From contig CANESS010000006.1 in NCBI GenBank assembly GCA_947441115.1, positions 1 to 38,888 on the forward strand: DNA of 38,888 nucleotides. The letters run 5' to 3'. The notes beneath the pieces were generated by a model that was not told where the DNA came from, did not search any database, and saw only the letters and a program-made list of their open reading frames with translations. A program made the translations under genes and the position numbers. Shown here in pieces: positions 1 through 38,888 of the stretch (positions are counted from its first letter, which is position 1; each line of letters starts with the position of its first letter). Source of the stretch: Saprospirales bacterium. Lineage in GTDB: Bacteria > Bacteroidota > Bacteroidia > Chitinophagales > JADJOU01.

Positions 1-1
1 A

Positions 2-760
2 ATTTTCGTCCTACCTCTAGTAATTAACTATCAGTATAATATAGAGTGCTCTTCTCTGATCAACCAGCACTTGGTAGAAATAGGCAAAGAAAAATATGTC
101 TCTGACAGTTTTGAATATTCTACTACTTATAAAATTATTCGTTTTTTCAAGCATTTATTCCATGCGGATACGGAGGTAGTTGTATCATTTGGTAAACCCT
201 TAGACATTATTGGTAACGAAGTGAATTCAAATGGAGACAGTATAGCCCCCAACGGGAAACCTTTTGATATTAAGGGATATTTTGAAGTAGAGAATAAAAT
301 AGTGCGCGATGAACAGCGAAATTTTGAATATACCAAAATTTTGGGCAGTAAAATTATAAGTAGCTATTTTGAGAATAATACAGTGATGACTGCACCTCTT
401 GTTGCGTTTGTTTATTTTATTCAGCTTAAGAAGCGGCATAAACATTTATCTCTATTTGAAATCATGTTGCTTCCTAGAGAGGATAGAATTGTAAGTAGAG
501 ATAATATGATGGCTGGTATGGCAACTATAATAGTTAAGTTGAAGGACTTAGAGAAATTGAATAAAGTAAATTTATCGGAAATCATTAAAGAAAGTACAAT
601 AGACAATGTTTTAGCAAATGGAATGAACTCCATTAGTTTATTTAATTCAAAAAAAGTAGTCTATGCCGACTCTGATGGAAATATAAATTCACAAGATGTT
701 CGTCTAGCATATTTTTATCATAATAGATTAATAGGATATAACCTTGAAGAATATTTATAA
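2..760 (+). CDS. Glycerol-3-phosphate acyltransferase-like protein (PlsB-type), C-terminal part
   Basis: This gene is cut by the left window edge: the frame is open from base 2, and the TTG at 71 is only an internal codon. About 252 C-terminal residues are present. They read like the C-terminal half of PlsB-type acyltransferases of Bacteroidota: the start resembles the conserved strand PxxINY with residues reading LPLVINYQYNIE, followed by KEKYV, then SFGKPLDIIGN, then an NG-S-APNGKPFDI segment and a QRNFEYT segment. The HX4D active site would lie upstream, outside the window. The expected role is acylation of glycerol-3-phosphate (or lysophosphatidate) at the inner membrane. The next gene, gpsA, makes glycerol-3-phosphate and overlaps this one by 17 bases, which supports a shared glycerolipid operon. 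Assignment to acyltransferase is fairly firm; the exact sn-1 or sn-2 specificity cannot be read from this fragment. Confidence 0.68.
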   Translation: MFVLPLVINYQYNIECSSLINQHLVEIGKEKYVSDSFEYSTTYKIIRFFKHLFHADTEVVVSFGKPLDIIGNEVNSNGDSIAPNGKPFDIKGYFEVENKIVRDEQRNFEYTKILGSKIISSYFENNTVMTAPLVAFVYFIQLKKRHKHLSLFEIMLLPREDRIVSRDNMMAGMATIIVKLKDLEKLNKVNLSEIIKESTIDNVLANGMNSISLFNSKKVVYADSDGNINSQDVRLAYFYHNRLIGYNLEEYL

Positions 761-1790
761 TATAACTAAGCCAATAGGTATCTTGGGAATAGGTAGCTTC
801 GGCACGGTTCTCGCCAATCTCATTGCAGAGAGGCATTTGGTCGTTATGTATGCTAGAAAGCAAAGTACAGTTGATAATATTAACGTACACAAAAAACATA
901 GAGATATTGAAATTTTACCCAATGTTACTGCCACTACAGACCTAGGTCTTGTAGCAAGTCGATGCGACGTTATCTTTCCAGTTTTACCATCTTATGCGTT
1001 TAGATCAGTTATTAAGGACTTATCTCATTTCCTCACGTCCAATCATATTTTAATACATGGTGCTAAAGGTTTTGATGTTAAAGTAGATTATTCTCAAGGT
1101 CCTGTGGAGCTAAGACCAAGAGATATCTGCACTATGAGTGAAGTGATTCTAGAAGAAACTCCTGTGTATAGAGTAGGATGTATTTCTGGTCCGAATTTAG
1201 CTAAAGAAATCGCTCAAAAACAACCTGCAGGAACAGTCTTAGCTTCTAAATTCAAAGAAGTATTAGCGATAGGTACCGAGATACTTCAATGTGATCGATT
1301 TCAAATTTATGGAAGCAATGATATTAAAGGTATAGAACTAGCTGGTGTATTTAAAAACTATATAGCCATAGCAGCAGGAGCTTCTGCAGCATTAGGATAT
1401 GGAGAAAATGTAAAAGCATTATTAATCACAAAAGGCATTTCGGAGATGATAGCTATAGGTAAAGCTTTAGGGGTAGAGCCTAAATCATTTCTGGGTTTGG
1501 CAGGTATAGGAGACTTGGTAGCTACATGCAGTAGTCCTCTTAGTAGAAACTATTCTGTGGGTTATAGATTGGCAAAAGGTGAATCTATTGAACAAATCAT
1601 ATCCACTATGACAGAGGCCGCGGAAGGAATCAATACAGTAAAAGTCATTAAATATCTATCTGATACCATGCATATACAAGCTCCACTCGTTGGGATTATT
1701 TATAAAGTGATGTATGAGAATCATTCCTTGGAGAGTGGTATTAAAATGCTCATGCGACTAAATGCAGGACAAGATGTAAGTTTTTATTAA
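744..1790 (+). CDS. gpsA: Glycerol-3-phosphate dehydrogenase [NAD(P)+]
   Basis: Cytosolic enzyme that reduces dihydroxyacetone phosphate to sn-glycerol-3-phosphate for phospholipid synthesis. The 348-residue product has the N-terminal Rossmann motif GIGSFG (residues 15-20), an ISGPNLAKEIA segment near 148, the catalytic lysine in GVFKNYIAIAAG (Lys204), and the C-terminal LAGIGDLVATCSSPLSRNY block near 252-270. Length is normal for the family. The start must be the TTG at 744: no ATG lies in frame before the nucleotide-binding motif, and translation from TTG gives a normal N-terminus. It overlaps the end of the upstream acyltransferase gene by 17 bases, so translational coupling is likely. The rluD-family gene follows after 9 bases. 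Confidence 0.95.
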   Translation: MKNIYNITKPIGILGIGSFGTVLANLIAERHLVVMYARKQSTVDNINVHKKHRDIEILPNVTATTDLGLVASRCDVIFPVLPSYAFRSVIKDLSHFLTSNHILIHGAKGFDVKVDYSQGPVELRPRDICTMSEVILEETPVYRVGCISGPNLAKEIAQKQPAGTVLASKFKEVLAIGTEILQCDRFQIYGSNDIKGIELAGVFKNYIAIAAGASAALGYGENVKALLITKGISEMIAIGKALGVEPKSFLGLAGIGDLVATCSSPLSRNYSVGYRLAKGESIEQIISTMTEAAEGINTVKVIKYLSDTMHIQAPLVGIIYKVMYENHSLESGIKMLMRLNAGQDVSFY

Positions 1791-1799
1791 ATATAAATT

Positions 1800-2855
1800 A
1801 TGAAGGATTTAGAGAGTGAAGAGTTAGAAATTGATAGCGATGAACTAGTTCGTGAAATAAATCTAGAGATAGATAAGGGCCAAGAACCTATGCGGATAGA
1901 TAAATATCTGGTCAGTCATGTAGAGCGGATTTCAAGGTCTAAGTTTCAAGCAGCAGCTGATTCAGGTTCACTGCTAGTCAATGACAAACCTGTAAAATCT
2001 AGTTACAAAGTAAGTCCTTTAGATAAGATTAAGGTTATTCTGCCACTACCTTTTGGCCATGAGGGCATCAAACCAGAGGATATTCCATTAAACATAGTTC
2101 ATGAAGATAATGACATGCTCATTATAAATAAACCTGCAGGTATGGTTGTCCACCCGGGAGTGGGAAATTACAAAGGCACACTAGTCAATGCATTGCTTTT
2201 TCATATTAAAAACCTTGGAAAGGGACAGGATGCAATGAAGCCTGGAATTGTGCATAGACTAGATAAAGATACGAGTGGCATCATGGTGCTGGCCAAAACC
2301 GATTTCTCCATGGCTTATCTGGCCAAACAATTTTTTGACAAAACAAATCATAGGAAGTATATTGCCTTGGTATGGGGCGACCTAGATGCCAATGAGGGTA
2401 CTATAAATAAAAATATTGGTAGAGATAAATTTGAAAGAAAGAGAATGAAAACCTTTGAAGATGATTTTGAAGGTAAGCCTTCTATTACCCATTATAAGGT
2501 ATTGGAGCGTTTTGGTTACTGCACCCAAGTAGAATGTGTGCTCGAAACAGGTAGAACCCACCAAATTCGCGTCCATATGGCTAGTATGGGTCATCCTGTA
2601 TTTAATGATGACCGATATGGTGGCAATGTGATTGTAAAAGGAACCGTATTTAGTAAATATAAACAGTTTGTAGAAAACTGTTTTAAAGTTTGCCCTAGAC
2701 AAGCACTGCATGCTAAAGAGCTAGGAATAGAACACCCCGAGACAAAAAAATGGATGTCCTTTGACTCAGAACTACCAGAAGATATGACCGCGCTTATAGA
2801 AAAATGGAGAATCTACTCCAGAGGAAGATTGCACGAATTTGAAGAGACGACTTAA
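1800..2855 (+). CDS. RluA/RluD-family ribosomal RNA pseudouridine synthase
   Basis: Isomerises uridine to pseudouridine in RNA, probably 23S rRNA helix 69 if it is a true RluD. An S4 RNA-binding domain covers roughly residues 31-85 (DKYLVSHVERISRSKFQ...). The catalytic domain starts near residue 95 and has the hallmark HRLDKDTSG motif with catalytic Asp155, the IINKPAGMVVHPG segment and GRTHQIRVHMASMGHPV. The 351-residue length is usual for RluD, with an acidic extension of about 30 residues before the S4 domain. Last gene of the operon, followed at once by a strong terminator. Family certain; RluD rather than RluC is inferred from the S4 plus HRLDKDTSG layout and length. Confidence 0.92.
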   Translation: MKDLESEELEIDSDELVREINLEIDKGQEPMRIDKYLVSHVERISRSKFQAAADSGSLLVNDKPVKSSYKVSPLDKIKVILPLPFGHEGIKPEDIPLNIVHEDNDMLIINKPAGMVVHPGVGNYKGTLVNALLFHIKNLGKGQDAMKPGIVHRLDKDTSGIMVLAKTDFSMAYLAKQFFDKTNHRKYIALVWGDLDANEGTINKNIGRDKFERKRMKTFEDDFEGKPSITHYKVLERFGYCTQVECVLETGRTHQIRVHMASMGHPVFNDDRYGGNVIVKGTVFSKYKQFVENCFKVCPRQALHAKELGIEHPETKKWMSFDSELPEDMTALIEKWRIYSRGRLHEFEETT

Positions 2856-2856
2856 C

Positions 2857-2892
2857 AAAAAAGGGAAGTAGATTTTCTACTTCCCTTTTTTT
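2857..2892. terminator. Bidirectional Rho-independent terminator
   Basis: A perfect 16-bp inverted repeat with a 3-base loop (left arm 2857-2872, loop 2873-2875, right arm 2876-2891). It has a GGGAAGTAGA core flanked by an A-tract on the left and a T-tract on the right. It lies between the convergent rluD-family gene and the OmpA-like gene, so the A and T tracts let it work for both strands. Confidence 0.92.
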
Positions 2893-2897
2893 ATATA

Positions 2898-4250
2898 TTA
2901 GTTGGAACTTGGATTTGGGTCACATAAAGATGACTTATCCAATTTTTGATTAGACACCTGTATCGTTTCAGTATATGTATAGATAATCTCATTATTAGCA
3001 CCTATCTCTTTTGTTAAAGTAGATAAATCAAGATTTTTAATATCATAATTTACAGAATAGGTATCTCCATTCTTACTAGAAAAATCAGTATAGTTTGATC
3101 TTATTTTATAACTAGTGCTCTTTGTAGATATTGGAACCAAGAATGAAGTAGAGGTAAAGAACAACCATTTTTTAGTTTGACTGCAACAGCTAGATATATT
3201 GCAATTATCATAAATAACATATGGTTTTAAAAACTCCGGAGAAAGACCTTTAATTTTTACCTTTAAAAATACAATAGTATCCGGGACATCATTAAATACA
3301 GCTATCATGTTTGTATTATTTATAACCGAAACTTCATAAGCCTTCTTTTCATTATTGTAGCTAAGCTTGTTGATAGTATCTAATGTCCAATTTCTAGGAT
3401 TTGAATACAATTTAGCATTTGGGAAATACTCTGAAGGGATAGAAACTATAATTGGATTTAGACTATTAATGGAAAGTTCTTGATACTCTTGAGTGAAACT
3501 AGCTGAAAAAGAGCCAATTAGGGATAAGTTTTTACAACCTCCTGTAGCAGTATTCAACCCTTTCTTTATAATATCATAGTTTTGAGTATAATCCTTGAAA
3601 TCGAGATCTATCGGTTCACTGCTTCCTGAAACTAAACTGTTTTTATCTAGATTTAAATTAATTCCGTTAGTGCTTTTTATTAACTTATTCCCAGCTTTAT
3701 TCATTTTACCAGACACGAAATCTGGGCCTAATTCAACAAGGGATGCTGCTGCCATACTTGCTTCACTTACTTTATTGGAGAGCCCACTATTCTTAGTGTC
3801 AGACGCAGCATTCTCCTTACCTTCTTCGGAAAAACTAACGGTCTCTTCAAAAAGACTCAATACTACTTCTATATCAGTTCTTCTATTTTGAGATCTACCT
3901 TGAATTGTTTTGTTATTGCCTATTGGGTGACTAGTTCCCAAACCTGAGTAGGTGAAATTTATTTTGCTTGCGCCTCTATCTACTAAATAGTTTAATACAT
4001 TTAATGCCCTTAAATTCGAAACCACTTTATTAATGTGAACAGATCCTATACTGCAAGTGTGTCCTTTTATTTCACCTAAATAAGACTTACTTGTCTTTAA
4101 TAAGACTACAATTGAATCTAATTTTTTCTTATGATTATGATTTAAAGAGGTTTTGCCTAAGCCGAAGTGAATAGACTCCTTTAAAGTATGAACTTGAGCA
4201 ACCGTTGGAGCTATGGCAAATAAAAGTAAACCTAATATAATTTTTCTCAT
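2898..4250 (-). CDS. Secreted protein with N-terminal OmpA-like domain
   Basis: A 450-residue exported protein. Residues 1-19 form a signal peptide (MRKIILGLLLFAIAPTVAQ). Residues about 22-130 resemble the OmpA C-terminal peptidoglycan-binding domain: an ESIHFGLGKTSL strand, GHTCSIGS near 63-70, Arg81 and GRSQNRRTDIEV at 118-129. The Asp that normally follows GHT and contacts diaminopimelate is Cys66 here, while the partner Arg (Arg81, 15 residues later) is kept. The remaining 320 residues match no family I recognise; they include an Ala/Ser-rich linker (about 140-200) and a likely beta-rich part with a Cys pair in SSCC. OmpA domains usually sit at the C-terminus, so the order is unusual. A TAnnTTTG promoter element lies just upstream and a terminator just downstream, so it is probably monocistronic. 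Confidence 0.7.
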   Translation of the reverse strand: MRKIILGLLLFAIAPTVAQVHTLKESIHFGLGKTSLNHNHKKKLDSIVVLLKTSKSYLGEIKGHTCSIGSVHINKVVSNLRALNVLNYLVDRGASKINFTYSGLGTSHPIGNNKTIQGRSQNRRTDIEVVLSLFEETVSFSEEGKENAASDTKNSGLSNKVSEASMAAASLVELGPDFVSGKMNKAGNKLIKSTNGINLNLDKNSLVSGSSEPIDLDFKDYTQNYDIIKKGLNTATGGCKNLSLIGSFSASFTQEYQELSINSLNPIIVSIPSEYFPNAKLYSNPRNWTLDTINKLSYNNEKKAYEVSVINNTNMIAVFNDVPDTIVFLKVKIKGLSPEFLKPYVIYDNCNISSCCSQTKKWLFFTSTSFLVPISTKSTSYKIRSNYTDFSSKNGDTYSVNYDIKNLDLSTLTKEIGANNEIIYTYTETIQVSNQKLDKSSLCDPNPSSN

Positions 4251-4270
4251 AATTGATAATATTCTAAGAG

Positions 4271-4278
4271 CAAATTTA
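4271..4278 (-). promoter_or_regulatory. Bacteroidota -7 promoter element (TAAATTTG) for the OmpA-like gene
   Basis: The complement strand reads TAAATTTG, an exact match to TAnnTTTG, 20 bases upstream of the ATG at 4250. No clear -33 TTTG was seen. Confidence 0.6.
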
Positions 4279-4301
4279 TAGTATTTACAATATCAAGGTG
4301 T

Positions 4302-6065
4302 TTAATCTTTATACATAGATTCAATTTTTTCGACATTTTTTTCTTCTATGACCTTTCTCTTCAACTTTAATGTAGGAGTCAGTTCCCCGCCATCTATTGT
4401 CCACTCATTATTTACAAGGATAAATTTCTTTATTTGCTCCACGTGATTGAACTGTACATTATATCGGTCAATCACTCTTTTCATTTTTTCTTGAATGAGC
4501 TCATTTGTAACCCAATTGGAATTATTAAAATCAATATCATAACCTTTAAATTCAGCCCAGCCTTTTAAATTTATCAGCGATGGGTAGATCAGTGCGGATA
4601 CAAATTTGCGATTATTGCCTATAGCTATTATCTGTTCTATATACTTACTCTCCTTCAGCGTATTTTCAATAAATTGAGGGGCGACATACTTACCTCCGCT
4701 AGTCTTGAAGAGCTCTTTGACTCTATCTGTAATTTTTAAAAATTTATTATCCTCCAATTTCCCCACATCTCCGGTGTATAGCCAGTCATCTTTGATAGCA
4801 GCCTCCGTAGCCTCTGGATTATTATAATAACCCATCATGACATTTTCCCCTTGAACTAAAATTTCTCCTTCACCATCTCCCATCCCTTCTCTATGCTCTA
4901 GTTTTACCTTTACATGATCTAGTATGATTCCTACAGTACCAGGCCTATTTTCACTCTCACCAAATCTATTAAAAGAGATAACCGGAGCCGTTTCTGTCAT
5001 GCCATAACCCTCTCTCACCGTAATTCCGACATTGTTAAAGAAAATTCCAATCCTAGGCTGAAGCGCAGCAGCACCGGTCACTATACCTACTATATTTCCC
5101 CCAAGTGCTTGTCTAAATTTACTGTAAATAACCTTATCCAAAAACCCATAAAATAGACTCGATTTTGCATTTTCTTTATGTGCTAGATTGATTCCCCAAT
5201 TAAACAATAGCTTACTGATACCCTTTAAATCTTGCCCTTTAACTAAAATTCCATCATAGATTTTTTCCATTAAGCGCGGGACACAGGTCATGAAGTGAGG
5301 CTTAACTTCTGCTATATTTTCTTTTAAACTATCTATACTCTCCGCATAGTATACTTCCACTCCCTTAAAGAAATAGAAATAGGTAACTACCCTTTCGAAA
5401 ATATGACATAGAGGAAGAAAACTCAGCACTTTATGATTAGTTTTTACTGGTAAATGAGGCGATACTTCCTCTACATTGAAAATAATGTTTCTATGAGAGA
5501 GCATAACCCCCTTAGGATTCCCTGTAGTACCTGAGGTATAGATAATTGTGGCTAAGTCTTGTGTAGTTATTTCCGATTTCATCTTCTCTACTTCTGATAG
5601 CCTAGACCAGTCCGCCTTTTTAAGAAATTCAGACACATTGGCGCATCCTGGTACATCTTCAAATGAATAGATTCCTTTTAATGACTTTACATTGACCTTG
5701 GATGCTTTTTCAAAAATTGTAGCATCAGATATGAAGAGATACTTCACCTCTGCATTATTCAATATGTATTCATAATCATGCAATGAACTAGTAGGGTAAA
5801 TCGGCACATTAACTGCGCCTAGCTGCAAAATTCCGTTATCACAAAAATTCCACTCGGGTCTATTGCCAGATATAACAGCTATTTTATCATTCTTTACCAC
5901 ACCATGGGCCAATAGTGCCAAGGAATATTCATTGACATTTTTTTCAAATTCAAATGAAGAATAGTGCTTCCAAATGCCTTTGTGCTTGTGCGATATAGCT
6001 TTTTCTTGAGGAAATTCTCTCGCTTGAAGATTTATATAGTCAAATAATCGTGTTGGTTTATTCAT
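4302..6065 (-). CDS. Long-chain fatty-acid--CoA ligase (AMP-forming)
   Basis: Activates long-chain fatty acids to acyl-CoA via an acyl-adenylate. The 587-residue product has the full AMP-binding enzyme set: P-loop-like YTSGTTGNPKG (residues 176-186), GYGMTET (353-359), WLYTGDVG (428-435), and ITDRVKELFKTSGGKYVAPQ (445-464). A C-terminal LTPTLKLKRKVI block contains the lysine-rich adenylation end. The long insertion pattern and the SGGKYVAPQ signature fit the FadD15/bacterial long-chain ACS branch rather than acetate-CoA ligase. It follows the DUF1761 gene by 17 bases on the same strand, so the two are probably co-transcribed. It could feed beta-oxidation or phospholipid acyl recycling; no other beta-oxidation gene is present here. 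Confidence 0.9.
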   Translation of the reverse strand: MNKPTRLFDYINLQAREFPQEKAISHKHKGIWKHYSSFEFEKNVNEYSLALLAHGVVKNDKIAVISGNRPEWNFCDNGILQLGAVNVPIYPTSSLHDYEYILNNAEVKYLFISDATIFEKASKVNVKSLKGIYSFEDVPGCANVSEFLKKADWSRLSEVEKMKSEITTQDLATIIYTSGTTGNPKGVMLSHRNIIFNVEEVSPHLPVKTNHKVLSFLPLCHIFERVVTYFYFFKGVEVYYAESIDSLKENIAEVKPHFMTCVPRLMEKIYDGILVKGQDLKGISKLLFNWGINLAHKENAKSSLFYGFLDKVIYSKFRQALGGNIVGIVTGAAALQPRIGIFFNNVGITVREGYGMTETAPVISFNRFGESENRPGTVGIILDHVKVKLEHREGMGDGEGEILVQGENVMMGYYNNPEATEAAIKDDWLYTGDVGKLEDNKFLKITDRVKELFKTSGGKYVAPQFIENTLKESKYIEQIIAIGNNRKFVSALIYPSLINLKGWAEFKGYDIDFNNSNWVTNELIQEKMKRVIDRYNVQFNHVEQIKKFILVNNEWTIDGGELTPTLKLKRKVIEEKNVEKIESMYKD

Positions 6066-6082
6066 GATAATGATATTTATAA

Positions 6083-6577
6083 TTAATAAAGTTCACAGAT
6101 AAGTCCGCCCATAGTGACACCGCAAATCGCCCAAAACAGCCATTGAAAAAAAACAGAGTACCATGAACTACCTGAAGCAAATCTGCCATAAATCAATATA
6201 GGAAGAACTATAAAAATAGAATTTAATAAGCCATGAAAAGCACCATGTCTGAAACTTCTAAAGTTTTTTCCATATAGCTCAAAAATATAGACTAAATCTT
6301 TGTAGGCACTTCCTTCTTGATTCATGAAACCTACTTCATTCATAAGCAGGCTCTGGAAATGCAGCTGATGAATCACCTGATAGGAGAGGGTGATACTGTA
6401 CATAAAGCCTAAAACTAAAAGTATACAAATACTACTTGGTGTCCAGCGAATATTAAACTGAGACAAATTCCAACCCTTGAATATTCTATTATAAACACTG
6501 GGATTGAACCATAAATAAGCTACAATAATTGGAACCAGAGATGTAAGTGATAATAGCAGCCAGTTGAATTTTATCAT
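6083..6577 (-). CDS. DUF1761-family membrane protein
   Basis: A small, strongly hydrophobic protein of 164 residues with about four membrane segments. The first helix ends in a motif like the DUF1761 signature (AYLWFNPSVYNRIFKGW; family members usually have LWYSP-LFGK-W). The function of the family is unknown. The longest frame begins at a TTG at 6598, but I choose the ATG at 6577: the TTG lies inside a TAnnTTTG promoter element (6596-6603 on the complement), and the ATG start gives an N-terminus that leads straight into the first helix. Probably the first gene of a two-gene unit with the acyl-CoA synthetase. Confidence 0.72.
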   Translation of the reverse strand: MIKFNWLLLSLTSLVPIIVAYLWFNPSVYNRIFKGWNLSQFNIRWTPSSICILLVLGFMYSITLSYQVIHQLHFQSLLMNEVGFMNQEGSAYKDLVYIFELYGKNFRSFRHGAFHGLLNSIFIVLPILIYGRFASGSSWYSVFFQWLFWAICGVTMGGLICELY

Positions 6578-6595
6578 ATAGATGTTAATTTCTAA

Positions 6596-6603
6596 CAAAT
6601 CTA
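6596..6603 (-). promoter_or_regulatory. Bacteroidota -7 promoter element (TAGATTTG) for the DUF1761-acyl-CoA synthetase unit
   Basis: The complement reads TAGATTTG, an exact TAnnTTTG match 18 bases upstream of the ATG at 6577. It rules out the TTG at 6598 as a start. It lies only 10 bases from a divergent -7 element on the plus strand. Confidence 0.62.
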
Positions 6604-6613
6604 ATAAAAAAAT

Positions 6614-6621
6614 TATCTTTG
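6614..6621 (+). promoter_or_regulatory. Bacteroidota -7 promoter element (TATCTTTG) for the S8 protease remnant
   Basis: Exact TAnnTTTG match 19 bases upstream of the ATG at 6641. The promoter appears intact although the gene it drives is broken. Confidence 0.6.
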
Positions 6622-6640
6622 TAATTGAAAATGATTTACT

Positions 6641-7337
6641 ATGAGAATCCTAATTTTAATATCGTTAGCTTTAACTGCCTCGATACTTAATAGCCAAGAC
6701 TACTTCTCCAATCGACTATTTGTAAAATTAAAAGAAGAATATAAGAAGTCCTATATCCTTGAGAAGGATAAAGGTCTGCGTATTTTGCTATCCCCTGCCG
6801 AATTAGTCAGTGCGAAGCCTGTTTCTGTGCATCCATTCCTAAATACTACCTATTGAGCTTATTTTCGATAAAGATATCAATCTAGATAGTTTAATTCCAA
6901 GTCTAAATCAATTTCCTGAAATTGAATTCGCCGAGAAGGTTCCACTTTATAAATTATTTTTCACTCCTAATGACCCCTTATATTCTACGCAATGGAATTT
7001 AAGTAAAATACAAGCTGATCTAGCATGGAACCTAAGTCAGGGATGCACGCAAGTGAAAGTAGCCGTAACGGATGATGGATTTCTTATGACCCATGAGGAT
7101 CTAGTCAATCAATGGTATATCAATACAGGAGAAATAGCTGGAAACGGCATAGATGATGATAGTAATGGTTATATAGACGACTGGGGCGAGAAAGTCTTTG
7201 AGACTAATCAACAAAAAGGTTGGAATGGCTTTTATAAAGGTAAGCCGGCACCTATGGCTGTTTACTTATATTATGCTGAATTGATAACCCCATGGGGAAT
7301 CAAGATACCTAAAGGTACATTTACCCTAATTCGATAA
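6641..7337 (+). pseudogene. S8 (subtilisin-like) protease remnant fused to a T9SS gliding-motility C-terminal (CHU_C) tail
   Basis: Two open stretches (6641-6856 and the frame open from 6843, ending at 7337) together make one broken gene. The first has a signal peptide (ILISLALTASILNSQ) and a protease prodomain-like FVKLKEEY segment, and ends at a TGA at 6854-6856. Removing one extra T near 6851 restores ...NTT-IELIFDKD... and continuous reading; the total, 697 bases, is 3n+1, as expected for one inserted base. The second stretch has PNDPLYSTQWNLSKIQADLAW and VAVTDDG, matching the catalytic-Asp region of subtilases (normally DTG/DSG), then GNGIDDDSNGYIDDW. At about 7182 this passes directly into WGEKVFE...GWNGFYKGK...GTFTLIR, the end of CHU_C gliding-motility domains. 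The protease His and Ser regions are absent, so a large in-frame deletion must have joined the two ends. Not expected to encode an active protease. Confidence 0.8.
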
Positions 7338-7381
7338 AAAATAATGCGTCTTTAAATCTGACATATAGGTTTAATTCCTTA

Positions 7382-7423
7382 AAATAGTTAGTAATCGGTC
7401 AAATAAAATGACCGAAACTATTT
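7382..7423. repeat. Bipartite hairpin (AAATAGTT...CGGTCA-TGACCG...AACTATTT)
   Basis: The outer arms AAATAGTT/AACTATTT (8 bp) and inner arms CGGTCA/TGACCG (6 bp) enclose a 7-base A/T loop, with a 6-base bulge on one side. It lies 45 bases after the stop of the broken S8/CHU_C gene, so it could be its terminator, though it lacks a T-tract. The inner GGTCA-loop-TGACC unit recurs in nearly the same form, on the opposite strand, at 13601-13618. Confidence 0.45.
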
Positions 7424-7662
7424 GAAGAAAGGTATTATCCTAGACAATATTTGATTATTTTTTTATTCATTAAAGTTATAATACCAATGTGATTTGATTA
7501 TATACTAAGGACTACAGTGGCATACCCTAATGTCATAGATTTTTACAAAATAAATGATTAACGAATTAGATAGGTTTAGTCTCGCATACTGAATTTAAAG
7601 GGTTGAAATACTCCAGCACTTGTGGGATTTCAATTAATCATATCTAATGGTTTATTTGGGAT

Positions 7663-7670
7663 TAACTTTG
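7663..7670 (+). promoter_or_regulatory. Bacteroidota -7 promoter element (TAACTTTG) for the xerD-mutS2 unit
   Basis: Exact TAnnTTTG match 16 bases upstream of the TTG at 7687. It is the only such element seen before the small membrane protein, xerD and mutS2. Confidence 0.55.
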
Positions 7671-7686
7671 TATCCAAAAAGACGAA

Positions 7687-7995
7687 TTGAAGCATTGCTA
7701 TTGCCATTTATTTAGAATACTGAATTATTCATTCTCTATAAAGAATGTGAGGTCGCTTATACTTCTATTTTCAGTTTGTCTTATGATCTATTGGCTTTTT
7801 TCTGTCAACCCACTAGATAGTTTTCTCCAAAAAGCAACGTATGAAAAGCTGCAGAATGAAATTGATAAATCAAAAAATAAAACCTTTCTAAATAATCTCA
7901 TGCATCAGAATGACTTTGTCGCATACGACCATGAATATTGGCATTCCAAAGCTATGGATGAAACCTGTGTGAGAGAAAACTGTGAACGTTTATAA
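7687..7995 (+). CDS. Small single-pass membrane protein, hypothetical
   Basis: I do not recognise this 102-residue protein. From the TTG at 7687 it has a basic N-terminus, one predicted membrane helix (SLILLFSVCLMIYWLFSV, about residues 23-40) and a polar tail of about 60 residues with two Cys near the C-terminus (ETCVRENCERL). A GTG at 7747 would give an 82-residue form starting right before the helix and is an equally reasonable start. Its stop is 3 bases before the xerD ATG, so the two are almost certainly co-transcribed and perhaps translationally coupled. A promoter element sits at 7663-7670. The frame is probably real because of this spacing and the helix-plus-tail layout, but the function is unknown. 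Confidence 0.5.
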   Translation: MKHCYCHLFRILNYSFSIKNVRSLILLFSVCLMIYWLFSVNPLDSFLQKATYEKLQNEIDKSKNKTFLNNLMHQNDFVAYDHEYWHSKAMDETCVRENCERL

Positions 7996-7998
7996 ATC

Positions 7999-8913
7999 AT
8001 GGATTGGAATTTTATCTTAGTAGAATATAAAAACTACCTAAAACTGGAGAAAAACGCTTCACCTCATACTATTGATGCATATTTAAATGATATTCAGAAA
8101 TTACAAGTTTATGCTGAACTCCAGAATCCAAAGTTGGTGTTAACTCAAATTGTACGAAAAAATTTAGAAGAATTCATTGCCTATCTAATTGAAAATTTTT
8201 CCATTCAAGAATCTACGCAGGCTCGCATAATATCTGGCATTAAATCATTCTTTGGATTTCTTGTTTATCAAAACTATACTCAACAAAATGCTGCCGAACT
8301 AATTGAAGCTCCAAAGACGATTCGTAAGCTACCCGACACCTTAAGTTTTGAAGACATAGAGCGAATTCTAGAATCTATAGATGTCAGCACAGAACAAGGT
8401 ACTCGAGACCGCGCAATATTAGAAGTATTGTATAGCTGCGGATTAAGAGTCACAGAATTGTTGCAATTAAAAATATCCGAAATTCAATTAGAGATAGAAA
8501 TTATAAAAGTCATAGGAAAGGGAAATAAAGAACGGATTGTACCTATAGGCTCTGATGCAATTAAATACTTAAAGCTATATCTAGTAAACTATCGGCGTGG
8601 AAAATCAGTGTTAGATAAAGATAAAGACTTTGTATTTTTAAATCTGAGGGGTACTCCACTATCTCGTATATCAGTATTCAATATGATAAAAAAGCAAGCG
8701 AGCATAGTTGGAATAAGAAAGCAAATCTCACCACATACGTTTCGTCATTCATTTGCGACTCATCTAGTAGAAGGCGGTGCAGATTTAAGAGCTGTTCAAG
8801 AAATGTTAGGGCATGTATCCATAACTACAACAGAGATTTATACTCACTTAGACAATCATTTTTTACGTAAAACTATAGAACAATATCACCCTTTATATAA
8901 GTCAAACCATTAA
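7999..8913 (+). CDS. xerD: Site-specific tyrosine recombinase XerD-like
   Basis: Cytosolic recombinase that resolves chromosome dimers at dif with a partner Xer protein. The 304-residue length and layout are standard: an N-terminal SAM-like core-binding domain (about 1-95, ...NASPHTIDAYLNDIQ...) and a C-terminal catalytic domain. All catalytic residues are visible: Arg150 (CGLRVTELL), Lys174 (GKGNKERIVP), His246 and Arg249 (SPHTFRHSFATHL), His272 (MLGHVS) and Tyr281 (EIYTHLD). The gene is flanked by housekeeping genes with no integrase-type attachment sites or cargo, so this is the cellular Xer recombinase and not a mobile-element integrase. Only XerD-type is inferred; XerC cannot be excluded without a partner gene in view. 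Confidence 0.9.
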   Translation: MDWNFILVEYKNYLKLEKNASPHTIDAYLNDIQKLQVYAELQNPKLVLTQIVRKNLEEFIAYLIENFSIQESTQARIISGIKSFFGFLVYQNYTQQNAAELIEAPKTIRKLPDTLSFEDIERILESIDVSTEQGTRDRAILEVLYSCGLRVTELLQLKISEIQLEIEIIKVIGKGNKERIVPIGSDAIKYLKLYLVNYRRGKSVLDKDKDFVFLNLRGTPLSRISVFNMIKKQASIVGIRKQISPHTFRHSFATHLVEGGADLRAVQEMLGHVSITTTEIYTHLDNHFLRKTIEQYHPLYKSNH

Positions 8914-8914
8914 G

Positions 8915-11278
8915 ATGAAAGATTATACAAAGCAAACAGAAAACTTGCTTGAATTTGATATACTTATCGAAGAATTAAAATCTGGTTTTCTATCAGAATA
9001 CGGACGAGAATTTTTTGAAGAGACAACTATACAAAAAATATGGAATCAAACTGAAATTGAGAAACGATATACCTTTTTATCTGAGTTTAATTTTCTTAAA
9101 ACTCAATTTCCAGATTTTCCTATACAGCATGTATCTAAATTTTCCTCGCATCTCGGTAATATTGAGATCGAAAACTATTATATCCCTAGAGAAGATATAT
9201 TAAAACTCAAATTACTTGTCACCAATATCCGCGACATCAAACAGTTTTTTAAAGATACAATCTATCAAAAAGAGCTCCTCACTCTCGCCGATTTTTCCGA
9301 TACTCTTTTCTATGATACCGCACTGCTGCGTGAGATAGATAAAATAATCGATGAAGAGGGAGTAGTTAAATCTTCTGCCAGTAAAGAATTAGCAGTGTTA
9401 AGACTACGAAAGAAAACTATTTATCAAGAAATTGACAAGGCATTTTCCTATGCCCTTAGTCAAGCTAAACAATCTGGTTTACTCAACGAAATAGGTGAAT
9501 CTATTCGTCAAGGTAGAAGAGTTTTAGCTATAAATTCTGCATATAAACGCTCCATAAAAGGCATAGTTATCGATGAATCGGAAACGGGCAGTGTAATATT
9601 TATAGAGCCTGCAGCTACAATTTATCTCAACAATGAAGCCAGTGAAATAGATCGTGAAGAAGAACGCGAAATTAGGAAGGTCTTAATTGTTCTCACTCGA
9701 TTTATCGCCAAATATAAGAATTTAATTATCCAATATCAAGAATTTATGGCACAATGGGATGGACTTCAAGCTATAAATAAATTTAAGGAGAGAATAGAAG
9801 GTAGTTTACCTAGAATAGGCAGCAGTCTAGAGTTAAATAATGCATTTCACCCGCTATTGAAACTGAAAAATAAAAAAGAAGCCAAGTCAATCATTCCGTT
9901 TCATCTAAAATTTGATATCCACCACAAAATGCTTGTTATCAGTGGTCCTAACGCAGGAGGTAAGACGATAACTCTCAAAAGCATAGGACTCATAGCCCTC
10001 ATGGTGCAAAAAGCCCTTCCTATTTCAAGTGAAGCCGGGTCTGTAGTGCCTCTATATGAAGCCGTGCATGGTGATCTTGGTGACCTCCAATCAATCGACG
10101 ACGAACTGAGCACCTATTCATCTAAATTAAGACTATGGAATTATATGCTAAAAACTGCTAATGCAAATACTCTATTGCTCTTTGATGAATTAGGGGACGG
10201 CACGGATCCCTCTTTTGGCGCAGCTATGGCACAGGCTGTCCTAGAAAAATTATTAGATCAGAAATCAACCGTAATAGCGACCACACATTATGGAGACCTT
10301 AAGAAATTTTCGGAATCTAGAAAAGATACATTGAGTGCCAGTATGCTATTTGATGAAGTCAAATTAGAACCACTATTCAAACTCTCAATAGGCTTCCCTG
10401 GAAGTTCATATACCTTTCACATAGCTAGGAAAATGGGGCTAAATCATGAAGTGATTAAACGTGCGGAGACCCTCAGTGAATCTGAAAGAGTTCTTTATGA
10501 CCGTCAATTATTCAAGCTAGAGAAAAAAGAAAAAGAACTCCATTCTCAGAAAATGGAATTAGTCAGAGCCGAGCAAGATCTTAAAAAACAAGTCAAAGAC
10601 TGGAATCGTCTGCACTTAGATATGGATCTCACACGAAAAAAAATGCGTTACGAAAAGACTATACTATTGCAGGAGCAGATCGCAGAGAAAGAAAAAGAAC
10701 TGAAACTATTTAAAGAGGAACTTAAAAATAAAAAGAAACTCGAAGAACTAGTTATAGAGCAAACTAAACTGAATGAAGAAAAAGAATCGACCAATTTAGC
10801 TTCTAAAGAACTTTATAAGCAGATAAATAAGGTAAATCCAAATCAAAAATTTACCATTGGCGATCGTGTTCAATTTATCCAAACAAATGCAATTGGAGTC
10901 ATAGAAAAAATGAATAAGGATAGAGTTACGGTCATTTTTGATCATTTAAAATCGACCATATCTGCGTCCGAACTTATATGGTTACCGCCTGATGAAGATA
11001 AAAAGAAAACACCTACTAAAAAAATAATTACTTTAGATAAGAATAGCTCTCGAGAATTAGATATTCGTGGTCAGTTTGTATATGAAGCCATTGCAGACCT
11101 CGACGATTTTATCAATAGAGCTCTTTTGAATAATTATCATGAGATAAAAATAATTCATGGTAAAGGTAAATTGCGAACTGAAATCATAAAGCATCTGCAA
11201 ACTTTCAAAAGTATTTCCAAATACAATTCAGCACTACCAGAGCATGGCGGAGAAGGAGTGACTTACGTTCATTTCTGA
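8915..11278 (+). CDS. mutS2: Endonuclease MutS2
   Basis: MutS-family ATPase of 787 residues that acts in recombination suppression and, in some bacteria, in rescue of collided ribosomes. Visible parts, in order: a clamp/lever region (about 1-320), an ATPase domain with Walker A SGPNAGGKT (343-351) and Walker B LLLFDELGDGTDP (about 420-432), a THYGDLK motif near 457, a long charged coiled coil (about 525-630), a KOW/SH3-like strand region (FTIGDRVQFIQ near 646) and a C-terminal Smr nuclease domain with LDIRGQ (715-720) and IIHGKGKLR (746-754). It lacks the N-terminal mismatch-recognition domain of MutS, as expected. The start is one base after the xerD stop, so it is in the same transcript. 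Confidence 0.95.
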   Translation: MKDYTKQTENLLEFDILIEELKSGFLSEYGREFFEETTIQKIWNQTEIEKRYTFLSEFNFLKTQFPDFPIQHVSKFSSHLGNIEIENYYIPREDILKLKLLVTNIRDIKQFFKDTIYQKELLTLADFSDTLFYDTALLREIDKIIDEEGVVKSSASKELAVLRLRKKTIYQEIDKAFSYALSQAKQSGLLNEIGESIRQGRRVLAINSAYKRSIKGIVIDESETGSVIFIEPAATIYLNNEASEIDREEEREIRKVLIVLTRFIAKYKNLIIQYQEFMAQWDGLQAINKFKERIEGSLPRIGSSLELNNAFHPLLKLKNKKEAKSIIPFHLKFDIHHKMLVISGPNAGGKTITLKSIGLIALMVQKALPISSEAGSVVPLYEAVHGDLGDLQSIDDELSTYSSKLRLWNYMLKTANANTLLLFDELGDGTDPSFGAAMAQAVLEKLLDQKSTVIATTHYGDLKKFSESRKDTLSASMLFDEVKLEPLFKLSIGFPGSSYTFHIARKMGLNHEVIKRAETLSESERVLYDRQLFKLEKKEKELHSQKMELVRAEQDLKKQVKDWNRLHLDMDLTRKKMRYEKTILLQEQIAEKEKELKLFKEELKNKKKLEELVIEQTKLNEEKESTNLASKELYKQINKVNPNQKFTIGDRVQFIQTNAIGVIEKMNKDRVTVIFDHLKSTISASELIWLPPDEDKKKTPTKKIITLDKNSSRELDIRGQFVYEAIADLDDFINRALLNNYHEIKIIHGKGKLRTEIIKHLQTFKSISKYNSALPEHGGEGVTYVHF

Positions 11279-11347
11279 TATAATTTAACTATAAAATGTA
11301 TTAATCACATAAAATTCAGTATATTAGCACTTCATAAATATGGTGTT

Positions 11348-13579
11348 ATGAGACTAATTTTAGTAATAATTTGTTTTCTATTAAATACAGTTCTGTTTTG
11401 TCAAGGAGCTGCTAACTATACGGTGCTCTTATCTGCTGAGGTTCAAAATTCACCCCCGCAGATCAAACTCAATTGGAGATTCCAATCTGGGGTTACGAAC
11501 TATCAAGTTTTTCGTAAACTAAAGTCTACTTCTAACTGGGGCACTCCTATTGCTAGTCTTAACGCAAATGATACTGCTTACACTGATATGAATGTAACGG
11601 TTGGTGTTTCTTACGAATATCGCATTGATAAAAATGCAGGGGCTTATTTTGCCTATGGATTTATCAACTCAGGTATAGAAATTCCATCAACTAATACTCA
11701 AAAAAGAGTCATATTATTAGTAGATAGTCTGATGAGAGATAGCCTCAAAGCAGAATTAACTCAATGGACAATCAATGCAGAAGCAGAGGGTTGGGATGTT
11801 TCTAGAATTGATGTGTCCCGAACTTTAAAATCTGATGCCGTAAAAGATAAAGTTGTTCTCGAATACCAAAAAGACCCAGAAAATACTAAGGCTTTATTTA
11901 TTCTAGGGCATGTGGCTGTGCCATATTCAGGATTCTTCAAACCTACACCACCCGATGCTCATACAGAGCATATAGTCGCCTGGCCAGCAGACCCGTACTA
12001 TGCCGATATGGATGGTATGTGGACAGATGATCAAGTAGATGATACCACAGGTGCACAGAAAAGAAACTGGAATAGGCTCAACGATGGCGTATGGGATCAA
12101 ACTATTTTAGGCAATGATAATTCTGCCGATATAGCCGTAGGTAGAGTAGATTTTTTCGATATGCCAGCATTTGCTAAATCAGAGGCAACCTTACTAAAAG
12201 ATTATCTCAAAAAATTGTATGAATATAAAATAGGAACCTATAAACCGCAGCGTCGTGCATTAATAGATGATAATTTTGGAGCCTTTAGCGGAGAAGCATT
12301 TTCTGCGAGCGGTTGGGCTAATTTTTCTACCTTAGTGGGAAGAAATTCCATTTTAAACTGTGATGTAGTTAATAATGCAGACTACCTAGGCACTATGGAT
12401 ACTGCATCTTATCTCTGGAGCTATGGATGCGGCGCTGGAAGTTATACTAGCTGTGCAGGTGTAGGTACTACTGCAAATTTTGCGACACGACAACCACAAA
12501 CTGTATTCACTATGCTATTCGGTTCTTATTTTGGTGATTGGGATAATAGAAATAATGTCTTACGAGCAGCCTTGGCGCATGGTAAAGTCTTGACCAATGT
12601 GTGGAGTGGCAGACCAAGGTGGTTTTTTCATCACATGGCTCTAGGTGGAACTATCGGAGAATCGACCCTCATTTCTCAAAATAATAGAAATCCTGGAGCG
12701 CTCTACAATGGTATGAATTTTATGAATGGAGTTCACACGGCACTGCTAGGCGATCCTACATTGAAACTGCACTATGTAAAACCACCGAAGAATCTATCCG
12801 TAACCCTTCAGGATAGTTTGCATGCAAATCTTTCATGGACAGCGAGTGAAGAAGCCGTGCTGGGTTATAATATCTATAAAAATGTAAAGGTAGGAGAGTC
12901 CTTCGTTTGGGTCAAACTGAACACAGCCATCGTGAATCCTACCACCTACATGGATTCCTGTATCAGCTCTCCTGGTAATTTTGCTTATCAAGTGCGAGCG
13001 GTCGTTATAGAATCTACTCCGAGTGGTACCTATTATAATGAAAGCCTGGCTGCCACAAATACCTTCTACAATGCTACCAATTTAAAGTCCATTGCTAATT
13101 TTACTATCACCAACAATGATCCTAGTTTTACATTTACCAATACTAGTCTTCGCAGTAAATCGTATCAATGGACATTTAGCGATACTTCTCTAAATTTAAA
13201 TACAATAAATAGCTCTCGAACGTATAAAAAAAATGGCGACGTTTGGGTCTTATTGACAAGTAGTCATCAATGCAGCTCCGATACGCAAAAGGTGACGATT
13301 AAAGTTGCGAAAGCTCCACCAAGTTTTGGAAATATATCAATAAACAACAAAAGTATAGTTTCGATCTATCCCAATCCAACTAAAGAAAGTCTGACAATTG
13401 CCTCCAAAGAAGGCGGCCAGCTTAGACTTTTTAATCTAGAAGGCAAACTAATCTATCAACAATATATCCAGTCTGGAAATGAATTTGTATCGTTAGTAAG
13501 CATTTCTTTTGGTATATACCATCTAGAGTTTACTGACAAATTGGGCAGAACTCAAGGGATGAAGTTAGTTAAGGAATAA
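11348..13579 (+). CDS. T9SS-exported protein with C25 (gingipain)-like region and FN3 domains
   Basis: A 743-residue secreted protein. Signal peptide at residues 1-19 (...FLLNTVLFCQG), fibronectin III-like domain at about 23-97, then a large region (about 120-476) with the general pattern of peptidase family C25: ILGHVAVPYSGF near 185, ADIAVGRVDF near 260, SYGCGAGSYTSC near 358 and a GDPTLKLH end at 468-475. A second FN3 domain (about 480-575) and a PKD-like module (about 580-655) follow. The protein ends in a T9SS type A sorting domain starting at VSIYPNPTKESLTI (about 671-743). At the positions where C25 enzymes carry the catalytic His (GHG) and Cys, this protein has GCG (residues 360-362) and FGSYFGDWD (391-399), so normal cysteine-protease activity is doubtful. 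Expected location: cell surface or medium. Confidence 0.75.
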   Translation: MRLILVIICFLLNTVLFCQGAANYTVLLSAEVQNSPPQIKLNWRFQSGVTNYQVFRKLKSTSNWGTPIASLNANDTAYTDMNVTVGVSYEYRIDKNAGAYFAYGFINSGIEIPSTNTQKRVILLVDSLMRDSLKAELTQWTINAEAEGWDVSRIDVSRTLKSDAVKDKVVLEYQKDPENTKALFILGHVAVPYSGFFKPTPPDAHTEHIVAWPADPYYADMDGMWTDDQVDDTTGAQKRNWNRLNDGVWDQTILGNDNSADIAVGRVDFFDMPAFAKSEATLLKDYLKKLYEYKIGTYKPQRRALIDDNFGAFSGEAFSASGWANFSTLVGRNSILNCDVVNNADYLGTMDTASYLWSYGCGAGSYTSCAGVGTTANFATRQPQTVFTMLFGSYFGDWDNRNNVLRAALAHGKVLTNVWSGRPRWFFHHMALGGTIGESTLISQNNRNPGALYNGMNFMNGVHTALLGDPTLKLHYVKPPKNLSVTLQDSLHANLSWTASEEAVLGYNIYKNVKVGESFVWVKLNTAIVNPTTYMDSCISSPGNFAYQVRAVVIESTPSGTYYNESLAATNTFYNATNLKSIANFTITNNDPSFTFTNTSLRSKSYQWTFSDTSLNLNTINSSRTYKKNGDVWVLLTSSHQCSSDTQKVTIKVAKAPPSFGNISINNKSIVSIYPNPTKESLTIASKEGGQLRLFNLEGKLIYQQYIQSGNEFVSLVSISFGIYHLEFTDKLGRTQGMKLVKE

Positions 13580-13598
13580 TGCTATGCAAAGAATAGTT

Positions 13599-13620
13599 TT
13601 GGTCATTTTTATTTGACCAA
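13599..13620. terminator. Hairpin downstream of the C25-like gene (TTGGTCA...TGACCAA)
   Basis: A 7-bp perfect inverted repeat with an 8-base A/T loop, 20 bases after the stop at 13579. There is no T-tract, so its role as a terminator is uncertain. The central GGTCATTTTTATTTGACC closely matches the complement of the hairpin at 7398-7414 (one extra T in the loop). Confidence 0.4.
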
Positions 13621-13708
13621 TTACAAATTCTTTACGGCACTATTTTTCTATTATTTTAAGTCTAAAAAGAATATAAACTATATTTACGTTTTAATAGTTA
13701 ATGATTCT

Positions 13709-15409
13709 ATGCGCAAAATTTTTAGGAAAAAATCGATCAAAGGAATTATTGAGAGCCACAACTTGATGGAAGATGGAGATAAGCTCCATCGGAATTTATC
13801 TGTAGTCGATTTGACATCTTTTGGTATAGCCGCAGTTATAGGAGCAGGTATTTTTTCTACCGTGGGCAAGGCTTGTTTTTCTGGTGGTCCGGGAGTTATC
13901 TATCTTTTTATTTTAGCAGCGGTAGCATCTGGATTTACAGCTATGTGCTATGCAGAGTTTGCATCGCGCATACCTGCAGCAGGTAGCGCTTACACATATG
14001 CTTACACTACGTTTGGAGAGGTCTTTGCATGGATTATCGGCTGGGCGCTGGTTATGGAGTATAGTATAGGTAATATAGCTGTGGCTATATCTTGGTCAGA
14101 ATATTTTCAAACCCTGCTACAAAATATTGGATTAAGTCTTCCTGACTGGCTAGGGGTAGATTACGCCACAGCTAAAAAGGCTTTTATGACAGGATTGTCC
14201 AATGAATATGCCTCAGCTTATGCACTTGCCCCAGAAATTTTAGGTTTAAAGATTATAGTAAATCTTCCTGCATTTCTTATTAACATATTAATTACAATAG
14301 TTGTTTACGTCGGTATAAAAGAGTCGAAAAATTTCAGCAACTTTATGGTTCTATTGAAAGTGCTAGTAATCATCATGGTTATAGGAGTTGGGTTTTTCTA
14401 TATAGACGGAGCCAATTGGAATCCTTTTATGCCTAATGGGTTTAAAGGCGTCATGGCAGGAGTTTCATCCGTTTTCTTCGCATACATAGGATTTGATGCT
14501 ATCAGTACTACGGCAGAAGAATGTAAAAATCCAAGATCCGATTTACCCAAAGGAATGTTTTATGCATTATTGATTTGTACTATACTATACATTCTACTTG
14601 CTTTAGTTCTGACTGGGATGGTTCCATATAATTTACTCGATGTGAAAGATCCTCTGGCCTTTGTGTTTTATCAAAAAGGAATGCATTGGATAGGCGGAGT
14701 CATCAGTGTGAGTGCTATTGTGGCTATGACTAGTGTGCTCCTCGTATTTCAAATGGGTCAGCCACGTATATGGATGTCTATGAGTAGAGATGGGCTGATG
14801 CCGAAAAAGTTTTCAAAAATTCATCCTAAGTATAAAACCCCTAGTTATGCTACAATTGTTACCGGTTTAGTAGTCGGTATTCCTATATTATTTGTTGACT
14901 ATGATTTAGTAATTGATTTCACTAGTATCTCTACTTTATTTGCCTTTGTGCTAGTGTGTGGTGGGGTATTGCTGCTGCCAGAAGAGGTTAAAGATAAAAC
15001 CAAATTTAGTCTACCTAAAATTAGTTCGAGATATATTCTTCCTGCATTTGTTATCGGCATAGCTCTATGGGGCTTATGGACGAATGATGGTGATAAATAC
15101 TTCTCTGAATTATTTCAGTTTGTACCCTTGGATAAGTCGTTTTCACTATTTGGATTTCATTTTTTTAATTATGCCGATACTAATGTGACAAACATTTCAT
15201 TGATTATTTTTTATATCATTTTATTGATTTTTACAGGATTAACTATAAAGAAAAATTTTACACTAATTCCTGTTTTAGGCCTACTCAGTTGCGCTTACCT
15301 ACTCACTAGTATGAATCTAATTAATTGGATTTATTTCATTATCTGGATGATAATAGGACTTGTGGTTTATTTCTTGTATAGTCATAAGAATAGTAAACTG
15401 CATATTTAA
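13709..15409 (+). CDS. APC-family amino acid permease
   Basis: Inner-membrane transporter of 566 residues with about 12-14 helices, probably an amino acid:proton symporter of the cationic amino acid transporter (CAT) type. The first helix carries the conserved unwound motif GIAAVIGAGIFSTVG, followed by AGSAYTYAYTTFGEVFAWIIGWALVMEY in helices 2-3 and FFAYIGFDAISTTAEECKNP in helix 6-7, all typical of YfnA/CAT proteins. I choose the ATG at 13709, which gives the usual N-terminus (MRKIFRKKS...). The longer frame starts at a TTG at 13613 inside the hairpin downstream of the previous gene and adds an implausible 32-residue leader. A near-match promoter element (TATATTTA, 13679-13686) lies 22 bases upstream. 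The substrate cannot be told from sequence. Confidence 0.9.
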   Translation: MRKIFRKKSIKGIIESHNLMEDGDKLHRNLSVVDLTSFGIAAVIGAGIFSTVGKACFSGGPGVIYLFILAAVASGFTAMCYAEFASRIPAAGSAYTYAYTTFGEVFAWIIGWALVMEYSIGNIAVAISWSEYFQTLLQNIGLSLPDWLGVDYATAKKAFMTGLSNEYASAYALAPEILGLKIIVNLPAFLINILITIVVYVGIKESKNFSNFMVLLKVLVIIMVIGVGFFYIDGANWNPFMPNGFKGVMAGVSSVFFAYIGFDAISTTAEECKNPRSDLPKGMFYALLICTILYILLALVLTGMVPYNLLDVKDPLAFVFYQKGMHWIGGVISVSAIVAMTSVLLVFQMGQPRIWMSMSRDGLMPKKFSKIHPKYKTPSYATIVTGLVVGIPILFVDYDLVIDFTSISTLFAFVLVCGGVLLLPEEVKDKTKFSLPKISSRYILPAFVIGIALWGLWTNDGDKYFSELFQFVPLDKSFSLFGFHFFNYADTNVTNISLIIFYIILLIFTGLTIKKNFTLIPVLGLLSCAYLLTSMNLINWIYFIIWMIIGLVVYFLYSHKNSKLHI

Positions 15410-15429
15410 GCTGTTTAAAAAACATTCTT

Positions 15430-17034
15430 GTGAAGTATATTGTTCTAGTTTTATTTACCATATTACTATTTATAAATAATGATAGTCTAGTACTATGGGA
15501 GCAGGATGAGGCGGCCTATGCAGGATTTGCTTACAATATGGTGGAGAGTGGTCAATATCTGATTCCTGATTTTGAATGGAGCTGGCCACACAGAAAACCT
15601 CCATTACATTTTTGGCTAATAGCAGGATCATACAAAGTTTTCGGATATAATGAATTCGCCACCCGATTACCATCTGCAATTGCTATTCTCATTTGTGTCT
15701 TACTCATTTATTTTTCTACGTTACGTTTGTATTCAAAAAATATAGCTCTTTGGTCTAGTGCCGTATTTATGGGTAGTCTACTCATGCCGCTTTATGGCAA
15801 AATCAGTTTGACTGATGCTAGTTTACTCCTCTGTTTTATCGGTAGTTATTTTAGTATACAATCCTATCTTAATGACGAGCATCCAAAGTGGTTAATGAGT
15901 CTTTTACTCTTTGTCTCAGCTGGAGCCCTCGTGAAAGGTCCACCTATATTTATTCCAGTATGTGGTGCTTTAATCATGTCATTTATTTTCGGTCAGCGAA
16001 AAAAGCTATTTTTAAAACTCTTCCTCATAAGTATTATTGGAATAATACCTTTTTCTGCATGGGCTTATGGCACTTGGACGGTAGATGGGGGTAAATTCAT
16101 CCACTGGTGGATAGATTGGTATATATTGAAAAGAACTTCGGGGACTATCTATGGACAGTCAGGCGTTATAGGATATTATCTATTTGTATTTATCTTGTGT
16201 TTCTTGCCTTGGTTTCTTTTTATTCCGCTTTCGCTTAAAAAATTAATTCAAGACATTCTTCAAAAACACAAATCTGATCAAAGCCTATTTCAATTGGGTT
16301 GGATACTGTTTGGATGGATTTTTTATGAAATCGTTCGGAGTAAATTGCCATCTTATGCTTTTGCTGTCATTCCTATATGGTGTATTTACATAGCCCAGAC
16401 TGTATTAGCATTTAAAGAAGAGAAAATCACAATTTCTAAACTTTCTAGAGATTCTTGGGCCAGTTTATGGCTAATACTAGCATTTGGCATTTTGATATTT
16501 AGAGACAGGATCCCATTTGACAATATGCAGTTTACAACTTTCGTCTTGGCTTGTTTTTTCTTTCTTTTTGGCATCCTCTATTGGCTTTCATCTAGGCTCA
16601 AGGTTTTAAAAAATCGCCTTCCAGAATTAGCACTGTCCTTTGCTCTTGGTCTTAATTTCATAGCTTGGGGTATAGTAATCCCGGCATTCGAACCTACACG
16701 GCAATTTCCAAAGCTCATAGCAGAAGGATTAGTTAAGCTTAATAGCACATCTAAACATATATTCTTTTCTAGTGACTATTCTATGTCTAGCTTACCTGTC
16801 TATCTAGCTTGGTCTGGTTTCAAATTCCAGACAGCCGATAGAGAAAACTATGATCAATGTACTCAAGATTCAATGCAATATTCTTCCCATGAACTATTTA
16901 TGATTCAACGTAGAAATTTTCACTCCTTATCTGTGTTAAATGATTCTTTTAAATTAAGTCCAATTTACGGATGGATAAGTGATAGAGGTATTGTAGATAC
17001 TTTTTTTATTGCGGAACGAGTGCAAAAGAATTAA
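15430..17034 (+). CDS. GT39/GT83-type glycosyltransferase (dolichyl-phosphate-mannose mannosyltransferase / ArnT superfamily)
   Basis: An integral membrane glycosyltransferase of 534 residues that should use a polyprenyl-phosphate sugar as donor and act on the periplasmic face. The first periplasmic loop has the superfamily acidic motif (LWEQDEAAYAG, with Asp26 and Glu27) and the HRKPPLHFW segment (54-62) that aligns with the conserved RxPPL of ArnT/PMT. About 11-12 hydrophobic segments follow, and there is a soluble C-terminal part of about 110 residues. It begins with GTG, 20 bases after the permease stop. Its TAA overlaps the stop codon of the convergent gene in the palindrome TTAA (17031-17034). 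Acceptor (lipid A, protein or other glycan) unknown. Confidence 0.8.
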   Translation: MKYIVLVLFTILLFINNDSLVLWEQDEAAYAGFAYNMVESGQYLIPDFEWSWPHRKPPLHFWLIAGSYKVFGYNEFATRLPSAIAILICVLLIYFSTLRLYSKNIALWSSAVFMGSLLMPLYGKISLTDASLLLCFIGSYFSIQSYLNDEHPKWLMSLLLFVSAGALVKGPPIFIPVCGALIMSFIFGQRKKLFLKLFLISIIGIIPFSAWAYGTWTVDGGKFIHWWIDWYILKRTSGTIYGQSGVIGYYLFVFILCFLPWFLFIPLSLKKLIQDILQKHKSDQSLFQLGWILFGWIFYEIVRSKLPSYAFAVIPIWCIYIAQTVLAFKEEKITISKLSRDSWASLWLILAFGILIFRDRIPFDNMQFTTFVLACFFFLFGILYWLSSRLKVLKNRLPELALSFALGLNFIAWGIVIPAFEPTRQFPKLIAEGLVKLNSTSKHIFFSSDYSMSSLPVYLAWSGFKFQTADRENYDQCTQDSMQYSSHELFMIQRRNFHSLSVLNDSFKLSPIYGWISDRGIVDTFFIAERVQKN

Positions 17035-18062
17035 TTTTCGTGTACATCTTTCTTTGCAGAAAATGGATTGATGGTTTTACGCATCAGATAAAAACCAAAA
17101 AGTGAGGGAATAAGTAGGTTTATAATCCATATTAAATAATTCACAGCCATTAGCTGAACAAAGTTTTTGGTATATAGACTAAAAACGAAAAGTACCAAAT
17201 TAGCTCTAATACCCACGTCTAGCGCTCCCATAGAAGGTATCACAAATTGTGCTAAAAAATAAACTCCACAGAGAATATAAAATTCAAAATAAGGAAACTC
17301 ATTAAAAAAGATAAACATAAGAAGCCAATACTGAGTAACAAATATTAGAAAACGGAAGGATCCAATACCTAATAAGCTAAGTTTTGTGGGAAGATTATAG
17401 TGAAGAAATTCTCCTATAGACTCGAATATTTTTCGTAAAGATTTCACCTTAGCTAGCCATAATATCATGACTTCGGGCTTCAAATACATAAATAGCCAAA
17501 AGATAACATCTATAACAGAAATTAAGGTGATAATACCTGCTATAGATAGACCTAGATGCATGAAACTGAGCTTTTCAGCAGATAAAAACCCATGATAATG
17601 TGCATATAGTAGAAATAATAAGCCAACTAATGGAGAGGCTACTTTCTGTACGATAGATACGTAATATGCTACCCCAGAGCCGTTGACTCGATTTTCTTCT
17701 TTTAAGACTAAAGGTCTCCCTGTAAGTTCACCTATACTGGCAGGTAATATAAGATTAAGAGCATTGCCATATAAAATACCTCTATAGGCTTTCCAGTAGC
17801 TAATTTTCTCCACTCTCTGCACACAAAGGTAGTATTTCAATGTTTCAAAACCCCAGTTAAAAAAGGTCAGGATAATTGCAAAGCCAAGGAAATAAAGTTT
17901 ATCTGGAGAGAATTCTTCTTTAAATAAAAGATAGGTATCATAAAACCCTTCCTCGGAAAACTTTGAGTATAAATTATAAAATAGAATAAAAGCTAATACT
18001 AGCTTTAGGATAAATAAATTTATCTTTTTATGTTTGTTCCAAAACTTTTTGATTGTATTCAA
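17031..18062 (-). CDS. UPF0104 / lysylphosphatidylglycerol-synthase-like membrane protein
   Basis: A 343-residue polytopic inner-membrane protein with about eight helices. It shows the family motif in the second quarter (GNALNLILPASIGELTGRPLVLKEE), which matches the LPG_synthase_TM pattern of a glycine-proline-containing loop followed by an Arg. A PSMGALDVGIRANLVLF segment aligns with the conserved helix near the end. The family includes the flippase domain of MprF and many stand-alone proteins tied to glycolipid or glycan export; the soluble lysyl transferase domain of MprF is absent. The start is a TTG at 18062, since no ATG is in frame nearby. It lies 24 bases after ychF on the same strand. 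It ends on a shared TTAA with the convergent glycosyltransferase gene. Confidence 0.75.
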   Translation of the reverse strand: MNTIKKFWNKHKKINLFILKLVLAFILFYNLYSKFSEEGFYDTYLLFKEEFSPDKLYFLGFAIILTFFNWGFETLKYYLCVQRVEKISYWKAYRGILYGNALNLILPASIGELTGRPLVLKEENRVNGSGVAYYVSIVQKVASPLVGLLFLLYAHYHGFLSAEKLSFMHLGLSIAGIITLISVIDVIFWLFMYLKPEVMILWLAKVKSLRKIFESIGEFLHYNLPTKLSLLGIGSFRFLIFVTQYWLLMFIFFNEFPYFEFYILCGVYFLAQFVIPSMGALDVGIRANLVLFVFSLYTKNFVQLMAVNYLIWIINLLIPSLFGFYLMRKTINPFSAKKDVHEN

Positions 18063-18086
18063 CGTCTGAAAGTCTAGGCTAGCATG

Positions 18087-19187
18087 CTATACATTAAATC
18101 TAAAGTGCATGATGTCACCATCTTTGACGAGATATTCTTTACCTTCTACTCTTAGTTTTCCTGCTTCCTTCACTTTAGATTCTCCCCCCAGTGATATAAA
18201 ATCATTATAGGCTATGACCTCTGCGCGTATAAAACCTTTTTCAAAGTCGGTATGTATTACACCCGCCGCTTGAGGTGCTGTATCACCCGTATGAATTGTC
18301 CATGCTCTAACTTCTTTTACACCTGCTGTGAAATAGGTTATTAAGTGGAGGAGTGAATACGATTTCTGAATGAGTTGCTCCACCCCAGATTGCTCAAGCC
18401 CTAAATCAGAAAGGAATGATTTTCTGTCGTCGAAGCTCTCTAATTGTGCTATATCCGCCTCTATCGCCGCACTGATGATGAGTACTTCTGCATTTTCATC
18501 CTTAACTGCGTTCTTAAGTGCATCTACATGAGCATTTCCTGTCTTTGCCGATGCTTCATCTACATTACATACATAGAGGATAGGCTTATTAGTCAATAAA
18601 TTAAGTGATTTGACGACCCATTCTTGATCTTCTCGCACAGGAATAGTTCTAGCAGATCGACCATCCTCAAGGCATTTTTTATATAAATGAAGAAGTTCCA
18701 TAGCCTGAATGGCTTGTTTATCGCTACCTACTTTCGCTTGCTTTTCATATTTCTGCATAGTTTTAGTGACCGTTTCTAAGTCTTTTAGCTGCAGCTCAAT
18801 ATCTATAACCTCTTTATCTCGCACAGGATTTACACTTCCGTCTACATGGATCACATTACCATCTTCAAAACATCGAACCACATGCAAAATAGCATCTGTT
18901 TCCTTTATATTACCTAGAAATTGATTTCCAAGACCTTCTCCTTTACTTGCGCCTTTTACTAGCCCTGCAATATCTACTATTTCTACTGTGGTCGGCACTA
19001 GTTTTTCTGGAATGACTATTTCTGAAATCTTTGTCAATCGCTGATCTGGGACTGTAATCACTCCTACATTCGGCTCTATGGTGCAGAATGGAAAGTTAGC
19101 AGCTTGTGCCTTAGCATTTGTTAAGGCATTGAAAATAGTTGATTTTCCTACATTGGGTAATCCTACGATACCACATTTTAAACCCAT
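18087..19187 (-). CDS. ychF: Ribosome-binding ATPase YchF (Obg-like, OLA1 family)
   Basis: Cytosolic P-loop NTPase of 366 residues that binds ribosomes, prefers ATP over GTP and is linked to stress responses. Motifs: G1 GLPNVGKST (9-17), G2/G3 region VDIAGLVKGASKGEGLGNQFL (71-91, with the family's signature insert), a G4-position NVDE that replaces NKxD and explains the ATP preference, and a C-terminal TGS domain (VRAWTIHTGDTAPQAAGVIH... to the end, about 282-366). Length and ends are normal. A promoter element (complement TACCTTTG, 19220-19227) is 32 bases upstream. The UPF0104-type gene follows after 24 bases. Confidence 0.97.
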   Translation of the reverse strand: MGLKCGIVGLPNVGKSTIFNALTNAKAQAANFPFCTIEPNVGVITVPDQRLTKISEIVIPEKLVPTTVEIVDIAGLVKGASKGEGLGNQFLGNIKETDAILHVVRCFEDGNVIHVDGSVNPVRDKEVIDIELQLKDLETVTKTMQKYEKQAKVGSDKQAIQAMELLHLYKKCLEDGRSARTIPVREDQEWVVKSLNLLTNKPILYVCNVDEASAKTGNAHVDALKNAVKDENAEVLIISAAIEADIAQLESFDDRKSFLSDLGLEQSGVEQLIQKSYSLLHLITYFTAGVKEVRAWTIHTGDTAPQAAGVIHTDFEKGFIRAEVIAYNDFISLGGESKVKEAGKLRVEGKEYLVKDGDIMHFRFNV

Positions 19188-19219
19188 CTTATCATTGTAT
19201 AATTTGTTAGCTAAAGCTA

Positions 19220-19227
19220 CAAAGGTA
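19220..19227 (-). promoter_or_regulatory. Bacteroidota -7 promoter element (TACCTTTG) for ychF
   Basis: Exact TAnnTTTG match on the complement, 32 bases upstream of the ychF ATG at 19187. Confidence 0.58.
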
Positions 19228-19322
19228 AGGGAAAAATTTTATTTAAAAATTTTGTTGCTAAGCCTAGACCTCAAGACCAATATTCGAGTATAAGCCCGTT
19301 GTTTAAGAATATCCCAAGCGAA

Positions 19323-20180
19323 CTATGCTTTTTCATATTCCCGATATAGTTTCACAACTTCTACTGCCTCTTTCACATCATGAACTCTCAGTATTTTCGC
19401 ACCATTTCTCAAAGCTTCAAAATGCAAGGTACTAGTTCCATTCAAGGCCTCTTGTGGACTGCTATCTAGGCATTTATATATCATACTTTTTCTAGATAAG
19501 CCAACTAGAATAGGACAATAAAACTCCTGAAAAACAGCCAAATTTTTAAGTAGCTTATAATTATCGGACATTGTTTTGCCAAATCCAAATCCTACATCTA
19601 GGATAATGTCAGATATTCCTATTTTTCGCATTATCTGTAATCGTTGGCTAAAGAAATAAAGAATCTCTGTTATGATATTTTCATAATTTGGGTTATCCTG
19701 CATATTGACGGGGCTGCCCTTCATGTGCATAGCAATATAAGGAGCATTGAATCTTTTAGCTACTACTAAAATTTGCTCATCTTTTGTACCTGCCGTAATA
19801 TCATTAATAATAGATACCCCTTGATCGAGTGCATAATTAGCTACTGTACTTCTATAGGTGTCTATGCTAAATATTGTTTGAGGAAATTCCTTTATAATGG
19901 AAGATAATACGCCACGAAGTCTGGACAATTCTTCTTGTTCGCTCAATTCCTGACTATAAGGCCTGGAACTCATAGCACCAATATCTATAATATCAGCACC
20001 AAGCATCAACATGTTTTCAATATGTTTCAAAATCTCTTTATGACTTTGCTGCTGTCCACCATCAAAAAATGAATCTGGCGTCAAGTTCAATATCCCCATA
20101 ATCTTAGGTTGATCAATTGTCCATAATTTACCCTTAATATTGAGCGAATAGAGTTTTTTATTTGGATTCATTTGATTCAT
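19323..20180 (-). CDS. folP: Dihydropteroate synthase
   Basis: Folate-pathway enzyme that joins 6-hydroxymethyl-dihydropterin diphosphate to p-aminobenzoate; the target of sulfonamides. The TIM-barrel motifs are all present: MGILNLTPDSFFDGG at the first strand, DIGAMSSRPYS (usual form DIGGxSTRPG), SIDTYRSTVANYAL, INDITAG, MHMKGSPVNMQ, DVGFGFGKT, VGLSRKS and LRVHDVKE at the end. I choose the ATG at 20180 (285 residues). The longer frame starts upstream of the promoter element at 20207-20214 and adds a leader unlike any FolP. The divergent neighbour is the DUF1599 gene. Confidence 0.95.
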   Translation of the reverse strand: MNQMNPNKKLYSLNIKGKLWTIDQPKIMGILNLTPDSFFDGGQQQSHKEILKHIENMLMLGADIIDIGAMSSRPYSQELSEQEELSRLRGVLSSIIKEFPQTIFSIDTYRSTVANYALDQGVSIINDITAGTKDEQILVVAKRFNAPYIAMHMKGSPVNMQDNPNYENIITEILYFFSQRLQIMRKIGISDIILDVGFGFGKTMSDNYKLLKNLAVFQEFYCPILVGLSRKSMIYKCLDSSPQEALNGTSTLHFEALRNGAKILRVHDVKEAVEVVKLYREYEKA

Positions 20181-20206
20181 GCAGTGAGAACGAATAATCG
20201 TGACTA

Positions 20207-20214
20207 CAAATGTA
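20207..20214 (-). promoter_or_regulatory. Bacteroidota -7 promoter element (TACATTTG) for folP
   Basis: Exact TAnnTTTG match on the complement, 26 bases upstream of the ATG at 20180. The same octamer TACATTTG serves the divergent DUF1599 gene at 20291-20298. Confidence 0.6.
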
Positions 20215-20290
20215 AGGATTAATTTTTCAATTATATTTCTCCTCATTACTTTTATTCGGCTGTTTTGAATAAGACGAAGAAAATTTTATG

Positions 20291-20298
20291 TACATTTG
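20291..20298 (+). promoter_or_regulatory. Bacteroidota promoter (-7 TACATTTG, possible -33 TTTG) for the DUF1599 gene
   Basis: Exact -7 match 15 bases upstream of the ATG at 20314, with a TTTG at 20264-20267 spaced 23 bases ahead as a possible -33. The TTG at 20296 that would extend the reading frame lies inside this element and is therefore unlikely to be a start. Confidence 0.65.
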
Positions 20299-20313
20299 CA
20301 ATCTGAAATTAGT

Positions 20314-20856
20314 ATGGAAAGTTCTACCATTAGCTCTTTTAAAAAGATTATAGCCAACTGTCAAGAAGTTTTTCTAAAGAAAAATCAAGACTATGGCATG
20401 TCATGGACCATCATGCGATTAAGTTCGCTGACAGATCAGATTTTTATCAAAGCTAAGCGTATTCGTAATATCCAAGAATCTCAACAGAATATCATTGGTG
20501 ATAGCCAAGAAGATGAGTTTCATAGTATTATCAATTATTGTATTATGGCTATGATCATAGCCACTAATAAGGAAGATAAACTAGAGTCAATGCAATTTAA
20601 TCAATTAAAATCTAACTATGATATCATTGTGAAGGATACACTTGATTTACTTTCCAGAAAAAATACTGATTATGGTGAGGTATGGCGCGATATGAGAGTT
20701 TCATCTATGACTGATATTATTTTAGCTAAGCTATTAAGAATAAAACAGATAGAAGACAACCAAGGATCTACAACCATATCCGAAGGCGCCTATTCAAATT
20801 ATCAGGATATTCTGAATTATTCCATTTTCTGTATCATTCAGCTCACTGATACTTAG
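20314..20856 (+). CDS. DUF1599 (Nmad1-like) tandem-domain protein
   Basis: A 180-residue soluble protein made of two copies of one helical module. Copy 1 has FLKKNQDYGMSW-IMRLSSLTDQIFIKAKRIRNIQE and copy 2 has LLSRKNTDYGEVW-DMRVSSMTDIILAKLLRIKQIED; each is followed by a helix with a YxxILNY/FHSIINY core. To my knowledge this is Pfam DUF1599, described as a nucleotide-modification-associated domain and also found in phages; the biochemical role in cells is not established. The conserved KN-DYG-W and MR-SS-TD-I residues in both copies suggest ligand or metal binding. It sits divergent to folP with separate promoters, an arrangement that hints at a pterin, folate or nucleotide link. The start is the ATG at 20314; the 20296 TTG is within the promoter. 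Confidence 0.82.
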   Translation: MESSTISSFKKIIANCQEVFLKKNQDYGMSWTIMRLSSLTDQIFIKAKRIRNIQESQQNIIGDSQEDEFHSIINYCIMAMIIATNKEDKLESMQFNQLKSNYDIIVKDTLDLLSRKNTDYGEVWRDMRVSSMTDIILAKLLRIKQIEDNQGSTTISEGAYSNYQDILNYSIFCIIQLTDT

Positions 20857-20860
20857 GTTT

Positions 20861-20880
20861 ATTAGACTTTTTTGTCTAAT
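20861..20880. terminator. Weak hairpin after the DUF1599 gene
   Basis: Inverted repeat ATTAGAC / GTCTAAT with a loop of six T, beginning 5 bases after the stop at 20856. No T-tract follows, so it is a possible but weak terminator. Confidence 0.35.
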
Positions 20881-20965
20881 ACTGCTCATTTCTTAAAGAG
20901 ATTTTAATTTCTTTAATAAATGTAGCAAATCCTATAGAAAAAAATTATTGTTGAAAAAAAAGTTT

Positions 20966-20973
20966 TATCTTTG
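20966..20973 (+). promoter_or_regulatory. Bacteroidota -7 promoter element (TATCTTTG) for the BNR-repeat T9SS gene
   Basis: Exact TAnnTTTG match 46 bases upstream of the ATG at 21020. A TTG pair at 20948-20953 lies 12-15 bases ahead and is a possible but close -33 element. Confidence 0.55.
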
Positions 20974-21019
20974 ATTCTTTTAAAATTAGCTTTGCAATAG
21001 ATAAAAAATCAATGCATTT

Positions 21020-23779
21020 ATGAAAAATTTGAACTTAGTATTATTTTCGTTTCTTTTCCTTCTTTTAGTAGGTTTTGTAGCCAAAGAACCTATGAAGCGC
21101 TTTGAATACATGGCTTCATATAAAAAGTCCAAGAAAATGCCTTTAGAGCCTAAGATTCAAGGTCGTGCCGAAGAGCGTGCGAATCAACTCCGTAATGTGG
21201 TCACTGGTAAGGTAGATGAAAATGATTACTACAAAGCTATAGCTGAAATAGAAGCTTTATCTAGTTCTAGACTATCTGCACGTGGAGAAGAATTAAAATG
21301 GGAACCTCAAGGTCCTAATCAAGTTGGTGGTAGAATACGTGGATTTATTTTTGATAAAACCAAAGAGGGTAGAGTCTATTGTGGAGGTGTATCAGGAGGA
21401 ATGTTTGTCTCTGATAATCTTGGGCATAATTGGAAGCCAGTAAAAGACATGGCCGATGTATTTAAGATCATGCCGATAGGCTGTATGACTCAGTCGAAAG
21501 ATGGTGACATTTATGTAGGAACAGGTGAATATTGGGGTAACGCTCCAGGTGGCAGTTATGGATCTCAGTTTTTTGGTAATGGTATATATAAGAAAAAATC
21601 TAATGAAGACGATTGGGTGCATTTAACTTCAACAATTAAAGGTATCTCAGCTACTTCTGTTAATCAGAATCTAGATTTCCGACAAGTGATTGATATGGCA
21701 TGTGACCCACTTGATAATGATATTGTATTTGCTGCTACATCCAATGGTATGCAGGTATCAAAAGATGGCGGGAGCACATGGGTAAAGTCAAGCTCTGTCC
21801 CGGCTGTAGCTGTAGCGCAAATTAAGTTTGCATCTGATGGCACTATATATGCTGCATGGGGTGGGAAGGTATATAAATCTAACAATGGTGGAACAACTTT
21901 CACTGACTTAATAGGAAATAGACCAGAATGGACTGCAAATGGCAATCAGCATGTACGAATTGCTGTTTCTACTACTGATCCATTGAAAGTATATGCGTGC
22001 GGCATTACAGGAAGTAATGGTGGTGATTTAAAATATGTCATACGTTCAGTTGATGGTGGAGCTACTTGGGAGTTGATTGGTAGATCTGATGCTAGCTTTA
22101 GTCCACTTTGCTCTACATTAGGTTGTCAAGGATTTTATGATTTATGCTTAGCTGTTCATCCTAAAGATGATGACAAAATTTTCTTAGGGGGTTCTATTAA
22201 AGCCTACAGTTGGTCTAGAAGTCTAGGATGGGTGCAAGCTTCTAACTGGAATAGTCCTGCCACCTTAGGTTTAAATCTAGTCCATGCAGACAATCATGAA
22301 TTCGCCTTTCATCCGACTCATCCTGATACTATGGTCATTTGTACAGATGGAGGACCTTATATTTCCTATAATTCATTATCATCTTTTCCTAATTCTAATT
22401 GGAAACCAATATTTACAGGTTTGAATATTACTCAGTTTTACGATATGGCTGTCAATAAATATGGTGAACTCGTAGGAGGTACGCAAGACAATGGTACCCA
22501 ATTTATTACATTAACTGGAGGAAATAATAATATAGCTTTAGAAATCAGTGGTGGTGATGGATTCGATTGTGCCATTTCCGCAGCGAATAATTATCAAGTA
22601 GCCTATACAACAGTATATAACGGCTCATTATCTAGAACTACGGATTTAACTACTGCTAGAAAACCTCTAGCCTCGGGTTGCATAGAAGAGGGCGGAAATT
22701 TTGCGAATGTTGGATTTCACACTCGCATAGGTCTAGTAGAGAAAGTTATTACTGCACCAGATGTGTTTGACGAAGTCGAAAAATCATTCTTATTTGTTTT
22801 TGGAGGCAGTGGGTATGCGATTTCGGCTAATGCTCATATTCCTTCTAAACCGACAGCATTCACCAATTGGGAGAATCCTGGATTAGGAACTATATTAGGT
22901 ATTCACGCAACCAAAGATATTGGAACCGTATATATGTGCGGAGGTGGAGGTGTTCGTAAGAATACAACTTTGAAAAATTTCGATTCATTTCCGGTGGATT
23001 TAGCCACAAACAACCAACCTTGTCTGCGCAAACCTAATTTGGTATGGACTACTATGACTGGTGCTCCTGGCCCTATAGGGGGCATATATGTGCATCAGAC
23101 CAATGGTGATTATGTAGTAGCCACTCAGGTAGGTTTTGGGGGCACTGCCAAGGTGTTTTTATCTACCAATGGCAGTAGTTTCACCGCTAAGCAAGGAAAC
23201 CTTCCTATCATGCCTGTATATACTTGTGCTATAGATCCCGATGATGAAAAACATGTAGTCATAGGTACTGAATTCGGAATATGGGAAACATTTGATATTA
23301 GTGCTGCTGCACCAGATTGGAAAGAAGCAAATAAAGAAATAGGAAGAGTACCTGTATTTAAATTGAGAGTGAATCATCTAAACAAAGAAGAATGCACTAT
23401 GCTCTATGCTGGTTCTCATGGTAGAGGCTTTTGGAGAGCTCCCTTCCCAGATAAAAGTAATAGTGGGCCAATGTGTGACTATAAGAAAAAGGTGAGAAGT
23501 GGACTAGATTACATCAATAATATCAAAATTCAGTTTGACATCTACCCTAATCCTACTTCTGATAAAGTCAATGTAAGCTTTGATTCTAAGATAGGAGCTA
23601 ATTACGCCCTGGCTATTTATGATATGGCGGGTAGAATTGTAAAGAAAATGGCTTATAGAGCTATATCTGGAGATAATATTATTAGTACTGATTTGACTAG
23701 TCTTCAGAGTGGACAGTATATTGTGAGATTAGAAGACGGCAATAATATCGTAGGAGGAAAAATTTTAGTCAAAAATTAA
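21020..23779 (+). CDS. T9SS-exported BNR/sortilin-type beta-propeller protein
   Basis: A 919-residue secreted protein. The N-terminus has a signal/anchor helix (LVLFSFLFLLLVGFVAK, about 5-21). The body reads as beta-propeller repeats with Asp-box (BNR) motifs SKDGGSTW near residue 249, SNNGGTTF near 289 and SVDGGATW near 344, plus other partial blades (ATSNGMQVS, GTEFGIWETF, AGSHGRGFWRAP), as in VPS10/sortilin-like glycosidase or adhesion proteins. Residues about 841-919 are a T9SS type A sorting domain starting FDIYPNPTSDKVNV and ending GGKILVKN. No catalytic set for a sialidase is visible, so I would not call an enzyme; surface binding or carbohydrate contact is more likely. Own promoter and a strong terminator mark it as monocistronic. 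Confidence 0.82.
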   Translation: MKNLNLVLFSFLFLLLVGFVAKEPMKRFEYMASYKKSKKMPLEPKIQGRAEERANQLRNVVTGKVDENDYYKAIAEIEALSSSRLSARGEELKWEPQGPNQVGGRIRGFIFDKTKEGRVYCGGVSGGMFVSDNLGHNWKPVKDMADVFKIMPIGCMTQSKDGDIYVGTGEYWGNAPGGSYGSQFFGNGIYKKKSNEDDWVHLTSTIKGISATSVNQNLDFRQVIDMACDPLDNDIVFAATSNGMQVSKDGGSTWVKSSSVPAVAVAQIKFASDGTIYAAWGGKVYKSNNGGTTFTDLIGNRPEWTANGNQHVRIAVSTTDPLKVYACGITGSNGGDLKYVIRSVDGGATWELIGRSDASFSPLCSTLGCQGFYDLCLAVHPKDDDKIFLGGSIKAYSWSRSLGWVQASNWNSPATLGLNLVHADNHEFAFHPTHPDTMVICTDGGPYISYNSLSSFPNSNWKPIFTGLNITQFYDMAVNKYGELVGGTQDNGTQFITLTGGNNNIALEISGGDGFDCAISAANNYQVAYTTVYNGSLSRTTDLTTARKPLASGCIEEGGNFANVGFHTRIGLVEKVITAPDVFDEVEKSFLFVFGGSGYAISANAHIPSKPTAFTNWENPGLGTILGIHATKDIGTVYMCGGGGVRKNTTLKNFDSFPVDLATNNQPCLRKPNLVWTTMTGAPGPIGGIYVHQTNGDYVVATQVGFGGTAKVFLSTNGSSFTAKQGNLPIMPVYTCAIDPDDEKHVVIGTEFGIWETFDISAAAPDWKEANKEIGRVPVFKLRVNHLNKEECTMLYAGSHGRGFWRAPFPDKSNSGPMCDYKKKVRSGLDYINNIKIQFDIYPNPTSDKVNVSFDSKIGANYALAIYDMAGRIVKKMAYRAISGDNIISTDLTSLQSGQYIVRLEDGNNIVGGKILVKN

Positions 23780-23802
23780 TCAAAAAGAAATTATAATTAT
23801 CT

Positions 23803-23841
23803 ACAAAAGGCAATCCTAAGCGGGTTGCCTTTTGTTTTTTT
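23803..23841 (+). terminator. Rho-independent terminator of the BNR-repeat T9SS gene
   Basis: A GC-cored stem (ACAAAAGGCAA pairing with TTGCCTTTTGT, extended inward by T-C-C with G-G-G) and a 5-base loop, followed by TTTTTTT. It starts 24 bases after the stop at 23779. Confidence 0.9.
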
Positions 23842-23866
23842 AACCCCGTTTGAATCTTATTCACTT

Positions 23867-23874
23867 TAGTTTTG
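23867..23874 (+). promoter_or_regulatory. Bacteroidota promoter (-7 TAGTTTTG) for the CarboxypepD_reg-like gene
   Basis: Exact TAnnTTTG match 19 bases upstream of the ATG at 23894; TTTG at 23849-23852 is a possible -33, with a short 14-base spacer. Confidence 0.5.
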
Positions 23875-23893
23875 TTTTAATCTAAACATTTGT

Positions 23894-24550
23894 ATGCAAA
23901 AGATAACCTATTTACTCTTCATACTATTCTCTGCTCAACTATGGAGTCAAGAAAAGAATACAAGACTCATTCAATTTTCGGGTAATACTTTGATATCTTT
24001 CAATGATTCGGTGGAGCCTGTTGCATTTGTAACTATAAAAAATAAATCTAGACGATCTAGTGCTTATTCAGGACCTGATGGTTTTTTCACTTTAGTAGTT
24101 AAAGGAGGTGATACGGTAGAATTTTCCGCAGTAGGTTTTAAACGCAGCACCTTAATTATACCTGACAATATCAAGCGCGATCGATTTTTTGCGACGCAAG
24201 CTATGATTAGAGACACCAATAGATTAGCAGCTGTAGTCATTGTACCATGGAAAAATGTAGAAGAATTAAAGAGAGCAGTGCTAGATATGGATATTTCAGA
24301 ATCTGATTTAGTTATAGCCTACCAAAATCTTCAATATGAGCGCTGGGTGCAGATACGAGAGGGTATGATGCCAAGTTTAGAGGAAAATAGAGCTGGATAT
24401 TTAGCACGACATAATAGTAATAATCTAATGCTAAGCACAGGCCTGTTGCCACAGAATAATATTCTAAACCCATTTGCATGGATGCAGTTTATGGACTATG
24501 TAGGACAGAATAAGAAAAAGAAGAAATCAACCGATACAGATAAGTACTAG
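23894..24550 (+). CDS. Exported CarboxypepD_reg-like domain protein
   Basis: A 218-residue protein with a signal peptide (about 1-18, ending LWSQ). It has a single CarboxypepD_reg-like beta-sandwich (about 25-105): the pattern ...EPVAFVTIKNKSRRSSAYSGPDGFFTLVVKGGDTVEFSAVGFKR is typical of the domain at the start of TonB-dependent receptors (SusC), where it is followed by a plug and barrel. Here there is no barrel, and the last 110 residues are a mixed helical tail ending in a Lys-rich run. It therefore looks like one of the small periplasmic stand-alone proteins of Bacteroidota. Function unknown. Its TAG shares the palindrome CTAG (24547-24550) with the stop of the convergent methyltransferase gene. 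Confidence 0.78.
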   Translation: MQKITYLLFILFSAQLWSQEKNTRLIQFSGNTLISFNDSVEPVAFVTIKNKSRRSSAYSGPDGFFTLVVKGGDTVEFSAVGFKRSTLIIPDNIKRDRFFATQAMIRDTNRLAAVVIVPWKNVEELKRAVLDMDISESDLVIAYQNLQYERWVQIREGMMPSLEENRAGYLARHNSNNLMLSTGLLPQNNILNPFAWMQFMDYVGQNKKKKKSTDTDKY

Positions 24551-25263
24551 AATATAGTATAATATTGGCTTAGGTAGTCCTTATAAGACTCTGTATATTC
24601 ATTTTTTGAGTCTTTTATGCATAAGCTGGTGCTCTCTGGTTGGAATATATCCTTGTTTGCAAATTCTATTAAGATGCGTAAGGGTCTTTTATGAGGTCTA
24701 GAATACAAAGTCAATTGTCTATGTATATAAAGTTTATTTTTAGCTGCTATAGCTACTATTTTATCTAAAACTTCAAATGGTAGGACAAGTGCAAGTATGC
24801 CATTATCCTTCAAATGTTTCACAGCAGTTTCTAATAGGTCTTCATAGCTCAAGCTATTTGTGTACTTTGCATAAATATTTCTCGGTTTAGTAGATTTATA
24901 TGTAGTTTCAAAAAAAGGAGGATTAGATAGAATTAAATCGAATTTACATTGGAGGCTGGTTTTTGAAAAATCCTCCAAACTAGCATGCTTTACTTCCACA
25001 TTTGTAACATTATTTAGCAGTATATTTTCTAAGGTCAGATGATAGGCGTTCTCATCAATATCAATAGTAGTTATATGGCTAGTCTCCTTTAATCTCTGTA
25101 AAAGTCCTAACGAAATCAAGCCTGTACCAGAGCCAATTTCTAAAATATTGATTCTTTCTCTTACGGTTACCCATGCTGAAAGCAAAACTGCCTCCGTATT
25201 AACTTTAAATACGGAGGCAGAATTTTGTTTGACTATAAACTTCTTAAACTGAAAAAAATCCAA
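24547..25263 (-). CDS. trmN6: tRNA1(Val) (adenine(37)-N6)-methyltransferase-like protein
   Basis: SAM-dependent N6-adenine methyltransferase of 238 residues, of the YfiC/TrmN6 type, which methylates A37 of tRNA1(Val). Motif I is LEIGSGTGLISLGLL (about 41-55), the acidic SAM-ribose residue is in TTIDIDENAY (about 65-74), and the N6-methyltransferase motif NPPF is at 114-117 with a second F. The N-terminus has FFQFKKFIVKQNSASVFKVNTEAVLLSAW, close to the family's QxxxxMKVxTDxxLLGAW pattern. It follows the lytic transglycosylase gene by a single base, so the two form an operon. YfiC and related PrmC/HemK enzymes share NPPF, but the N-terminal pattern favours TrmN6. Confidence 0.88.
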   Translation of the reverse strand: MDFFQFKKFIVKQNSASVFKVNTEAVLLSAWVTVRERINILEIGSGTGLISLGLLQRLKETSHITTIDIDENAYHLTLENILLNNVTNVEVKHASLEDFSKTSLQCKFDLILSNPPFFETTYKSTKPRNIYAKYTNSLSYEDLLETAVKHLKDNGILALVLPFEVLDKIVAIAAKNKLYIHRQLTLYSRPHKRPLRILIEFANKDIFQPESTSLCIKDSKNEYTESYKDYLSQYYTIF

Positions 25264-25264
25264 T

Positions 25265-27157
25265 TTACAAAGTTGGGATTTTGATTTTTTCTCCTTTTTT
25301 CAAAGGCTCATTTTCCTCTATATTATTTAAGGATTTAAGTACATCTAAAGGAATATTGAATTGAATACTTGCAGTAACTAGCGTATCTCCAGTTTTAGCT
25401 TCATAATATGAGTAGCTCTTGAACTTTGGATTTGACTCTATATATACATAAATTTCTTGATCTACTTTTACCTCAGGAGATTTCAATTTATTCCATTCTT
25501 TGAGATCAGTGAGCGAACAGTTATATAGTCTAGTCAATTGCATAAGATTTTCTCCTTTTCTGATTTTATGCACTATGACATTATCCGTGACCGAACTTAC
25601 GGTATTATCTTCCACTATAGCTTTATTATCCATTGCATATTGCGGCCTGACAATAGTTTCCAATTGTTCTATTTTCAATTTTTTACCAACAAAAAGATTG
25701 GAATTACTGTTTAAATTATTCCAGTCTCTAAGTTCTTTTAAACTTATATCGTATTTGTCAGCTATAGTTGTCAGATTTTCCCCTTTACGAACACTGTGGT
25801 AAATGGTTTTTTTCTGCACATCTGTCACCTTAATTATTTTATAGGTAACTGCTGCTGTGGCAGGGGTTTTTCTGACGTCAGAAATTAGATCACTATTCAT
25901 TTCTTGTGCGGGAGTGTTAGCAAATAACTTAGGATCTCTCTTAGCTATAGATGTAGCTATCTCAGAAAGGGTAAGTTTTTTTTCTTCAACGGGTTTATTG
26001 GAAATAACATTATTAGGCCCTGAAAGCACTGTTGCTTCGCTTGAGCCATTATCCGCCAAATTAGATTCCGCCGAAACTGCTGGTGGAGTATAAGATGGAT
26101 TATAGATATAAGGATCTTGGCCTAATAAATGTCTTTTTTCTTCAAATTTTAAGGCATACTCTTTCGGTACTAATAAACTATAACCTATATCGACCTTGGG
26201 CACAATACCCTTCTTTAGCGATGGGTTATATTTACATAAATGCTCTTCCGTGCAGCCTACTAGTTCAGAAATATACTTCATTGACTGCTTATCATAAATT
26301 TTCAACGTCTTGCATGCCTGGAAATTAAGAGCAGGTTTGCCAGGTTGAAGCTGATATTCTTTGGCATAATGCATAGCGTAAACTATAGCTATAAATGACG
26401 GAACATAATTTTGCGTTTCCTTGGGCAATCTATGTTTGATAGTCCAGAAGTCATATCCCCCTGAGTTTCGGATGGCTTTATTTACATTGCCGGGGCCAGA
26501 ATTATATGCAGCTAGCGCTAGAAGCCAGTCTCCATAGATGTTATATAATTTTTTTAGAAATATAGCAGCATGTTCTGTAGATTTATAAATATCACTTCTC
26601 TCATCGACTAAGGAATTAATTTCCATACCTTCGTGCTTGGCGGTACCATGCATAAATTGCCATAAACCCGTTGCACCTACTCTGGATCTAGCCTGCGGAT
26701 TTAAGGCGCTCTCTACTATGGCTAGGTATTTTAATTCTATAGGAAGGTTATGCTGATCTAGAACTTCTTCAAAAACAGGGAAATAAGCCTTAGAAGCTGT
26801 TAGCATTCGAGTCATATAATCACGTTTATCATACAAGAAATATCTTGCTATTCTTCCTACCTCAGCATTATACTTCATAGGAATAGTGGCTGGTATAGCT
26901 AGTATTTTCTTATGCATTTCCTCATCCGTATAATAAGGAAGCTTAGTTTTGTCTATATAAATCTGCTGTCTAATGGCTTCTTCGTCTACTATGGATTTAT
27001 CTTTCAAAAGGAATTTACTGGTTAATTCTTCCAATTGTTCATAGTTGATATAGTTTTTTGTATTTTCATCATAGGTAAAATGTCGACTATCATACTGAGC
27101 GTTAGCGTATAATACGTAGAATATTCCTGATACTAGAGCTATGATCTTTTTGTTCAT
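25265..27157 (-). CDS. LysM-containing lytic transglycosylase (MltD-like)
   Basis: Periplasmic peptidoglycan-cleaving enzyme of 630 residues that would release 1,6-anhydro-muropeptides. Signal peptide about 1-20 (...YVLYANA). A SLT-type catalytic domain covers about 135-250 with catalytic Glu149 (LAIVESALNPQARSRVGATGLWQFM) and the ALAAYNSGPGNV block near 214-225. A region of about 340-440 is low complexity. Three C-terminal LysM modules follow (about 455-500, 528-572 and 582-628), each with a GENL/GDTL start and an LKxWNxL core. The architecture matches MltD, with three LysM repeats. A -7 element (complement TAAATTTG, 27197-27204) lies 39 bases upstream of the ATG. Confidence 0.92.
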   Translation of the reverse strand: MNKKIIALVSGIFYVLYANAQYDSRHFTYDENTKNYINYEQLEELTSKFLLKDKSIVDEEAIRQQIYIDKTKLPYYTDEEMHKKILAIPATIPMKYNAEVGRIARYFLYDKRDYMTRMLTASKAYFPVFEEVLDQHNLPIELKYLAIVESALNPQARSRVGATGLWQFMHGTAKHEGMEINSLVDERSDIYKSTEHAAIFLKKLYNIYGDWLLALAAYNSGPGNVNKAIRNSGGYDFWTIKHRLPKETQNYVPSFIAIVYAMHYAKEYQLQPGKPALNFQACKTLKIYDKQSMKYISELVGCTEEHLCKYNPSLKKGIVPKVDIGYSLLVPKEYALKFEEKRHLLGQDPYIYNPSYTPPAVSAESNLADNGSSEATVLSGPNNVISNKPVEEKKLTLSEIATSIAKRDPKLFANTPAQEMNSDLISDVRKTPATAAVTYKIIKVTDVQKKTIYHSVRKGENLTTIADKYDISLKELRDWNNLNSNSNLFVGKKLKIEQLETIVRPQYAMDNKAIVEDNTVSSVTDNVIVHKIRKGENLMQLTRLYNCSLTDLKEWNKLKSPEVKVDQEIYVYIESNPKFKSYSYYEAKTGDTLVTASIQFNIPLDVLKSLNNIEENEPLKKGEKIKIPTL

Positions 27158-27196
27158 TTTTTCTATTTTTAGACATTTTCAACAATACACGATTCA

Positions 27197-27204
27197 CAAA
27201 TTTA
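27197..27204 (-). promoter_or_regulatory. Bacteroidota -7 promoter element (TAAATTTG) for the lytic transglycosylase-trmN6 unit
   Basis: Exact TAnnTTTG match on the complement, 39 bases upstream of the ATG at 27157. Confidence 0.52.
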
Positions 27205-27325
27205 TGAATATTCTTTTCCTTTATTGTTGTTTTGATTTACCTAATCAACAAATATACTTATTAATAGACAGTTTTTATTATTTTCTTCATTTTTTCTATA
27301 ATTTATTCATTTATCTATTCTACCT

Positions 27326-27333
27326 TACCTTTG
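27326..27333 (+). promoter_or_regulatory. Bacteroidota -7 promoter element (TACCTTTG) for dapF
   Basis: Exact TAnnTTTG match followed by a G run, 33 bases upstream of the dapF ATG at 27367. Confidence 0.58.
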
Positions 27334-27366
27334 GGGGGAATAATCTTTTAAAATTTTGATTCAATA

Positions 27367-28149
27367 ATGGCAGTTTTAAACTTTTATAAATATCAAGGGT
27401 GTGGTAATGATTTTATCTTGTTAGACCGCAGGAATGAGTATTTGCCAATACAATCTAATCAAATAGTTGCTTTATGCGATAGAAGGTTCGGTATAGGAGC
27501 AGATGGTCTTATGGAATTAATTAATTCAAATTCACATGATTTTACCATGCGCTACTATAATAGTGACGGTAATGAAAGTAGTTTTTGTGGTAATGGAGGC
27601 CGATGTATAGCGCAGTTTGCTAAAGATTTAGGAATTGTATCAGGAGATTCAACTAATTTCCTTTTTAAAGATTTACCTTATTCCGCTGTTTTTTTATCCA
27701 ATGGAACTATTTCCCTTCAAATGCAGGATGTAGTAGAAATAGCAACAAAAGAAAACGATTTATTTTTCGATACCGGAAGTCCTCATTATATTAGATTTAG
27801 GTCAGATATTGAGGCGATGGACTTAATCCATTTTGCACGTCAAATTAGATACTCAGAGGATTTTCCTGCTGGAATCAATGTCAATGCAGTAGAAGTCATA
27901 AATGAATATACGATCAAAATGCGAACCTACGAGCGAGGCGTAGAGAATGAAACCTACAGTTGCGGAACTGGAGTCACTGCTGCAGCTATCGCTTTTCACT
28001 TTTCGAATTTAACCCAAAGAAACCAGATAAATATAGAGACCAAAGGTGGTAATTTTCAAGTCGAATTTAAAGAAATTAACGGAAAGTATTCTGATGTAAA
28101 ATTGATTGGACCAGCCATCAAGGTCTTTGAAGGGAGGATTGACCTCTAG
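27367..28149 (+). CDS. dapF: Diaminopimelate epimerase
   Basis: Converts LL- to meso-diaminopimelate for lysine and peptidoglycan synthesis. The 260-residue product has the two catalytic cysteines: Cys74 in SSFCGNGGRC and Cys199 in YSCGTGVTAAAIAF. It also has the N-terminal GCGNDFILLD (11-20), GIGADGLM (42-49) and the central NVNAVEV/YERGVENET segments. Length and motif spacing are normal. Its own promoter lies upstream and a hairpin follows the stop. Meso-DAP production fits with the lytic transglycosylase and OmpA-like gene nearby, but these are not in one operon. Confidence 0.97.
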   Translation: MAVLNFYKYQGCGNDFILLDRRNEYLPIQSNQIVALCDRRFGIGADGLMELINSNSHDFTMRYYNSDGNESSFCGNGGRCIAQFAKDLGIVSGDSTNFLFKDLPYSAVFLSNGTISLQMQDVVEIATKENDLFFDTGSPHYIRFRSDIEAMDLIHFARQIRYSEDFPAGINVNAVEVINEYTIKMRTYERGVENETYSCGTGVTAAAIAFHFSNLTQRNQINIETKGGNFQVEFKEINGKYSDVKLIGPAIKVFEGRIDL

Positions 28150-28182
28150 ATTATTTGGTACTATGTTATAGTCCTAAATAAT
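28150..28182 (+). terminator. Hairpin downstream of dapF
   Basis: A 15-base arm (28150-28164) and its near-complement (28168-28182) with two mismatches and a 3-base GTT loop, starting at the base after the dapF stop. It has no T-tract, so it may act as an RNA-stability or weak terminator element. Confidence 0.5.
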
Positions 28183-28204
28183 ACAAATTTAAATTAAATA
28201 CTAC

Positions 28205-28212
28205 TATATTTG
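28205..28212 (+). promoter_or_regulatory. Bacteroidota -7 promoter element (TATATTTG) for corA
   Basis: Exact TAnnTTTG match 37 bases upstream of the corA GTG at 28250. It leaves room for a leader that includes an ATG at 28237 in another frame. Confidence 0.52.
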
Positions 28213-28249
28213 CCTTGCATGATTATTAATATATAAATGGCGACAGACA

Positions 28250-29200
28250 GTGATAACTATTTATCAAACAATAGACAACAAACTCACCGAGGTAGAGGAA
28301 ATGAGCAGTGGTTGCTGGGTCAATATATACCCGCCATTTGATTATAATGCCATCAATCAAATTTCTGAAAAGCTAGGGGTATACATAGAATACTTCACCG
28401 ACGCGCTTGATATAGATGAGCAATCTAGATATGAAGAGGACGACGATACTAAATTTATTCTTTTAAACATCCCAATTCGAAATGAACAACTGATTAGCAA
28501 CAAGAGGGCTAGTTTCATCACCATACCAATTTCAATTATATTTAAAGATAATATTGTCATCACGACTTCTTTATATAAAAATCCAATTATTGATAGTATT
28601 ATTACTAAGTCTAGTCGAAAAAACCTATTTCAAGATATTCCGAATTTAGTCTTAAATATCTTAGATAGAAACACTGACTTTTTCCATTATTACTTAAAAC
28701 AAATTAATATCCGCTTCAATGATATAGAGAAAATACTAGATACTCAAGCCAACAATCAGGATTTTGTATCCATTTTACAACTTCAAAAATCGCTTATTTA
28801 TTTTGAGACCAACCTGCGCTCTAATAATCTGATGATGGTCAAAATGAAGCGCACCAATTTCCTAGAAACAAAAGATAATGAAGAGTATGATGATTTTTTT
28901 GACGAAGTGATTATTGAAAATCAGCAGGCGATAGAAATGACTGAGGTATATTCACGTATTCTAGATAGCTCTATGCATACTATATCTACTATCATATCCA
29001 ATAATGTGAATACCATAGTCAAGCGATTGACGGGAGCTACTATAATACTGATGCTGCCAAGTATTATCTCCGGTCTATGGGGAATGAATGTGCCTGTGCC
29101 ATTTGGAAGTCATCCATTTGGGTTTGCCTTTGTATCAGCCCTTACAGCTATCTTGATTATTGGCACAGTTTATATTTTCTTTAAAAAGAAGTGGATCTAG
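28250..29200 (+). CDS. corA: CorA-type magnesium/cobalt transporter
   Basis: Pentameric inner-membrane channel for Mg2+ and Co2+. The 316-residue protein has the large cytosolic alpha/beta N-terminal domain, a long helix rich in charged residues (about 145-265), and two C-terminal membrane helices with the selectivity motif GMN at 278-280 (SGLWGMNVPVPFG), ending in FFKKKW. The start is the GTG at 28250: it gives MITIYQ..., the usual N-terminus, and no in-frame upstream start exists. A 34-codon frame starting at ATG 28237 overlaps it in another phase. The two spermidine-synthase-like membrane genes follow after 23 bases and may be in the same transcript. Confidence 0.94.
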   Translation: MITIYQTIDNKLTEVEEMSSGCWVNIYPPFDYNAINQISEKLGVYIEYFTDALDIDEQSRYEEDDDTKFILLNIPIRNEQLISNKRASFITIPISIIFKDNIVITTSLYKNPIIDSIITKSSRKNLFQDIPNLVLNILDRNTDFFHYYLKQINIRFNDIEKILDTQANNQDFVSILQLQKSLIYFETNLRSNNLMMVKMKRTNFLETKDNEEYDDFFDEVIIENQQAIEMTEVYSRILDSSMHTISTIISNNVNTIVKRLTGATIILMLPSIISGLWGMNVPVPFGSHPFGFAFVSALTAILIIGTVYIFFKKKWI

Positions 29201-29223
29201 TAAAACTATAATCGTTTTTTACT

Positions 29224-30795
29224 ATGCTTCTGTCTCGTTCCTATTTACTCTGTCTGGTTTTTATAGAAGGAGTTGCTGTGATGGCTGCTGAACTAATAGG
29301 AGCTAAGCTTATTGGCCCACTTTATGGAAATTCGCTCTATATCTGGGCTGCTGTGCTTGGTATAACTTTATTCTCCCTGACTTTAGGCTATTATATAGGT
29401 GGCTGGCTTTCTGCACGTTTCCAGAATCTAATACTATCGCTAGGTATTTTGGCCCTCATAGGAGGCGGGTTAATGCTCAGTGTCATGCCCTGGCTAAGCT
29501 TGAGCATCATGACACAATTAGTCGAAGGAGATATCGTTTATGGAGCGGTTGTTTCACTGTTGGTTTTTCTATTTCCTACCTTATTTCTTTTTGGTCTCTC
29601 GACACCATTATTTATTAGTATTTTAAATCAAGAGTCGAGTACCTCTGGTAAGACTTCAGGATTCGTTTATGCTATTTCTACCTTAGGAGGTATTATTTCC
29701 ACCTTCAGTTTTGGCTTCTATCTTATGGAAAATTTCGGTATTACCTGGCCTTCTTTTTATTTAGGATTGATAGTCGTTTTAGCCTGCTGTATTTCAATTA
29801 TATGGTCGAGACGTTATATGTTATTTTTAAGTCTTCTCCCTTTTTTTCTATTTTATAATATCTATCATGACAAAAATTTAGTGAGCGGGGATACAGAGAT
29901 AGTCTATGAATCTGAGGGAATATTTGGGCAGATACGCGTTATCGATGCACCCGTAGAAACCTATCTTCGCGGTAGACATATAGGACGCACATTATATGTA
30001 AATAATGTAGGGCAATCTACAGCATTTAGAGATCGTTTAGAATATGATAGCTGGGATTGGTCTTATTTTTTTCCTACAGTAGCCAGTGTTACCTCCAAAG
30101 GCGGGGATGCACTTCTTATGGGACTTGGCGGTGGTACTATATGGCATCAATATAATAGATTAGGGCTCAAAACGGATGTTGTAGAGCTAGATGAGCGGAT
30201 TAAGAATACAGCTATTCAATATTTTGGAGTATCTCCTTCTGCCAATATAGTAGTAGATGATGCCAGACATTTTATCAATACTTGCCGAAAAACCTATGAT
30301 CTTATCACCTTTGATATGTTTCTCAATGAGACTCCTCCTGCTCAAGTTTTAAGCATAGAGACCTTTCTCAAAGTAAAAAAAATGCTAAGATCTCAGGGAC
30401 TATGGATGATAAATTATTTTGGATATACCGAGGGGACGAAAGGAAAGTCTGCAAGATCTATATTGAAGACACTACAAAATGCTGGATTTCATGTAGAGAT
30501 TTTGGTGACGCCAAGTGAGGATGAATCTAGCAGAAATGTGATTTTTTTAGCTTCTCATCTTCCGATTGATTTTTCTAAAATCAACTATGAAGAAAAAGAT
30601 CTGCCAAAAATTACGGATATAACCAAATATTTTCTACCACTAAAGGATATAGACACAAATGATGCAGAAATACTGACCGATGAGCGGCCGCAATTCGATC
30701 ATTTGTATATTGAACCATCACTCGATTGGAGAAAAAGAACCATCGAATACCAAATAAAACCTATCTTAGAATCTGAAATAAATTTAATTAAATAG
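29224..30795 (+). CDS. Membrane-anchored spermidine-synthase-like protein, copy 1
   Basis: A 523-residue fusion of a polytopic membrane domain (about residues 1-215, 7-8 helices) and a SpeE-like Rossmann domain (about 225-480). The membrane part starts with FIEGVAVMAAELIGAKLIGP and WAAVLGITLFSLTLGYYIGG, as in the fused MFS/SpeE proteins of many bacteria. The soluble part has the SAM-binding glycine loop LLMGLGGG (297-304), the acidic VELDERI (320-326) and VVDDARHF (343-350). Where true spermidine synthases have the catalytic D-S/T-x-D-P motif, this protein has FDMFLNETPP (363-372), so an aminopropyl transfer reaction is doubtful. It begins 23 bases after corA and is followed 5 bases later by a paralogue of the same length. 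Confidence 0.85.
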   Translation: MLLSRSYLLCLVFIEGVAVMAAELIGAKLIGPLYGNSLYIWAAVLGITLFSLTLGYYIGGWLSARFQNLILSLGILALIGGGLMLSVMPWLSLSIMTQLVEGDIVYGAVVSLLVFLFPTLFLFGLSTPLFISILNQESSTSGKTSGFVYAISTLGGIISTFSFGFYLMENFGITWPSFYLGLIVVLACCISIIWSRRYMLFLSLLPFFLFYNIYHDKNLVSGDTEIVYESEGIFGQIRVIDAPVETYLRGRHIGRTLYVNNVGQSTAFRDRLEYDSWDWSYFFPTVASVTSKGGDALLMGLGGGTIWHQYNRLGLKTDVVELDERIKNTAIQYFGVSPSANIVVDDARHFINTCRKTYDLITFDMFLNETPPAQVLSIETFLKVKKMLRSQGLWMINYFGYTEGTKGKSARSILKTLQNAGFHVEILVTPSEDESSRNVIFLASHLPIDFSKINYEEKDLPKITDITKYFLPLKDIDTNDAEILTDERPQFDHLYIEPSLDWRKRTIEYQIKPILESEINLIK

Positions 30796-30800
30796 AATTT

Positions 30801-32369
30801 ATGACCAAACTACGTTTTTTGTTTTTACTAGCCTTTATCGAAGGAGCGAGTGTCATGGCTTGCGAATTATTAGGCGCGAAGATGATATCACCCTATTTTG
30901 GCAGTTCGCTCTATGTATGGGCAGCAGTGCTCGGCATCACCTTATTCGGTCTTATGTGCGGCTACTATATAGGTGGATATATTTCTGAAAAATATAAACG
31001 TGAAGATTTAGTATATTGGATTTTAATCCTTGCAGGGGCATTCCTCGCTATTATGCCCTATACCAGCCAGTGGATTATGTCCAAAAATATTGATATGGAT
31101 ATACGATGGGGCTCTACCCTTTCCCTACTCATTTTTATGTTCCCTCCGCTCATTTTTATGGGGATGACCTCCCCTGTCATTATCAATATGATCAATACAA
31201 AAGTAGATGAAACGGGCAAGAGTGCAGGATCCGTCTATGCAATTTCTACCTTAGGCGGCATTGCAGCTACGTTCTTAGTTGGGTTTTACCTACTGCCTGA
31301 ATTCGGGATTAAATGGCCATGTTTTATGTTCGGATTTTTACTTGCTATCCTTCCACTGATAGCTTTAGTTAAATTAAAATCAAATAAAGCCCTTCTTATT
31401 TTGCTTCCCTTTTTTTTTGCCCTTAAAGGTAATCTAGCTAAGCCAATACATGATAATGCCAATGTGAGTCTCTTGGCAGAATCAGAAGGAATATACGGTC
31501 AGGTGAGAGTATTTGATTTTCCATTCTACACGGAGCAGAAAGGAGAGAAAATGGCACGGGGTCTCGTGGTCAATAACACCTTACAATCTATTCTAGATAG
31601 AGATAGTCTGGATTACAATCTTTGGGACTGGTCCGTCCTCTTTCCCAGTGCAGCTAGTATTTATCCTAAAGGCAGTTCTATGCTCCTAATGGGATTAGGC
31701 GGTGGAATGCTCTATCACCAATTTCATCGCTTAGGATTCAACATCGATGTAGTAGAGCTAGACGAGCGAATTAAAGATGCTGCCATCGATCATTTTTCTA
31801 TACCAGCGAATGCACCTATCGTAGTCGACGATGCTCGTCATGTAATTAATACTTCCAAGAAGAAATACGATGTCATTGTCCTTGATTTATTTTTTAATGA
31901 AACGCCTCCCTCACAAGTTCCAACTATAGAATCTTTTACTAAACTAAAATCCATGGTTAATAAAAATGGTATGGTACTCATGAACTTCTACGGCTTCACC
32001 AATGGTGAAAAAGGCCGCGCTGCGCGCTCTGTGATCAAAACCTTTGAAGCAGTAGGGTTTCAAACAACACTCTTACCAACTCCAGAACCTGAAGAAGGCA
32101 GAAACCTCATTATCTGCGCTAGTCTCGAAAAGCCAGATTGGTCTAAAATTAGTTACACAGAGCCCTCTCGTTTTCAAATTACACCTGAAAATATTCAACA
32201 ATTTATCCTCGATAAGACTCAACTTAGTATGCAAGATGCTGAAATACTAACTGACGAAAAGCCTGCTCTAGAGAAGATGTACGCAGACGCTGCTGCAGTA
32301 TGGCGAAGAACTCAGATAGAAATCTGGCTCAAAAATATCATGCAAACTGACATTGATTTAATGAAGTAA
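30801..32369 (+). CDS. Membrane-anchored spermidine-synthase-like protein, copy 2
   Basis: A 522-residue tandem paralogue of the gene just upstream, with the same architecture end to end: FIEGASVMACELLGAKMISP and WAAVLGITLFGLMCGYYIGG in the membrane domain, then LLMGLGGGMLYHQF, VELDERIKDAA, VVDDARHVIN and LDLFFNETPPSQVPTIESF in the SpeE-like domain. The N-E-T-P-P block is shared by both copies in place of the usual catalytic D-S/T-x-D-P. The two copies are clearly divergent, so the duplication is old and both frames are intact, which speaks for distinct or paired roles. Only 5 bases separate the genes, so they should be translated from one message. The C-terminus of each ends in a short Lys/acidic tail. 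Confidence 0.85.
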   Translation: MTKLRFLFLLAFIEGASVMACELLGAKMISPYFGSSLYVWAAVLGITLFGLMCGYYIGGYISEKYKREDLVYWILILAGAFLAIMPYTSQWIMSKNIDMDIRWGSTLSLLIFMFPPLIFMGMTSPVIINMINTKVDETGKSAGSVYAISTLGGIAATFLVGFYLLPEFGIKWPCFMFGFLLAILPLIALVKLKSNKALLILLPFFFALKGNLAKPIHDNANVSLLAESEGIYGQVRVFDFPFYTEQKGEKMARGLVVNNTLQSILDRDSLDYNLWDWSVLFPSAASIYPKGSSMLLMGLGGGMLYHQFHRLGFNIDVVELDERIKDAAIDHFSIPANAPIVVDDARHVINTSKKKYDVIVLDLFFNETPPSQVPTIESFTKLKSMVNKNGMVLMNFYGFTNGEKGRAARSVIKTFEAVGFQTTLLPTPEPEEGRNLIICASLEKPDWSKISYTEPSRFQITPENIQQFILDKTQLSMQDAEILTDEKPALEKMYADAAAVWRRTQIEIWLKNIMQTDIDLMK

Positions 32370-32411
32370 TTTCTTCTCAACTAATCATGGATATTGCATA
32401 GTTAGAAAAAA

Positions 32412-34160
32412 TTATCTATCAAACATTTCCCAAATGTACTTCACTGGAGGTGCTCCAAAACTGAGCAATTGATCGTTGAATCTTTTGAGATTAAATTGTG
32501 TTCCTTGTTTTTTCTTTATTTCCTCTCTGAAATTATATATTTCATAGAATCCAGTAAAGTAAGAACATAGTTGTACCTGCGTCAATTTAGCTCTCCGCCA
32601 CTTCCCCTCTGCTTCAGACTTTTCCTGAAATGCCTCTACTTGCATGAGATGCATCGCATCTTTTTCACTCATATTTCGACAATGGATGCTATAGTCTAGA
32701 ATAGTGTTGCATACGCCTCTCAAATGAAATTTATAATACATCAACCACATTTCATCTGACATCTCTGTTTTATTAATACTCATATTCTTATCCCAGCCTT
32801 CTTCCATCATCATGCGTTCAGCGTAGAGCGCCCAGCCTTCTATAAAAGCTCCATTCTGTAGAAGATTCTGAATCAATGATGGGGATTTATTCGCATGAAT
32901 GAGCTGCACGTAGTGGCCTGGAACAGCTTCGTGAATATTTAATATCTGAAGGGTATACTGATTGTACTCACGTAAAAAACTCTCTGCAGCCTCTGGTGCA
33001 TAAAACGCAAGACTTCCTACATTATAATAGGTATTCGCATTTTTAGCATAAGGCCCAGGACTCGAAATACTAGCACCGGCTACACCCGCCATCCATGCAG
33101 GCTCTTTTCTAACTACTAAAGGCTTAGTCGGATCCATGGTCACTAAATCTTTATCTATAATAAACTTAGATAGTATCGGAATTTGTCGTTCAATTTCTGC
33201 TTGAAATTCTTCTCGTTTGGCATGACTAAGAGCAACTTTGTCAATAACCAGTTTAATGCGAAACAGTGAATCCTTTTCTAACGTTGTATTTGGAAGGTAT
33301 TTATGCCAAAGCCTAGTGGATATGGCATGCATTTCATTTTGCAGGCTAGATTTTCTTGCCATAGCATTATCATGCATCTGCTCGGCAGTATATGTAGAAG
33401 CTATATCTAGATTGAATTTCTTATGAAATAAATCTTTGCCCAATCTAAAATCTTTTGCTTTGCGCTTGCCCGTTTCCATTTCCTTTTTTAATCCTTCTAA
33501 ATGGATTACAAAACCCTGAATAGCTTTAATACTTGCTCCCAATGCAGCAGTATCTACTTTTTCTTTCAAATAAAATTCGCGAATTTCGCCGTATTGCAGC
33601 ATATCGGCAGTGCCTGTCAGCTGCTGAATAGCTAATGCTGTATGCTCTAGCGTTGGATTAATTAGATTCTTCTTAGCTACTTCAAAATAGGCTGGAGTTT
33701 TCGCGAGAAACTTATTTAGATTCACTATAATGTCTAAAGGCTTTGCCTCTTTATTCTGTTTAATTTCAAAGAGTGTGCCCCCAAAATTGTAACTAGATGC
33801 ATCCCATTCATAGGATTTATACTCATTCAAGGAAAAATCAGTTCCCTCCAACATATTTTTTATCAATAAATAATCTGTTTTATTCATTGGAGACAGGGAA
33901 TCCAGATTATACTGATTTAAAGAATCTAAGTACCGATTAGCGAAAGCTAGATCAGAAGTTCTCCCGGCTTCATCAGGAATCGGTAAAACACTATCATAGT
34001 TGTGATAACCCACACCGGTAGCCCAGTTAGGATATTGCTTCCACATATCCTCTACGAGACGAAGTTTGAATTTTTCAAAATCATTATTTCCTTTTTTTGT
34101 CTTCTGACAAGAAGTCAACTGAAATATAATCAGAATAAGTATCAAAAATAATTTACGCAT
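32412..34160 (-). CDS. DUF885-family lipoprotein (putative zinc peptidase)
   Basis: A 582-residue exported lipoprotein: a signal peptide with lipobox LTSC puts the lipidated Cys at residue 18. The rest is the DUF885 fold, with the signature HEAVPGHYVQ starting at His410, similar in form to an HExxxxH metal site, followed by an EGWALYAERMMMEEGW segment that probably supplies another metal ligand. DUF885 proteins are widely treated as metallopeptidase-like, but the substrate is not known. The N-terminal part (VEDMWKQYPNWATGVGYHNYD) is also typical of the family. It is transcribed convergently to the SpeE-like pair and divergently to the glycosylasparaginase gene, with no clear TAnnTTTG element in front. 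Confidence 0.88.
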   Translation of the reverse strand: MRKLFLILILIIFQLTSCQKTKKGNNDFEKFKLRLVEDMWKQYPNWATGVGYHNYDSVLPIPDEAGRTSDLAFANRYLDSLNQYNLDSLSPMNKTDYLLIKNMLEGTDFSLNEYKSYEWDASSYNFGGTLFEIKQNKEAKPLDIIVNLNKFLAKTPAYFEVAKKNLINPTLEHTALAIQQLTGTADMLQYGEIREFYLKEKVDTAALGASIKAIQGFVIHLEGLKKEMETGKRKAKDFRLGKDLFHKKFNLDIASTYTAEQMHDNAMARKSSLQNEMHAISTRLWHKYLPNTTLEKDSLFRIKLVIDKVALSHAKREEFQAEIERQIPILSKFIIDKDLVTMDPTKPLVVRKEPAWMAGVAGASISSPGPYAKNANTYYNVGSLAFYAPEAAESFLREYNQYTLQILNIHEAVPGHYVQLIHANKSPSLIQNLLQNGAFIEGWALYAERMMMEEGWDKNMSINKTEMSDEMWLMYYKFHLRGVCNTILDYSIHCRNMSEKDAMHLMQVEAFQEKSEAEGKWRRAKLTQVQLCSYFTGFYEIYNFREEIKKKQGTQFNLKRFNDQLLSFGAPPVKYIWEMFDR

Positions 34161-34238
34161 ATAATAGAAAATTAAGGGATAAAAGTAATGATTTGAAACT
34201 AATCAATAATAATTCAATAAAGACTATATAAGATGCAC

Positions 34239-34246
34239 TAAATTTG
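34239..34246 (+). promoter_or_regulatory. Bacteroidota -7 promoter element (TAAATTTG) for the glycosylasparaginase gene
   Basis: Exact TAnnTTTG match 17 bases upstream of the ATG at 34264. Confidence 0.6.
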
Positions 34247-34263
34247 AATTAGAAATCTAAAAT

Positions 34264-35307
34264 ATGAATCGACGCCAAGTTCTAAAAACATTATCTCTAT
34301 CAGGTATGACACTTTCTTTTTTTAAAACTAGCTGGGCAGGAAATCTCTCAGCGACTGCAAAACCAATAGTGCTTAGCACTTGGTACAATCAGCGCGAAGC
34401 TAATACGGATGCCTGGTCTATCCTCTCTCAAAAAGGGAAAGCAATTAATGCCGTAGAAAAGGGGGTTATGAATGCCGAAAATGATATCACAAACTGCTGT
34501 GTAGGTCTCGCGGGAAATCCTGATAGAACGGGTATAGTGACCTTGGATGCATGCATTATGAATCATCAATATGAGATAGGAGCTGTGGGAGCCTTGGAGA
34601 GAATAAAGCATCCTATTTCTGTGGCACGTGCCGTAATGGAAAAATCTCCACATGTGATGCTAGTCGGAGCTGGAGCACAGGAATTTGCTTTGACTCAAGG
34701 CTTTACCCTAGAAGATGGGAATCTAAGTGACCATGCAACCAAGGCTTTTGAGGATTGGAAAAAACGAAATGAATTTGACCATAAAAATATAGAAAAGAAA
34801 AAAGTGGAATTTATCACCAAACCAAATAAGGAGCAGGAGAAAAATAAATCCATAAAGGTAGATGAGTTTAACCACGACACCATAGGAATGATAGCCTTGG
34901 ACAGCTTTGGCAATCTGAGCGGTGCTTGCACCACAAGTGGATTAGGCTTCAAAATGAGAGGACGATTAGGAGATTCGCCCATCATAGGCGCAGGGCTCTA
35001 TGTAGATAATCAAGTAGGCGCTGCCACAGCCACAGGGCATGGAGAAGAAGTCATTCGTATCTGTGGAAGTCACCTAGTAGTGGAGTTTATGCGTCAAGGT
35101 CTAAGTCCAGAACTCGCTTGTAAAAAAGCAGTAGAGCGCATTTTGAAACGAACACCTAGAAAATTAGAAGATTTACAAATCGGTTTCATCGCGCTCAATA
35201 AATATGGAGAGTTTGGTTCTTATGCACTAAAGAAAGGATTTGACTTTGCAGTGAAATCAGAGGAATTAGATAATAAGAAGTTTGATAGTAAGTTTTTGTA
35301 CAAATAA
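34264..35307 (+). CDS. Glycosylasparaginase (N4-(beta-N-acetylglucosaminyl)-L-asparaginase), Tat-exported
   Basis: N-terminal-nucleophile hydrolase that cleaves the GlcNAc-Asn bond left after protein glycan breakdown. The precursor is 347 residues and should self-cleave before Thr206 in FNHDTIGM, the family nucleophile. Other active-site elements known from the Elizabethkingia (Flavobacterium) meningoseptica enzyme are present: CTTSG (222-226), RGRLGDSP (232-239, substrate-binding Arg and Asp) and TATGHGE (255-261). The N-terminus has a twin-arginine signal (NRRQVLKTLSLSG) and a hydrophobic segment to about residue 26, so export is expected to be by Tat into the periplasm. Residues about 165-200 form a Lys/Glu-rich loop next to the processing site that looks longer than the rest of the chain would require. 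It fits with a lifestyle using glycoproteins. Confidence 0.94.
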   Translation: MNRRQVLKTLSLSGMTLSFFKTSWAGNLSATAKPIVLSTWYNQREANTDAWSILSQKGKAINAVEKGVMNAENDITNCCVGLAGNPDRTGIVTLDACIMNHQYEIGAVGALERIKHPISVARAVMEKSPHVMLVGAGAQEFALTQGFTLEDGNLSDHATKAFEDWKKRNEFDHKNIEKKKVEFITKPNKEQEKNKSIKVDEFNHDTIGMIALDSFGNLSGACTTSGLGFKMRGRLGDSPIIGAGLYVDNQVGAATATGHGEEVIRICGSHLVVEFMRQGLSPELACKKAVERILKRTPRKLEDLQIGFIALNKYGEFGSYALKKGFDFAVKSEELDNKKFDSKFLYK

Positions 35308-35363
35308 AATATGAACAAGATTTCAAAAATTATAGCTTTTATTAAAAGCAAAAGATTTATTAC

Positions 35364-35633
35364 ATGCCTTTTGGATTTGTATTGATTGGAATATTCAGTC
35401 TGAGTCCATTACTTATTGCTCTTTTTGCTGGATTGATAGGATAATGTTTAGGGTGCAATATAAATGAAGTAGAAACAGATGATTGCATAAGATTTGGAAT
35501 TCCATTTGGATTAATTCTTAATCCTCTTGGCGTAATGGGTTGGCTTATTTTAATCACAATAACTTAGGGAATTATTGCTTTTGTTGCATGGTTCATTTAT
35601 TGTTTAGTAGTAACTATTCACACTGAAAGATAG
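35364..35633 (+). pseudogene. Small membrane protein pseudogene with two in-frame stop codons
   Basis: From the ATG at 35364 one frame reads a coherent 89-residue membrane protein to a TAG at 35631-35633, but it is broken by TAA at 35442-35444 and TAG at 35565-35567. The pieces are MPFGFVLIGIFSLSPLLIA-FAGLIG, then CLGCNINEVETDDCIRFG-PFGLILNPLGVMGWLILITIT, then GIIAFVAWFIYCLVVTIHTER. Three hydrophobic helices and a Cys/Gly/Pro-rich loop run through all three parts, and all are in the same phase, which is how a gene with recent nonsense mutations looks. The segment resembles small conserved hypothetical membrane proteins of Bacteroidota, but I cannot name a family. No promoter element was seen, which agrees with loss of function. 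Confidence 0.65.
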
Positions 35634-35672
35634 CTATTATGGAGAGTTTAAGAATAAAAATTGTGTTTTTTG

Positions 35673-35709
35673 CTTCTTGCAGAACTCTCGAAGAGGACTC
35701 TGCTAGAAG
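35673..35709. repeat. Imperfect inverted repeat in the 35.6-35.8 kb gap
   Basis: The arms CTTCTTGCAGAACTCTC and GAGGACTCTGCTAGAAG pair with three mismatches and one G-T pair over 17 bases, with a 3-base loop. The rest of the gap between the pseudogene and the outer-membrane gene (35634-35791) is G/A-rich and without a convincing gene. The arms resemble the short intergenic palindromes common in Bacteroidota, but no second copy was seen in this window. Confidence 0.3.
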
Positions 35710-35791
35710 TCTATAATTCATTCTCTGAGTCCCTTTCAGGAGACAAAGAGGGAGGAGAATTTTACTTTACTATTAAACTATACTAGTTTTT

Positions 35792-38700
35792 TTAAAATAT
35801 CGCTCTTGCCTCCACATTACCGCTATGAATCAGCTGAGGAGAGTTTTCATTTTTACGTCCGTTGTAGATGAGATTGAGCTGAAGGTATTTGGTGAGTTTC
35901 TGGCCTATGGTCACGTTCCATATATAGTTGAGTCCGCGCGGAATGCCATTGAGCATGGCGAGTTCTATCTGTGGATTGGTAATATTTGCTTCGTAGGTCT
36001 GCTGCAATAGAGTAAATCTAGATTCAATGATACCATCATTCTTTCTCGAAAATTTAAGCTCGATATCCCCCTGCTGAGAGACACTATATTGATCGCCTGT
36101 ACTTTTGAAACCATAGTTTCCATTGAAATTTAATTTCGCATTCTTATGAAGATAAACCGAGAATGTATTTTCTATTCCATTCTCAACTATTGCAAAATTT
36201 CTTTCCTGAAAAAATTCAGAGGTATTTCGTCGAATACCATTGGAGACTTTTCCGTAGTAAGTGAGAAAATACAATAACTCCACACGAGAACGGATAGCAT
36301 AGTTTTGAAGTGAATAACCTTCAATGCCATTGCTCAATAGATTACTATTATTATTATATAACCATTCTAAATCCAGCCCAATTTTTCCTTCATTTTTTTG
36401 ATAAGAGAATTGTTGAAAAATATAACTACGTGAGAATATCATGAGTGAATCTTTGAATCCTATTAGCGGATTAGCATAATCTAAAAGTTGCTTGTCAGTT
36501 GACGATCTTACTTTTTTATTAATATCTAATCGAAGTTGATAAGAAAACTTGGCTGCTAATTTTTTCCAATCTTTTGCATCGTGCCATTTGGCCTTTGGTT
36601 GAATGGATAGCTGTTGAGAAAAATTTACTTCATTGGCCGGAATAAAATCAGGTAACGCAATAAAAAAGCGCATATAATTATTCTCTGTCAAAATAGGGGA
36701 TACATAGGCTTCGTTTAATTCGAAAGTACCATTATTATTCAGATCTCTCCAGGCATAGTTTCCAAAACCATTAGGGGCTTTTACATACGTAAGCTGAATG
36801 CGCTGCTCTCTGCCCGCTTTGATTTCATATAGACTATTTAACCGAATAAAACCATTGGCATAATGACTATTGTAATCTAACCTACCTAGGTAGTTATGTT
36901 GAATATCTTGATTTAAATTTATACTCGAAAAATTTCTGTATTTTAAGGTGTATTTTAGTGATTGAGACTTAGAAAATTCACTTTGACCATCGAGTGAAAA
37001 TGTATGTGCGTTTATATTAGGGGAAAGGAACTCAATGCTATCGTTTATTTGCTCTGTACGATAGATATATTGAAAATTAAGCGTATGCATCTCAGAAAAT
37101 TTATTGGTCCAATTCAGAAAATAATTTTGCCATAAAAAACCATTTTTCAGAAGATAGGAATTTTCCTTTTTAGTGCGATTAATCTCATGAAAAATACCGA
37201 CTTCTAGCTGAGATTTTTTTGGCTTCAAATCATAACGTATTCCTGCTTTGGGTCTATAAAATAACGAGATCGTATCAGATTTGGTAGAGGTCATCAAATG
37301 CTGCTGGGTATAGAAATACCATCTGCCTGGGTTCCAACTGAGATCGAAAAATGATTGTAAGCCATTAAACGCATTTGGAAAATATAAAAAATTGCCTCCT
37401 ATTTTGGATTTAACATCACGACTTGAATAGCCAAAGGTAAGGCCTGTCAGTGATTGTTCACTCTGATTTCGAATAGGTAAATCTAGATTCCAATCACGTT
37501 GAAATTCATTATTTCTATAGCGAGTCAAAGGACTAAAATGCGAAGTCGTATACTCCTGTTCTACCTCTAAACTCAGGCTTTTGAGGCTATCTAGTTTATG
37601 AATGGCTTTGTGATTAATTAAAATTCCTATGCCTTTATTCTCTCCATTTTGAAGCTCACTAAATGTATTTAAATCATGACTGGTATAGGAAACCTCCGCT
37701 TTGGTCACTTGCTTATCTGACCATTTATAGACACCCCCTGTAGTCCATTGTAAATGGGTTTTAGGCGTGGTTATTTTTATGGTAGGTTCATAATTTCCCT
37801 GTAATACTCCATCTTTAGGCGCCACCCATTGATATACAGAACCATTGGCTGCTGTAAATTTCAGCACATAATTTCCTTTATTTGCACCCACTTGAGTATA
37901 TAAAACTTGGTACACATTGGGTTGATTCGTTTCTGCCCATTTATAAATAGTATAGGTCAGACCTTGGACGAGGGTATCTTGTTTTGTGTATGTGATACGA
38001 CTAGCTTCCCAACTTTCCACACTAGTTTCCGCAGATATAATAGCAGAGTCTAGTTGATTCCCTATTTGACTTATTCTCTGCACCTGAGACGGTTTCAATT
38101 CCAGATTGACTTGGTTATTTTTATCATCATTCTCCGTAAATACTTGTGAAAAAAGTTCGTATTTAGGATGGGATAAATGCGCATTGGCCTCTAAGGAATA
38201 TCGAAAATAACTTCGATCAGAATACTGAAACTCTATAACGATTCTCAGATCTTTTGTTATCAAGCGATTGGGGGTAAAAACAACTTCCCCCACATTATAA
38301 TTGATCGTATAGTCATTCTCTATCCCTCGTTTCATAGGGATACCATTGATAAATACTTTTTCCGTCCCCGCTATAATGATGATAAACGTTTCACCATTAT
38401 TTCCTGTCAATTTATAAGGGCCTTGATTATTCTCCTCTGCTTGGAATATATTTCTACTAAACGTCCCTCGTGTGAGGGCAGCTCCTGCTCCGAATCGCAA
38501 GGTAGACTTCTCCCCGATTGGCACTGCACTCTGATAGCGAATACCTTGGAGTTTACGATCAAATTTCATCATTCTATAGTAGGAATCTTCGCTCATATCA
38601 AAATCTCCTAATATGATTTTATGACTATCTTTTTTCAATTGGATAAAAATACGATCAAATTCCTGAATAGAGGCTGAGTTCCCCTCGGGCTGAATCGGAA

Positions 38701-38888
38701 TATTAGCGTCCGTCATCGTGGCGTTAATTTCTAGTCCATTGGCTAGCTTGCCATTTATATTTAGATTAAATCCTGAATTAATGGCTGCATCCTGTCGACT
38801 ACCGACAGTAATACCTCGTACAAAAGAACCACTATATTCTATTTCATTCGAAGAAGCTATCTCCCCTGTGTAGGTTATACCTCCCACA
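35792..38888 (-). CDS. Large outer-membrane beta-barrel-like protein, N-terminus outside the window
   Basis: The frame is open to the right window edge, so at least 1,032 C-terminal residues are seen and the true start lies outside. I do not recognise a named family. The first part carries alternating polar/hydrophobic strands with GSRQDAAINSGFNLNINGKL, LEINATMTDANIPIQPEGNS, QEFDRIFIQLKK and KIILGDFDMSED, a pattern I associate with a conserved Bacteroidota family of over 1,000 residues without assigned function. The middle has a globular insert (FTPNRL, then a long stretch with coiled polar segments). The remainder is rich in aromatic-ended beta strands (YLQLNLIYNGRKN, KYSLKYRNF), consistent with an outer-membrane barrel, and ends in a terminal aromatic (ARAIF), as outer-membrane proteins do. 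Secretion and barrel insertion are inferred. Confidence 0.6.
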   Translation of the reverse strand, partial: VGGITYTGEIASSNEIEYSGSFVRGITVGSRQDAAINSGFNLNINGKLANGLEINATMTDANIPIQPEGNSASIQEFDRIFIQLKKDSHKIILGDFDMSEDSYYRMMKFDRKLQGIRYQSAVPIGEKSTLRFGAGAALTRGTFSRNIFQAEENNQGPYKLTGNNGETFIIIIAGTEKVFINGIPMKRGIENDYTINYNVGEVVFTPNRLITKDLRIVIEFQYSDRSYFRYSLEANAHLSHPKYELFSQVFTENDDKNNQVNLELKPSQVQRISQIGNQLDSAIISAETSVESWEASRITYTKQDTLVQGLTYTIYKWAETNQPNVYQVLYTQVGANKGNYVLKFTAANGSVYQWVAPKDGVLQGNYEPTIKITTPKTHLQWTTGGVYKWSDKQVTKAEVSYTSHDLNTFSELQNGENKGIGILINHKAIHKLDSLKSLSLEVEQEYTTSHFSPLTRYRNNEFQRDWNLDLPIRNQSEQSLTGLTFGYSSRDVKSKIGGNFLYFPNAFNGLQSFFDLSWNPGRWYFYTQQHLMTSTKSDTISLFYRPKAGIRYDLKPKKSQLEVGIFHEINRTKKENSYLLKNGFLWQNYFLNWTNKFSEMHTLNFQYIYRTEQINDSIEFLSPNINAHTFSLDGQSEFSKSQSLKYTLKYRNFSSINLNQDIQHNYLGRLDYNSHYANGFIRLNSLYEIKAGREQRIQLTYVKAPNGFGNYAWRDLNNNGTFELNEAYVSPILTENNYMRFFIALPDFIPANEVNFSQQLSIQPKAKWHDAKDWKKLAAKFSYQLRLDINKKVRSSTDKQLLDYANPLIGFKDSLMIFSRSYIFQQFSYQKNEGKIGLDLEWLYNNNSNLLSNGIEGYSLQNYAIRSRVELLYFLTYYGKVSNGIRRNTSEFFQERNFAIVENGIENTFSVYLHKNAKLNFNGNYGFKSTGDQYSVSQQGDIELKFSRKNDGIIESRFTLLQQTYEANITNPQIELAMLNGIPRGLNYIWNVTIGQKLTKYLQLNLIYNGRKNENSPQLIHSGNVEARAIF

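Follow-up and report, generated by a model that had tools for sequence, protein, structure and literature searches.

A tandem gene pair in a Saprospirales bacterium encoding probable half-MFS modules fused to spermidine-synthase-fold domains with an altered active site

Results

The A/B gene pair and its neighbourhood

The window, the 38,888-nucleotide stretch of DNA analysed here as a whole, carries two genes, A and B, on the same strand with a spacer of 5 bases. The features discussed below are as follows.

28250–29200, forward strand: CorA-family gene, directly upstream of A and its neighbour in 4/4 genus genomes
29224–30795, forward strand: ORF A, putative upstream subunit, 523 residues, with predicted half-MFS six-helix module, helix 7 and spermidine-synthase-fold domain
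29224–29808, forward strand: predicted half-MFS module of A (residues 1–195), fast evolving within the genus
30313–30345, forward strand: D364 to Q374 of A (DMFLNETPPAQ), by motif alignment
30801–32369, forward strand: ORF B, putative downstream subunit, 522 residues, with the same layout as A
30801–31385, forward strand: predicted six-helix half-MFS module of B (residues 1–195), from the AlphaFold2 model, topology and the MFS fold of a fused relative
31386–31436, forward strand: predicted seventh helix of B (residues about 196–212), nearly confined to modules preceding a synthase
31437–32366, forward strand: spermidine-synthase-fold domain of B (residues about 213–522), by profile alignment and model, predicted extracytoplasmic
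31692–31709, forward strand: nucleotide loop of B, G298–M303 (GLGGGM), in which G301 occupies the site of the dcSAM-selecting Asp of spermidine synthases
31755–31769, forward strand: E319–R323 of B (ELDER), in which E319 is the counterpart of the SAM-ribose-binding acid
31884–31916, forward strand: D362 to Q372 of B (DLFFNETPPSQ), with the conserved Asp, E367 and P370, and the genus-specific Q372

As the initial annotation had described, A and B are intact adjacent paralogues that share the nucleotide-loop motifs GLGGG, VELDERI and VVDDARH as well as NETPP. They are 47% identical over 524 alignment columns, both are retained in relatives, and B lies nearer than A to the family consensus. Both pass the curated cut-off of 40 bits for NF037959, “fused MFS/spermidine synthase”, with scores of 135.5 bits for A and 160.7 bits for B, and their matches span nearly the full profile. 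The equivalog cut-offs of PRK03612, PRK04457, PRK00811 and TIGR00417 were not reached (best 57.4 versus 472 bits), nor was the gathering cut-off of MFS_1 (20.8 versus 33.4 bits for B, with A absent from the match list). A phylum-wide profile search with NF037959 at E 1e-25 gave matches in 2 of 296 genomes, one of them the window's own genome. The promoter and terminator scan around A/B was uninformative (26 promoter-like sites versus 24.3 expected).

The upstream corA, previously offered as a link to membrane or cation physiology, is conserved beside the pair in 4/4 genus genomes but adjoins no family member outside the genus among the 91 loci of L033–L083 and L114–L153, plus short ones (the 91 include genus genomes and repeats). 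Because the link is confined to the genus, it gives no pointer to cation physiology for the family, and corA was rejected as a clue to family function. Conserved-neighbour clusters were lineage-specific. Secreted neighbours were frequent, including proteins with T9SS tails in Flavobacteriales, a subtilase in Saprospiraceae and a PAD-type deiminase with a T9SS tail at L069. T9SS sorting tails are widespread in Bacteroidota, so these neighbours carry no inference.

Active-site residues of the enzyme domain

Residues were counted over 88 aligned family members, A and B included, and the positions of the SpeE block were assigned by profile alignment to solved spermidine synthases. The catalytic Asp of the D-S/T-x-D-P block had been considered missing from both copies. 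This is correct for the second Asp of the block (position 365), which is absent from all 88 members, but not for the first, catalytic Asp, which aligns with D364 of A and D362 of B and is kept in 88/88. The normal catalytic motif was looked for within the family and found in 0/88. Also absent throughout (0/88) is the acid at position 301, the Asp/Glu with which a GGG(D/E)G motif selects dcSAM. Residues D321, D344, R346 and D362 are each present in 88/88 and E367 and P370 each in 87/88; the family alignment also shows conservation of Q262 and of the acid that binds the ribose.

NETPP is present in both copies, but it occurs in only 9/88 members of the family, namely seven of this genus together with L069 and L035, and represents one form of a wider motif, D-x4-E-x-x-P (E in 87/88, P in 87/88). 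Two residues past the second Pro, 69/88 members carry a His and 8/88 a Gln, seven of the latter from this genus. Judged from the alignment, the feature particular to the genus is this Gln instead of the usual His, and not NETPP itself.

SpeD was not found in 4/4 genus genomes by a decarboxylase search covering the SpeD type (PF02675), for which a control search was positive in 8/14. For the carboxyspermidine route, TIGR01047 (nspC) matches reached 43.6–46.9 bits versus a cut-off of 409 in all four genus genomes. With the dcSAM-selecting acid and the second Asp gone and SpeD not found, aminopropyl transfer is unlikely, and the domain is probably not spermidine-making. The enzyme domain also gave a profile match to METTL13 (3.9e-11) and, by analogy with the characterised fungal NHMT, is most likely a SAM-dependent methyltransferase or related transferase.

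Membrane module and topology

The AlphaFold2 model of B (pLDDT 93.3, pTM 0.89) predicts seven N-terminal helices (residues 3–212) followed by a spermidine-synthase fold. The first six helices span residues 3–33, 37–64, 69–95, 101–131, 135–168 and 171–191; E14, E22 and K27 are conserved in helix 1, and positive residues lie at the N-terminus and in loops 2–3, 4–5 and 6–7. We also modelled a natural TM-TM-synthase fusion of a relative (pLDDT 91.1, pTM 0.88), residues 1–410 of which adopt a whole MFS fold with two six-helix halves and matched MFS transporters, including VMAT1 (Z 32.1, 3.6 Å over 355 residues) and OxlT (Z 31.4). Foldseek ranks the synthase domain first for both models, and the MFS match comes from VIA re-alignment of the fusion; the fold-match list of B is filled by the synthase domain, so the missing named membrane fold there carries no weight. 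On these models the membrane part seems to be half of an MFS transporter, a feature that the initial annotation had missed.

The seventh helix appears tied to the enzyme. A hydrophobic helix 7 occurs in 101/106 modules that precede a synthase, in 0/4 first modules of fusions and in 0/10 TM-only genes, a count from which the interrupted gene L077 was left out. Among split forms, which are distant from A and B, a signal-peptide-like start was found in 9/9 synthases adjoining a six-helix gene and in 0/5 solitary synthases; these calls were made by hydrophobicity and eye with hand-picked start codons for the split synthases, and L185, whose start is ambiguous, was left out. At L184 a signal-bearing synthase occurs without a six-helix neighbour in the locus, and the one split synthase tested (P0002) scores higher with the soluble PRK04457 than with NF037959. 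Taken together, the tie between helix 7 and the enzyme and the signal peptides on split synthases suggest that the enzyme domain probably lies outside the cell membrane, a location likewise overlooked at first. The same seven hydrophobic peaks are seen in the membrane-fused L028 and L030, which keep GGGDG and D-x-x-D-P, so proteins with the changed motifs are not alone in having this topology.

Pairing, fusion and evolution of the modules

Family genes were cut from 173 to 123 ahead of the architecture counts, and L114–L153 were picked partly for their paired look, so these counts give no frequency. At six loci a TM-only gene lies 1–6 bases from a full gene, and four complete genes encode both modules in one protein. 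Tandem full pairs were found in separate lineages, and such pairs arose several times. Trees were quick IQ-TREE runs with SH-aLRT support only. In the TM tree the two modules of one fusion separate, TM1 joining the TM-only partners and TM2 the full genes that lie beside them (98 and 96). The modules of a second fusion separate in the same way (96 and 94). Lone genes account for 75/96 fetched members with enough flank; as most are alone, the family does not depend on two different genes pairing, and lone members may homodimerise.

A and B occur together in 4/4 genus genomes, each at least 93% complete. In the synthase tree they are sisters (88), with the single-copy L069 and L035 just outside, which places the duplication within the genus or slightly before; the old divergence proposed for the pair is only partly borne out. 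Across five more distant genome pairs, dN of the TM module was 0.28–0.39 for A versus 0.07–0.11 for B, so that the module of A evolves about 3–4 times faster; saturation of dS makes dN/dS unreadable in distant pairs.

Discussion

The closest characterised precedent for A/B, by analogy of layout and active site, is NHMT (AN4663), a fungal seven-transmembrane N-terminal histidine methyltransferase. In its published account (PMC10349129), its helices lie within residues 1–215 and are followed by a spermidine-synthase-like methyltransferase domain; it resides in the ER membrane, acts on secreted proteins and is mostly single-copy, and its 7TM part gave just low-scoring PDB matches. Likened through that description, B and NHMT share seven N-terminal helices and the spermidine-synthase fold. 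In both, the D/E site of GxG(D/E)G is not acidic, and a conserved Glu that binds SAM follows 18 residues later (I322/E340 in NHMT, G301/E319 in B) (PMC10349129). NHMT has LPMO substrates according to the same account (PMC10349129), whereas no counterpart was found in 4/4 genus genomes. Copper or histidine-brace substrates, prompted by NHMT and by the neighbours of plasmid relatives, were considered and rejected: neither LPMO_10 nor CopC was found in these four genomes, and the NHMT substrate class is thus not evident in the genus. Plasmid relatives have SCO, DsbB and CcdA as neighbours at L168 and a multicopper oxidase with CcdA at L165; copper-type neighbours were missing at the other relatives examined (L166, L171–L174).

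A second comparison is offered by Pseudomonas SpeE2, a protein of 847 residues from an induced systemic susceptibility locus that its authors judged unlikely to be a spermidine synthase (PMC7298707). By this description SpeE2 resembles A/B in combining N-terminal TM domains with an altered spermidine-synthase-like domain, and is longer. E and P are three residues apart in both (E624 and P627 in SpeE2, E367 and P370 in B); the SpeE2 authors align E624 with the catalytic Asp (PMC7298707), whereas here the upstream D362/D364 aligns with it. Beyond SpeE2, we found no open-licence paper that deals with how proteins of the bacterial family sit in the membrane, pair as MFS halves or function.

The soluble domain of A/B shares its fold with the SpeE-type aminopropyltransferases 1uir and 3anx and with the uncharacterised 3gjy (Z 22–23). 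SpeE is soluble and has GGGDG and D-x-x-D-P, whereas A/B are membrane-fused with both motifs altered. A distinct chemistry had been suggested from the replaced motif and the divergence of the copies, and it is now supported by the loss of the dcSAM-selecting acid across the family, the failure to find SpeD in the genus genomes and the altered sites of the published relatives NHMT and SpeE2. On the membrane side, whole MFS transporters (VMAT1/2, OxlT) superpose on the two modules of the natural fusion; in A/B the halves would instead be separate subunits, each with an attached enzyme. The NF037959 name, which is also used to annotate the plasmid relatives and is applied in bacteria and archaea, implies spermidine synthesis, against which the A/B motifs and the SpeD result speak; its model covers a single module, whereas A/B are two modules paired.

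The best reading of the tandem pair is that A and B form a heteromer, as had been proposed, with indirect support from co-occurrence throughout the genus genomes and, in relatives, from operons of TM-only and TM-synthase genes and from TM-TM-synthase fusions. We give about an even chance to the following proposal, in which we infer the A–B contact, the methyl transfer, its substrate and the transporter cargo. A and B would be two subunits of one inner-membrane complex, a half-MFS pair carrying non-aminopropyltransferase enzyme domains outside. Each subunit would comprise a six-helix MFS half, a helix 7 that takes the chain through the membrane and, on the outer, periplasmic side, a domain with the spermidine-synthase fold. 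Together the halves would make up a single MFS-like transporter, much as fused relatives join theirs by a covalent link, and the enzyme domain would methylate exported molecules, or perform a related transfer on them, in an NHMT-like manner on, for example, protein N-termini.

It is somewhat unlikely, though the best of the alternatives, that the genus duplication left A and B as neighbours that each work independently as a homodimer, with A drifting to another substrate and the adjacency incidental. Their sister relationship (88), the single state of most relatives, the catalytic residues conserved in both copies and the faster TM module of A all agree with this. The 5-base spacing and joint retention in 4/4 genus genomes argue against it, as do the tandem, TM-only and fused forms, whose repeated independent appearance implies that two modules make one unit.

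An unusual cytoplasmic membrane-anchored aminopropyltransferase, making a polyamine that the MFS-like part exports, appears improbable. Its best fold matches are solved spermidine synthases, the first Asp, ribose-binding acid and Q262 are conserved, and MFS polyamine exporters exist as a precedent; against this, the GGG(D/E)G acid and the second Asp are both absent in 88/88, SpeD was not found in 4/4 genomes, no equivalog cut-off was reached, and helix 7 and the signal peptides place the domain outside. It is about as improbable that the domain has no catalytic role and instead senses SAM or a polyamine to regulate the half-transporter to which it is attached: the changed active site, the loss in this genus of the otherwise conserved His and the existence of TM-only homologues without any enzyme would fit, but D321, D344, R346 and D362 in 88/88, with E367 and P370 in 87/88, go beyond the needs of a binding pocket alone, and the similar NHMT is catalytic (PMC10349129).

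The two-subunit complex also bears on the supply of methyl donor. To our knowledge, free SAM is not known from the bacterial periplasm, and this speaks against the proposed complex, as do the lone state of most family members, the distance of the split forms from A and B, the failure to find LPMO_10 or CopC in the four genus genomes and the genus-specific Gln at the site of a widely conserved His. The two half-transporters might form an MFS unit that carries SAM, or the by-product, across the membrane for methyltransferase domains on the outer face, with the tandem halves and enzymes specialised; we consider this unlikely. If true, this arrangement would also account for fungal NHMT and for many proteins named “fused MFS/spermidine synthase”.

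The database name “fused MFS/spermidine synthase” is likely misleading: it suggests polyamine synthesis, whereas the evidence suggests a pairing of half-transporters with a transferase outside the membrane. SAM and dcSAM are both unexpected there. Two questions thus become testable: how the methyl donor gets there, and whether the bacterial envelope is, like the fungal ER, a place where exported proteins are methylated. The natural split, fused and tandem forms provide ready constructs for work on topology and interaction.

The gene pair and its relatives

The two tandem open reading frames A and B each encode a six-helix membrane module, a seventh helix and a domain with the spermidine synthase fold:

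29224-30795, + strand: ORF A, 523 aa
30801-32369, + strand: ORF B, 522 aa

The separation of 5 bases reported in the initial annotation was confirmed, with A ending at 30795 and B starting at 30801, both on the + strand. The products are 47% identical end to end; in a profile search both scored above the threshold for NF037959 ("fused MFS/spermidine synthase"), and their matches to Pfam Spermine_synth were weak. A and B were the sole PF01564 matches in the genome (1.9 Mb assembly, 164 contigs, 93% complete).

Joint occurrence, which had been singled out as a check on the pair, was upheld within the taxonomic family: the genes were present in four of its six genomes, every time as a tandem, and the two genomes lacking them are 62% and 85% complete. 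Relatives that have the same pair (L033, L034) carry the label of Chitinophagales or Sphingobacteriales MAGs. At the order level some match was obtained in 115 of 298 genomes, many only to short synthase-like proteins, and at the class level a strong match in 74 of 395, where scoring covered three candidates from each genome. Of 123 distinct genes retrieved, complete TM-synthase genes with enough flank numbered 96; 75 of these stood alone, 18 had a same-strand partner within 200 bases and 3 another partner within 2 kb, counts that represent no frequency because the sample was partly selected for pairs. A and B form a sister pair in the synthase tree (support 88), close to the single-copy genes L069 and L035, and the tandem pairs L036 and L128/L129 join members of different clades. 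Tandem pairing thus arose more than once.

The neighbourhoods of relatives varied. At L069:5192-6970 a peptidyl-arginine deiminase that bears a T9SS sorting tail ends 18 bases before the single-copy homologue there, a close relative of the window pair. Six Saprospiraceae-like loci (L037-L042) have a subtilase with an I9 propeptide next to the family gene on its upstream side, on the same strand in five. At L077:7028-8502 the family gene is spread over two ORFs of 287 and 206 aa that overlap, reflecting an interrupted gene or a sequencing error. Fused MFS/spermidine synthase genes adjoin copper and thiol-redox genes on a Marinobacter plasmid (NZ_CP021334, L168; SCO, CDF transporter, DsbB, thioredoxin, CcdA) and a Peribacillus plasmid (NZ_CP085715, L165; multicopper oxidase, CcdA). 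On a Roseomonas plasmid (CP099475, L167) a relative adjoins a metal-sensing repressor and a nickel/cobalt efflux gene.

Active site and donor

Residues were counted in an alignment of 88 family members, in which the position of the first Asp was assigned by profile alignment to spermidine synthases. All 88 carry an Asp opposite this first, catalytic Asp, and none has the second Asp of the D-S/T-x-D-P block or an acidic residue where GGG(D/E)G selects for dcSAM. One study places this motif within the dcSAM-binding region (PMC11107197). A Glu at +5 from the kept Asp, and a Pro at +3 from that Glu, were each found in 87 of 88 members; the motif is spelled NETPP in nine, other spellings including SETPP, AEEQP and GEDPP. 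The initial annotation had proposed that NETPP replaces the block carrying the catalytic Asp. Our alignment instead retains this Asp and adds a Glu, whereas replacement would stand under the alignment of the Pseudomonas SpeE2 study, where E624 and P627, three apart, replace D173 and D176 and the Glu is aligned with the catalytic Asp (PMC7298707). By either alignment, this is not the aminopropyltransferase motif.

One position holds His in 69 of 88 members and Gln in eight, namely seven of the window genus and L114. The Gln is found in both A and B of the genus, as expected if the change from His preceded duplication.

A search for the SAM decarboxylase SpeD (PF02675) gave no match in any of the four genus genomes; its control was positive in 8 of 14 genomes. 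Spermine_synth matches in these four were the pair's two copies only; a weaker search additionally listed a 217-aa frame in genome G003 (E 1.7e-5). We consider it highly probable that the pair is not a standard aminopropyltransferase; this and the other likelihoods stated for the pair are our judgements.

Membrane modules

A TM-only gene, encoding six helices without a synthase, lies 1-6 bases from a full gene in L114, L115, L116, L142 and L147; in L060 the order is reversed. In L013, L014, L064 and L117, two modules and one synthase make up a single protein. In the TM tree, module 1 of fusion L013 groups with TM-only genes (98) and module 2 with their full partners (96), and L117 behaves likewise with the L116 pair (96 and 94), so that separate genes and fusions represent the same partnership. 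Residues 1-410 of the AlphaFold2 model of L013 (pLDDT 91.1, pTM 0.88) superpose on VMAT1 (Z 32.1, rmsd 3.6 over 355 residues) and OxlT (Z 31.4). One module therefore corresponds to half a transporter, and the reading of the modules as half-MFS units is very probable. Every class of module retains the helix-1 residues E14, E22 and K27 (or Arg) almost throughout.

By analogy with these forms, one transporter half would come from A and the other from B, and we regard a heteromer of the two as somewhat favoured. Within the genus, the rate of evolution of the A module is three to four times that of the B module, and the enzyme domains are closer in rate (dN 0.12-0.14 vs 0.08-0.10); the faster A half suits asymmetric halves and is also compatible with drift.

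The contig of the L064 fusion is labelled Rheinheimera (Pseudomonadota) and its relatives are Bacteroidota, which may reflect transfer or a binning error. L132:4042-6549 (genome G109) encodes 835 aa with two weakly matching TM modules, a weak synthase match and active-site letters unlike the family; its length resembles that of Pseudomonas SpeE2 (847 aa). PDB 9d7x, whose title reads only "The spm-bound structure" and whose chain has 735 residues, matched the paired modules at rank 33 (Z 29.1, 15% identity).

Side of the membrane

Both ends of the twelve-helix core of MFS proteins lie inside. Averaged over the family, the N-terminus and loops 2-3, 4-5 and 6-7 carry the positive residues, which fits an N-in orientation. 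A hydrophobic helix 7 was identified in 101 of 106 modules preceding a synthase and in none of four first modules of fusions or ten TM-only genes (interrupted L077 set aside). In B this helix is uniformly hydrophobic, not amphipathic, and would take the enzyme domain to the outer face.

Independent evidence comes from Pseudoalteromonas, Xanthomonas, Aeromonas and Sphingomonas plasmids and from other genomes, where separate neighbouring genes encode the six-helix part and the synthase. All nine split synthases beside a six-helix gene have a signal-peptide-like start (weakest in L178), as does the L184 synthase, though no six-helix neighbour was found; none of five solitary relatives (L186-L190) has such a stretch. 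As the split synthases are distant from A and B, and the one scanned was nearer the soluble PRK04457 model, they support but do not prove this topology. An external enzyme domain is likely.

Likely chemistry

The model of B alone (pLDDT 93.3) has seven helices and a synthase-fold domain, for which the best fold matches were solved aminopropyltransferases and the uncharacterised 3gjy (Z 22-23). B also matched METTL13, an N-terminal protein methyltransferase, in structure (rmsd 2.4 over 176 residues) and profile (3.9e-11).

The same overall plan is described for fungal NHMT, an N-terminal histidine methyltransferase with seven helices to residue 215 followed by a spermidine-synthase-like methyltransferase domain (PMC10349129). 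There, isoleucine replaces the acid of GxG(D/E)G, followed 18 residues on by a Glu that binds SAM (PMC10349129). The counterparts in B are G301 and E319, with the same spacing of 18. NHMT is located in the ER and methylates secreted LPMOs, and limited SAM in the ER is named by its authors as a possible constraint (PMC10349129). A search of the four genus genomes for the candidate substrates LPMO_10 and CopC detected neither.

Membrane-fused L028 and L030 keep canonical GGGDG and D-x-x-D-P and show the same seven peaks of hydrophobicity ahead of the synthase domain, so the donor-supply puzzle extends past the altered motif. Methyl transfer by the enzyme domain is plausible, an even prospect, and a transporter that serves the enzyme's own donor is a speculative reading of low probability. 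The METTL13 match and the NHMT plan lead us to favour a SAM-dependent transferase that would act on exported molecules.
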